Positions 1 through 64,000 of a stretch of 64,000 nucleotides of DNA are shown piece after piece. The notes beneath the pieces are model-generated. The model worked only from the letters and a program-made list of their open reading frames with translations, did no database searches and had not been told where the DNA came from. The position numbers were made by a program, and so were the translations under genes. This DNA comes from Spirogloea muscicola (Eukaryota; Streptophyta; Zygnematophyceae; Spirogloeales; Spirogloeaceae). The stretch spans positions 934,646 through 998,645 of the forward strand of contig WELB01000001.1 in the NCBI GenBank assembly GCA_009602725.1. The letters run 5' to 3'. Positions within the stretch are counted from its first letter, which is position 1, and the number at the start of each line of letters is the position of its first letter.

Positions 1-225
1 CGATGCCTGAATACTAGATGTCAGATAAGAAGCCCTTCTGCCACCAACTAGAGCACGCCCAGCTTTCTGGTGCAAGGCATTAGCCTGGGCACGCTGCAAA
101 CAGGCCGAAACTCGTCGTCGCAAGAAAGACCGATATGCAGCTGGCAAGCACATCTCAGCCGGGAACACATCTGCACGTCGTGTGTAGCCTAGATTGGCAA
201 TGTTGTGGAGGAGGGTGTGTGCAAA
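1..225 (-). mobile_element. Non-LTR retroelement fragment (dispersed repeat, copy 1)
   Basis: This segment is closely similar to 15130-15360 and 51961-52180, so it is one copy of a dispersed repeat. Read on the minus strand it encodes a conserved stretch including NIANLGYTRRADVFPAEM and then a basic, glutamine-rich helix (RRRVSACLQRAQANALHQKA). I interpret this as part of the region after the reverse transcriptase of a LINE-type element, because the same blocks occur near other LINE-like terminal modules in this window. No reverse transcriptase is present, and the copy is cut by the window edge. Confidence 0.6.
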
Positions 226-971
226 GGGGGCTGTGAAGCTTCCGAAAAGCGCAGATGAAAAGTTTCTTCCAGTCGAAGGCGATTGCTGTCATTGGCCATA
301 GCGAGCCGCAAGTACTGTTCCACTGGCCGGGGCAGCGGACAGGTCGCTGAGGGCTCAGGTGCCGTCGCTAACGCGGGCGTGCGCGGCCTTGCCGCGGCGC
401 GTGGCGCTTGCTTGCGTGAGGAGCAAGTCGACGACCCCCCACAAACTGGCAGTGGGTAAGGTACCTCATCAGGATGTGCTTGCCTGCGTGTGTGTACTTG
501 GCCACTTTGGCCACTATTCTTAACACATTTCTCTTAACACCGATTGGATGCCTCAAGTCACCCTCCACCGGCAGTCCCCGGCTTGAAGGCTTCCGCTGAC
601 GCCGCCCCCGCCGCCGCCGCCGCCGCCGCCGCCGTCGCCGCCGCCGCGGCGNGAGGCAGGCCCTGACGCGCCGCCGGCCGCCCCGAGCGCCTGCGCCTGG
701 CCCCCTCCCCGGCCTCCTCCCACGTCCGCCCCAGCCTGCGCTGCACTTTCGGCGCTCTTTACAACGCTCCGGGCTGCGATTCCGGCTTTGCACCGCCAGC
801 CGGGCCGTCGTGTGCAGCTCGACCTCCGTCAAGGCATCGTCGCTTGATTCTGGCGACGTTGCAGCGAGCACTACCGCCAGCCCGTCCTCCTAGGCCTCGT
901 TCGGCCCTCTTGACTTCCACTCTACGTTGTTCAATTCGACACGCTACGACGCTTCGCCTGGTGTTAGCACG
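226..971. other. Upstream region of the sphingosine-1-phosphate lyase gene
   Basis: No gene is recognised here. Positions 600-650 hold a (GCC)n-rich tract with a single undetermined base at 652. This is the kind of GC-rich island seen at the 5' ends of most genes in the window. It probably contains the promoter and 5' UTR of the downstream lyase gene. Open frames on both strands across it are low-complexity and look non-coding. Confidence 0.35.
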
Positions 972-3900
972 ATGGTCTCGGCCGTCCTGGCAGGCAAGTG
1001 GTCGTTGGACATTCTTGCAAGTACTCTTCACGTCGTAATTTTGGCTTCATCGACATCGTCAACAATGATGTGCAAGTTGCAAATTACCAAGAGGTGGTGA
1101 CCACTTGACCCTGTCCCACTGCAGGCTTGGGTGCTGTAGGAGTTGGCGCTGTGCTATATCTGCAGCCACCTCGACTCGCAGCATTGAGACATGCAGCGAA
1201 TTCACAACTTGCACAACACGAACCAATAATTGTCATTCTCATCTCGTTATTTATTGCAGCTCTCGTCTCTCAATGTGTTCAACTCCTCAACGTCATCACA
1301 GTCTTCATTCAGGATCAGGGTATGATCATGCCCTAGATACGCATCTCCACTTCAAGTAGGGTTACCATCACTACACCACTTATAGCTCGTTCTGAAGCTT
1401 GTCTTTGAGGTGAGTAAGCAGCCAACAGGATCTTGATTGCCATTGTGACTTGGTCACTGCATTCCTGTACCTCCCCAGGTGTGACTACTGCCTGCTACAC
1501 GTTCCTCTTCTACTTGGCACGGTTCGTTGGCGCAGACAAAGGCGTTGACGTCTGACCAGCTTGCTTGATACTAAAGTAGAAGAACTACCTAGTCACTCCA
1601 ACTTTGATGGGTGTATGACGCTTGTGGCAGTTGAGTCTGCTTCTATTGTAAAGGCAGGTTGGGGTGTCCTAACGTCCTACATGTGTTGTTTTGGCAGGAA
1701 ATTACCAGGCGTGAATGCTTACATACACAAGCAGCAAAATCAGGTGACTTGCAAGTCAACAGAACTCCTTCCTTGCCATGCAGCCAGCCCCAATTACTTC
1801 GACCTGTTGCAACTTGATCAGGATTACTCTTGCGATGCTCTTCGTACGAACAGCATCTGCTTTCTGAACATGATTGTGTTTGTCCGACAGATGATTGACA
1901 AGCTGCAGGTCAAGTCAATGAGCAAGAAGAAGGAATATCTGACACGATTGCCGAAGGAAGGTCTTGGGCTAGCCGTCTTGAATAAGCTTGAGGAAGCGGA
2001 ACGAATGGATAAGCCCTGGAAAGGCAAATGCTCTGGAACAGTGTAAGCTGCCCTAAAGTCTTTTTGATCAGATTTGTCCTTTACCCTGCAGCTTGCTGCA
2101 CGTACTCAGAGCTGCACTTTATCTGGGTATGTCAGGCATCAGATGAGCCAAGTAGCAGGCATCAGTGACTACATCAGCTGCAGGACGGTCTCCTTGGAGA
2201 ACTTGGAACAAATTTGCTACAATCGGGACAATGGAGCAAAGATGATCAGTATGTTATCGTGAACTCCTATGTGATTGAGGCCTGTGTTGTAATTCACTCG
2301 CTCATGCCCTCTGTGTCACCGGCATGCTGTAGGTACATGGGAGGAGAGACCTATGAACGGCACGTCTCAATCATACTAGCTGCCTACAGCAGGTTTGTGA
2401 TTCTCCTGAAGCAGAGTTATGTACATAGAAGTGGCCTGCTTTTCTCCTAGTATTTCTCTGGCTGCATACTGGAGCAGTTGAGGTAAAGCAAGAGTAGCTC
2501 ATTGTGGTACTGCAGCAACTCCTAGCAAGGTCATCAGAAGAAGAGCCAGGTTGTGATAGCCCCGGCCATAGGTGCTGGTCACTTTGCTAGAAGTCCATTA
2601 TGTAGGCCAAGAGGCACTGCTTGCAGTACCTCCATGCTGCGATAAGCACCAGCTCACTTGACTATCTATTGGTTGCAGATTTGCACACACCAATCCGCTA
2701 CATCCAGACGTGTTTCCCAGCATAACTCAGTTCGAAGCTGAAGTTGTAGCTATGACCGCAGCCCTTCTAGGTGGAAATCGGGCACAGTCTGGGGGGCAAG
2801 TGTGTGGTAATATGACATCTGGTGGTACAGAGAGCATACTGATGGCTGTGAAGTCCAGTCGAGATTTTATGCGGGCCACGCGGAATGTCACAAACCCAGA
2901 AATGTTAGTGAGATTGTCCTGCCTTTAGCAAATAGAGAGCTTGCTAGCTGCACTTTGTCAAGCAGAAAATGGTTTGTGCCTATGAACACTTGAGTGTTGG
3001 CAGGGGTCTTGTTACTCACTTGTTCTACATTGAGCTTACTCTACTCTTTTGTTTGTCACATGTTGTCCCCTGCAGGATAGTTGCTGTATCTGCCCACTCA
3101 GCTTATGACAAAGCAGCACAATATTTTGGTATTCGGCTACGACGAACAAAAGTGGGCAAAGACTACAGGGCTGATGTCAGTGCTATGAGGAGGCTTGTCA
3201 ACAGGAACACAATCTTGGTATTGATGTTGATCTGAGCCAGCTGATTTGAGCTGATCAAGGATGGCATTGTACACTGCTACTGTCCCATCATTGCTTTTCT
3301 TGTATTCAAGGTCTGCTAGCTCTATGATTTCGTTATTTGCACCCTGGCTTACTTGCACAATGCTCATTAGGATTGTTGTCTGCAGCTTGTTGGTTCAGCT
3401 CCTGGTTTTCCTCATGGTGTTATTGACCCCATTGAGGCAAGCTCCGTCTGCCTATTACCACAAGTCAACAATCACTACCTGCGCAGGAGAGTGAAGCACA
3501 AGTAGCAGACAATTGGAGAGTTGCGGGATTGTTGTCCTCAAAGACAGTAGTAGAGCACGTGTTATGTGGATTGACCTCAAGATAGTCCTCAAGTCAAATA
3601 TCAAAGTCGACCTTTCGACTTAAGAAGGGTTTGTGCCATCTGAATGATATGGCTTCTCGTAGTCTGTATGTCCACTCACCTTGCTCCATCCACTGTGCTT
3701 GTTGACCAGGAGCTGAGCAATCTTGCACTTAGCCGCGGTATATGTCTACATGTCGATTGTTGTCTTGGAGGTTACGTGCTACCCTTTGCGAAGAGATTAG
3801 GGTGAGCACAATGGTGTGAAATTGTTCCATCCCTTATGAGTAGTGAGCCAATGGCTGTGATCATCTGATGGCTGCTCTGTTTCATGTCATTGAAGCTTAG

Positions 3901-5684
3901 GAAAGTGCAGTTTCACAATGTACAGGTACCCAATATGCTCCTTTGACTTTTCATTGCCAGGCGTTACCTCCATCTCAGTAGATGTTCACAAGTATGGCCT
4001 TGGCCCAAAGGGTACTTCCACTGTGCTCTACCGAAATCATGAACTCCGACGGGTTGGTTGCCTGCTTCTCTGATGAGATTTCACGGCTTGTGCATACCAC
4101 TTCGAATTGCACTGCAGGTTGTGCAATGCACTGATAGATATCAATTTTTGGTCTTGTTGAATTATGTTCCCTGGATGGTGCAGACACTGAGTATCTTGCA
4201 CTCAGCCCCGTTGACTCCCTTAATGTCTGCTCTTTGACAACCGCTGACAACCACTGACTGGTCTTTGAAATGATTTGCTCTGTTGACATGCTTTATATTG
4301 TGGACCGATCAACATCAGCACCAATTTGTAGCTGGTGAGTACACAAAGACCTGCTTCATACACTACATTTGTGCGTCCTGTTCAAGTTGCTAGTCTTCAT
4401 GGCACTCATGCGACTCTTGTGAGCATGTGCAGTCACAGAGTGGTCAGGGGGCCTGTATGTATCACCATCTGCAGCTGGAAGTCGCCCTGGAGGCCTCATT
4501 GCCGGAGCTTGGGCTGCCATGCTTGCCATTGGTGAAAACGGTCAGCCTCCGCCTTCTTGACTTTTGTAGCTCTTGAGCCTAGTCTGATTGCTGGGCGCCA
4601 GATAAGGATGACCTGGTCAACCATGGATATTGTTACTTCTACTTCACCAACATGCTCAAGAGCAGATACTTGCTTTGATATCATAACATGCAGCATTCGG
4701 ATATTCACCTTGCAGGTTACATGAAAGCCACGAAACAACTCATGGAGGCCTCACGGAGAATTGCAGAAGGGTACCCTAATGCTACTCACCAGGCTCTTAG
4801 AAGCTTCCATCTGTGATTGAGAAGAGGCTGGAGGCATCATGCTGATGTTTGCAGGAGTTGAGAGAAACAACTTGATCTGAGCAGCTTGTAGCTGATCTCT
4901 AGCAGCAAAGCCTCCATCAGCCTTGCTAATGGCCTTTTGAAATGACCAGAAGCAAGGTGACCTCTTTGAACCTGGCAGGATAGGGAAAATTGAAGGCCTT
5001 CAGGTGCTGGGCCGACCAGACATGACTGTGGTTGCTTTTGCATCCATGGATGCGGACATTTTCATGATCAACGACATGATGTCCGCAAAGGGTTGGAGTC
5101 TCAACGCACTGCAACGGCCCAGCAGGTACTTCCTTGTTGCCCCCTGCTTATTATCTCGCGCATTACATTTACTCAAGAGCAGAAGTTGGCGCCTGCTGGG
5201 GCTTGCACACAACAAAGAACAAACAACCTCACTGTTAAGTGCTTCTTTCTGAGGAGGATAAGCACTCATAGACCTCTTTGTACTTCTCTGTGGGTACAGC
5301 CTGCACATATGTGTTACCCTACAGCATGTGGATATTGTTGACGAGTTTCTGGAGGACTTGACCTCATCCGTCAAGAGTGTAAGTAGAGTACCACATCTGT
5401 CCCTGTCAAGAGTTTATCTAGCACTAGATTATCCAGCTTTTTGCAGAGCCTCATATCAAACATTGTCAGACCTTGTAGTGTTGCTAATCGTGTTGCTGCT
5501 TTTGAGTTTCTGCCGTATGGTCTAGCTTCAGCACACAACTAACTATTGCTCTTCTTGTCGATAGGTGAAAGCAAGCCCCGAAGCTATCAAGGACGGCATG
5601 GCTCCTATTTACGGTGCAGCTGCAAGGATGCCACACAGGGGTGCTGTGCGTGACCTTCTGATTGCTTACTTAGATTCAAGCTAG
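972..5684 (+). CDS. DPL1: Sphingosine-1-phosphate lyase (plant DPL1 type), multi-exon
   Basis: PLP-dependent ER-membrane enzyme that cleaves long-chain base 1-phosphates into a fatty aldehyde and phosphoethanolamine, the exit step of sphingolipid breakdown. Exons in order give an N-terminal membrane segment (1209-1319), the [12 protein letters not shown] block (about 1700-1743), [14 protein letters not shown] (about 1950), [19 protein letters not shown] (about 2690-2745), [20 protein letters not shown] (about 2803-2862), [15 protein letters not shown] (about 3393-3437) and [19 protein letters not shown], with the PLP lysine codon at 3990-3992. [16 protein letters not shown] and [14 protein letters not shown] follow. 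The order and spacing match the full plant protein. The chosen start is ATG at 972: a 22-bp coding exon (972-993) joined to 1125 restores frame through a glycine/alanine-rich leader, but it needs a GC-AG intron. The stop is TAG at 5682-5684. The family assignment is certain; the exact first exon is inferred. Confidence 0.93.
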
Positions 5685-5990
5685 TATAAGTGGCGTAGGA
5701 TTTCCTTTATTCATTGTGCCATCCCATATCTCGGGTATGCAATCTTGAAGGTGACCTAGCTTCTTCTGGCAAGTAGGACATATTTGTGCCTGCCTGATTC
5801 TCAGATTTTCCACGAGCCTGGGCGTCAGACAGATACAAAGGCATCACAGTGCAGACGGGCGATTGCCCTTGCATTGGTGTCACATCTGATCAGTTTACTG
5901 CCTTCAGTAAATAGACTGCTCCAAGTTGGGTGCCTAGCAATGATGACTCCTTTGCATGCCATGTTGCATGCCATGCAGCAGTAATCTCTT

Positions 5991-6302
5991 CAGAACGGGC
6001 TTCATGCTGACATCAAGTGAGTCCTCAACAGTGCGGCACAATCTCCAGGAGTCCTCCAGGGGAAAAATGCCATCCAGTGGGGCTGCTGAAAGCCGCTGCA
6101 CTTGCAATGTTGACCTTGCCATTGGAGTGTTCTATCATGTGGCACTGATTTGGCATGCATCTCCTCATGGCAGGTGCCTCACTCATCCTCGAGCACTCTT
6201 TTCAAAACTGGGCTCCTACGCTATCATGTGTCGCCCTTGGGGTTGGTGTCGCTCTTCTTGCTCTGCATGTCAAGCAAAGGTCGAAGGTCCTCGTGGTAGA
6301 TG
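5991..6302 (+). pseudogene. Possible 3-ketoacyl-CoA synthase-like 5' fragment (membrane segment)
   Basis: A plus-strand segment ends at a good splice donor (GATGC|GTAAGT at about 6302). It encodes a hydrophobic helix followed by LHVKQRSKVLVVDA. This resembles the second membrane helix and the RSKPVYLVDF entry of plant 3-ketoacyl-CoA synthases. Upstream pieces with splice-like borders (an exon-like bit ending at 6017, and a hydrophobic stretch after 6054) could be earlier exons, but one contains an in-frame stop near 6142. I find no catalytic domain downstream, and the minus-strand RRM gene occupies the following sequence. It may be a stranded gene fragment, or the similarity may be chance. 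Confidence 0.25.
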
Positions 6303-8414
6303 CGTAAGTCAGTCATGGAAGCATCAATGAGGCGGAGCAGGGTGGCCACTTGGCGACCGACCCAGAGCCGGCCCTCAGGACTCTGCTGCACCCACTTCTG
6401 TGTTTTCAGTGTCACCTTTGGCACAGGCTCAGCGCGCCACTTTTTCCCATCCACCACCACTCTGTTTACCCTGTTACAAGACGGCAGTGCCGTTGTCAGG
6501 CCTCCTCAAAATCACACTGCCAGTCCATCCTCCTCTCTAGGACCTTTTGAAAGTACGCCGCATCGTGTTGCTGCCAAGCGTGACCAGCACGTGCTGAGGT
6601 GGCAATCAAGGCATGCTGGCAACGGCTAGAGCATCCTTTCACGTCATTGGAGAACATAACAAGCAAAACTGACAAACCAGGCAGTTATCTGAAGATGTTA
6701 GACTTGAAATGCCAACTCGAACTTTGGGAAACCTGTGAGTTGCAATGAGTGACAGTGCAGGGGAGCGCCGCACCCAAGGAGGCAGGTATTGAAGCTGGCT
6801 GAATCTGCAAATGTGACGTCTGCAATGGTGGCAGCCCGCCACACGAAACGCTCCACGGGCCCAAAAGACTCGCAAATGGTAAGTGCCCGCGAAGTGCTTG
6901 TGCGATCAGAGATGCGACGGACGCGGATGGTGCACAGCGCCGAGCTGCCGTCCACCGCCAGCTCCAGCTCAAGGCCCCCGACCACCACTTTCCCAGCGCG
7001 CATGGCACGATGAAAGGAGGCCGAGTCCTGCAGGACATTTAAAGTGCAGCAGTATTCAGCTCTAAGAGCTTGGCTTTACGAGCTCGACTTCAAGAGCTCA
7101 GCAGCTCTGCTTGAAGAGCTCAAGTTTTGATCGAGGTCGGCAGGTCAACAGGGTCAACTGCACACAAAAGCTAGTCCAGCTCGCTCGCACTTACCAGGTG
7201 CCACAAGCAAGTAAAGAGAGGCGCGTGTGGCCCACCTTGAACTCCACAACCACGCGATTCTTGGTCTGGTTGAACCATGTACGCACGATTGCGACCTGGC
7301 CAAAGGATGAGAGCGCCTCCACAACCTTGCCTTCATCGATGTGGCGCGGCACGTTCAGGACGGAGATGGCATATGCCGGCAGCCTGGCTTCGTTCCCGTT
7401 CTCTGCATTGGACGCTGGCAGCATCGATCTCCGTCGACCCCCGTGGCCCGCTGCGTGCCATACTCCGCCAAGCTCGCTGGCGTCGGCGGGCGGATGGCCG
7501 TGGCCTCGCCCTGGCAAGAGATCTGCGACCTCCAGCGGCAGGTCAAGGGCTGCAAACTCGTCATCCTCGGCGGCGGAGCTCAGCATGCTCCCGGATGGCG
7601 AGTACCTCAGAGATGGCTCCCCACTGTCAGCACCCCTACCGCCAACCTCGCCTCTGGCGCCTACGCCGGCCAGTGGCGCAGCAGTGGCCAGCTGCGCAGA
7701 CCTGACGCCATCGTTCACGCGTTTGTGCGTGCGAAAGCCATGGGCGCCCGGCGGCGGCTGGGAGCTACCCTCCTCGCGCCCGGCCTCTGGCGGGGCCTCA
7801 ACACCCTCCTCCCTGCCCCCATTGCCACTGGCGCCACCGTCACTGCAACGGTCCTCGCCTTCATCACTGCCGTGGTGGCGCTGCACGCCCTCCTCATCCT
7901 CCTCGTCGTCGTCCTCCGAGATGTCACCGCCGTCGTCCTCGTGCACAGGTACCGCTGCCGCCTCTGCCGCATCCCGGGGGCCTGCCCGCACGCCAGGCTT
8001 TGCAGCACCAAGCTCCGAGTCCGAGCAGCTCTCACCGGCGGCGCCCACCTCCGCCGGCCCGGCAACGGGGGCTGCGGCGGCATTGCCGTTGTGGGTCCCC
8101 TCCGTAACGTCTGGCTGGACCGCCGACGCGACGGCCTCCGTGCCGGTTGGCGTTGGCAGCGCGTACTCGGGCAGCGTGTGGGCAGCCCGGGCCTGCCTGG
8201 CGGCCGAGGCGCCAGCGGCGTCGGCGGCGACTCCATGGCCTCTCCTGGCCGCCGCGAGCGGCGGCGACGGCGGTGGCGGCGGCGGCGCTTGGCAGCGCCT
8301 GGGCCAGGAGCTGCTCTTCGCTACGACCGCCGGTGCGGAGGACGACGCCGCGCCGCCGCGGGACCTGGCGGCCGCAGCGCAGAGGGCGCCGGCTCTCGTC
8401 GCCGCTGCGGCGGT

Positions 8415-8416
<2 letters not shown>
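6224..8416 (-). CDS. RRM-domain RNA-binding protein with acidic N-terminal region (5' end in gap)
   Basis: Minus-strand gene. The large first visible exon (8416 to 7236) encodes a low-complexity Ala/Gly-rich region, an acidic run (EDDDEEDEEG) and a short motif EDDEFAALDLPLEVADLLP. It then enters an RRM: YAISVLNVPRHIDEGKVVEA and SSFGQVAIVRTWF. Splicing 7236 to 7027 joins VVVEFK to DSASFHRAMRAGKVVVGGLE and completes the first RRM. A second, more divergent RRM follows at once (CTIRVRRISD, ICESFGPVERFVW, TIADVTFADSASF). Downstream exons (about 6590-6560 and 6435-6310) encode HDAAYFQK and VVVDGKKWRAEPVPKVTLKT, which I do not recognise. The start lies in the poly-T/N gap or uses an unseen exon, and the 3' end is uncertain. 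A role in RNA binding is inferred from the RRMs; no specific ortholog is recognised. Confidence 0.6.
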
Positions 8417-8497
<81 letters not shown>

Positions 8498-8736
8498 NNN
8501 NNNNNNNNNNNNNNNNNNNNNNNNNNNNNNNNNNNNNNNNNNNNNNNNNNNNNNNNNNNNNNNNNNNNNNNNNNNNNNNNNNNNNNNNNNNNNNNNNNNN
8601 NNNNNNNNNNNNNNNNNNNNNNNNNNNNNNNNNNNNNNNNNNNNNNNNNNNNNNNNNNNNNNNNNNNNNNNNNNNNNNNNNNNNNNNNNNNNNNNNNNNN
8701 NNNNNNNNNNNNNNNNNNNNNNNNNNNNNNNNNNNN
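8417..8736. other. Poly-T tract (81 T) followed by a 239-base assembly gap
   Basis: T occupies 8417-8497 and N occupies 8498-8736. The tract follows directly on a GGCGGTGG-rich segment, just as the second poly-T tract at 63876 does. The gap separates the head-to-head RRM (-) and HAD (+) genes, so their shared promoter and part of the RRM N-terminus are missing. The homopolymer is more likely a sequencing or assembly artefact at a GC-rich barrier than biology. Confidence 0.85.
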
Positions 8737-8801
8737 GCCGCCGCCCAGCTGGCCCCCAGGGCGGCCGCCGCGGCGGCGGCGGCGGCGGCGGCGGCGACGG
8801 C

Positions 8802-10467
8802 GATGCCGGCGCGGGTGGCGCTGCGGGGTGTGGTGTTCGACATGGACGGCACGCTGACGGTGCCGGTCATCGACTTCGCCGCCATGCGCCGCCGCGTTGG
8901 CGCCACCTCCCACGACCTCCTCGCCGAGATTGCGGCCTGGCCGCCCGCCCGCCAGGAGCAGGTCCGCCGCCGCCGCCGCCGCCGCCGCCGCCTGGGGAGC
9001 CGCTGAGCCTGCGGCCCCGCGGCGGCGATTATTTAGAAGCCAAATTGATTTCTAAACTCGACGACTGAGAGCGTGAAGCGTCCAAGTGTGAAAGGCTATT
9101 ATGTCGTCTCTTTTGATACCAGTCAACCTTACAATGAGGCAGATTGGTACTAACAGTGTGGTCAGAATAACAAGACATGAAGATATCCGATCTAATCCAG
9201 TTGGGAATTGGCGGCGGCGGCGGCAGGCGTACCGCACCATCACGGCCATCGAGATGGAGGCCAAGGAGAACATGCGCATCATGCCAGGTGCGCGGCACCT
9301 GCGGCCGACGATCGGCACGGCAGGCCTTTCTGGGCATCGCCCACAACGTTGCTTGCTCGCACAGCTGCCCTCCCGCCCTCCGCCCTCCGCCTCAGGGGCT
9401 TCTGCCAGCCCTCAACCCCGAAATATAAACCCTGAATGGTATCCGCACCCCCCCTTAGCGCGCAGGCGCGCTCGAGATCTGCCGCTTCCTGGACGGCCGC
9501 GGTCTGAGGTCAGCTCCTGCGGTCTCGCTGCCGGAAATGCGTCAATCCCGCCCCGCGCCTAAATGCCCACCAACTTGTCTTCACTGTGGTCGCTATGTTG
9601 CCTGCGCCCATGCTGCCGTTGTGCCGACTGCCGCAGCTACTCGCTTGTCTCGACCACAACTCAACGTACCAGCTCGCCTTGACGTAGCCTGCCGGGCTGC
9701 AATGCGCAGACGGGGCCTCATAACGCGCAACGTGAGCGAGTCCGTGGCCTACTTCCATTCACGGTTTGAGGTAACCGTGACTGCCCCTACCACTCGTGGG
9801 CACCCATGGATGTGCCCCGGCACCTCTGCCAACACCAATCTAGACACCGTCTTGCCAGCCCGTCCTTATGGCAACTGCCAGATGCAGAGCACCAGCTCCA
9901 TGTCCATGCAAGTCAGCCGGCTGCCCACTGTCGCCCCCACCAGTGCAGGCTGCCCCCTTCGCGCCCGCGCTGAGCCGCGAGTTCCTGCCCTACAAGCCCG
10001 ACCCGGCGCCCTTGCTGCACATCTGCAATGCTTGGAGCGTCCTCCCTACCGAGGTCCTCATGATTGGTGACAGTGTCAAAGACGATGTGCGTAATTTTGC
10101 CTGACTTCTTGGGCCCAGTAACCTCAATTCTGTGCCTGTGAAACCGGCTCCGGCAAGTAGGTGACGCTCACAATGGACAGCATGCCACAGGCTTGTTTAC
10201 AAGTACTGTCCTGGCCATCTGATGGTACAGTGACGCTTCGCCTCCTCTGTGGCCCAGATTGTCTGTGGGCGGCGGGCAGGCGCATTGACCTGCCACCTGG
10301 ACTCATCGTGCCAATTTCCCGCAGAGGCTGCCGACCCGAAGCGGCGGGCGACCCCCTGCCAGGAGGCTAATCAAGAGCAAGAGCCTGACTTCAGGATTGC
10401 ATCGCTGACGCAGCTCCAGGAACTGCTAGAGACTCACTTTGACCTCCCCCCACCCCTGTCGTGCTAG
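8802..10467 (+). CDS. HAD-like hydrolase, At2g33255 type
   Basis: Haloacid dehalogenase-superfamily phosphatase with unknown substrate. The first exon (8802-8960) starts at ATG and carries motif I, GVVFDMDGTLTVPVIDFAAM; the nucleophile Asp is encoded at 8839-8841. Later exons give MEAKENMRIMPG (about 9250-9290), ALEICRFLDGRG (about 9470-9500), RGLITRNVSESVAYFHSRFE (motif II Thr; about 9712-9771), REFLPYKPDPAPLLHI (motif III Lys) and EVLMIGDSVKDD (motif IV). VCGRRAGALTCHLD (about 10259-10310) and a C-terminal exon with DFRIASLTQLQELLETHFDL follow, ending at TAG 10465-10467. This is the same order as the Arabidopsis protein At2g33255 from end to end. The segment between motif I and the first splice is somewhat shorter than in that protein. 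All four catalytic motifs are intact. Confidence 0.9.
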
Positions 10468-10976
10468 CCATCACACTGCACTTTTGAGGATGGCACTGTA
10501 TAGAGCTCGCCTCCAGTCCAAGTATGAACTGCGAGGGGGCTCACCTAAATCTACTTTAGACAGTGCTGCGTGCACCAAAGACCAGTGTCAAATCACTAGA
10601 GATGAAGCGGGAGCGTTTGTCATTGGAATAGCTCCACTCTGAAGCCTGTAACATGACTTCTCTGGCAGCAGGCGCCTTGGTGCCTGGGTGCCCTTTGACG
10701 AACTCGACGTTCAGTCCTGCCATGTGTGGCTAACGTGCGTGACCATATGGTTGCTTTGCAAAATTCGCAGAGTTTTGGAGCCCAACATCCTTCATCTGAC
10801 TAAGAGCATCTTGCAGGCATGAAAGAGGTCCTTTGACCTGTTTAGCTAGCAAGGCACTGGATAACGTAAATACATAGATAGGTGAGGTGGGGTTCTCGGT
10901 AAGGCGAGAAAGCTGGGCAGGTCACTAAATCTGCAGCCATGTGCAGTGAGGACCTTGGAAGCTGACTGTCGCCTGA

Positions 10977-13900
10977 TCAGAAGCCTGCCCACCCCGCTGG
11001 TTGGCTGGTCTTTGGAGGCGCCTTCTTGGCCTTCTCACAGTTGGTGCTGGCGTTACCAACGCCTCCTCCGCCGGCGCTGCTCGGTGGCGGCGCAACGGCA
11101 GTGAACGCACTTGTGAGGCTTGCACCAAAATTCAGTGAGTTGGCGCCAGCAGCCTTGAGAGCTCGCGAGGCGGGGGTGGCGCCACTCTGCGCTCCAGGGG
11201 CGAGCAGCTCAAAGCCGATGCTGCTGGCAAAAGGGTCCAAAGCAGAAGTGGGCGTGCTCTGTGGATCAGCGGTGCTGGTTAGGGCCTCCGGGTCGTCTTG
11301 GCCAAAGGGTTGCCAGCTGGGAGACGTCGGTGAGTGAGGAGTCCCGCTAGAAGCCCTGACTGGAGGTGGCAGTGGTGGCGACCGTGTTGGTCTGCGAGAA
11401 CCTGCTGGGCTGGATGGAACAATCCTTACAGCCGAAGATCCGACCTGTCAAACAAATCGAAGGCAGGCAATGACCGTAAGTATTCTGCTCTTGAAGCGAG
11501 CTCTGCTTGCCGCTGATGGTACTGTGCACAGAGCTTAGTAAATTGCCAAGTGAAGGGACCAAGTGCTTACTAGCGGAGGATGTAACTGAGGCTCCGCACA
11601 AGCTTGCAAAGTAAGAAGGGAAGGCGAAGGACGACAAAGCAGATAGGAAGAGCAATCATCAGCCAATCAGTCTTAGACTGGTGGAACCGAATACCCACCT
11701 TGCTGAGCGCCCCAGCCGACTTGCCGTCCAGCAACCCTCCTCGATCTTCCAAGGCAAGTCTGAGCTCCCGGATCTCCTGCTCCTGCGCTTGCACTTTCCT
11801 CTCCAACCTCTCGCACTTCACCAGGAGCTCTGAATGCTCCGCGCGGGTTCTCTTCAGGATGTCTTCAAGGTCTGTTGCAGGATGCCGCTGCGCACTCCCT
11901 GGACAGCTGGTGCCAGACTTGCTCGGCTCCGCCTGCTTGTCGGCAATGTTGAAGGGCTTTGCCTCTTCCAGGGTGGCCACAAAGTCATCCCCAACAATCT
12001 GCTGAGGCACCACATCAAGCGAGTTCACACGCCTATGGTCACTAGGCGCAGCCTTTGCAAGCTCAGGCGACCTTGACTGCGGTCGTTGATCTCTTCTGTC
12101 CGGTGATGTTTGGACGATGCCATTGACTCTCCTGCCACTTTGAGGTACATCATCCTTCTTCTCCTCGACAACAACCTTGCCATCCAGCATCATGCTGTAG
12201 CCTTCTACCTCTCTCGTTGCCCGCCTTACAACATTCCCGGTTGCCTTCTTCAGCTGACTAGCCACACCCAAGCCTTTGAGCGGGGACCTGTTTGCCTGAC
12301 TACTTTGAGGCAGTACCGGTAAAGGGGGGCTTCGTCGGACACGCTCGTGCTCTGTTTCTGGACTGACGCCATTTGCATGAGGTCCAGCGGCAGCATTGTC
12401 CTCAACACCTTGGCTCTGTGCATATGGTGTCGACCAGAACGCCCCCTTGCCTCCACTTCTTGCGGATACCACATTACCATTGTCTCTCTGGTTCGAGGAA
12501 CCCAGCATGGTTGGCATTGAGGACGCAATATCCGAAGCTGCAAAGAAAGGCAATGGAGTGGTAAGTTCTGCTTTTGTCAACGTTGTGCTAGTAAGTGACG
12601 AGCTGCCCAGGTCTGCATTTCAGAAAATGCTGAAGGCTTTCATTAGCTTCTGCCATGACCTATGCACATTGTTGGCAGGGTCACCTGAAGGTGAACCTGA
12701 GGATGTGGCAAAATCGGGATGGGCTCTCCTCTTGTCCAAAGGGAGTAGCTCGTTGGCCCGGTGCCAAACCTGAGGCAGTCGAGAAACCCAAACGAGCACG
12801 GCGCTATAAGAAGAGTATGAAGCATCATCTATCAAGGCATGTGAGCTGAACATAAGGAATGATTGCTCATGGCAAATCATAATGATGTGACTTGCCAGAT
12901 TCTGTGTCAAATCTAGATCGCAATCACTCCCAACAGATAAGATTTGCCAACAGTTATGTGACCCTCAGGTAAAGCTCCTGAGATCGTTCTATAGACAAGA
13001 CCTTTGAGAGTTACCTGCTTAATATTGGGGCGAGCGTCTGGGCTGCTGTTGAGCATGTCTTTGATTAGGGCTACTAAGGAAGGACTGTAAGTAGGGGAGT
13101 CTGGGATCTGATAGTTGCCATTCAAAATCTGCAGCTTGGACTCGCCATCAAAGCACGACTTGAAGTAGGCCAACCTGTACAGGAGGCAACCAAGCGCCTG
13201 CAATTTGCAGAGATTGCCGAATGAGATTGCATGTCCACACTAGCTAAAACACACCTGTCATGGCTTGCCAACTCGTTACATAAATACGGCAAGCACTCCC
13301 TTCTCATCTTCAAATGCCATATGTCGACGAACAAGCATACATGACTACCATTGCTACATCTCACTGGTATGCTCCAAGGACTTGACTTCTGACGCAATAG
13401 CAATGTGCCAAGAGGGCATCAACAGCTCACCCAAATGTCCACCTTCTCATTGATGAAGTCTCGACGATATAGGTCCCACAGCTGCAAGCAAAGTGCCAAT
13501 TAAGGACTCGAAAGCCAAGCGAGGCCTGTGCCTTGGGCTACTTACAAAGACGTCGCAGGGCTGTTGTGCATCGGTGACCCTTTAAAGCTGTGCACGGTAT
13601 CAAGAGCTACTTACTTCAGGAGCACGGTAAGCAGGCGTCGTGTGCTTTCTGATCACGTCCTCCTCCGCTCCCATCTCCTCAGCCCTGTCAAAGCGCTTGT
13701 GGGTGGTACTCGTGCTGCCAAAGTCGCATAACTTCCATGTGCTGTTACCAGAGAGCAGCACATTCTCGGCCTTCAGATCCCTGCAGCACAAGCAGTTCAC
13801 CACCAAGTGAGCTCTGACGAGAATCAAGTGGTGGAGCAAGGACACTCAGCTGGCTTGCAGCGTTGCACTGTACATGAGCAACTACCCGCAAGCTGGGGGT

Positions 13901-14510
13901 GTCCTTTGATTGTTGGGCAGACCCATCACAAGTTGTTCGAGGACTGAGTTCTGCTGCTGAGCTAGCGTGCTCAGTGGCGAGTGCCGTCACGAGCGAGCTG
14001 ACCAATGTAGGGAACAAGGCAAGGCGAGGACACCCACCTGTGTGCGATGGGAGGCGACTGAGAGTGCATGGCACAGACGGCGTTGCAGACGTCCCGGAAG
14101 ATGAGGAGGACCTGCGGCTCCTCGAACAGGCGGGTGCCTCTGGCCTCCATGACGTTCACCAGCATCTTGTCGCAGAACTCCATGGCCAGGAGGCAGTCCG
14201 TGCCGCGCTCGCCGGCGTCGGCGTAGGCGTGCGCCGCCAGCGCCACGACGTTGGGGTGGCCCTGGAGGCCCAGCAGCACGCCGACCTCCCGGCGCGCCAG
14301 CGCCAGGCTCTCGGCGTCGCCGCACACGATCTGCTTGATCGCGTAGCCGGCGCCGGTGGCGGCGCACCGCGCGGCGTAGACGAAGGAGAAGCCGCCCTGC
14401 GCGACGACGGCGCGGACCTGGAGCCGCAGGCCGCCGACGTCGACGGTCCGGCCCTCCAAGCTGGCGCCGCCGGCGGCGTCGCGCGGCGCCAGGTTCTTGA
14501 GGCGCCACAT
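10977..14510 (-). CDS. NAK/Ark-family Ser/Thr protein kinase (AP2-associated kinase-like)
   Basis: Minus-strand gene beginning with MWRLKNLAP and LEGRTVDVGG, the characteristic N-terminus of plant members of the NAK (AAK1/GAK/Ark1-Prk1) family, which regulates clathrin-mediated trafficking and actin. Exon 1 (14510 to about 14036) holds the P-loop AQGGFSFVYAA, the ATP-binding Lys in YAIKQIV and the hinge LAMEFCDK. Splicing creates HRDLKAENVLL; DFGS follows in the exon at about 13789-13615, with TTPAYRAPE. The exon at about 13492-13441 gives LWDLYRRDFINEKVDIW. The exon at 13200-13016 gives ALGCLLYRLAYFKSCFDGE and NSSPDARPNIKQ. VWHRANELLPLDKR follows at about 12780-12690. The long exon at about 12560-11700 is an unstructured linker ending in a coiled coil (DLEDILKRTRAEHSELLVK). 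The last exons carry DPFASSIGFELL and end at 10977. All catalytic residues are present. Confidence 0.9.
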
Positions 14511-14703
14511 GGCGGCGAGGCCCTTTGACAATCGTCACGCGAGGGTTCAAAGCGGAGTCCCAGCGTGCTTGCCGAGGCCGGCTTTTGGTCGTCGCCACCG
14601 GCCCGTGGCTTGCTTCTTACTGGACCTGGAGGCGAGCGGCGGGAGCCGAGCGACGAGCGGGGGCCGGGACCCTGCGGCGCCGGCCGCGCGGGATCACCGC
14701 GCC
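14511..14703. promoter_or_regulatory. GC-rich island between divergent starts
   Basis: This 193-bp segment lies between the kinase start (minus strand) and a possible plus-strand start codon at 14704. It is GC-rich and would have to contain the kinase promoter. No TATA box or known motif stands out. Calling it a bidirectional promoter depends on the plus-strand exon at 14704 being real. Confidence 0.3.
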
Positions 14704-14757
14704 ATGGCGGCCCTGGGCGCCATGGCTGCGCTGGCGGCAGCCGCCCGGCGGNCGCGT

Positions 14758-14800
<43 letters not shown>

Positions 14801-14855
14801 GCGTGGCGTTGGTCTTGGCCGCTTGCATCACCGGCGCAGTTGCCGCAGTGCCAAG
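14704..14855 (+). CDS. Possible first coding exon encoding a targeting peptide (orphan)
   Basis: ATG at 14704 opens an Ala/Arg-rich leader (MAALGAMAALAAAARR, a single unknown base at 14752, then a poly-Ala run) and a hydrophobic segment VALVLAACITGAVAAVPR. It ends at a plausible donor (CCAAG|GTACCT). Composition and position resemble first exons of organellar or secreted proteins elsewhere in the window. No matching downstream exon is recognised. From about 14.93 kb the sequence is retroelement debris, so this could be a stranded exon, a gene with a very long intron, or chance. Confidence 0.22.
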
Positions 14856-14929
14856 GTACCTGTGACTTGGCGGCGAACGCTTTTGGATCAGACCTTGTAG
14901 GTAAACCACCCACAGCGCCAAGAGAAATC

Positions 14930-15400
14930 CCATAGACGGTAGGGGCTGGGAAAGGCCAGCCCAAAAAGACTGGACAAGGTCCAGGTAGCCAAAGATAATT
15001 TCGTGTATTTGAAACAAACATAGGCCAATGGCCAAGTACAAAGGCAAGCAAGCACATCTAAATATCTACATAACCTACAGCAGGTTGACCCGCTCAAAAT
15101 CCACGGGTCAAAACATAAAGGTCGCTAACCGATGCATGAATACTAGATGTCAGGTACGAAGCCCTTCTGTCACCAACTAAAAGAAGAAGAAGGCTCGCCC
15201 AGCTTTCTGATGCAAGGCATTAGCCTGAGCTCGCTGCAAACAGGCCGAAACTCGACGTCGCAAGAGCGACAAATATGCAGCTGGCAAGCCCATTTCAGCC
15301 GGAAACACATCTGCACGTCGTGTGTAGCCTAGATTGGCAATGTTTTGGAGGAGGATTATTCCGGCCAAAGGGAGCCCGGAATAAAGAAAACCCACACAGC
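14930..15400 (-). mobile_element. Non-LTR retroelement fragment (dispersed repeat, copy 2)
   Basis: From about 14990 to 15360 this copy aligns with 51840-52230, including the shared landmark GGCCAAGTACAAAGGCAAGC, a GACCCGCTCA...CCACGGGTC block and the ATGTCAG...AAGCCCTTCTG stretch. On the minus strand it encodes IANLGYTRRADVFPAEMGLP, then a basic helix with CLQRAQANALHQKAGRA. It begins with one copy of the hairpin module (14942-14962). It is a terminal fragment; no reverse transcriptase or endonuclease is visible. Confidence 0.6.
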
Positions 15401-15419
15401 TAGACCCTATACGACCGCA

Positions 15420-16060
15420 GAAGGAAGAAGAAAAAGTGCTCGCCCATAGAGAAGGGGGGCTAGCAAAGCCAGCCCAGAAAGAATGGAAGGAAGCTCCGCA
15501 GAAGGAAGCTCAGTGCCCGCGAGTGAGCAGCAGCAATTCCGAGTAACTCGCAGCTGGGAAAGAAGCACTCTGTCGAGACCCAGAGGCAGCAGCCATAGCG
15601 CGGCCGGCTCGTGTGTGGACTGCCTGAGGAGTGAGCTGAAGGGGGCAGGGGCTGTGAATGGCCAGCCCAGAAAGAGCTTTTGACAACGTTCGGATAAGTC
15701 CGACGGCGCCATAGAAAGGGCTCGCCCATAGAGAGGGCTCGCCCATGCGCCACATGGCTGTGCAAGAAAGAGAGGAAGAGACTGAAGGGGAGCTTAGTAA
15801 CCCCGAGCCAGCACCGCAAGTGGGAGTATACTTGCAGCTGGAAAGGAGAGGAAGACTCTTCCAGTAGAGGGCGATGGCTGGGGTTGGCCAGTTCAAAAAA
15901 AGAATGAACACAATTTGGCATCCCAACGAGACCCAGAAGTAGCAGCCAGAGCGCGGCCGACCTGGACTCCGACATGCGGCTGCTCAACAGAAGAAGTGGC
16001 TCTGCCAATGGGCGGAAGGGCTGTGAGAAGCCAGCCCGAAAGAAGTGACAAGGTTCGAAG
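15420..16060 (+). repeat. Cluster of hairpin repeat modules
   Basis: Several copies of the GGGCTGG...CCAGCCC hairpin module occur here: 15457-15475, about 15648-15668, a degenerate copy at about 15885, and about 16018-16040. Each is preceded or followed by variants of CTCGCCCATAGAGA and by a tail of AAAGAATG type. At 15690-15745 the CTCGCCCATAGAGA block is itself locally repeated. No protein is supported. Confidence 0.6.
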
Positions 16061-16261
16061 GGGCCAGACTACGAAGGCGCCAGAAGCGCTATCTCAGAAC
16101 CAATGTAGGACGAACCACTCAATAAGTACGAGTGAGGAGCCTCACATCCGCCAGACTAGCTGCCGGAAAGCATTTCCCCTGACAAAAGCCAGAGGCTGCA
16201 GAGAGAGCACGGCCAGCACGCAGGTGTCAGGCGTGGGCCATGGACCGGTAAAGGAAAATGG

Positions 16262-16530
16262 TTAGTTGCATGCTGTAGACTTGGCTATCGAGCCAGCGGC
16301 GTTGAAGTCAGCCTGCTCACCTCGCCTGCGGGACACAGCGCTCCGCGCAAGCCTGACAAGCAGGTCGAGCCACTGGGACCCAAGAGCCCCGTGCACATCC
16401 ACGGCGAGGGGCACGAACCCGTCCGCAGCTGGGTGGTCTGCGTGTTTTGCCGCCTTGCAGCGTACGGCGTTCGCCGCTGCATGGCTGGCCCTCGAGGCAG
16501 AAAGCCCCGAATTGGAGCGATCCACCACAT
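16262..16530 (-). mobile_element. LINE-like C-terminal domain fragment
   Basis: The minus strand encodes FVPLAVDVHGALGSQWLDLL followed by VRLARSAVSRRRGEQADFN. The same domain is found on the plus strand at 16660-16800 and 27655-27800, and degraded on the minus strand near 53880-53990. This motif is typical of the last domain of non-LTR retrotransposon polyproteins in plants, algae and fungi. The fragment is terminated and isolated. Confidence 0.6.
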
Positions 16531-16639
16531 CAGAAGGAAAGTGCAGAGGTCACTGAGTGCTTCGTGGCTACTCAGTCAGCGCTTTTTCAAGCGCTACTCA
16601 ATTCACAGTGTGCTTTGAAGCTTTCTCTCCCACTTCTTC

Positions 16640-17040
16640 TCTTTTCTCCGACCACCCGGTGTTTCCCCCTGGCTGTGGACGTGCACGGGGCCCTCGGGTT
16701 TCTCTGGCTCGACCTGCTGGCCAGGCTTGCGCGGCGCGCTGTGTCCCGCAGGCGCGGTGAGCCGACGGACTTCAACATCGCTGGGTCGTGGGCGCAAGTC
16801 TACCGTATGAGATTGTCTGTATCCCTTCTGCTGGCCAGGCTTGCGCGGCGCGCTGTGTCCCGTAGGCACGGCGAGCCGGCTGACTTCAACGCCGCTGGCT
16901 CGTGGGCTCAGGTATGGGAGTGCCACTTCTTCAGCGGTCCATGGCCCATGCTCTGCATCTGCGAGCTGGCCGTGCTCTCGCTGCGGCCTCCGGCTTTCGT
17001 CAGGGGGATAGTTTCCCGGCAGCTAGTCTGTCGGATCTGA
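16640..17040 (+). mobile_element. LINE-like C-terminal domain with internal 114-bp duplication
   Basis: The plus strand encodes FPLAVDVHGALGFLWLDLL, ARLARRAVSRRRGEPTDFN and GSWAQVYRMRLSVSL, a LINE terminal domain. The segment starting TGCTGGCCAGGCTTGCGCGG at 16715 is repeated from 16829, a direct tandem duplication with a period of 114 bp (38 codons) that keeps the frame. The frame closes at 17040. The orientation is opposite to the neighbouring fragment at 16262-16530, so at least two insertions or a rearrangement are involved. Confidence 0.6.
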
Positions 17041-17149
17041 GGCTACTCACCCGTACCTACTGAGTGATCCATCCTCCCCCTGTTCTGACATAGCATCTTC
17101 CGGCCCCTTTGTAGCTGCTAATCGCTTGTAGGCCCCTCCACACCTTTCT

Positions 17150-17320
17150 CAAGTCTGTTTGGGCTGGCTTTTCGCAGCCCTTGCCCCCATTGGGAGTGCC
17201 ACTTCTTCTTCTTCTTCTTGTTTAGTCTGCACTCGACTCTGCCTGAACAATGTATTGGCTTGAATTGGCCTCCCTTTCAATTCATGCGCCCCGCGCGCCT
17301 TCTCTCTCTTCTTGTACTGC
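17150..17320 (+). repeat. Element 3' tail with hairpin module
   Basis: This stretch contains an inverted copy of the hairpin module (GGGCTGGCTTTTCGCAGCCC, about 17159-17178). A conserved block follows that includes GAACAATGTATTGGCTTGAA and CGCGCGCCTTCTCTCTC. The block recurs at about 17773-17840, 28048-28115, diverged at about 35820-35880, and inverted at about 53585-53645. Because it repeatedly follows the LINE-like terminal domain, I infer that it is part of the element's 3' untranslated tail. Confidence 0.55.
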
Positions 17321-17701
17321 CATTGCTGCTTCCTCAACCTCCTCTAGCAGCTCCACAAGCGGTACCGGTCGAGTCGTCATGGCCCCCGTCAGCACGGCTC
17401 CCCCCGCTCTGTGGCACCTACGGCCCTCCTTTCCCCCACCCGCCCTCCCTCCTGCCATTGCTGCTTTCTCAACCTCCTCTAGCAGCTCCACAAGCGGTAC
17501 AGGTCGAGTCGTCATGGCCCCCGTCAGCACGGCTCTCCCCGCTGTGTGGCACCTCCAACCCTCCTTTCCCCCACCCGCCCTCCCTCCTGCCATTGCTGCT
17601 TCCTCAACCTCCTCTAGCAGCTCCACAAGCGGTACCGGTCGAGTCGTCATGGCCCCCGTCAGCACGGCTCCCCCCGCTCTGTGGCACCTCCGGCCCTCCT
17701 A
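17321..17701 (+). repeat. 135-bp tandem repeat, about 2.8 copies
   Basis: Units start at 17321, 17456 and 17591 (CATTGCTGCTT...), giving a period of exactly 135 bp, or 45 codons. Units are nearly identical. Two plus-strand frames and one minus-strand frame stay open across the array; one plus frame encodes a Ser-rich segment (SSTSSSSSTSGTGRVVMAPV), then PALWHLRPSFPPPALPP. It lies inside retroelement debris, so it is more likely a minisatellite than part of a real protein gene. Confidence 0.75.
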
Positions 17702-17739
17702 GTATAGGGCGTCTTTTCATGTAGCCACATTCTTTGCGC

Positions 17740-18390
17740 TGCATTCTTTGCACTTTCTGCATTTTCTGCCTGAACAATGTAATGGCTTGAATTGGCCTCG
17801 CTTTAATTTCATGCGCACCGCGCGCCTTCTCTCTCTCTTCTACTGGAAGCGTCCTTACTTTCTACCTGGACACCGGAGCGCACTGCCAGATGGCAAGGTA
17901 CAGTCGGGGGGGATGATTGAACATAGCCCACAGTCTGCAAATCGGACGGGATGGCCCACACATCCCGGCCCCCGGGGCGGGGGAGCACGTGGCAGCTCCA
18001 GGGCGGCGCATCTCGGACACTGCCGGACGCGGGGCCTGGGAGGGAATGCGTTGCGTCAACAACCAAGCCCCGCAGCGCCCCGAGGCCCCTGAATCCGTTG
18101 ATTAATCGTGATCACCCCATGGTCGCACCTTGGCTGGCTTCCACAGCCGCTCGTTCAGTATCAGAAGCCGCGTTCTCCTTCTAGGATCAGGATCCGCCGG
18201 GCCCGCCGCCGTCGCCGCCGCCGCCGCCGCCGCCGCCGCCGTCTGCGCCGCCGAGCACGGCCTTCCGGCTTCAGTAAAGAGCAGGGCGGATCTGCTCGAG
18301 CGTGGAAGCCGCTGCAGGTCTGGCAGGCGCGGGACGACTGTCGGCTTGCTCCGGCTGGTGCTGCCGTCCTGCACTAGTGCAGCCGCGGCC
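17740..18390 (+). repeat. Second element-tail copy and GC-rich 5' flank of the PGM gene
   Basis: About 17773-17850 repeats the GAACAATGTAATGGCTTGAA...CGCGCGCCTTCTCTCTC tail block. From 17890 to 18100 no gene is recognised. From 18185 to 18260 there is a (GCC)n-rich tract typical of 5' ends here, so the last 200 bp probably hold the promoter and 5' UTR of the phosphoglycerate mutase-like gene that starts at 18391. Confidence 0.45.
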
Positions 18391-20894
18391 ATGGAGGCCT
18401 CGCTCCTGCACGGCGCCCGCCCTCTGCTGCTGGCGCCGCGCGCGTGGAGCGACGCCGCGGCCTGGAGTGGCCTCCGGGCAGAGCTCGTGCAGCCGCCAGC
18501 GGCCCGCGCGGCTCCACGCTTGCGCAATGGCCGGCCCGTCGTTCTCTGCGAGGCCAACGCCGGCGGGGACGTCCGCGAAGGTACGAGCTACGCTTCCTCG
18601 GACCGCCGCCGGGGCCTCACTGGAGCTCTCTAATGTGGCACGGGTACTGGCGCTGGGGCTAGTCCAGATGTGTCAGGGCTTTGTGTCGCTGTGCAAGCGC
18701 GTGCACAAGTCCGACGTGCTTGCGCGTCGGCTTCACCAACGATCTCAGCCTGCCGCCAATCGTGCTCGGCAGAGGAAGCCATGGTTCCCCCTGCTGCTGC
18801 TAGGGATCTCAAGAGCTCGATCGACCAAGCAGAACCTGCAGAACGGCAGGCATTTGGCACCGTCTCGGAGGGCACGGTGGCCGACGAGCCGGCCGTCTCG
18901 TCAGATGGGCGCTGAATGCACATCTTCGCGCTGCAGATGCAGCAGGGGGCGTCCTGCTGGCCAGAGTGAACGGGCAAAGCAACGGCGCGATGCTCGCAAC
19001 AGCCGGCGCCAGTGCTGCTGAGCGCAAGCGGGGGGGCACCAGCCCCGTGACCGGCGGGTCTGTCGACGTCAGCGGGGCAACCGCTCCCCTGATCATGGGG
19101 CCTCTTGCGCATGAGAAGAAGATTGTGATGGTTCGTCACGGCCTCAGCTCGTGGAACGAGGAAGGCCGTGTGCAGGTAATCTGCATGAAGCCCTCGTCCT
19201 TAGTGGGCATCTCAATGAAGGGCCAGGCTTTGTAAGGCATAAGAGAGAGGGTGGATGTGTCCTGATTGACTTGTGAGGCCCTTTCCCTTACGAGCACAGA
19301 TTGCGTGTCTTGTGGCTGTCCAACTTCTTACCTTCACATTAATCAATCTGTGAGGCAGTAGCTTCGATATCCAGCTACGTTGTCTCAAGGACGCAAATCC
19401 GGCAATGCATTATGTGCAGGGTGCCTCTGACAAGTCCATCTTGTCAGAGAAAGGAAAGGCTCAAGCTTACAAGTGCAAGGAAGCTCTCAGCCACATGGAT
19501 TTTGACAAGTGCTTCGCGAGCCCTATCTCCAGAGCCAGGGTGAGCTATGTCCTGACTGGCACAGTGAGCGCTCCAATGCGGAGAACCAAATGCAATGCAG
19601 TGTGATTGGGTGTTCCAATGCTGGTGTCAGTTGATCGTATGTAAAAGCAGTCGCGACAGGGCCTCTTCCTTTCTGTAGCTCAAAGCAGTGATTGCCTGAT
19701 GTTCTGCAGTCAACTGCTGAGCTTATCTGGGAGGGCCGCGAGGAGCCATTGGTGTTCTTGGACAATTTGCGTGAAGCTCATCTCCACTTCCTAGAAGGCA
19801 TGAAGAATGGTACATTGCTGCACTATCTGCTGGCATCTTAAGTACTTGTGGTGTGGGATGAGGGGCCTCTTCTCGTATTTGTCTAGATGGAGGTCGTATT
19901 CTAATGGTGCTCTTGGCCCTTTACTAAGGTATGTGAAGGACTTCCTTGTCTAATTTGTGGGAGTGCGACAGAAGATCAACTCATATTCCCATGGGTGGAG
20001 AGCAAAGCAGGTTAATACTGCAAGCGCGTAATGTCTGCAGAGACAGTACTTATGTTCAGCCTGCTTCTTTGATCACAGAGGAGGCAAATGAATTATACCC
20101 GGAGCTGTATGGTAATTGGAGGGGGGATCCGCTTAATTTCTGTGTTGGAGGTGTTTACCCAGTGGTTGATCTCTACAAGAAAGCGCGTACTGCGTGGGTG
20201 GACATTTTAAGAGAAGATGTATGGCACAAAACTTCTAAATTGGCCACACAGCACATTCTATTCATTACGCAGGATGCACAGCATTGTCTTCTGCATTCTG
20301 TCAAGGCAATGCACTTCTGCATTCTGTCAAGGCAATGCAGAATCTATTTGGCTACTAGTGCCAGATACTAGGGCCCTGCATGAGCTCATGGACAGAGTCA
20401 ATCGGCACTTTTTCGTCGCTTTTGCAGGGAGATCAGGTGCTTGTGGTGACCCACAAGTCCATCTTACGGGCCATGCTTGGCATAGCACTTGGCCTTGGTC
20501 CAGACAAGTAAGCATATAGTTTGTTATTGCACTGCTGGCTTTCCCTGTCTTCTTGGCTATGCATGTAGATGTCTGTACACTTCTTTTGCATGCCTGTTGG
20601 CATCTCAGTGGGCTGCTTGACATGCGCATGTCTTGGTTGTTTGTCATTTGATCTTCTCATATATCACTATGGAAGAGGTAGGTAGCTCAACAAGTGGGGT
20701 CAAACGAGAACTTCCATTGTCTTCTGTGAAACTTATGCAGGAAAGTCTTTCCATGTCTCTCTCTCTCCAGGTTCAGGGCTGTGGACATCAACAATGGAGG
20801 CATCTCTGTCTTCAAGATCAATAAGAAAGGGGAGCCTATGTTGCAGGCCCTCAATCTGACGTCGCATCTCCACAATGAAGCAATCTTTTACTGA
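18391..20894 (+). CDS. Phosphoglycerate mutase-like protein (histidine phosphatase family), plastid-type
   Basis: The start exon at 18391 encodes an Ala/Arg/Ser-containing leader (MEASLLHGARPLLLAPRAW) that looks like a plastid transit peptide. Splicing to about 18936 leads to MGPLAHEKKIVMVRHGLSSW, with the phosphohistidine RHG motif, then NEEGRVQ. Later exons give GASDKSILSEKGKAQAYKCK and DFDKCFASPISRA, LIWEGREEPLVFLDNLREAH (about 19719-19790), NELYPELYGNWRGDPLNFCV (about 20087-20145), VVTHKSILRAMLGIALGL (about 20443-20496), then FRAVDINNGGISVFKINKKG and the end ...LTSHLHNEAIFY, stop 20892-20894. The arrangement matches plant homologues such as At1g22170/At1g78050. The related 2-carboxyarabinitol-1-phosphatases share the GPLA...RHG segment, so the substrate is not settled by sequence alone. 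An intron carries a 26-bp local duplication at about 20288-20338. Confidence 0.87.
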
Positions 20895-21454
20895 GAATGT
20901 TCTCGTTCCTGCATACGGACCCCATAGCTTCACAACGCCTGCCCCGTTTTGTGTGGTTTGCTTGCCCCCTACTTCATTAAGTTCTGCACTTAGCAATGTC
21001 TCCGTGTTGGAAACTACCCGCCAATGAGTTCATCGAATGAGCCATGGATTGTCTTCATTTAGCAACAAATGTGCTGGACCAAAGGGCTTCACTTTAGGTG
21101 TAGAGGACACTCAGCTCTTCTTGACAAGCGCAACCAGTGCCTAGAAGACTTTGGATTTGCTTTTGTACTGTAAGTGGGAGGTCCTTCCAGCCACAAAATG
21201 ATTAGTGTCTCCTGTTGATGATTAAGGATTCCTCCTCAACTGTAGCCTTTAATTTCTCCAGTGCTGCAAGAAGAGAATTCAGGTGCCAGAGTGGTTTCCT
21301 CAGATAAGTGCATTTGTGTAATAGTTTTCACCCACAGCTGTGGTTTGACATGAGCAGTACATAAATCTTAGCGCAGCTACGGGTGCTTAATTCAGACAAG
21401 ATAGTAACCTGTCACAAAAGAGCGTGTAAAGCAAGATGCAATGAACAACAGCTC
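20895..21454. other. Intergenic, convergent gene ends
   Basis: This 560-bp stretch lies between the 3' ends of the PGM-like gene (plus) and the RH1 helicase gene (minus). It has lower GC than the flanking exons and no open frame worth calling; it presumably holds both 3' UTRs. I see no repeat or RNA gene in it. Confidence 0.5.
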
Positions 21455-24299
21455 TTAGACCTTCCACAGGCATCTGAAGAGGTGACTAATGTGGAGCTTG
21501 CCTGTCAAGAAACGGGGCTGCAGCTCCTCCATGGCAGTGCTGGGGAGCTTGTAATCGCGGCAGAAGTTATTGTCCACCTTTCGAAGGAGCGACTTGAAGT
21601 GCTTAACCTAGTAGCACACACACAAAGGGTGCATGTTGTCAACAGCCGAGCATCTCTGGTGTTGAGCAAATGGTGCAACCTTAAAGTCATACACACTACC
21701 ACACAAGCATCTCACCCATCAAGCTGTCACGAACCATACGGTTCTGTTGGACTGCACAATGTGAAGACTCAAATGACTGCCCGCAAGCGAGAGCGCACCT
21801 CCTCCTTTCTAAGAATGGTGTATGCAGTCCCCGGCTTCCCGGCCCTGGCCGTCCTGCCCACGCGGTGCACGTATGTCTTGGCGTAGACTGGCGCGTCATA
21901 GCTGACGACATGGGCGACATCGTCTACGTCCATCCCACGGGTCATGGCGTCGGATGCAACCAGTACGTGGGCCCTGCCAGACTTGAAGTCGCCAAGCGAT
22001 GCGCTGCCACATTGCCCAAGCATTTGCAGGAGCCAACAGCCGAGGCTGTCCCGTCAGATTGCAAGAAAAGAGAGGAGTGAAGTTTCAGACAGCCCTGCAA
22101 GCGAACAACACTTTCCAACTATCAGGGGGTAAGCTGGGACAACCAATTGGAGCCCAATGACAAATTGTAACCTGCGAGCACGCTGATGCTGGAGGCTGGA
22201 GTACTCCACAACGCGCACAGGGAGCCCTTCGAAGCTCTGCAGCAGGACGAAGAGGCGATGTGTTGCCTCGACCGACGCCGTGAACACAATCGTGGTGGCC
22301 AGCGGAAGGTGGTGCAGGAGCGCCAGCAGGCACAGCGGTTTCTCGCCTGCTCTACACACCTGCGGCTCAAAGTGTGGGGGCCATGGTCCAGTCAGCAAAC
22401 ATTTTATGTCACTGAGCAGGTGAATGTTTAGCTGTGGCACCGACACTTGAAGCTGGTATAGAAGATTACCAGCTTAAATTCGCGAAGCTGGGAGGGCAGC
22501 TTGTAGCGGCGCTCGGCTGCACTAGCGGTGATGTAGAGGGGCTTGTGGAGATCAAGGCGGGCAATCTTGGCAGGGTCCTGCGTGAGCGTCGCGGAGAGCA
22601 CCAGCTTGGTCAGCCTTGGGCGGCGCTCCCCACGCTGGCCCCTCTCCAGGCACCTGTCAGGTGCTGGCAAGCATTTGAGGTCATGGTGTGTCATGTGAGA
22701 ATCCAGTGGGCCTTTTCTACTAAATGGGAAAATTGTTAACCATCAGCCTCAAAGATTGGCAATATGAAGCATTTGAGCTCTCACTTCTAGGGACAGTCCA
22801 GCTTGGAGCTCGCCTCTCTGGAGGCAGCCTCACCTAGTTGAGTACGCCCTGGGGGCTACGGAGGGACCAGAGTGCTCACCATCTCCGGACGGTGCGGATC
22901 GCGCCGAGGCTTGACAGTGATCGAAGGGGCCGGTCCTGATGGTGCTGGCTGTCACCGGCAGCAGCCAGAACGCATGGCAGCCACTCCTGGTATGACTGTC
23001 GCAGAAGCCGGTCGGTCTCATCCACGACCTGCTGACACACGCCAACCCGGTGCTGACTGGCCGCTCTTGTAGCCATTGCTCCAGCAATCTTGGCAAGCCT
23101 TCGCTAGCGGACGGTCATAGCTCCTGCTCAGCAGCCGCCGAGGGAGCGGCATTGTACCAGGTAAAGGAGGTGCTCCAGCGTGAACCCCGGCGTCTCCGTC
23201 AGGTGGTCCACCAGGCGGCCCGGCGTTGCCACCAGAATGTCCACTCGGCTGCCGGGCGCTGCTGCACCGGCGTCACTGTCAGCCCTTGAGCACAGGCCGA
23301 GCGGCAGCAGCAGGGCCCCTCCGTCGTGCACCGGGCTCGGTGCCTCGACGAGCTGTGCACCCTCGGCGCCCAGAGAGGTCTGGCCGATTGCCAGGCCGAC
23401 AGCGAGGCCCACGGCGGCGGCCAGGGGGTCGAAGGCCGCCTTCACCTGCCCTGCCGCAGCCCACGATGACACCATGAGCTCTTTGACATCGAGACTCAGG
23501 ACTAATGGACAATAGTGTCTTGAGATTGGGTTTAGTGTCCAGAGATTCTGGCCAAGTCAAGCATTGGACGTCAAGGACAAGAGGTTTCAGGATCCAATCG
23601 TGAGATTTGGGGTTAAAAGAAGGATTTAAGGAACTTGAGTTGGTGAAGGCCGAGGACTACCTGCACGGCGAGGTCGCGTGTGGGGAGCACAACCAGCGCC
23701 CGCAGGCGGCGGACGACGCGCGCCGAGAGGGCCTGCAGGACCGGCAGCGCGTACGCCAGCGTCTTGCCGCTGCCCGTCGGGGCACACACGCACAGGTCCC
23801 GAGCGGCCATTGCCTGGCCAGCCATTGCCGCCGAACCCATCTCGCGCCACGTTGCCGCCTGCACGGGAAACAGGCCCTCCACGCCGGACGCCAGCAGAGC
23901 CGCTGCCAGCCTGCAGTCCCCGTGTAACGACGCGAGGGGTCCAATGATCTCTTCATTGAAGTGAACTATCAGCTTAGAACTAGAAACACAAAAAAATGAC
24001 ATGGAGAATAGAAGGACTTCGCGCAATGCGCTGATTCTTTCTTTATGAAATTTGATTAAAGAACATATGATGATCTCACAAACCCTTCGGCGCATGTTCT
24101 GCTGCCGTTAGGGTTTGCGCTAAAGGGTTTGCCGGAGCGGCGGCGCCGGGGCCCCCACCTGGCGTCGAGGCCCGGCACGGCGCCCAGCGGCGTGGCGGCG
24201 GCGGCGGCGTCGACCTCCACTGGCTCCCGCATCCACGGCAGCACTGGCGGGGCTTTGGCCGCCGCCACCGCCGCCGCCGGCCCTGGCGGCGCCTCTGCC
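21455..24299 (-). CDS. RH1: DEAD-box ATP-dependent RNA helicase, RH1/DDX51 (Dbp6) type; 5' end in gap
   Basis: Minus-strand gene. The first visible exon emerges from the N gap and reads PPVLPWMREPVEVDAAAAAT then GAVPGLDAR, matching the N-terminus of plant RH1 (LPWMR.PV). Motifs in order are FPVQAATW (Q region), CAPTGSGKTLAYALPV (I), VVLPTRDLAVQ (Ia), VDILVATPGRLVDHL (Ib), VVDETDRLLRQSYQEWLP (II, DETD as in this subfamily), KLVLSATLTQDPAKIARLDL (III), TIVFTASVEATHRLFVLL (IV), VLVASDAMTRGMDVDD (V) and VHRVGRTARAGKPGTAYTIL (VI). The C-terminal exon, RKVDNNFCRDYKLPSTAMEE, ends with the stop complementary to 21455-21457. The DDX51/Dbp6 family acts in 60S ribosomal subunit assembly in the nucleolus. 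Only the start codon is missing. Confidence 0.92.
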
Positions 24300-24942
24300 N
24301 NNNNNNNNNNNNNNNNNNNNNNNNNNNNNNNNNNNNNNNNNNNNNNNNNNNNNNNNNNNNNNNNNNNNNNNNNNNNNNNNNNNNNNNNNNNNNNNNNNNN
24401 NNNNNNNNNNNNNNNNNNNNNNNNNNNNNNNNNNNNNNNNNNNNNNNNNNNNNNNNNNNNNNNNNNNNNNNNNNNNNNNNNNNNNNNNNNNNNNNNNNNN
24501 NNNNNNNNNNNNNNNNNNNNNNNNNNNNNNNNNNNNNNNNNNNNNNNNNNNNNNNNNNNNNNNNNNNNNNNNNNNNNNNNNNNNNNNNNNNNNNNNNNNN
24601 NNNNNNNNNNNNNNNNNNNNNNNNNNNNNNNNNNNNNNNNNNNNNNNNNNNNNNNNNNNNNNNNNNNNNNNNNNNNNNNNNNNNNNNNNNNNNNNNNNNN
24701 NNNNNNNNNNNNNNNNNNNNNNNNNNNNNNNNNNNNNNNNNNNNNNNNNNNNNNNNNNNNNNNNNNNNNNNNNNNNNNNNNNNNNNNNNNNNNNNNNNNN
24801 NNNNNNNNNNNNNNNNNNNNNNNNNNNNNNNNNNNNNNNNNNNNNNNNNNNNNNNNNNNNNNNNNNNNNNNNNNNNNNNNNNNNNNNNNNNNNNNNNNNN
24901 NNNNNNNNNNNNNNNNNNNNGGCGGCGGCGGCGTCGGCGGCC
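24300..24942. other. 621-base assembly gap over a divergent promoter
   Basis: N runs from 24300 to 24920, followed by (GGC)n up to the NDUFA2 start. The helicase on the minus strand and the complex I subunit on the plus strand both point away from the gap, so the gap holds their shared 5' region and the helicase start codon. Confidence 0.85.
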
Positions 24943-25538
24943 ATGGCGTGGCGCGCGTCGCTCTCGCGGTGCCTGCAGGAAGTGCGCATCCACCTCTGCC
25001 GCACCTCGCCCGCCAGCGCCGGCGCCAGGTGAGAGCGCTAGCCGCCAACTCCCGGCGACTTCATCCCGCACCACCCTTGCTGCGGCGCGCGCTCGAACCT
25101 TCGTCGACGCGATGACGGCGGCTGACCGCCCGCCCGCCACACCGAGGGGCGCGGCAGGGAGTTCGTGCTGCGCAACTACAAGGACCTGAAGATGCTCAAC
25201 CCGCGGCTGCCCATCCTCATTCGCGAGTGCAGCGGCATCCGCCCCCGCCTCTACGCCCGCTACGGTGCGCCCCTGGCGCGACTTCCGCCCGCCGCGGCGC
25301 ATTCCGCGCGCTACGCCACCGCGGCTTATTGATCTGGGCGATTAGTAAGCCGCCGACAGCGGGTTGAGACCCAGATCCGTTGTGGCACATGTGGCTGCTC
25401 ACGGCGGCCGCGCTAGCTGTTGCCCCAAGAGCAGGGCTCGGCGTGGAGAAGAGTGTGTCGCTGGAGGATCTAGGCGAGGAGGACATCTCTAAGCGGCTCA
25501 AGGAGCTCGTCCAAGCTGCACCTCCTGCACCAAGCTGA
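24943..25538 (+). CDS. Mitochondrial complex I subunit B8 (NDUFA2 homologue)
   Basis: Three exons encode a protein of about 97 residues, the usual size for the family. Exon 1 (24943-25028) is MAWRASLSRCLQEVRIHLCR then TSPASAGAR. Exon 2 (about 25155-25264) is EFVLRNYKDLKMLNPRLPIL then IRECSGIRPRLYARY. Exon 3 (about 25438-25538) is LGVEKSVSLEDLGEEDISKR then LKELVQAAPPAPS, ending TGA 25536-25538. It matches plant NDUFA2/B8 throughout. The protein is a small thioredoxin-fold accessory subunit of the complex I peripheral arm; the two Cys of the fold are at the expected places (LCRTSPAS and IRECSGI). All splice sites are GT-AG. Confidence 0.93.
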
Positions 25539-27056
25539 CAACGGTCAGGCGCGGATGGTCGCGGAGAGGAGACCTCAAGCGGCAGTCTTGCGCAGCAGCT
25601 GAAGGGCCGAGATTGGAGTGGTTGCCAGGCGGTTGACCCTGATTGCTTTGAGCCCACTGTTGCAGTCGCCAGCCTCTGTGGCACAGTCAAATCTTGCAAC
25701 ATGCACAGTTGCCTGCCTTGCTGGCAATGGAGGTCATTTGTTTGCAGCATTGCTGCATTGCTACATGGCTGGCTGAGCACCATAGATGTGCTGCAAATCT
25801 TCACAACAACGAAATCTTGTTCAGGATCATTTCAGTCACCTAGAAGATTCGTAGCAGCTTCTAGCATCCCCTATGCCTGTCAAAAGCGTCCGAACCGCGG
25901 ATGAGTTTGCTGCATAACAAAAGGTTCCTATGGACCTTTGGCGCTCTTAGATGGTGTGAACCAGCTAATATAACCGCTGCTTTCAGACCTGTGTGGAAGT
26001 GCAGGCGGCCTATGATATCATTGGGTGGATTGGGTGGACGTTTGCTTCTTCTAATTCATGGTCTCTCATCTATTTCTGCATTGGGAATCTGACAAGCTTC
26101 CCTGCTGTTGCCAGAAACGGCAGAGCTGGTCCTCGAAGGTTGTTGAGAGGATGTCTGAAAGTCTCACAGTCGTGTCGGATCGGTGTATATGATCTCACAA
26201 CAAGTGCTGAACAAGCCACTTCCTTTTGACTGTAGCTGACGTTTTATCTTTTACGCCTTGCCAAGACACCCTCTTTCTGGAAAATTGTTGAGACCGAGAT
26301 TGTGTGAGACTCTGACGTTTACACCTGACGGAGGTAAGCGGACAAGCATTGGCGGTTGAGGCCTACTTGTTAAGACCCTCAAGCAGACGCAGATCTGGGC
26401 AAAGACAGGCTGTCACTTGCCAGATCGTCTCAAGCTCTGCTGAGTTCCGCTGCCATTCCTACTCGCCGAATTATTTTCGGATTTCTGGGGGGACCTCTCA
26501 GCCACTCTCGCCTTCAGAAGAGCATTTTCTTTGCTTTGATTGTGGCCTGCTGCCGTCACTTGCCAACATTGCCGGCTTGTAGCAAACACCTCTGCAACGC
26601 CCCCCACGACTGCTTCTGTGTTTCCAGCTGGCCTGTCCCGCTCGGCCACTCACTGGAGCGGCAATTCGGCTGTCACACTGGCCAGCAGGCACTCACGGCA
26701 CAAGTTTGGTGGTGCTGGCGGCGCCCTCCTTTGCCCTGGAATCAAATAGAAGTGCGCGCCCATAGAGGAGAGGGGCTGGGAAAGGCCAGCCCATTTAACA
26801 AATTTAGTAAGTGTTAGGCAGGTGGTAAGCTGAGTCACTCATAGAAGTCTAGTTCAGTGTGGGGCGTAAGCTTATATTATCAGCAGTGCAGCTTTCTGAT
26901 TCTGGACAGTGCTGCCTGTGACTGAGAATGCCTTGCCAGTTCCAAGATGTCGAGTTAGATCAATGCGTCTCATGTTACTCCAGAAGTTGATTCTATGTAC
27001 TTAATTATGCCCTGCACAGTAGCCTCAACGAAGAGCCTCCACACGACATTATCTAC
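25539..27056. other. Gene-poor stretch with one hairpin module
   Basis: No gene is recognised in these 1.5 kb; short open frames on both strands lack homology or coding character. One hairpin module lies at 26772-26792 in a CGCCCATAGAGGAGAGGGGCTGG context, about 1.2 kb downstream of the NDUFA2 stop. Confidence 0.5.
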
Positions 27057-27266
27057 CTGCATTGATAGTGAAATGATATCAGCTTCGAGTAGAAGCTCTT
27101 GAGTGAGTGGAAGCATCCTTGACCCGCCTGTTAAGCCCAACACGCCTTTGAGGCTGGCTAAGTAAAGCTGCTGCACCCATTCAAGGAGCCACTTCTTGCA
27201 GCTTGTGACAAGCTCTTTACTGTTTGAGCAAAGCCAGTAGTCAAAGAAACATCTGGCACCAGAATC
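27057..27266 (-). CDS. Orphan exon candidate, unknown protein
   Basis: A 210-bp minus-strand open segment is bounded by an acceptor-like TTCTCCTCAG and a donor-like ATGCAG|GTAGAT. It would encode 70 residues, including DSGARCFFDYWLC and KKWLLEWVQQLYLASLKGVL, then LPLTQELLLEADIISLSMQ. The composition is that of a helical globular protein, with no low complexity. I do not recognise a family, and flanking exons are not apparent, so this may be a relic exon or chance. Confidence 0.22.
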
Positions 27267-27489
27267 CTGAGGAGAAAAACCACTCAGAGTTCTGGAATGG
27301 GAGAGAAGAAGATGGGTCGACAAAGACCAACATATACAAGAGGGTAGATTACTTGTACAGCTCATTTCATATTCAAGCTACTGTAAAAGACATTCCGCAG
27401 CTTGCAGCCACATTCTCTGTAGGCTTGTTGTGCAGCCGAGCTGGCCTGCACAGTCACAATTGTCTTACCGAAAGACTTCATGTCACTAT

Positions 27490-28260
27490 CAACAAAGAAA
27501 AGCGCGGCCGAATTGACTGGTGGCTGGGAGAAGCCAGCCCAAAAGGAATGGACAACAAAGTACGTCGTTCATTCTTCTCTCTGGGCTGGCCAATCACAGC
27601 CATCGCCCTCTACTGGAAGAGTCTCTTTCTCGCACGCTGACCATCCGCCGGCCGACGAGTTCTTCCCGCTGGCTATCGACACACACGGGGCGTTGGGTGC
27701 TCGGTGGCTCGAACTGCTCCACCAGCTTGCCCGTCACGCCGTCGCTCGCCGCTTCCATGGGGAGCCGGTGGACTTTCCTGCAGCCGGGTCGCTCGTTCAG
27801 GTGTATCGCATGCGCCTGGCCGTCTCGTGCAGAGGTCAATGGCCCGTGCGCTGCACCTGCGTGCCGGCCGAGCCCTCGCTGCTGCCTCTGGCTCTGGCCA
27901 GGGGACGTCCTTCCAGGAACATAGCCTCTCTGACCTGCGACTGCTTAGCAGGGGTTACTGAGTAGTTAGTAGCTGCTTTGTTTCTTCTTGTGCGCTTCTT
28001 TCTTAGTGCTTCGCCTTAGTGCTTCGCCTGGCCCACTTCTTCTTGGCTGAACAATGTATTGGCTTGAATTGGCCTAGCTGTAATCTCATGCGCACCGCGC
28101 GCCTTCTCTCTCTTCTTGGGCTTCTTGTACTCTGCTCATTCTTTTTTGGGCTGGCTGTTCCAGCCCCTATCCTCAATGGGCGAGCTCTTTCTCTTTCTCG
28201 CACCGCGCGCCTTCTCTCTCTTTCTCACAGCCATCGCTCACAATGGAAAAAGAAAGGTAA
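27490..28260 (+). mobile_element. LINE-like terminal fragment with tail and hairpin modules
   Basis: This is the best-preserved plus-strand copy. It starts with a GCGCGGCC...ACTGGTGGCTGGGAGAAGCC block (hairpin at 27522-27540) and an inverted hairpin at about 27583-27602. Then comes the terminal domain FFPLAIDTHGALGARWLELL, HQLARHAVARRFHGEPVDF and SLVQVYRMRLAVSC, closing at about 27960. The tail block with GAACAATGTATTGGCTTGAA follows at about 28048, and a further hairpin at 28148-28166 (GGGCTGG CTGTT CCAGCCC). No reverse transcriptase is present upstream, so it is a 5'-truncated or internally deleted copy. Confidence 0.62.
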
Positions 28261-29116
28261 AAGGCCTTTTGCTTGTTCCTGACATGAAATGGAGGCTCAC
28301 GTGTACCTGAATCGACAACATCCTGACATGCGCACAAGAGACAAATACGTGCGATATCACACGCTTAGGACTAGAGGTTACTGAGCGTCCCCTGGATGAT
28401 GTCTTCGTCCTAGTCCTTCGCACTCCGGCTCCTTCAGACCTTGTCCATTCCTTTGGGCTGGACTTTCCCAGCCACCAGTCAATCTGGCCGCGCTTTCCTC
28501 TTAGGAGTAAGGAAAATTAGGAGTAAAGTGTACAAGAGTACTCGCCCGTCGACGATAGGACCTCACGGCGCGCCCGCCGAGGTCGTGGGAGTCGTCAGCG
28601 CCATGGCGGCTGCCTTGCTCCTCTCCGCGCCTCCAGAGCAGAAGCTCGGGGAGCTCGCCGGAGCCTCGCGGGCGAGCTGAGCCGCCACCAGTGGCTGCTG
28701 CCGTTGCCAAAGGCCTCATGCCGATCAGTCTTGCCGGCGACGCTGAAAGCAGCACCACTGACTGGCTAAGCCGCGCGATGCCGAGCCGGCGCGCTCGAGC
28801 TTAGCGGCCCGTCCATGGCCGCGGCCTAGCGGCGCCGTGGCGCTGGCCTGGCTGCGGTGCACCGCCAGGAGGCCTCCATGGAGCGCCTCCGGAAGATATG
28901 TGAGCTCTTGCGCCACACCTCAACGATGTCACTACAGCATTCTCGTAAAGCATTGGATCCAAGAATTGCTCCCGGTTCGCCAATCACGCTACCTGCTCGC
29001 ATCACAAAGCTATCTCAGAAGGTGCAAGAGCTCAGATGGCGGTGATACCAGCGGCCCTGAGCTGCAGGATGCCGCAGGCTGATGATTCAAGGCCTTGCTC
29101 GTGGATTGCACCGCAG
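28261..29116. other. Region upstream of katanin p80
   Basis: An inverted copy of the hairpin block lies at about 28445-28500. From 28540 to 28900 the sequence is GC-rich, as at other gene starts. A short frame from ATG 28604 (MAAALLLSAPPEQKLGELAG...) ends in a stop without a usable donor, so I do not accept it as the katanin first exon. The real start of katanin p80 probably lies in this interval but cannot be fixed. Confidence 0.35.
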
Positions 29117-32100
29117 ACGAGGTGCAAGCGCACGGCGGCAAGCCGCTGTGCGCCGCGCTCGGGGCAACGAGGGAGGGAAGCTTGGTCCTCGTCTCTGGCT
29201 GCGATGACGGCCGGGCTGAGCTCCGCAGTCTGGCGGGCCTCAACGTGTGCATCGTAAGCGACGAGCTCAAGCCCCTGGCACTACAGCAGCTTCGACTGGC
29301 CTTTAACGTATCAGATTTTGTAATATCATTAATTTGTATAATCCATATGTCAATGGAGCTGCCGTGCATTGCGTCGGCGTTTGCAGGGCCTGCCTGTGGG
29401 CGGAGGCAGCACTCCGACAGCGGCCATCGGCTGCGTCACGCTCGGCCCGGGGTGCCAGCTGGCCACTGCCGGTGGCGCAGACGGGACAGTGCTGCTGTGG
29501 GACCTGGAGATGGCGCAAGGTATCGACACTGTGCACTAATTAAATGCAGCTGAAAGGCTCCGCAGTCTTTGGAGTCCCTTGACAATACAGAGACCATAGA
29601 AGTAATAATGACTGCAGTTGCTGGTGCCAGCGACTCGCATCATCGCCGGCCTGAGCTCATTGGCCGCGGGGTCTTTGTCGGCGGGGCCCAGGGCAGGTAT
29701 CGGCCGCTGCTCGCTTGGGCCGGCAAGTTGCAGCGCCGTGGACATCGACATGACAGGTCACATTGTGGCGGCCGGCTCGGTGGATGAGCGGTTGTGGTTG
29801 TGGGACACTCGGCAGCGTGCCTCTGCGGCGACGAGCCATTGGGACCATGGCAGCGGCGTGGCATGCGTAAAGTTCAGCCCCGACGGAGCGTGGGTTGTAT
29901 CTGGCGGCCGCAACGGCTGCATCAAGGTGCTCTGGTCAATGGAACTTGTGCTGTCGTTGAGCTCAGACGAAAGGCAATGTGTAGGCATTTGCATGATCTT
30001 TGCTTTGTGAGCAGCGGCCTGCCTGACGCGGTGAGCATACCGCCTCGCAGGTCTGGAGCCTGCAAGCCGGCCGACTCATGCACAGCCTTGTGTCTGGCGG
30101 GTCTGGCACCCAAAAGGCGGTCGTGTGCCTTGAGTACCACCCTGAGGAGTGCCTCCTTGCCACCGGTTTCGTCCTTGCGCCCACCGCTCGTTTTGCAGCA
30201 GTCAGCTGCCGGTTGCGCCATCAGCTGATCATTCACGTCTCCTGTCAACAACCTTCGGACAGTGCGCATGCTCAGGCTCTGCCGACGGCTCCCTCTGCAT
30301 GTGGGACTTGGAGAAGTTTGAGCTCATCGAGTCCACCAGCTCGCTGGTGAGCAGGAATTGTACGTATGCTCCAGCCACTGACGACCGCGCCTGAACTAGC
30401 CGCCATGTGATCGCCAATTTTGGCGTGGTAACAGCTGGCAACTTCACTGTGCAGTCGCCCACACCCGGCACACCTGGCCTGCATGCGCTGGCGGCCTCGG
30501 AGAGTGATGGACGCCTGATCGCGGCCACAGCTGAAAGCTTGATGGCATGTGCAGTGCCCTCTTCTTTCGCATTCTGTCATGGGCCTTGCTTTGCCCTGGT
30601 CATCACAGTCACGTGATGATGTAATGAAGACTACCTACCTCAGCTGGATGTTAGCAATTGAACGAAGTGCAGATTGGTCGATACTGTTTTTAGAAGGTGA
30701 AATCACCTTCAGTGCAAGTGCTAGTAGTCAAGGCATTCAGCTGACTTTCTGCAGATTGCAGGCATGCACTTGGGAGCCAGTAACAGTCGCGTGGAGCATC
30801 CCAGTCGGCTGTCCCGGCGACGTGGCGGCCTTGGCGTGCCACGGGCCAGACGTCGTCACCTGCAAGCTGGTCAACGGCGGGCTTGCCGTGTGGTCGATGG
30901 TGAGTGGGCCATGCCGACGCAGCCGAAGCTTACCCGTCTTGTGTGCTATATGCCGACAATGCGACATCCCAAGACGCTGACTAAGCGGCGCAATTGCCTG
31001 CAGTCCTCAAGCAGCAGCCGTGTAAATACCACAATGCAACACAGCCGCGCCCCTATGTCTTCGCCTGACCCCCCGGAGCTGGCCTTTCAGACGCCGCGAC
31101 GAGGTCAGTGTCATTGTTAAGTTCCGCCATTGACAGTGCCGTTGTGCTTGGTACCTCCAGCTGTTGGGCCTCCTATGGTGCCACTGGCGTCCTTCGGATT
31201 TACCTCACACCCTGCCTTGCCCTCGCACGCAGGGCCTGAGTACCAGGAGCCACACCTTGGTGCCTCGATTCAGTCATCCTCTGGACAGAAGAAGCCGACC
31301 ACCGCCTACCGGCACGGCAGCGTGCTCACCACGCACAGCCCGGCGATGATGCGCGACGGTAGTAGCAGGAGCCAAAAACTGTCCCCCGCCAGTGAGACAC
31401 CAGCTCAGCGCCGGACTTCACCTCAGCCTGCGCCAGGCGTCATACATGATCTTGTGGTAGGGCTTGCTGAAAGCTCGTGGATGTTGCAAGCGAAGGGCGG
31501 CGGAGCTCACAATGCAGGAGGGGAGCAGCTGTTGACTGCCAGCGAAGGCGTCTACGAAGCTGCTGGCCTGGAGCATCACCTTGCTTCATTGAGACCGTCC
31601 TTCAAGGGCTGTCAAGTCTCCAGGGACGACTCCTGGGTGGACAAGACCATCGAGCCAGCTGTTCGGCCACGGGTCCAGCACAGCCCTCCCCGAACACCGG
31701 GCGTGAGCGGCGGTGAATTGCAGCAGCTGCTGGGCCTTGACATTGGCTTCATGCAGGTGCCTCGCTTTGACGTCATATCCCTGCACTAGGAGCCTTAGAC
31801 CCTAAGCCATTCTCTTTGCCCACCCAGGCTATAATTGTGTGATTGACTTCCACCATGTGCTCAGTTGCCTGCAGCTCAGAACCACTATCCACATCAGTAC
31901 CTAGGCTTTTATATTCCTGGTCGCCATTACAAGACGAGCTTTACTAATGAGTACGCCTATATGGTCTTTGTGCACTGCTCTTCCAAGAATTACTGGAAAG
32001 CTTCATCCAGTACGCTGCAATTGTGTCCTTGCTGCTGCAGAGAGGGTCGCAGGGTTGGCAACAGGATTCGCGCCAGTCTGAAGACAACATCATCAAGGAT

Positions 32101-33372
32101 CTGCTGGAGAAGCATGACTTAGTGTCGGGCGTTCTTCAAGGGAGGCTCACGAAGCTGAAGGTCAGCCTTCGCTGTCGCGCTGACTGCGAAACACTTCTTC
32201 CAAAGCTGTGATTCCCGGAGCTTATTATGAGCTGACAGAACATGACGGAGGTCCTGCAATACGCAGGTCATCAGGAGTTTCTGGTCAAAGGGTGACCTCA
32301 AGGGGGCCGCTGAGGCCATGGAACGGATGCAAGACGATGCAGTAGGTCTTCAATCAGTGGCTGTCGCATGCGCAGAGTGACGTGAAATCGGATTGCAGTA
32401 GTCATACTTCTACTTACCAACACTGATCCCACACTCAGCTCGTACAACAACACTCTTAAGATGGTGTCTGGACGTATGATCCAGGATCTTGCAGCTGCCT
32501 TCTTGAGCCGCTGCATCGCGTCTACTGCCAATGCCCAGATTCACCTGCCACATTGTGAGGACTCTGTTGCCATTTGAGCACGTGGCAGATTGTGGTAGAC
32601 GTGCTGGAGCAGAAGGGAAAGCAGCTGGATCTCGAGTGGGGCACCTTGATCCTGCCTCTGCTGCTTGGCCTCCTGAACAGCCCCCACGAAAGGTTCGCAC
32701 GTCAAGACTTCTCAGCTTCACACAGGCCTCAAAGCTGGGCAGAATGTCCTCTGTCAGATATGCTCTGCCTCTGATTGTAGGCAAGAGCAGAAGAAGCGCA
32801 TGTCTTTGGCACCGCGCACTTCCCTCCTTTACCCCCCTGCTTCTGGGCTCCCAGCCTCAGTACCAGATTGTCCAGCTTGTTCATGTTGGGACACGCACAT
32901 GCAGGCATGTGAAGGTCGGCATTGCGGGGCTTGCGAGCCTGTGGAGGAGCTTTGGAGGCATGATCACAGCGTCCACTGTGGCAGCAAGCCCCCCTGGCGT
33001 TGACATCCATGCGGAAGAACGGTCAGTGCCATACAATGATGGCGTTGTCCTCTGGTGTATAATTGTATCAGCAAGTTTGTAGTTTCAACAACACATTGCT
33101 GATGTTAAGACTATCACAGAGAGACTTGGAGCTTGTGGGTTCCAGGCTAGAACATGACTCGATCCCTAGCAGTTGAGTAGTTTGTACGCCAGCAATGTTA
33201 TCAATTACATGGACTTGGCTGCAGGTCTGGAGCTTTCTGACTCACCCTTTCTCTCTGCATCAGTCTGCACCTCACCTTTAGTTGGAGAGTGTGGAACAGG
33301 CAGGAACGATGTCAGAATTGCCTGGAGGGCTTCAAGGAGGTCGCGCTCAGGCTGACTGAGCTAGCCAAGTAA
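29117..33372 (+). CDS. KTN80: Katanin p80 WD40-containing subunit B1 (start exon unresolved)
   Basis: Regulatory subunit of the microtubule-severing ATPase katanin; it targets the p60 catalytic subunit. The first recognisable exon (29117) reads EVQAHGGKPLCAALG and LVLVSGCDDGRAELRSLAG. WD repeats follow: ADGTVLLWDLEMAQ, VDIDMTGHIVAAGSVDERLW, VKFSPDGAWVVSGGRNGCIK, VVCLEYHPEECLLAT and SADGSLCMWDLEKFELIEST. CTWEPVTVAWS corresponds to the end of the katanin propeller. A disordered linker occupies about 31020-31750. The C-terminal con80 domain, which binds p60, is spread over small exons: IIKDLLEKHDLVSGVLQGRL (about 32090), GDLKGAAEAMERMQDDA (32292), LDLEWGTLILPLLLGLLNS (about 32628), GLASLWRSFGGMI with GVDIHAEER (about 32930-33020), and RQERCQNCLEGFKEVALRL. 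The end is TAA at 33370-33372; a donor overlaps that codon, so a slightly longer C-terminus is possible. Confidence 0.85.
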
Positions 33373-33855
33373 GTACGCGATTACCCTTCAGTCAGTAGCC
33401 ATCTTTCTATGGCGTTATCAATTTGCAGTACTACTGTTGGACTGTGGCAATAGCAAGAGTATCACCTGAGCCACCGCCAAGAGGTCTTGCAGACGGGGCA
33501 GCGGAGGCATCCCGAAGGATGCTGCGGCTCTACTGGCTGCTATTCAACACAATAAAGACGGCAAAGGCGGGCTTTCTTGACATGCAAGACTGCGGCGTGG
33601 CCCTACTTTCACAAGCGCAGTTGCCAGCATCGACCCAGTCAATCCCCACACAAAGGAGGACGTGCACACTGCATTTTATTTATTGACAAATATGTGTAAA
33701 CGACAGCCTGATGCCCCCCGTATGGCTCTGAACTAAGCCACGTCATTCATTGGCTCAGAAGAGAGATCATGTATCATACAAGGTCCTGGTATGCGAACCC
33801 CCATTTTAGGGGGTGACGAGTGCCTCTTTTCTTCAAGCATCAAGATATGTGGCCA
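33373..33855. other. Intergenic stretch after katanin
   Basis: A plus-strand frame (about 33423-33686) could be an extra 3' exon of katanin if the donor overlapping the stop at 33370 is used, but its sequence is not katanin-like. Nothing else is recognised. Confidence 0.35.
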
Positions 33856-35058
33856 CTAACTTGTCCTCACAAGCCAAGTATCCTCCTTGGCCAGCAAGGA
33901 GCTAGTGAGTGCGACTTTGATCATCTTTTGGTAGACAAGCTCATATTTGCGCACAGCCTGTGATGCTGGGCAGGTGGTCCCATGCCTTCTAACTCTACAA
34001 AATCCGACATGCTTCTGCAGGCAAACTCTCATGCACTGTAACTCGGTAAGCCAGCCTGACTTAAGCCGGTCAAGCATTCAGTGCTCTGCCACCAGACCCG
34101 AGCACCTCCATGCTTTGAAGTGCAGTACCAGGCAGTACAGTTGGCACTTCTGCTAAATTGGTTTTGCTCCAGAGTAGAGCTGCCTCCACTCGCACGTGAC
34201 AAGGTCATGCTATGGCATTGCGGCTCACTCTTCCACTCTCCAAGCAGCAACAGGAGTACCTGACGCATACAGAGCAGTGTCAAGCACCTACTGCAGGTTC
34301 TGTCACAGTAGCAGGTACACTATTGAAGTCAGGAATGTATGCTTTTTGCGGTTATTCTGTTCTCATGTTCCCTAATGCTTCTCTTCATGTCACACCCTTT
34401 ACTCTTTTGTTGTACTCGCCGTTGTACCCAATATTAACAATCATAAGACAAATCGATTCAAAGAGACAAAATGCCTGTTCTTCGGTAGCACATGCTGAGT
34501 ATGTGACCACTGCCAGATGCACTTGTGCAAATGTAGCACACAGAGTCCTCTTAGAGACAGCATATAGATAGACGACCTGCCTCCGTTTGCAAGCAGAGAC
34601 ACTCTATTACTTTCCAACTAGACATGAAGCTTGGCTTATAGACCGTAGATTATTCCAGCTTTCAACTCTGTTTGCATAGGCACAACCAGGTAATGCTATC
34701 AAGCCACACTTGCATATTTGCCCCAATGCAGCAGCCAGTAGCAAGCCGCACTGCTGCATACACTGCTGAACCAGCATGCCGAGTAGTGGGGCCTGTGCGA
34801 CCAGAGCGCCTGTAAGATGGCCCCTGTGCGACCAGAGCGCCTGCAAGAGGCCCCCAGCTCTGCAAGTGCTCGGCCCATATTGCCTCACTGAACGTTTGGC
34901 TTTATGTCGACCTTTGGAAGCTGAGGACCGACTTGGCTGTGGGTCGTCGTGGCTTACCGCATTGCGGGCAGTACTTGAAGTTCGGCGCCAGTGAGGCACC
35001 GCAGCTGGGGCACCGCAGGTCGGCAGCAGCTTCTGGCGGCGGCGGCGGGGGCGGCCGC
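33856..35058 (-). CDS. Poorly resolved gene with a CxxC zinc-ribbon exon
   Basis: One minus-strand exon (35058 to 34958) encodes a proline-rich lead, then RCPSCGASLAPNFKYCPQCG, a clear double CxxC zinc ribbon, ending at a good donor (CAATGCG|GTAAGC). About 0.9 kb further on, an exon following the acceptor CATCACAG (about 33963) encodes AVRKYELVYQKMIKVALTSS then LLAKEDTWLVRTS, with the stop at 33856-33858. Linking the two is inference, and the exons between are not resolved. An in-frame stop just upstream of the ribbon means an earlier exon must supply the start, perhaps in the GC-rich island at 35.4-35.7 kb. The intron at 34792-34850 contains a 31-bp direct repeat. Function unknown. Confidence 0.35.
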
Positions 35059-35219
35059 GGCGGCTACCGCGTGGCCTGCATGGCGACAGCTTATGGCGAG
35101 TGAGCAGCAGGTGAAGTCAGGGGTTGTGGGTTGGTGGGGATTAGAAGCGGCAGGGCCAGCTCGGCTAGTCTTCCTGACTTGCCGCTATTAACCAGAGGTT
35201 ACAAAGTGATTATCCTTCT

Positions 35220-35628
35220 TGGCCCTTGCTGAGTGATGTCTTTCAGTGCCTTTCAGTGGCCCTTTGAGACCTTGTCACTCCTTCCCGGGCTGGGCTGCTC
35301 ACAGCCCTCGGCCCCATTAGGAGAGCCACGTTCGATTCTCGAGCTGACACCAACCGCGCAGCCCTCCATGAAAAGGCGGTTCTGGGCACCGGCAAATACA
35401 GCGACGGCGCGGCCATGGCGGCGGGGGTCCTGACCGCAAGCTGGTCGGGGTCGACGGCGGCGACGAGGCCGCAGGAGGGTCAGGCGAGGCCGCGGCGCCG
35501 ACCCCAGCGCCAGACCGGCAGCGCGCAGACGCGCAGCGCCTGCTGCAGCTCCACAGCGTCGGCGGGCGCGCCGCAGCGCNCTCCTCATATCCGCAGCAGC
35601 TCCGCCGTCGCCTCCTCCGCCGCCGCCT

Positions 35629-35661
<33 letters not shown>

Positions 35662-36070
35662 CCGCGGCGGCGTGCATGGCCATGGGGGGCGGCCTGCAGG
35701 CGGGGTAAGGACAGTGGCGGCTTCGCTGCGTGCCCAGTGGCGCGAGCATTGACCCACGTTCGAGCCCTTCTAGCATAGAATTTGCTCTTAGTTATCCCGT
35801 TCTTTGCAGTCGCTTCCACCCCAAGCACCGCATTGGCATTGTTTGGCCTCCCCTGTCAGGTCATGCGCACCCCGCGCCTCCTCATCTTTGCGCTGGTCTT
35901 CTACAGCCATAGCCTTCGCTTATAGAAACTGTCTATGGGGCCTTGTACCTGACCTCTCATTCTATTATGGCTGGCACCTCACAGCCCTCGCCCTCTTCTA
36001 CCGAGCTGCTAATTTTCCTCTTTTGGGCTGGTCTTCCACAGCCATCGCCACAGTAGGGTGAATGAGCTCT
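35220..36070. repeat. Diverged hairpin and tail repeats around a GC-rich island
   Basis: Inverted hairpin modules occur at about 35288-35305 (GGGCTGGGCTGCTCACAGCCC), 35965-35985 and 36026-36045. A diverged tail block (CGCATTGGCATTGTTTGGCC...CCCCGCGCCTCCTC) lies at about 35825-35885. Between them, 35415-35700 is a (GCC)n-rich island with a single n at 35580. Short Ala-rich frames there on both strands could be first exons, but none is supported by a downstream exon. Confidence 0.45.
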
Positions 36071-36702
36071 TTCCTTTCTTTACAAGCTCGTCCACCTTGA
36101 GAGCACCACTGATCCCTCTCAATTCCACAACCTCCTCTGCGCGCACTCGGCTGGTTTGCACATGTGCTAGCTACTTCAACTTGCCCCGGTTCTTACATGT
36201 GCTGCCTTCATTTAGTGGTCATTCTGACTCTTTGATGTTGTGTGCGTTGAGTATCTGTTCGTATGAATTTAACAGGTTGGATGAATTATGGAGGGACGTA
36301 TCATTATATAGCTGGTACTTGCTACTGTCAGGAGACGAGCAACGATCAACATATGACGTGCTGTCCATAAGACGAACGACTTGATCTCTTCATGCAGCAA
36401 GGGAGGATGAAGCTGCTGTAGTGTGTTACAACTCTAATCTTGACGCACGTCTATGAGGGGCTGCTGCTAGCGGAATGGAAAGAGAGAAGATGGCTTCCAG
36501 TGCATGTTGCTGTCCTACTGCAGCAGCACTTTGAGCGCAAGCTACAGTGAGAGCATGATGAGTTGCTTGAGATGAGCCAATTGCCATGATTGCCATAAAT
36601 CTGGCTAACAGCACAATTGGTGAGCACCAGTGGCAGCATGGCACAGTAACCAACATGAAGTAAACCTGCAGCAACAAGTTGTCGAAGTGCAGCCTAATCT
36701 CC
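36071..36702. other. Intergenic, no gene recognised
   Basis: This is a moderate-GC stretch downstream of the RHM stop codon. It presumably contains the RHM 3' UTR. I see no conserved frame, RNA gene or recognisable repeat in it. Confidence 0.4.
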
Positions 36703-39700
36703 TCACGTCTTTGGCGTCTTCCTGTTTGGCTCGTACACATACTTGATGAGGGACTCCTTGATTGAGAGGATCTCTGGAAACTCCTTCTGCAGCTTTGTAG
36801 CATCGAGCTCATTGTTGCTCCTGGCAGCCACAATAACCTTGGCCTGGCAGAGACATCACAAGTCAGACAGTCTGTGTGTCAGACACTCTACTGAAGAAGG
36901 TACTAAAAGATGACACTCAGTTGGCAATCAATGAAGAATCGTTGGACATCCTTGCCAGTATAGCAATGTGTTGCTTGACAAGGAGGATAGCAGACCTGCT
37001 CCTCAAGCGAGAAGTTTGTCCACTTGAAGGAAGAGTCAATGTATTCCTTGTAAAGCTCCAAGACTTCATTGTGACTGATGACACCCGGGTTGGTGAAATT
37101 CCAGATACCACGCAAATCACGTTTGGCCATCTCGATGCTTATTGGCAGGAGCTCATCAAGCACAGTCATTGAGTTCGGAATGTTGACAACCTGCCAAAGA
37201 CAAACCAGCTTCTCAGCTTGAACGTATGTCCCAGGAAGCATTTGCTGCATTCTCTGCTGTCCAATGCCCTGTCCTTGAGATCTTGTTAAGCACAAAGACA
37301 GAGGAGGTAGAAGCACGCTTCCTACCTTCTGATAGCGACTGATCTTGGTGATGAAATTCCGAGGATTTGCTAGGTCAGATGTGATAGGCATGCGCACGCG
37401 CAGAATGGCCACATTCTCAAACTGCTGCAGAAGTTCTTCAACCTGGCCATTGATGTCACAAGAAGCACTCTATCAGAACGAAGAACCATAGCTGGTTGTG
37501 AGCTATGTGACAATGGTCATTGCAATGCTCAGCTTAGCACACAATCTTTATAGCTTACTTTAAGAAGTTGCAAGCTGCTGACAACAAAGTCTAAGAACAA
37601 AAAAAGCTTCAAGACAAGGTGGACACACCATGGCCTTTGTCCTTGAGTAATAAGAGCCGAAGAAGTTAGGAATATCCTCTTCTTTGAAGCCTACTCCACT
37701 ACCTTCCGGATGCTTTTCGTCATACTCAAAGATGCAACCCGTGGCATAGTTGATCATTGTCAGGTTGTGGCTTCTGCAGTAGAGAATGTAAGTCACATCA
37801 CAATAATCAGCTTCTTGGGAGGGTTGTGGTGAACACCTATCCAATTTGATAAGTACTTGTAGATGAAAACCCAAGTTTAGCTGACTGACAATACAAGCAG
37901 TTGCATTCTGCACTCTACTTCTGACCCCAAAACCAGATCCGCAGATGAGGTACATACCTGGTGACATCGGCAAGGTTAAGCACCCCAACAACGTTGGCAC
38001 GGATGACATCCACCTTGTGAGTTTCGCACCAATCAACATTTGGCCTGCCTGTGACTCCCGCAGCATTGAAGACATGGGTAGGCTGCACACTTGCAATATC
38101 CGCCTCTAAGGCTGACCTGTCCTCCAGGCGACCAGTTCCATACTCCCAAGGAATGCCCTAACACGTACTCACAAACAGTCAGTCCCATCTTGCGGCGGAC
38201 TGCAATTATGAAGCTCAACAGGACCAGACTGGGTCAGCTGCCGTAGATGCCTCTTCTGAAGCAGCATGTCAAGCTTGTGCACACCTGCTTTGTGCAGAGT
38301 TCCCCGAGCAAACCACCAATCCATCCAGTTTTTCCATAGATCAAGAACTTGTATGGAGATGGAGCATGTCCATTGGCAGTGGGGCCATTCTCGTTGTTCA
38401 CTTTGACTTCGTCAATTTGCGTGCTGCTGACGCTCTTCTCTAAGTTTGCTATGGTAAGCATCCGCGGGTGAGGCACAAGAGCGCCAGAAACATCACCCCA
38501 GTAGTCACGATGCCTGCATAATCACACGTCTCACAACAGCTCAATATCACTTGGAAGTCCAAACAACCCTGAAGTATGCAAATCATCATATTGACAAACA
38601 AGCTTGCCACAAAGACCACAATGACATTGTCATGACCATCCAATTGCCCCCTAGGCTTGAAGTTGCGAAAGCTTACCCCCTGTACCACTCAAGTGTCTTC
38701 TTCAGACCATCCTCCCAAGTGGTCCTCTCTCTCCAACCCAGAGCAGTAAGCTTAGCATCATCCAGGAAGTAACGCTGTGCAAGACAACAAATCGAGTCAA
38801 ACAAAGCATCTGCACATCTTCCTGTCACCTTCTTGAGACTGAATACAAAGGCGTGGCATTGTAGCAGACAAGACCCTGTGGCAAGCTTGATGGTTGTCAT
38901 ACCTGGTCATTGAAGGGCCTGTTGTCAACAAACTTTACCACCTTGTTGAAGTCCAAGCCAAGTATGTTGCAGATGTCATTGGCAACATCAATTACACGTC
39001 TCTCCTTCTTTGTTCCAATGTTGTACACGTGGCCAACAAGGCCCTGGAAGCAAAGACGTTATGTCAGTTACCACTGAGGCATCTCTCAGAGTTGGAGAAA
39101 GGACATCTCATTCAGACACTGCTTACAAGATGGCATATTCCGCCTGACATGAATAGGACTTGCATAACTAGTAACTAAGCTCAGAAGGAACAGCCAGGTT
39201 CGCTACAGTTAGAACAGAATTGATGCAGGAGTGCAGTAGCTGCTTCTTGCTCACCTTATGGAGTATAGTGTCGAAGGCCTCAGCGACGTCTTCTGCGTAC
39301 AGATAGCTGCGCACATTGGAGCCGTCTCCATGAATGGGCAAGGGCTTACCCTGGGAAGAAACAGAAGATTGCCAGGCTGTCAACTACGTGAAAGCAGGAG
39401 CACAGCTTAGAGGTGTATTGATGCATCGTGTCACTGCGAAGGCTAGAGCATCAACAATAGACTGACCTGCATTGCAAGAAGTAAGAACTTGGGAATGAGC
39501 TTCTCAGGAAACTGCTGTGGTCCGTATACGTTGTTTCCACGAGTTGTAATGAATGGGATCCCATAAGACTGACCATATGCCATCACAAGCATCTCAGCTC
39601 CGGCTTTGGTTGCAGAGTAAGGGTTCGTAGGCAACAATTGGGAAGCTTCGTGGTTCCCAACAATGGCATCTGCTTCAGTCTCTCCGTAAACCTCGTCTGC

Positions 39701-40340
39701 AAAACAGCACAATAGTAGTGTCAACCCCAGGAAAGAGGAAGTCAAGCTTGATTAGAAAAGAGTGTGCTGGAGAAGGAGTTGTATACGTTCTGTGCCCTGC
39801 CATTGACGACAGAGTCTTTGTCGATATGGACCTGTGCTGACGTGAATGAATCTTCTGATGGCAGGTGCAGAGACTTTGCATGCCTCCAGCAGCACATGAG
39901 TACCGTAGATATTGTTCTTGGTGAATTCGAAACTGCAAGGATAGAAACAGTCATCAGAGCGTGCAACGCACCAGTATGACATGCTTGGAATGCTAGAGAT
40001 TCTCATCAATTGGCTTGTAGGATATGGTGTCAGACCTATTCCCGAATGAGTTGTCGACATGAGTCTGGGCCGCGAAGTGCATGATGGTGTCGATTTTCTC
40101 GGTGAGCAGGACGTAGTTGACGAGGTCAGCGCTGGCAATGTCGCCTTTGACAAACTTGAAGTTAGGATGACGGAAGCAGTCCTCGAGGTTCTTGAGGCTG
40201 GAGCAGTAGTCCAGCTTGTCCAGCACCACGATCTTGCACTGCGGGTACTTCTTGACCAGCCGGTTGGCGACATGCGAGGCGATGAAGCCGGCGGCGCCGG
40301 TGATGAGGATCGTCCGCGGCGTGTACGCCTGCTCGGCCAT
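36703..40340 (-). CDS. RHM: Bifunctional UDP-rhamnose synthase (RHM)
   Basis: Cytosolic fusion enzyme that converts UDP-glucose to UDP-L-rhamnose for pectin and other glycans. The N-terminal half is the NAD-dependent UDP-glucose 4,6-dehydratase: ILITGAAGFIASHVANRLVK (GxxGxxA), TIMHFAAQTHVDNSFGN, STDEVYGE, NPYSATKAGAEMLVMAYGQS (YxxxK), RGNNVYGPQQFPEKLIPKF, GDGSNVRSYLYAEDVAEAF, GHVYNIGTKKERRVIDVAND and ERTTWEDGLKKTLEWY. The exon at about 38470-38510 has DYWGDVSGALVPHPRM. The C-terminal half is the 3,5-epimerase/4-keto-reductase: FLIYGKTGWIGGLLGELC, THVFNAAGVTGRPNVDWCET, SYYSRTKAM (YxxxK), LRVRMPITSDLANPRNFI and GIWNFTNPGVISHNEVLELY. The start is the ATG complementary to 40338-40340 (MAEQAYTPRTIL); the stop is complementary to 36703-36705, after YVYEPNRKTPKT. 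Both domains are complete and full-length for plant RHM. Confidence 0.95.
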
Positions 40341-41600
40341 CCCGGCTGCAGCAGGGGGTTCGCCAACAAGGGCGCGAACGAGCGCGGCGAGCGAGCCGGC
40401 GGGCTCGCGGGAGGACAAGGCCTTGGAAGCCGCGCCCGCAGGGCAACGCGAGGCGGCCGCCGCTGAGGGGGNGGCGACCTCGGGGGGGGGAGGGAGTGTG
40501 CAGTAAAGAGGGGACGGCTGGTGGCGGCGCCGGGGAGGAGGGAGGGAGGGAGGGAGGAGGGAGGGCGCCCCGCCCGCGGCGCGCCAGCCCGCCCTAGCAC
40601 CCCCCTCCTCCCGCACCCCCCTCCTCCCAACGGCACGCTCTCGCCCCCGGCCCGGCAGTTGGCGCCATCCCAGGGAGGCTCGGAATCCGCTGTCGCGTTA
40701 TTACACCGCTGGCCCCGCCGGGGCCGTCGAATCCGACGCCCGGCCCGTTGGCTATGTGTCGCCAAACGGGGCCGAGGGACCCCCCCTCCCGGGGGGAGAC
40801 CGCGGGCTGGGGCTCCCTAAACTCGCCCGGGATGCTGGATTCCGTTGCCAAGGCAGGGACGGAAACAAGGATAAGGCCCACCGGGGTGCGAGAGCACGCC
40901 GAACGGGTCGGAGCGAACGGAGATAGTCCTCTGCGTGTATTTGTTCCCTGCCGGCTGTTTGGCGCGACGCAGCCCAGAGCTCTGCAGACCCAAACCAGGG
41001 GGCCCCGCAGAGGATTGGCGGGACCTCCCCCCGGCCTTCTGGACGGGACACCCCCGCCCGCCTTCGCCGCTGCTGCCTTTTGAGGCGCCGTTCTGATGCC
41101 ACTAAATGCCACGTCAAGGCCACGTTGGCACTTGTGTGGCTGCGGACTCAGCTCCACGTCGGCAATAGTACCGAGGGTCGCGTTGCCACGTCGGCCCTCT
41201 CACCGCGGCCATTGAAGCTCGCCCGAGCGCCTTGCCCCTCTCGCCGCCACCCTCGCCTCCGCCGCCGCAGCTGCCGCGGCCACAGCGCGCCAACCCTGGC
41301 GGCCTCGGCTGCAGCACGCTTGCAAGCTGTGCCATTTCGTCGAGCTGCTGCGCTGCTCGGCACATTGCCTACATTCATTCGACGACCGATTGCTGCCGGC
41401 CAAGCCGCTCTTGCTGTGCCCTCACGTACGAGCCGGAGACACGGCCTGTGTGGCCCGCTTTCAGTCAGAGGCTCCACGATGGATGTAGCTGCTAGCCATG
41501 GTGGATGAGGTTGCAAATTCGATAGCGGTCAGGCCAACAAGGAGCCTGTACAGGAGGCAGGGACTCGTGTGAGAGCTCAACACTTCGGTGTCCGTGGCTG
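40341..41600. other. GC-rich intergenic region upstream of RHM
   Basis: The first 250 bp (with a single n at 40472 and a GGGA-rich run at 40530-40560) probably contain the RHM promoter and 5' UTR. From 40600 to 41500 the DNA stays GC-rich with open frames on both strands, but I find no recognisable domain or consistent exon structure. Confidence 0.35.
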
Positions 41601-42060
41601 GAGGCTCTAGCGATAACCAAGTACGAGGACACCGGGGAAGTTTTCAGCGTAGGCCTGCAGGAGGCTGTCTCTGGCTCCGCTTAGTCGAGGTACTGCTATC
41701 CTACAGCAGCATCAGCATGAAGGATGACAGCAACTTGCTGGAAGATGGGCATAAAGCAACGCTGCTGACAACAGAGCCCAGCAGCCGGGCTCAAGACTTG
41801 TTCTCTTTCTTGACTGGTGTCGTTGAGGACGTGAGATTCCCACCACCTTCCACAACTTCCACATCCTGCACAAGGCTTCAGTCTGTCCTCCCTGCTCACA
41901 CTTTCTTAGCGGACTACTTCAGCTGCGCTAAGCACTTGACATATGACATGTGTAATGTAGACTGCAGCATTTGGTCATGGGTGGCCAGGTCTTACCCGCC
42001 TACCTTCTCATTTCCCTCTCTGCTTTATCTTCTTGAAGCCATTGCTGCTGCTTGACTGCC

Positions 42061-42637
42061 CTGCTTCAGATGGAGGGTGCAACGGGGCATATTGATTTGG
42101 AGTTGAGATCCAAGATTGAGGCTCTCAAAGTAGAGACAAGACGATTACCAGACCCCTCCAGCTTCCAGATGAATGAGGTCCTCCTTCAATCTTTCCAATC
42201 AGTGCATCAATATGTCATGTTCCTTGAGCTCGCAGTGAAATTGCTCAGGGTGTCAGTACGCCTATCAAGCATCGTGAAAAGGGTGGCTCAGCTTAATCTC
42301 TTATGTGCTTGCTGCATGTACTGAGAACCAGCGAATATGCTCCTTTTCCTCTCACTTGTGCTTCAGCTGGAACAGCAGATGAAGCTCCACTCATATATGC
42401 TTGGCGGCTGAGAATACTGATGCCTTCTCATCCTGCACTGAACAGCTGGAGTTGGCCAGCCGCTTGGATCAACTGGAGCAGCGTTTAGTATCGCTAGACA
42501 GGAAAATCAGCACCGTTACATCTGATGCTCTGGTCACTGACATCCTAAAAGACAGCTCCAACCTCTGGCTTCCTGTAATAACTGCTGATGCCCAGCAGCG
42601 GCGCAGTAATTCTGCTGGGGGGAGCTCACATTCTTGA
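42061..42637 (+). CDS. Coiled-coil protein gene, partly resolved
   Basis: An exon after the acceptor CTTCAG (42061-42171) encodes MEGATGHIDLELRSKIEALK then VETRRLPDPSSFQMNE. A second one (about 42402-42637) encodes CTEQLELASRLDQLEQRLVS then LDRKISTVTSDALV, a strong heptad pattern. Possible flanking exons lie near 41718-41820 (MKDDSNLLEDGHKATLL) and about 42891-42955 (VPSLLRAVKKAEQVADCPFR). The general layout, short coiled-coil exons, recalls dynactin p50 or similar scaffold proteins, but no signature confirms this. Strand and coding nature are reasonably supported; identity is not. Confidence 0.35.
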
Positions 42638-43011
42638 CAGATTTTGAATGTTTGGTATAGCTGATGACTAGATTGATGATTGTAGTACTTAGCGTTCACA
42701 TTAGTATGCTGGTACTATCAGCTCGTTGACATGATTGTGATGGCTGAGAGATTGGGTGCTGTGTTGCATGTACTAGCTGCTCTTTTTGCAGTTATTGCTT
42801 GCAGTGCAGCGGAAGTGCCTCCGGACTGTTGAGCAGGTTTGGCATTTGGGCGTGCACAGGTCTCAGTGCTTGCCACATAGTTTATGTAGAGGTGCCCTCA
42901 CTGCTCCGTGCAGTCAAGAAGGCGGAGCAGGTTGCTGATTGCCCCTTTAGATGTGAGATGGAGCAGTTGGTAGTAGATCACAGAAGTACCATATCTAGAT
43001 TAAGCCATTGA

Positions 43012-43219
43012 CATCGTCGAATTTGTGAACCCTGCGAGGGCCCAATTCAGCAGAGCTGTCAAATTCTGCTCTCGCAAAGCCCCTTCCCCCGCCAACCCCC
43101 CCGCCCTGTTAGTGACCACTTGCTGTAAATGGCCAGCGTGTGAGAGAGTTTACAGTGGTGTCCAGGCGTGCAGATGGCGAATATCTGTTGTTGTGAGGTT
43201 GCCACACTGGCAAGAAGTT

Positions 43220-43263
<44 letters not shown>

Positions 43264-43994
43264 ACTTACTCTAGCAAAGAGAGAGGTTGGCAAGTGGGAC
43301 TAAGCCAATAGGAAATAATGAGACGAGAGTGACGGTGCACAATGCACAAAATTGAAAGGGAGACAGAATCAGCCAATATATTTTGTTGGCAAAAGCTAGT
43401 GCAAAGAAAGGGGCTACACAAAGCAAAGCCCTTTGTCAAGGGAGGCTAAGGAGCAGTGCGATAGCCGGCTGTAGGCCGACTTCAGTATCACAAGTAAGCT
43501 CATATGGATCCAACAGGTCAACTACAAAGCGGCAGCTCGAAGAAACAGCACTTCCAATGTAAGGCAGTGGCATTGAGTGGCGAGCCCAAAGACTGTGCAA
43601 GCTTTGAGGGCCCATGCTCGGAGCGCAGGGCCTGGCAAGACAAGATGTACATGTTCTTCCGCCCTCTCCTGGAAGCGTCATTTCTCCGAAAGGCGGGAGA
43701 AGAGGCTGTGAAAGGCCAGGCCGGAAAGTGGCAAACGAGCAGGCAGGAACGCAGAGGATCGCACAGGCCACGTGAGGCCACTTGAGGAGGGAGGGCGGAG
43801 GCGTGGGGCAGGGGCCCGGCAAGTTATTGATGAGAAGCCGGGGAGAGGGAGGGCGGGCGGCGGGGAGGGGGGGGAGGCCCCCGGCAATCAGGGCAGCCAA
43901 GGGCTCCCCCCCCCCACTCGCGAAACCATCAGTGATCATTGCCCTCAGCGCGCACAGGCCAGGCCGCCGCCGCCGCCGCTGCCGCNGGCCGGCC
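43012..43994. repeat. Upstream region of the IDH gene: (GA)n and a hairpin module
   Basis: A perfect (GA)n microsatellite lies at about 43222-43259. A diverged hairpin module (GAGGCTGTGAAAGGCCAGGCC) is at about 43701-43721. A purine-rich, GC-rich stretch (43780-43990) with a single n at 43986 leads into the IDH start codon. No gene is recognised. Confidence 0.5.
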
Positions 43995-46706
43995 ATGGCG
44001 CTGTCGCTGGCCAGGGCGGCGGCGCGGCGGGCGCGGGCGCATCTGGGGAGCGTGCTGCCGACGCCGGCCCCCGCTGCGGCGACCAGATCCGTCAGCTACA
44101 TGCCCAGGTCTGCTCCGGCCGGGCCCCGCCTGCGTGACGCGGCCAGCTTGCGCTCCGCGCGCCGCTTTCCTCTGCTCTCCGCGAGCTGATGCCGGCTTCG
44201 CCGTGACGCCAGGCCCGGCGACGGGGCCCCGCGGGCCGTGACGCTGCTCCCTGGTGACGGCATTGGGCCGCTCGTCACCGCCTCGGTCGTCGAGGTGCAC
44301 AATACTCCTTCGCCGCGATCGTTGACGATTTCCAGGCTTGACGCATCGGCATGTAGGAGCTGGTGCTCCTGACGTGAGTGCAGGCTCACTCTAGTAGTCC
44401 AAATGTTGGCCGGTGCGGGAGCTTAAAGTGGCGGCATCGCTGGTACCTGCAGGTCTTCAGCGCAATGCACGCGCCGGTCTACTTCGAGTCGTTCGAGATC
44501 AGTGGGAGGATGTCCCACGTTCCTCAGGAGGTCATTCAGTCCATACACACGAACAAAGTTGCTCTCAAGGTCAGCCTCAGAAGCTTGGGTTATCGGTCGG
44601 TGCCTGGACTGTGGTGCCGACGGAGCGGTCTGTCCTTGTCAGCAATAGCCTTATGACATATCTCAGGCGTTCAAAGGGTATATTGGAGAACAGGAAGTTA
44701 GAGTCAATAGTGAATGACATTACGAAAATGGCCTGAAGTACTCGTAGGACAGCACAACAGCAGCATCCTGCAATCTTTGCCAGCATGTTTTCTTGTCAGG
44801 TTTTACCTTTCTTGGTATCTCGTCAACTTGCAGTAGAGGCAATATGTGTGGTTGGATACAAGCTGTACTGATGCAGCTTGTAGTTAACGGGCAGAAGCTC
44901 CTTTCCTGGACGGGGGAGCTTGTCTTGTTTGGACGATGAAGCAGTCAGGGCGCCCTTCGTCTGGCTCCGTGGTGCTCCCCAAGGACAACATGTCTAAGTA
45001 GCTAAGATTGGTCTTTGTTCTCGATTGCAGGGAGGCTTAGCGACACCCGTGGGAGGTGGAGTCAGCTCCCTAAATGTGCAACTGCGGAAAGACCTTGACC
45101 TTTTTGCGAGTCTGGCGCATTGCGTGAACTTGCCAGGCCTGAAGACGCGGCACGAGGGTGTAGATATTGTGGTCATCCGTGAGAACACAGAAGGCGAGTA
45201 TGCAGGATTGGAGCACGAGGTGGTGCCTGGGGTGGTGGAAAGCCTCAAGGTACCCAGCGCAACAGCGTTGACTGTAAATCCTTGTCTTCCCTTCTACCAC
45301 CTGGTTCTAGCATGCAGATGATAGTTGGGCAATGGCATACGGCAATAGCAGATGGCATGAAGCTTTCACAGAGAAGGCATTTGGTCTGCTGCTTCAACGG
45401 CCACCCGCACAAGATGCCATCTGCACAGGCCTTTCATAAGCCCATTGAGTCAGTACTTTGCAGCCTGCCTCAAATCATAATTTGCAGTCGTGCTGGTGAT
45501 CACACTGTCTGTGTCAAGTGCGAGCAGGTCAATAGCGGGAAGATTTCTGAGTTTGTTATGAGCTGTTTGTCTGTTTGTCTGTTTGTCTGTGCAGGTCATT
45601 ACCAAGTTCTGCTCTGAGAGGATCGCAAAGTATGCATTTGAGTATGCGTACCTCAATAATCGGAAGGCTGTGACGGCTGTCCATAAGGCCAACATCATGA
45701 AGCTCGCTGATGGGCTCTTCCTGGAGTCTTGTCGAGAGGTGGCCAAGAACTACCCAAGCATAAAGTACAACGAAGTTATCGTGGACAACTGCTGCATGCA
45801 GCTTGTCTCCAGACCTGAGCAATTCGATGTTATGGTGAGGTTAGCTGGTACCCATTCCTCCCCAGGCAGTCCTGCAGTTGACAATTATCAGTAGAACCTT
45901 TGCAGCTATCTTGGCAATGCTTAGGTCAACTCTTGCAGCATGTTGGCAGCAATGCAGTCATGAATGAGATACCAATGGTGAAAATGAAGACGCGCTCCAT
46001 GACAGCAATTAGACAAGAAACTCATCTGATATTATGTATGACGATTTTCATAAGTATGATTGCTCTTCATACCGCCTCAGTGCAGCTTCAGGCCTGGCCT
46101 GGTTATACTGACAAGCCTTAGCTCTTCTGTCTCTTCTCAGGTGACGCCCAACTTGTACGGCAACCTAGTCGCAAACGTGGCGGCTGGAATAGCTGGAGGC
46201 ACGGGAATCATGCCCGGTGGTAAGTACTTTGGTCCACCCATGAGCACGTGCTGAAAAGGTATTCAGATAGACTGTCATCTACAGTAACAAGTCGCGTATA
46301 CCATTCAGCATTGCATCCTCCAAATCTGACCAAGTAATGCTCCTAGGCACCACGCCTCAAGAAGTCTGTAAACTCAAATATGTCAAGGAGACTCCATTGA
46401 CATTTTGTTGCTGGCTTTCAATGAAATGCAGGTAACGTGGGCATGGATTATGCAGTATTTGAGCAGGGGGCGTCAGCAGGCAATGTCGGCAACCAGAAGC
46501 TGGTGGAGCAGAAAAGTGCCAACCCTGTTGCGCTCCTGCTCTCCTCTGCCATGATGCTGCGGCATTTGCAGTTCCCAAGCTTTGCTGACCGCCTAGAGAA
46601 GGCCGTCATGGCTGTCATGGAGGAGGGCGTGTATCGGACTAAGGACCTGGGCGGCAGCTCAACGACGCAGGAGATGACGGACGCCATCATCTCCAAGATT
46701 TCCTAG
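43995..46706 (+). CDS. IDH1: NAD-dependent isocitrate dehydrogenase, regulatory subunit, mitochondrial
   Basis: Subunit of the mitochondrial TCA-cycle NAD-IDH. Exon 1 starts at ATG 43995 with an Arg/Ala-rich presequence ([18 protein letters not shown]). Following exons give [160 protein letters not shown] and [20 protein letters not shown], ending ...[10 protein letters not shown] with the stop at 46704-46706. [15 protein letters not shown], in place of the GPMATPIGKGHRSLN type of catalytic subunits, identifies the regulatory subunit. The acceptor before ITKFCSER is preceded by three copies of TGTTTGTC (about 45564-45590). The coding region appears complete. Confidence 0.95.
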
Positions 46707-47350
46707 TCTTTTGCCCCCATGTGAACCTCTGTGCAGCAAGGCAAGTCTTCTGCTGTAAAATCCTGTCCGACAAAGCGGCTATCACTCATAGATCTTGGAT
46801 AGGACCTACCCATTGACCGATCCTGCGCAGGGTGCCTGGCATGATATCCAATCTATCTCTAGCCCCCAGTCAGCAGGTCAACTTAAGGAGATCAGCAGCG
46901 GCGTGTCGTGTAAATGCATACCGCTGTGCCATCAGTACGTTGAGACAAGGCATCCATCCGTGCAGAGTGGATGATCCTAAAGCACTGCCCAGTGTCATCA
47001 TGGCAATCAAATGCACCAATGCACCCAAGTGCAACTACGATGGCAACCTGCAGGGCCATGCTGTTTGTAGGCCTCCTCCTCGCCAGATGACTATGCTGCA
47101 TAAGAACCAGGTGGCTGGCCATGGCAGGCGGCTGCAGAGCGCCCAAGCCTAACTCCTCCCCTCCCCATGAACAATTTACAGAGCAGCCATTGGAGGCTGA
47201 TGCGCGGGAGCATGCGCTGCGAAGCTACTGGATGACACAGTAGCTTTGCAGCTTGCATTGGGGCGCAGCAGGGAGGCCAGGCTGTGTGCAGACTATCTTT
47301 ACCATTCTGGGCAAGAGGACCTATCAAGAGACAGCAGACAAGGGAGGTTC
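46707..47350. other. Intergenic, convergent ends of IDH and CUL3
   Basis: This 644-bp stretch lies between two convergent stop codons. No conserved frame, RNA gene or repeat is seen; the two 3' UTRs must lie here. Confidence 0.5.
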
Positions 47351-50300
47351 TTAAGCGAGGTAGCGGTAGAGTTTGCGGTCACTCCGATCGCGCTCCAGGA
47401 ACTCCCGCTCGATCAGGCTCTCTATCCGCTTCTTGATGACCGCCGGGTTTGGCATGAAGCGAGCCTGCAACAAGGCAAGCAAAACAAGGTGCAGAAGGGA
47501 GCTCTTATGCACCTTGGGATACCAGCAATCACACCACAGCCTTATCTGGACATAGATCTCGCCTGGCGGCAATATGCACTATAGTAAGACATGCAGTATC
47601 TTGAGACATGACTGAACTCCGCCACACTCGAAGCAGATGACCAGCACTTGCAACACATCGTATGCAGCCCTGCACTGCCCGGGCCCTCTCTGTGCTGCAC
47701 CTGAAGCTGCTTCGTGACCTCAGAGATGATATTGTTATGGTCCAGGACACGCCGCGACTTCATTATCCGCACGATTGCAGCCTCAATCTGTGGCTTGCGG
47801 TCCTCCTCGACCTTCTGCCGCGTCTCCTGCTTCTCTGGCTCCGTCTCCTTCTGGGCCGCCACCGTTCCAATTTTCACCTGCGACATAAGTTGCCCAAGCC
47901 AGTAGATGAACGCACGTCCCTGCTTTCAACTTGCAGTTGATGCTAGTAAGTACAAGGCAGGCAATGACAGTTAAAAAAGAGCATGTGGTAGCGAAGAACC
48001 TTGTAAAATTTGCTTGTAAACTTGTCGTTGAAGACGAACTCGTCATCCTCAATGATCTCCTTGCTCATTGGCTCCTTGCGAAGCACGTTCTTGCCCTTGA
48101 CGCATGCCAATGACTGCAGGTTGCGCTTGAGGTCAGCGGCAGGGATGTCGGTGGCTGCCTCTATCTCCCGGTATGTCAGCCGATCAGCGCTGTTGAACAG
48201 CATCAGGATGCACATCTGCGCAGCCAAGCCGGAAGAGAACGGAGAGAGCAGGGAGGAGAGAGGGGGGGAGGGGGGAAACTTTGAGCTCATCCGTTTCGCC
48301 TGCCAGCTTCATGAACACTCGCAGCGAGCACTGGGCTAACATGACCTGCCTCAATGAAGGTCCTCGTGCTGCGACCCTGGAGCCAGCACCAAACCCCAAA
48401 CCCAAGACTCGCTTCCTGTAAAAAATAAAATCGAGCTTCCTCCTCATAATCAGTTGCAACAGTCTGAAAGAACCTGGTATGTGGACACGTTGAGCTCGTG
48501 CTTGGCGTCGGCGCCAAACGTGGCCTTCAGATCTGCAGTGCCCATGTTGGCCTGCCATGTCAGCCGCCGCCCCGTGTGCGTTGACAAGTAGTATGCCCGG
48601 AAGCGGTCACACACGCCAAGGATGTCAGCAGGCAGGTTGCACCGCGCGCCCGCTTGTGTCGGCCATGACCCCGTCGTCAGCACCTGTACTGCCAACCCAG
48701 GCTCGTCGTTGCCACCGGGACCGCCATCAGCCAGCGCGGCCAGGAAGCCCTGCATCGTGTCGCGCGACGTCTTCATGTCTGTGAACATGCCCTCCAGCTT
48801 GCTTGTGAACTGGTACCCGCACTCGGTCTTGAGTTTCACAATGAGGCTGCGCTCCGCGTCGTCTGACACCGTGCGGCCCGACAGCAGCCGCTTGGCCAGG
48901 TGCTGCTTGTAGTACTTCTCAAACACGTCCTTCTCCTGGAGGTACCGGAACAGCATCATGACCTGCGGCGCCGCCGCCACCGGCGAGTCAGAGGCGCAAC
49001 GGCAGTGGCGCAGCAATTTGGTTCACATGATACGCTTGGCAGCAGCGATGGGGCTGCACGTTCGTCCTAGCACAGCCTGGGGCGTATCAGCAAGAGAGGG
49101 AGAGTGAGAGGTGAGAGAGGGAGGACACATCAATGTAGGAAAAGGAGGCGGAGAGAGGGGCGAATTGGGACGGGAGGGTGGAGGAGGTAAACAGTCAACT
49201 GAAGTAACGTTTTGGAGGGAAGGAGACAAGCCGCACACACCTTGTCAAGGACGGTCTCGACGTCCTCCTCGCTGAAGCCCTTGAGGCCCTTGCGCAGCTT
49301 GTCGTCGACGAAGAGCGAGATGAACTCGGGCGAGCGCGGGTTGAGGTTGATGAAGTGCTCGAACGCGGAGTTGAGGGCGTTCTGGAATGTCTTGTCGTTC
49401 GCCAGCGGGCCGCCCACGAGCCGGTCGTACTTGTCCTTCTCCTCCAGCAGGCGCTGCACGAACTCCACGGGGTCCTTGGCGCGGTCCGGGTCGGTCATGA
49501 GCTGCCGCCCGGTCTCACGCAGGTGGCCCGCCATGACGTCGCGCACGATCTGGAGGCCGCCGGGCACGCGGCGGAAGAGCGTGTACATGCGCGCGAGGTC
49601 GTCCGTCTTGTCGTCCAGCAGCATCGACACGAGGCCGCTGTTGGCCATCTCGACGAGCAGCCGCTTGTGGTTGCCGATCATCTCCGCCTCCACGACCGCT
49701 GTGATCTTGGGCTCCGTCTTCACGTCCAGGTAGTGCGACACGCGGTCGATCTCCTCGTTCAGCCGCGCCTCCGCGCGCTTGAGATAGTCCGCGCAGTCGC
49801 ACGTGCGCAGGAACTCCTGTGCTTCCACATTGTAGAACGCTGCCGCCGACTCCAGGAATGGCTTCTCAAAGTCCTCCTGGACCCAGAAGAGAGTGAAGTA
49901 GGCCAGGGGAAGGAGGGATGCAGCCAAGGAGAAGAGGAGTTAGGCTAGAGAGGGAGAAAGGAGGGAGGGAGGGAGTGAGAGGATGGCTAGAGAGAAGGAA
50001 AGAGAGCTAAAGGATATGAGAAAGAGAGCTGTGTAGAGGAGAGAGAGAGAAAGAAAGAGAGAGGGAGAGACAGCCAGCAGAGACAGCCAGCATCACAAGT
50101 GCAGCGAAGCCCAGCGCTTGCACGAGCATTCGGCCGGCATCTGCAGCAGCGACGTCGGTGGCAGCGGCGGCAGGGGGGGCGCTCTTCAACCTGGTAGACG
50201 CTGGGCCCGAGGTCGGCGAGCATCTTGGTGGCGGAGCGCATGAGGTAGCGGTTGATGACCTCGCCCCGCCGCTCCGCGTGCACGAGGCCGAGCAGCGTGG

Positions 50301-50609
50301 AGCGCAGGCGGTCGCGGATGGGCGGCGCGCGCACGACGTGGTCGCGCCACAGCGCCAGCCCGAGCTCGTGCACCGGCGCCTTGTTCTGGTTGGCCACGAA
50401 CGTGCGGTCCATGTACATGAGGATGTCGCGCACCATCTGCAGCGACTTGCCGTGGTCCACCCACCGCGCGTCCAGCTCCTCCAGGAAGCGGCCCTCCGCC
50501 GCCTCCACCTCGCGCGCCGTGCGCTGCAGGTGCGCCGTCATCGTCGCCACCAGCCCGCTGTACAGCTTCTCGCCGTACTTGTGCAGCACCATGTTGTACG
50601 CGTTCCTGC
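47351..50609 (-). CDS. CUL3: Cullin-3 (5' end in gap)
   Basis: Scaffold of BTB-CUL3-RBX1 E3 ubiquitin ligases. On the minus strand, the exon leaving the gap gives [19 protein letters not shown] and a set of cullin repeats. Then come [100 protein letters not shown] and [20 protein letters not shown] (cullin homology domain). [20 protein letters not shown] and [16 protein letters not shown] follow, and the winged-helix end contains [20 protein letters not shown], with the NEDD8-acceptor Lys at 47758-47760, then [20 protein letters not shown] and the stop at 47351-47353. Introns near 49.1, 49.9 and 50.0 kb are strongly pyrimidine-rich on the coding strand. The first part of the N-terminal domain and the start codon are missing in the gap at 50610-51085. 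Confidence 0.94.
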
Positions 50610-51085
50610 NNNNNNNNNNNNNNNNNNNNNNNNNNNNNNNNNNNNNNNNNNNNNNNNNNNNNNNNNNNNNNNNNNNNNNNNNNNNNNNNNNNNNNNNNNN
50701 NNNNNNNNNNNNNNNNNNNNNNNNNNNNNNNNNNNNNNNNNNNNNNNNNNNNNNNNNNNNNNNNNNNNNNNNNNNNNNNNNNNNNNNNNNNNNNNNNNNN
50801 NNNNNNNNNNNNNNNNNNNNNNNNNNNNNNNNNNNNNNNNNNNNNNNNNNNNNNNNNNNNNNNNNNNNNNNNNNNNNNNNNNNNNNNNNNNNNNNNNNNN
50901 NNNNNNNNNNNNNNNNNNNNNNNNNNNNNNNNNNNNNNNNNNNNNNNNNNNNNNNNNNNNNNNNNNNNNNNNNNNNNNNNNNNNNNNNNNNNNNNNNNNN
51001 NNNNNNNNNNNNNNNNNNNNNNNNNNNNNNNNNNNNNNNNNNNNNNNNNNNNNNNNNNNNNNNNNNNNNNNNNNNNNNNNNNNNN
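50610..51085. other. 476-base assembly gap within the 5' part of CUL3
   Basis: N runs from 50610 to 51085. It interrupts a GC-rich first coding region. Directly after it, retroelement-like sequence begins, so the gap hides the CUL3 start and the boundary between gene and repeat. Confidence 0.85.
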
Positions 51086-51320
51086 TGACGCTCGAATACC
51101 GGACGGCAATTGACTAGCTCTTGTGCCAGCAGCTAAGGCTCGACCAGCTTTCTGATGCAGAGCATACGCCTGAGCTCGTTGCAGACAGGTTGACAGCCCA
51201 GGGGGAGGTTTGCGAGCATGCCAATCGGTTGATGGAGCTGGCGTCAGCCAAGTGGCTGGTGACGTTGGCGCGCCAACCCTCCTCCCCTTTCCCGGCGGAC
51301 GAAAGGCGCGACGTGACGGC
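51086..51320 (-). mobile_element. Non-LTR retroelement fragment (dispersed repeat, short copy)
   Basis: Minus-strand reading gives LSTCLQRAQAYALHQKAGRA, the same basic helix as in copies 1 and 2. In DNA, 51140-51195 (CGACCAGCTTTCTGATGCA...GCAGACAGG) matches the core of those copies. The rest of this stretch is diverged. Confidence 0.45.
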
Positions 51321-51839
51321 CGATGCATCCCGTCGTCAGGCTCACCGTCACAGAGACGTTCTGTCGTTGTCTCCCACGACGAAGCGGCAACGTTGATTAC
51401 CCGTCCCGTTGACCAACCGTCACCACCAGATTTGCCCTAGCCGCCATCGCGCCGCCGACGCCGACGCCGCCGCGACCGCCGCCGCCTCCGCCGCCGCCGC
51501 CGCAACGGCGCCAAGGCCCGCGAGCGGCGGCCGCCGGGGGGGGGGGCTAGAAGGAAGGCCCAGCCACTTCTGACGACGGAAAAGCGGTGCGGGTTTGACG
51601 TCGGAGTTGCCACTTGGGGGAGACGGCGGAAAGCGGTGCGGGTTTGACGTCGGAGTTGCCAGTTGGGGGAGACGGCGGGGTCACCCATCCCCCCGCCCGG
51701 CGAGTCGGGCCACGGGGGGCGTGGGGGATGACGGGAGCGCGCACACTTCGCTGGCGCGAGGGGCCGCGTCCTGCAATCACTGGTCTCGGCTTCTCCGAGC
51801 CGGCGTCTCCGGGGATTGCCGCGGCGCTCCTGGGAAACC
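51321..51839. repeat. GC-rich low-complexity stretch with a 49-bp tandem duplication
   Basis: From 51440 to 51545 the sequence is (GCC)n-like with a G run. AAGCGGTGCGGGTTTGACGT and its downstream neighbours occur at 51582 and again at 51631, a direct repeat with a 49-bp period. No gene is supported. Confidence 0.55.
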
Positions 51840-52230
51840 TTCGTGTACTGTATTCGAAAACAAACGAAGGCCAAACGACGGCCAAGTACAAAGGCAAGCA
51901 CATCTGAAGACCTGCATGACCTTCAGCAGATTGACCCGCTCAGTAACCACGGGTCGCTAATCGATGCCTGCATACCAGATGTCAGATACGAAGCCCTTCT
52001 GCCACCAGCTAGAGCTCGCCCAGCTTTCTGGTTGCAGTAGCATTAGCCTGAGCACGCTGCAAACAGGCCGAAACTCGTCAACGCAAGAACGACAGATATG
52101 CAGCTGGCAGGCCCATCTCAGCCGGAAACACATCTGCACGTGGTATGTAGCCGAGATTGGCAATATTCTGAAGGAGAGTGTGGAAACGAGGACCCAACAG
52201 CCAAAGATGTCTGCCGCTGGCAGGAGCTGA
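51840..52230 (-). mobile_element. Non-LTR retroelement fragment (dispersed repeat, copy 3)
   Basis: Aligns with 14990-15360 and, in part, with 1-225. The minus strand encodes NIANLGYIPRADVFPAEMGL and a basic helix interrupted by at least one stop, so it is a dead copy. It lies just downstream, in minus-strand order, of the Cys/His module at 52390-52890, consistent with one degraded element on this strand. Confidence 0.6.
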
Positions 52231-52389
52231 TCGCATTGGGGGTAATCGGAGTAACGCTGCAGCTTTCTTTATTCTGCACCGCCGACTGCGTGGCCAGCGA
52301 TGTGTGTCGATGCTGGACCTTTATACGCCTCCCTAACAACAACATCGACCAAGGCCCGTGGTCCTCCACCAGATTGCACGCCCACAATA

Positions 52390-52890
52390 TCAAGTGTGCG
52401 GCGATGATGACGTCTCTGGGCGTCCGTGGTGATAGGCATGACTGACTTCCAGGACCACACGGTAGCCGGCGTCGCGCATCAAGCCTGCCAGGGCATCGTG
52501 GAGGAGGTTGTGGATGTCCACCACTTCTGGTCCAGTGGGACATCTCAGCATGTGAGTGGCGAGCTCAGCACCCTCTGCACGGAAGCCACACTCACACTGG
52601 CGCACCTCAATCAGGCAGGTAGGTGGGAGGCCGAGGAAGAGTTGATGCAACGTCCAAAAGGCCTCGGAGCTGAAGCTGAAGGCGTTGGCGACAGCGTGTG
52701 AGGTGATCCAGTCGGTGGCACCAGGTGTGGCAAGAGAAGTAAGTCTTGCCAGGCTCCTTGGATTGTTCTGAATCTCTGGCAGCCTCCTCAACCTTCTGCG
52801 GCGCTCAACTTCCACTGCCGTAACCAGTCTGCACTGTGCCCTTCTATCAGAGGGGCGCTTCCCCTGGCCCCCTTCTCGTACTTTGTTCAT
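52390..52890 (-). mobile_element. LINE-like Cys/His-module fragment
   Basis: Minus-strand frame of 166 codons. It contains ATDWITSHAVANAFSFSSEA, LHQLFLGLPPTCLIEVRQ, a CECGF...H...C knuckle and then DIHNLLHDALAGLMRDAGYR. This Cys-x-Cys...His...Cys block followed by a helical H...AG..V segment is a recurring feature of the post-reverse-transcriptase region of non-LTR elements. It shows that the parent element had more protein than the terminal domain seen elsewhere. The reverse transcriptase itself is absent. Confidence 0.62.
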
Positions 52891-54310
52891 TCTTTTCTGG
52901 GCTGGCTTTTCCAGCCCCTATCCTCAATGGACGAGCCCTTTCTTCTTCTTCTATCAGAAGCTTGGGCGAGGTCTGAGAATGGCGTGAGTGGGGGTTGTAG
53001 AGAGGGGGAAAAAAAGGAAAAAACTTGCTCTCCCAAATGGGGGCAAGGGCTGTGAAAAGCCAGCCCGAAAAGAATCGACAGAGGTTCCAAGGGGCCACAA
53101 TGAATTTCTTTTACAGCCGCTCTTTCAATTTTAGAGGGAAGAGAGCCGATTGTTGATTCGCGGATGTTCCTCAGATCCGCTTGGAAGCGGAAGCAAGCGC
53201 GGCCAGATTGACTGGTGGCTGGGAGAGGCCAGCCCAAAAGGAATGGACAAGGACAGAAGAATCCTGGGTGCGAGACAAGAAGAAAGGGCTCGCCCATAGA
53301 GAAGAGGGGCTGGCAAAGCCAGCCCAAAAAAAGAATGGACAATGGCCAAAGACAGCAGCAAGGGGACTCAGTAACCTCTAGTCAGAAGATGCAAGTCGGA
53401 ATAGCTAGACGGCGGACAGACGTCGCCCTGACGGTAGCCGGAGGCCGCAGCCAAAGGCGGCCGGCGCTCAGGTAAACCGCGAAGGCACGGGACTGCTGCA
53501 AAGAGATAGCCAAACGCATCCGATAGACCTGAGCGAGGGACCCGGCCATTGAGGATAGGGGCTGGACAAGCCAGCCCAAAAAAGAGAGAGAAGGCGCGCG
53601 GGGCGCATGAATTGAAAGGGAGGCCAATTCAAGCCAATACATTGTTCAGGCAGAGTCGAGTGCAGACTAAAAAGACTGAACAAAGAACGAGAAGGGGGCC
53701 AGAGGAAGTGCTCGCCCATTGAGAATAGGGGCTGGAACAACCAGCCCGAAAAAGAATGAACAGAGTACGAGAAGGGGGCCAGGGGAAGCGCTAAGTAACA
53801 GAAACAAAGCTGCTACGAGACACTCAGTAACCCCTGCCAGAGGAAGCCAGAGCAGCCCGGCCACGTTAAAGCCAGGCTGCTCACCCTGTTGCCCGTGGCG
53901 GCGGGCCGCTGCGCGCCGCGCAAGGCGGTGAAGCAGGTCCAGCCACTTGGTGCCAAAAGGCGCCGTGGACGTCGACAGCCAGTGCGACAAATTGGAGAAG
54001 GGCTCGCCCATTGAGGATAGGGGCTGGAAAAGCCAGCCCAAAAATGAATGAACAAAGTACGAGAAGGGGGGCCAGAGGAAGCGCTAAGAAAACAAAGCAC
54101 ACAAAGAAAGAAAGCAAATTCGTCGCCCACCGGGTGGTCGGAGTATTTCCGTTCCTTTGCGCCACAAGGAACCTTCCTCCACATTGCGTACAGGGTCGTG
54201 GAGGCAAGGGAAGCGCATGGGAAGCAGAGAGGCGGTCTGGTGCCAGCAGCCCAGGAAGGCAGCTTGCGCCGAAAAGAGGGGCTAGCAAAGCCAGCCCAGA
54301 AAAGAATGAA
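52891..54310. repeat. Dense cluster of hairpin modules and an inverted LINE-like terminal domain
   Basis: At least eight hairpin modules occur within 1.4 kb: 52899-52917 (inverted), about 53048-53068, 53217-53235, 53307-53325 (perfect, GGGCTGGC AAA GCCAGCCC), 53558-53577, 53728-53747, 54021-54039 and 54279-54297. They alternate with a minus-strand tail block (about 53585-53645) and a degraded minus-strand terminal domain (ALAVDVHGAF..., about 53890-53995). This block forms the upstream flank of the cycloartenol synthase gene. Confidence 0.65.
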
Positions 54311-54346
54311 CAATATCCAAAGGCCACAAAAGAGGTGCCAAAAGAG

Positions 54347-54348
<2 letters not shown>

Positions 54349-54419
<71 letters not shown>
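54349..54419. repeat. (GA)n microsatellite upstream of cycloartenol synthase
   Basis: About 70 bp of almost uninterrupted GA dinucleotides end about 195 bp before the cycloartenol synthase start codon. GA tracts of this type can act as GAGA-type promoter elements in plants, but nothing in the sequence proves such a role here. Confidence 0.8.
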
Positions 54420-54614
54420 GGGGGCGAGAGGAGCAAGTGTGTGCCCAACAGAGTGAGAGATAGGGGCCGGACAGAGCAGCCTGGGGAGCACGAGCTGCAG
54501 CAGCGGCAGCAGGCGGCGGCAGCTTGGGCAGGGGCAGACCTGTGTCTCGCAGCGGCCCCCCTGTCTGCCGAGCTTACAGCGAAGCTGAGCACCCCGCCTC
54601 CGTCGCCACTCCGC

Positions 54615-57600
54615 ATGTGGGCCCTGCGCGTGGCGAGCGGCGGGCCGGACCTCGTCTCGCTCAACGGCCATGCGGGGCGCCAGGTATGGGAGTACGACCC
54701 CGCCGGAGGGACGGCCGAGGAGCGCGCTGCGGTGGAGGCCGCGCGCGCCGCCTTCGTCGAAGGCCGTGAAGCCGGGCGCCACCACAGCTCCGACGAGCTC
54801 CTCCGCCTGCAGGTCTGGTCGCCGGCCTCGTCGGCGACCACCGCCGCCGCCGTCCCTGGTGACTCCGGGCCTTACGCCGGATCCGCCATTGAGCCGAAGC
54901 ATTGCAGAGCCGCCGGGGGAAGCCGCCGATGCCGATGGCGCCGCCGCTGCCGGCGACCGAGGAGGGTGAGGTGGCGAGTGCCGAGGCCGCCAGCGACGTG
55001 GACGCGACGCTGCGCCGCGCCGTGGGCGCGTTCACGGAGCTGCAGGTCGACGACGGCCATTGGCCGGGCGACTACGGCGGCCCCATGTTCCTCATGCCCG
55101 GCCTGGTCGGCAGCCGAGACCCCATCTCCTCCCTCCCTCCTCCCGCCCTCCGTCCGTGCCCAACGCCTGACTTGCCAAAACCCTGCCTGTGAACACTTGC
55201 CCGCTTCTCGGCTCAAGGCCCTGCTGAAACCCCGGCTCTTGCCTTGTCGGCGGCGGCGGCGGTGGCGGCCAGATCATCGCGTGCCACGTCACGGGCTCCA
55301 TGGACGCCGTGCTCTCGCCGGAGCACCGCGCCGAGATGCGGCGCTACCTCCTCAACCACCAGGTCTGCCACACGCAGCCGCCCGCACCACTCTCCTCCCT
55401 CCACATAATCTATGTCAGCGCCTGGGGCTCACGATTGCCTCGCGCAGTCGCTGCCGCCTCGCAGAACGCGGACGGCGGCTGGGGCCTGCACATCGAGGGC
55501 GGCAGCACCATGTTCGGGTCAGCGCTGAGCTACGTTGCGCTGCGGCTGCTGGGCGCGGCGGCCGGCGACCCACAGCTCCGGGCCGGCCGCGCCTGGATCC
55601 TCAGCCACGGCTCCGCCACGCACGTCACCTCGTGGGGCAAGTTCTGGCTCTCGGTGCGGGCCCCCCACCCCTCCCTCCCTCCCTCCCTCTTCTCCTCTCC
55701 CCCTCCGCTGCTCTTACCTCCCTCCTCCATGGCAGCGGCTGATCGCCGCCAACGTGGCGCTCAACGCCAGGTCCTTGGAGTCTACGACTGGGCTGGCAAC
55801 AATCCGCTGCCACCGGAGATGTGGCTACTTCCTTACGCACTGCCCGTGCACCCAGGTTGACCTCCCTCTCTCTGACCTCCTCTCTCCTCCCCCCCCCCTC
55901 CTCCACTCTCATACCTCGGCACTTGCAAGCTCAAAGCTGTGCCCCCCTGTCCTACCCTCGACGAGCCGTCTTGCACTCTGCTGGTCTTAACAGCCGCCCA
56001 TCAATTATCAGCAACAGCTTCTCTGCTCTCCCTCCCTCCTCCAGGCCGCTTCTGGTGCCACTGCCGCATGGTGTACCTGCCCATGTCGTACCTGTACGGG
56101 CGGCGAGCCGTCGGGCCGGTCACGGCCCTCATCCAGGAGCTGCGCGAGGAGCTCTACGCCACACCGTACGCCGCCGTGGACTGGGGCCGAGCCCGCAACG
56201 CCTGCGCCAAGGCACGGCCTGCACCTAAGCCCCTTACACCCCCCTCCTCTCCCGCTCTCTCCCTCCTCCGCCCCCTCCCTCCCATCTATTGGCATCAATA
56301 AATCCTTCAGTCTTACATTTCTCCATCCGCACCCTCTCCCTCCCTCCTCCCGCCACGCCTTGCCTCCCTCCCATTCTAGGAGGACCTCTACTACCCCCAC
56401 CCCTGGCTCCAGGACGTGCTGTGGTGGGCGCTGCACACGGTTGCCGAGCCGCTGCTGCTGGGCAAGCTCGGGCGGGGGCTGCGGAGCGCCGCGCTGGCGA
56501 CCGCCATGCGTCATGTGCACTACGAGGACGAGAACACGCTCTACATCTGCATCGGCCCTGTGAACAAGGCACGCCGGCTTTCCCTCCTTCCTCGTCTCGC
56601 TTCCTCCCTCTTTCCGTCCATCCGCACGCTGAGGAGGGAGGGCAGGTCTTGGCCTGCTGAATGGTGGCGCCGCCGGCGGCCGCAGGTTCTGAACATGCTG
56701 GCGTGCTGGTTCGAGGACCCACGTTCGGCGGCCTTCAAGAGCCACCTCCCCCGCCTGCACGACTACCTCTGGCTCGCAGAGGATGGCATGAAGATGCAAG
56801 TGCGCATCAAAGCCAACCCCCTCTCCACTCTCCTCCTTCCCTCCTCGTTCTCTTTCATCCACTACCACTTTCACTTATGCATGGATATCTAGGATATCTA
56901 ATTGCACACCATTTCTAGGCATTCATAGAAAATTCTCGCCATTTCTAGGCATTACTATAAAATTACTGCCTGATGCTTTGTCATGTGGAGGGCTCACCTT
57001 GCTCAGCGTGCAATGAGGCGTGCAACCTCACACCGCTTGACCGGCTGGGTGCGTGCCGGCAGGGATACAATGGAAGTCAGCTGTGGGACACAGCGTTCGG
57101 CGTGCAGGCGCTGGTGGCCACAGGCCTCGTGCGCGAGGCTGCGCCCGCGCTTCACTCGGCGCACGACTACATTGCCGACACGCAGGTCCGTGTGCCCGTG
57201 CACGCCCCGCCCACCAGTTCAGAATGTAGACAAAGGGTTGTGGCTATACAGCAGTGCAGAGCTTGCGTGATCCTTCAACTTCGACTTGGACTTGGATTCT
57301 GAGGCTTTCGCGTGGCCGGCGCCTCAGGTGCTGGACGACTGCCCGGGCGACCTCGGGGCGTGGTACCGCCATATCAGCAAGGGCGCATGGCCGTTCTCAA
57401 CGCGGGACCACGGGTGGCCCATCTCAGACTGCTCAGCCGAGGGCCTCAAGGTGACGTCTGTCCTCCTTGCCTCCCTCTCTTTGTCCTCTGCTTTCCTCCC
57501 TCCCTCTGAACTCTCTGGATTCCCACAAAGTGCCTGCATGACTTCAAGCACCGCGTTACCTACTGTGCCATGAGATGGTGGAAGACGCTTACACCTTGAC

Positions 57601-59826
57601 TACATTGATAGCCTGACAGGCGGCGCTTATCCTCGCGGACCTCCCGGAGGGCCTGGTTGGGCCGCCTATCGCCAGCGAGCGGCTCGAAGACTGCGTCAAT
57701 GTCATCATGTCATACCAGGTAGCTCTGTCTGGACACTTTGGCCGACATGACGGTTCACTAATTGGAGTAAGAGTCATCTACAGCATCAAGCCTGGCGGTC
57801 CATCTTATCATCTTGAGCTTGTTGGGTATGGCCACAGAATGCAGATGGCGGCATGGCCACATATGAAAACACACGGTCCTTTGCCTGGCTTGAGGTTGGC
57901 CCAGCACGCCGCACTCTCTAGTTTCCGATTTCTCTTCTGCTCGGGTTTAGCACAAAGCCTTGGGTGAGGCATACCAAATTTAGTTAGAAGGCATGGCTGA
58001 GAGGAGAGGGCCAGCGAGGTGATGCAGGAGAGAGGGAGAGGTATGCAGGATTATGCTTCAAATATGGGGGTAGCATCATGCTGCATGCGATCTCATGCAA
58101 TCTCTTGCCGTGCTGCGCGGCTCGACTTGATACCGCTGGAACTGTTTGCAAGAGGCAGGACCGCCACTGCTTGTGTCGAATGCAATCTTTCCGCGTGAGA
58201 CCTTCCTGCATGCGGCTCGCTGATGACTGGCACTGCTCGTCTTGCGTGCCGACTCCGTGTAGCTGATCAACCCCGCGGAGACGTTCGGCGACATTGTGAT
58301 TGATTACTCGCGAGTTGACCACGGCCATCACAAGAGGCGCCAGATAGCATCTCTGCAGCCACACTGTCATGTGTGCCACGACTGAGAGAGTGTTGCGTTT
58401 TTGGGATTGAACTCTGCGCTTAAAGGTACGTCGAGTGCACCTCGGCATGCGTCCAAGCGCTGGCGGCATTCGCCAAGCGGCACCCGCACCACCGTGCACG
58501 GGAGGTCGCTTCTGCCATCCAGCGGGCTCGATGGTACATCGAGACCACGCAGCGGCCTGATGGCTCCTGGTGAGACGTCTGCTTCGACGTGACCACCGCC
58601 ACTTCCAGAAGAGTATACTGCTTGACCAACCCAGCGGTGCTGCCCTTCTCTGCCTGTAGGCATGTCAAGCTGCAGCTGTCCTGGTCGCGTGACCGGGCAA
58701 GGTCTTACATCACCAGATACCATGTGTTCTTAACAAGCGCAGGTATGGGTCGTGGGGCGTCTGCTTTACCTATGCGACGTGGTTCGGCGTACTGGGCCTC
58801 GTGGCGGCCGGCGACTCGTATGCCTCCTCGGATACCTTGCGGCGTGCCTGCGCCTTCCTGCTATGCAAGCAGCTGCCAAATGGCGGGTGGGGCGAGAGCT
58901 ACCTCTCCTGCCAAAACAAGGTGCAGTGTGAAAGTGCTGGGGTTCTTCCATGACCGTCGGTTTGCGGCTTTGGCGGCCAAAAACAAGTCGTAATATGGTT
59001 TTGATCTTGTTAATACTTGCGGTCACAATGCCCAATGCTTCGGACCTTGACATCGTCGCACCACTGCTGGAGAAGTGAGAGCCACTGTTGCCTGCCGCGT
59101 CCATATTCCGCATCTGCCGCATCGAATTATGTTGAGTAGTGCAGCTGAGGGACTTTTCTCCCTACGGGATTCCTGTGTGCGCCGGCGCAAACTGCAGGTG
59201 TACACAAACTTGGAGGAGGGCAAGGCCCACATTGTGAACACTTCTTGGGCGCTCCTGTCGCTCATCACAGCTGGCCAGGTTGGCTGTGCTGCTTTGTTCG
59301 AGCGGCGACATCGGCTACCCATTTCGTAGTCTTTGAGTCACTGTTGCTTGGCTAACCGGCAGACTGTCAAGTACAAGGGGGAGCTGCTTGATCACTGACT
59401 TGTATAAGCCCATGGCTATATTTGCGCGCCTTACTGGACCAGGAAAACTGCTTACCTGCAAGCATGCAGGCCGAGCGAGACCCCAAGCCCCTGCACGCTG
59501 CAGCGCGCTACCTCCTGAAAGCGCAGCTCCCCAACGGCGACTACCCCCAGGAGGTGATACAACCTGACACCTGCCAGATATATTATACACCCTGCTTTCT
59601 CTGCAGCATTGAAATAGCACTTGACTCAGCAGCCAGAAGATGGCCCGACATGCTGGCAACAAAGGATGACACAAGATGCGCTCGTCTTCCGCCCGTCTTG
59701 CAGAGCATCATGGGCGTGTTCAACCGCAACTGCATGATCTCGTACTCGGCATACCGAAACATCTTTCCCATCTGGGCACTCGGAAGCTATCGCACCGACG
59801 TCCTCCGAGGGGAGATGAATCTTTGA
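54615..59826 (+). CDS. CAS1: Cycloartenol synthase (oxidosqualene cyclase)
   Basis: Cyclises 2,3-oxidosqualene to cycloartenol, the first committed step of plant-type sterol synthesis, on the ER membrane. The start exon reads [20 protein letters not shown] and GRQVWEYDP. Later exons carry [38 protein letters not shown] (QW motif), [78 protein letters not shown] and [19 protein letters not shown]. Also present are [65 protein letters not shown] and [20 protein letters not shown], ending at TGA 59824-59826. The catalytic Asp (57427-57429) lies in DCSAE, not the usual DCTAE. The His (57409-57411) and the Ile two residues before the Asp are the residues associated with cycloartenol rather than lanosterol formation. 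Introns are short and very CT-rich. Confidence 0.94.
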
Positions 59827-61803
59827 CTTTGCAGTGATGAAGTCAGCGCATTGTAGCAGTTGATGGGCTGTGAGCAGAAGAGCAGACTAGGAAGGTTGAG
59901 CAACATGAAATTTTGCAGACTTGCTGGCACCTGTATGCCATCATGCTACTCCTTCAAGTTGCTATCCCCTACAGTGCTGCTCCTTGAAAGGAACGTGTTC
60001 TGGGAGTTGCTTGGCTATCACCCCAATGATCAGACTCACATCGGACTTGTCTACTAGCACAATTGACAGAAAGACAAGCCCACCTCCAACATGACACATA
60101 TTGGCGTCCACTCATGCCCTGCCGTCGACTTTCTGAATCATTCCTTAAATACTCACTGCCTCTGGAAGAGCTCCTCACTCCTGGCAATAATTTTTGTAGC
60201 TTTGAAGCCTATGTCACTTCAAAACTATGTAACGTCCTATACCACTTGTAACTTTTCATCCACCCACTGTGATACAGGGTTGATGAAGTGGTGGGCGTCC
60301 AGGATATCCTTTTTGAAAGCTAGGACCACCAAACCCATGTGAATCAGGTGTACTCAATATCCTCTGGTTTCAGATTTTGATACTATATCTGATATCTCTT
60401 CGGCAAGGGCATCTACCACACCTGCTTGTCTTGTACACGAGCAATGACTTTCGGGCCTCACTTAAATACTGGCTGTTGAGGTCATTTATCTTCGAAGAAC
60501 GCAACAGATGTGTCACGTATGCGCAGTCGATCCCTACAGAAGAACCCGTGGGACACAGAAGTGACTGAAGCAGGTTAACAAGTGCGCCTGGGCGAGTACA
60601 AGATGGGCAAGAAGTCCCATTGTCAGCTCAGTATCTCGCAGCCAAGTTATTACCACAAGGGCAAGTCACTGCTTGTTGGATGAAGGTAACGCTTGCAGCT
60701 CAACGCAATCCCCAGGAGCACAGCACGAGAAGCAACTTTGTGGCATGGACTCCTTCGAGGAGATTTCAGATTGCACCACGTTGAGAGAAGCAGCACTGCA
60801 CCACAACCAAGACTGGCACGTACAAACATTTGGCACAGAACCCCTCAGGGGATTGACAAGGTCCCAGATATCTGCACCAAATTTGTGCGTGCGTACATTT
60901 GAAACAGCCCAAGGCGGCTAAAAGGAATAAAGTTATTGAGAGACCGCTGGCTGAACAACTTAAATTTCCTGGTGGATGGGGGCACCAAGGTGGCTGCCAT
61001 GTTGTGCCGTGATAGACAAGGAGCTCTTGTAAGTAGGCCCCTTCTATGGCAGGAAGTGCCAGTACAAAGGAGGCCTGCAGGGGGCCACTGTTTCAGGCTA
61101 GGGTGATACACAAGGTGCACTAGGCCGTGCATGGACAACGTGATGCGCGTGAACTGGACATGGATGCCAAATCCCAAAAACCGTGAGCAGGACTTATGCT
61201 GAGGAGCAGATATTTGGTGGATGCGAGTGGCAAAGGGGCTGGCCGAGGGAGCTCGGAGAGGGTCGCCAAGCGAGTGGCGGCCCCCGGCGAGCGCCCCCGG
61301 CAGCAAGTTGGGGGCTTGGAGGCGCTTATTGCTGCTCTAGAGTGCTCACGGCACTGACCACGGTTGGGGCAGCGGCAAGTGCGAGATGGGGTCTAGCATC
61401 CATGCGTTTCACGTCCACACTGGCCGGCAAGGAGAAGAGGAGCGAGGAGGGTAGGGGAGGGGTGATAGGAAGGCGAGGAAGGCAGGCGAGCAGCCAGCAG
61501 CTGCCTGCCTGCGCAGCAGCGGGGTGCAAAGCCCTTGCGGACCCGCAGCTTGCGGCTCTGGCCTCGGCTCCGGCAGGCGTGCACAGCACCTGCGGGCGGG
61601 CTGAGCTGTCTCGAGCACGGCCCCAGGCTGGCCACTGATCCAAGTAGCATGGTATCGCAGGAACGTCTCCATCCAACCGGCCGGACCGTGTAGTCAGTGT
61701 TGGGTAAACCTGGGGGTGTGGGGCTGCGACATGTGACAGCTGCCTGGCGGCCAGGAGGGATCGCCGCCAGCACCAGAGTGGGCTGCCAGCGGCATGCACA
61801 CGC
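59827..61803. other. Gene-free interval of about 2 kb
   Basis: No recognisable gene, repeat family or RNA gene is seen. The first part is AT-richer and probably includes the cycloartenol synthase 3' UTR. From 61.2 to 61.75 kb the sequence becomes GC-rich, with long open frames on both strands that show no domain; they probably reflect composition. Confidence 0.4.
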
Positions 61804-63717
61804 TCACAGGCTGAGCTGGCTGAGGACCTGCCGGGTGGCAGCCTCACCCTGCGTTGTGGACGCGCGCTCCTCCTCCTCCTCCTCGACCAGGCGCGGAGGC
61901 GTGGCGTGCACGGGCACCATGGTGCGCAGCCGCACAGGCCCAGCAATGGCCGCTGCAGAGTGGTGGTGATGCATCATGCCCTGCTGCGCCATGCTGACGG
62001 CGGCCATCTGGGCCGACGCCGACCCCGCTGGCAGGTAGGCTGGCGGCTGGCCCCACCACTGCTGCGCCGCAGCCGCCGCTGCCATGTTGGACTGCCACAC
62101 CATGCTGGGCGGCATCGACATGTCGGCAGCCATCGCTTCCATCTGGAGGGCCTCGCCCTGGAGCCACGCCTCCTCGTCCGCCTCATGATCCGACTGCACG
62201 ACGGAGACCTCCCGGCGCACTGTCGTGACGACAGAGGCCTTCATCCCAGGCCCAAGCGGCACACCCGCAGGCCGACCAGAAGACCGGGGGGTGCCATGCG
62301 GTGGAGGCGCTGGCGCAAACTGCGGCCGCACCATAGGCTGGTATGAAGCGCCGGGCTTGACCTTCAGACTCGTATGCCGCGGCGTGTACAGGGGAGCATT
62401 CGGTGCCGGGAGGGCTGCCATCTGCGCGACCTTCATGACCGGCGCCATGTGCAAAGAGGATGCCGACGGCGCCTCGATGACGCGAGGAGTATAAGATCGC
62501 GGCCGGTAGAGGGGCCCACCCGTGGGCAATGCACCAAGATGCTCCAGCTCGAGCGGCCGGGCCATGACCGCCGGCGCCGAGTGCCGCGAAGGGCCAGCAT
62601 AGACATGCTGCGCAGCAATGGCAGCGGCCTCCTTGACGTCCTTGGCACTGGCAAGAGCCTGCGACACCATATTCTGTTCCTGCTCCTCTGTAAGCTCAGC
62701 CTCAAGGTTGGCTGCGGCATGTCCTTTATTGGCATCTGCGTAAGAGAAGCCAGAAGTAAGAGCAGCAGCACATGAGTACATGCTGCTCCTGGTGCAAGGA
62801 GCACCAGCCACAGATCGAGCTATGTGATGCATACTAGTGAGGCCAGAAAAGCCCTAACGACTATGACAACTTGGCAACATCATCAATGGGTGTGACGACT
62901 ATGCCATCTCTATGATGTGCATCAGAGAAGACTCACAAACGCTGCAGAATATTTACATGCCACAATATTATAAGCATGTCCTATGAAGGTCATGTAGCGC
63001 GTGCAAATCAAGCAGAAAAGTCCTTCTTTAGCGGCCCCGGGACAGACATTGCCCAGGAAAGCAGCAGGTGGTGCTTGCTCTGTGCAAGTCGCAAGAGCGG
63101 GGTGGCAGGGCAAAGAGCACGCACATTTCTTCAGAGCAGACCAGGCGGCCATGGCGGCATTCTTCTCGGCCTGCTTCTTGGTCTTGGCAGTCTCGCCCCA
63201 GAAGCTCATGCCCGCAACCTCTACGCGGCACGTGAAGGACGGCAGGTGGCCAGGGCCCGAGCGCTCGGTGGTGTAGACGGGCAGCGAGACGCCGGCACGC
63301 TGGGCCGTCTCTTGCAGCAGGTTCTTGCACACGCCGGTCTCGTCTAGAATCCGCGCCGCGAGCGACTGCGCAGGGCCACGGGTGGACAGGGTGCTGCACA
63401 CGCAAGGGGGGCCAGACGGTCAGATCGCATGATAGGACTGAGGCAGATCACATAGATAGACTGGGCTGCAGCGCACCGCCGCAGCGGTCGTCGCAGCAGC
63501 GGCCGACGCAGGTCTCGCACCTGAGGGCCACTTCGGCGGCGGCGTGCTCCGCCTGCCGCAGCGTGCCGCAGTACCCGGGGCTCTCGAACACCTCGCCATT
63601 GAACGTCACCGACGCCTTGAAGCGCGGCGCGTGGTCGGGCCCCTCGCGCACGCAGGCGTAGGCCGGGAGGTTGAAGCAGCTGCGCTGCGCGAGCTCCTGC
63701 AACTGATTCTTGTACAT
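61804..63717 (-). CDS. DRB2: Double-stranded RNA-binding protein, DRB2/3/5 type
   Basis: Minus-strand gene starting at ATG 63717. Exon 1 is the first dsRBD: MYKNQLQELAQRSCFNLPAY, then REGPDHAPRFKASVTFNGEV and STLRQAEHAAAEVAL-like text (here GTLRQAEHAAAEVALR). The next exon (about 63390-63140) is the second dsRBD: SLAARILDETGVCKNLLQET, TTERSGPGHLPSFTCRVEVA and TKKQAEKNAAMAAWSALKK. Both keep the C-terminal KxxAE-type lysines. The order and wording match plant DRB2/DRB3/DRB5, which act with Dicer-like proteins in small-RNA and antiviral silencing. The last exon(s), about 62740-61804, encode a long Ala/Pro/Met/His-rich tail (MAQQGMMHHHH, EEEEEERASTT) with four SLYRPR-like repeats (PLYRPRSYTPRV, PLYTPRHTSLKV) and end at SQLSL. 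The dsRBD half is near certain; the tail is lineage-specific. Confidence 0.93.

Positions 63718-64000
<283 letters not shown>

Follow-up and report, generated by a model that had tools for sequence, protein, structure and literature searches.

The hairpin that recurs through the 64,000-nucleotide stretch of Spirogloea muscicola DNA analysed here (the window) is very probably the conserved 3'-terminal structure of related R2-like LINEs of the restriction-like endonuclease (RLE) type, and probably serves as the handle by which their enzyme recognises the LINE RNA. In the sequence sampled, its position behind the LINE stop codon is fixed, and some 30 nt further on the copies reach a shared 3' end with a CTTTCTTC-like tail. 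This reading accounts for one of the genome's very common repeats and yields a clean marker for LINE 3' ends, with 13,233 matches to one extended pattern.

Hairpin copies in the window and the genome

A sequence-only reading of the window had listed about twenty copies of the hairpin in both orientations. Both orientations occur, 12 well-kept copies sit at the coordinates given there, and 21 of the 22 named places are overlapped by matches of a covariance model built from 36 copies, which made 23 matches in the window at E<0.05 (21 at E<=3.3e-5). The named place at 43705 is matched at E 0.041 only, and that at 35970 has the arm pattern without a separate model call. Two model matches lie beyond the original list (15846-15920, E 3.3e-5; 43538-43609, E 0.013). 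The densest cluster, with A, A3, B, C and D denoting families of copies and "model" the covariance model, comprises the following features:

52197..52758, - strand: related LINE frame fragment, knuckle and RLE region (tblastn, ~40-42% identity to the full-length element)
52855..52945, + strand: 5'-truncated LINE 3' end, family A, tail CTTTCTTC (BLAST to L038; model E 3.9e-18)
52899-52917, + strand: hairpin inside the preceding family A 3' end
53017..53092, - strand: LINE 3' end, family B hairpin (model E 3e-15)
53189..53259, - strand: LINE 3' end, family C hairpin (model E 3.5e-7)
53278..53351, - strand: LINE 3' end, family A3 hairpin (model E 4.5e-17)
53530..53601, - strand: family A hairpin, downstream part broken off, other repeat in the preceding T-run (model)
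53703..53837, - strand: 5'-truncated LINE 3' end, family A (99% identical to L038)
53998..54091, - strand: 5'-truncated LINE 3' end, family A (model and comparison with L038)
54252..54322, - strand: degenerate A3-like hairpin (model E 1.4e-7)

The repeat found in the T-run that immediately precedes the 53530-53601 hairpin is a different short element (~90 nt, sense end GCGCGCCTTCTCTCTC) at ~53583-53669, also found near 28100, and resembles another 3'-anchored retroelement. A long (GA)n microsatellite (54349-54410) lies beside the cluster.

The window contains eight occurrences of the perfect pattern GGGCTGG-N2..12-CCAGCCC, where shuffles average 0.02; the 153-Mb genome has 9,236, compared with three for the pattern read backwards. 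Extended by TGGG downstream, the pattern has 6,640 forward and 6,593 reverse matches in the genome (control, 5 and 3). The covariance model made 152 matches at E<=0.01 in a 324-kb sample consisting of the window and further loci; the hairpin density of this sample is not representative, because loci were picked partly for richness in hairpins or reverse transcriptase, including L009-L028, which come from a single contig and were picked partly as hairpin-rich. Many copies are young, 28 of 88 being 99-100% identical.

The carrier LINE and its 3' end

The carrier frame is that of a non-LTR reverse transcriptase (Pfam RVT_1, E 8.4e-16) and its best PDB sequence matches are R2 proteins. A C-terminal restriction-like endonuclease fold is indicated by the predicted structure (mean pLDDT 54, low confidence), for which seven R2 entries rank first by VIA-align and an R2 is the best Foldseek match (E 1.1e-3). 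The KX2KY catalytic motif is present as KELKY in the full-length element (L038) and KERKY in L015, the corresponding position reading KLRHY or KLQHY in the relatives in L013, L024 and L025, while L009 and window positions 16280-16534 depart further. The CCHC knuckle spacing quoted for RLE LINEs, CX2-3CX7-8HX4C (PMC5678591, in excerpt), was not matched; L038 and L015 have CX1CX12HX3C, and L013, L030 and window positions 52441-52758 have one residue fewer. Two C2H2-looking N-terminal zinc-finger motifs were seen by eye, with Pfam scores below cut-off (E 0.1-0.4). Against Pfam, a 484-aa C-terminal piece had no match, and four further LINE pieces gave only one sub-threshold RVT_1 and one chance match. 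Upstream of the full-length element, L038 1-816 carries a second LINE piece in inverted orientation that is 100% identical to the element's part 4377-5192.

Of the tblastn matches in the 324-kb sample, 22 (query included) extend to the C-terminal end of the frame; a same-strand hairpin lies within 350 nt of 20 of these and within 170 nt of 19, one being 328 nt off. The two without a nearby hairpin are in L024 (7050) and L025 (2675), the latter probably cut by a younger insertion starting 47 nt on. Compared with the family A query, the frames belonging to A3, B and C hairpins show ~52-75% identity, mostly over short pieces, the best covered being that of family C (L015, ~56-69% identity, pieces of 16 to 562 aa); these LINE families with diverged frames retain the stem arms. 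Frame fragments and hairpins elsewhere in the window are as follows:

14920..14986, - strand: LINE 3' end hairpin (model E 9e-12)
15428..15501, - strand: LINE 3' end, A3-like hairpin with one G-U wobble (model)
15625..15695, - strand: degenerate hairpin (model E 1.2e-7)
15846..15920, - strand: degenerate D-type hairpin, absent from the sequence-only list (model E 3.3e-5)
15989..16060, - strand: LINE 3' end, family B hairpin, 62 nt past the end of the LINE frame match (model, tblastn)
16122..16534, - strand: C-terminal LINE frame fragment preceding the B hairpin at 15989-16060 (tblastn, 52-60% identity)
16663..17060, + strand: C-terminal LINE frame fragment preceding the B hairpin at 17136-17209 (tblastn, 67-75% identity)
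17136..17209, + strand: LINE 3' end, family B hairpin and tail, 76 nt past the frame end at 17060 (model E 6e-15)
26744..26810, - strand: A3-like hairpin; similarity stops just upstream of the stem (model E 7e-9)
27493..27567, - strand: family C hairpin (model)
27560..27631, + strand: family D hairpin (model E 5e-9)
27627..27958, + strand: C-terminal LINE frame fragment, family A, hairpin 165 nt further on (tblastn, 84-91% identical)
28121..28195, + strand: LINE 3' end, family A hairpin (model)
28432..28501, + strand: LINE 3' end, family C hairpin (model)
35262..35336, + strand: B-like hairpin (model E 5e-6)
35969..35986, + strand: degenerate B/D-like hairpin, without a separate model call (arm pattern)
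35999..36073, + strand: D-like hairpin (model E 1.8e-7)
43538..43609, - strand: weak, very degenerate candidate copy (model E 0.013)
43671..43746, - strand: very degenerate copy, weak match (model E 0.041)

A further short dispersed repeat, TTCGTGTATT(A/T)GAAA(C/G)AAA...TAGGCCAA.TGGC, was noted at ~14998-15032 of the window and in L019, L021 and L025.

The flanks reported as shared among copies are real in one copy group (A/A3), other copies having other flanks, and as quoted they were an antisense reading: on the sense strand, a T-rich flank lies upstream and a CTTTCTTC-like end downstream. The A-rich strand was dropped as sense, the common 3' end appearing with the T-rich flank upstream. In sense, the order of this end is hairpin, spacer and tail. 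The majority end is N-CTTTCTTC in family A (41 copies) and CCACTTCTTC in family B (11 copies), each letter reaching at least 63%, and agreement among A or B copies drops to ~30-45% beyond the tail; the ends of A3 (13 copies) and C (16 copies) are looser, with agreement falling off at a similar place. The 5' limit of similarity differs from copy to copy. Depth on the full-length element declines from 45 at the hairpin to 23 at the stop codon and to 7 roughly two hundred bases upstream, and along L038 it falls from 38 to 3 between 5320 and 5330. The variable 5' ends, shared 3' end and depth profile form the pattern of 5'-truncated LINE insertions, and the combination of constant 3' end and variable 5' truncation that characterises LINEs is clearest in family A.

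Gypsy-type elements were also considered as carriers and rejected, with hairpins at differing distances or absent (nine of 150 scored RVT_1 places); most of these nine we take, by eye, to be LTR elements. Many genome contigs have RVT_1 matches with long open frames, several with identical scores, and the places fetched look Gypsy-like by eye, with a chromodomain-like end. The search for L1-type companions gave no Exo_endo_phos_2 match and no zf-RVT match, but the zf-RVT positive control also gave none.

Stem conservation, insertion and alternative readings

Among 147 distinct aligned copies, the core pairs GGCTG/CAGCC hardly vary. The paired stem changes originally proposed did not emerge from these copies, in which one inner-stem cell is two-sided with the pair kept; because this is the only such change in the core, conservation of sequence and of fold are inseparable there. 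Invariance is also partly built in, because the copies of the first alignment were chosen by arm pattern (111 hits, reduced to 65 by flank rules and to 43 without near-duplicates, 36 of which went into the model), a bias reduced, though still present, in the later model search (152 matches, 150 aligned). RNAalifold gave no consensus structure for the alignment of the 147 copies (A2).

Two-sided changes do occur in an outer stem (GTTCATT with AATGGGC in family A). In a swap test on 106 distinct copies, leaving out 34 that fit no family, own partners gave means of -8.6 (A) and -10.6 kcal/mol (A3) against -4.5 and -5.6 for shuffled partners. The effect was weak in family B (-6.5 vs -5.2 kcal/mol) and absent in family C (-5.4 vs -5.2), whose upstream outer strand pairs better with the downstream strand of A than with its own. 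The outer stem was thus dropped as a general feature, the test supporting it in A/A3 only. For the two-stem structure, four of five measures lie above all 500 shuffles, chiefly owing to the outer stem, in an alignment fitted to the model and among related sequences, which can produce such an excess. Among single 3' ends, two A stretches and one A3 stretch fold better than most shuffles (z -3.7, -2.8 and -4.4), and one stretch each of B and C folds no better (z 0.2 and -0.7). A D stretch (z -2.9) was set aside as support, because its strongest helix is formed by a neighbouring antisense copy. A stem-loop near the 3' tail, as in stringent-type LINEs, is present and predicted to form in the stretches folded. 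From sequence comparison the fold thus appears partly kept, paired changes being unsupported for the hairpin itself.

Two family A copies are flanked by 11-nt direct repeats, candidate target-site duplications. CTTCTATCAGA flanks the copy at 52855..52945 (52841-52851 and 52948-52958) and has no other occurrence in the window; GCCAGAGGAAG flanks that at 53703..53837 (53698-53708 and 53836-53846) and is the less clean of the two, since it forms part of the family A 3'UTR and recurs at 54071. Over 45 copies, the longest word common to both flanks averages 6.6 against 5.6 (sd 0.22) in permuted flanks, an excess that is supportive rather than strong because the largest of 300 permutations (6.8) lies above the observed mean. 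In copy C195 (L039-L040), GAAACAAA repeats surround the insertion, and the 5' junction of the full-length LINE has ~18 nt resembling a family C 3' end, a possible template jump between LINE families that we treat, as a single case, as a lead only. End-to-end template jumping is known for the R2 enzyme (PMC7650587, PMC12222951 and PMC10499050, each in excerpt). Two LINE copies, C66 (L047/L048) and C453 (L053/L054), have the left flank in common with each other but differ in the right flank, which suggests rearrangement or assembly joining at the element.

The preferred reading may be put as a mechanism. The element's own protein would bind the hairpin structure in the RNA, nick DNA and copy from the RNA 3' end by target-primed reverse transcription; copying would mostly stop early, leaving many insertions little more than the hairpin, and insertion into older copies would produce the clusters seen in the window. 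The sequence-only reading had offered three roles for the hairpin. Its LINE 3' recognition structure is borne out as regards position and anatomy (constant location behind homologous LINE frames, shared 3' end, truncation ladder), the recognition step itself being what we infer. It had also stated what would count against a special hairpin, namely copies always at one place inside a longer, ordinary element with no compensatory stem changes, and this largely describes the data: one place in longer elements and almost no compensatory core-stem change, with the qualification that several LINE families are involved and not one element.

Its other two roles, an independent mobile unit and a recombination hot spot, gain little. 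That the inverted repeat acts as DNA, as an insertion or recombination hot spot or an autonomous MITE-like unit, would fit the 35 neighbour pairs within 100 nt (18.1 expected, maximum 29 in 1000 within-locus permutations; 150 of 152 model matches) and the several insertions in or beside older hairpins. Such clustering beyond chance is explicable by nested insertion, an abundant repeat being a frequent target by chance, and family A copies lack a 5' boundary at the hairpin and extend variably into LINE sequence; we regard this reading as very improbable. It is unlikely, if less remote, that the hairpin is also the tail of SINEs using the LINE machinery and that many short copies are SINEs rather than truncated LINEs. 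Many copies are indeed short, LINE/SINE sharing of 3' ends is known in green algae (SINEX/RandI; PMC3747384, in excerpt), and an unrelated-looking context (CATGAACACCTGTATGCATCTGGCTGG...) recurs in two copies. Against this, family A 5' ends are spread out and not fixed; ARAGORN found no tRNA gene in the window or 18 loci, a weak test for decayed SINE heads; Rfam gave no gathering hit on the window and two matches on L038 5100-5400, both far below gathering scores; and no SINE partner with an RNA-gene-derived head and fixed 5' end was seen in ~324 kb of 153 Mb. The two GGCTGG..CAGCC copies in the CATGAACACCTGTATGCATCTGGCTGG... context (L009, L020) possibly belong to a further element family.

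Shared descent and recent spread alone, with no recognition function, could likewise have kept the stem, as the near absence of core covariation, the youth of many copies and the arm-pattern selection of the first alignment would allow; we consider this quite unlikely, since the arms are the same, and their distance from the tail is similar, in LINE families whose frames are ~52-75% identical and whose loops and flanks have changed. Within the reading as a LINE 3' structure, a more tentative and rather unlikely extension is that diverged families share a near-invariant hairpin because any enzyme acts on any of their RNAs. This presumed enzyme sharing would make the families a cross-mobilising network with one recognition code, in which template jumps join 3' ends to other families' 5' ends.

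Comparison with known LINEs

The element resembles R2 (Bombyx R2Bm, bird R2Tg) in its single frame with reverse transcriptase, 3'UTR hairpin and 5'-truncated copies, and the predicted model of its C-terminal part best matches the R2 linker and RLE. Unlike R2, the copies read here are dispersed, with flanks that differ between copies, rather than confined to one 28S rDNA site, and the element has a weak N-terminal zinc-finger signal, another knuckle spacing and the 3' tail CTTTCTTC. A short stem-loop near the 3' end, with a short repeat-like tail behind it, is shared with the stringent-type LINEs UnaL2 and ZfL2-1/2, which carry another endonuclease type; unlike in these, the hairpin here has no Rfam match above threshold.

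LINE/SINE 3' hairpins are well described, plants and green algae included (PMC3747384, in excerpt). Maize L1/SINE2 and Chlamydomonas SINEX/RandI likewise have a 3' hairpin or 3' sequence in common (same source), and Zepp in Coccomyxa forms nested arrays of 3' ends (PMC8226300, in excerpt). In contrast to the present element, these belong to the L1 or RandI clades and have other tails, and the maize stems are reported with compensatory changes, which the core stem here lacks. Among the literature matches listed, none describes an R2-like LINE of a green alga with a 3' hairpin of this kind. Frames resembling cycloartenol synthase and UDP-rhamnose synthase, also noticed in the sequence analysed, would fit a green alga. 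LINEs of the HERO clade are similarly RLE-type, and many are not site-specific (PMC4640811, in excerpt). The element is thus of an ordinary kind, with an unusually large and well-kept copy set, whose natural loop and flank variants around a constant stem form a test set for what an R2-like reverse transcriptase reads in its template.
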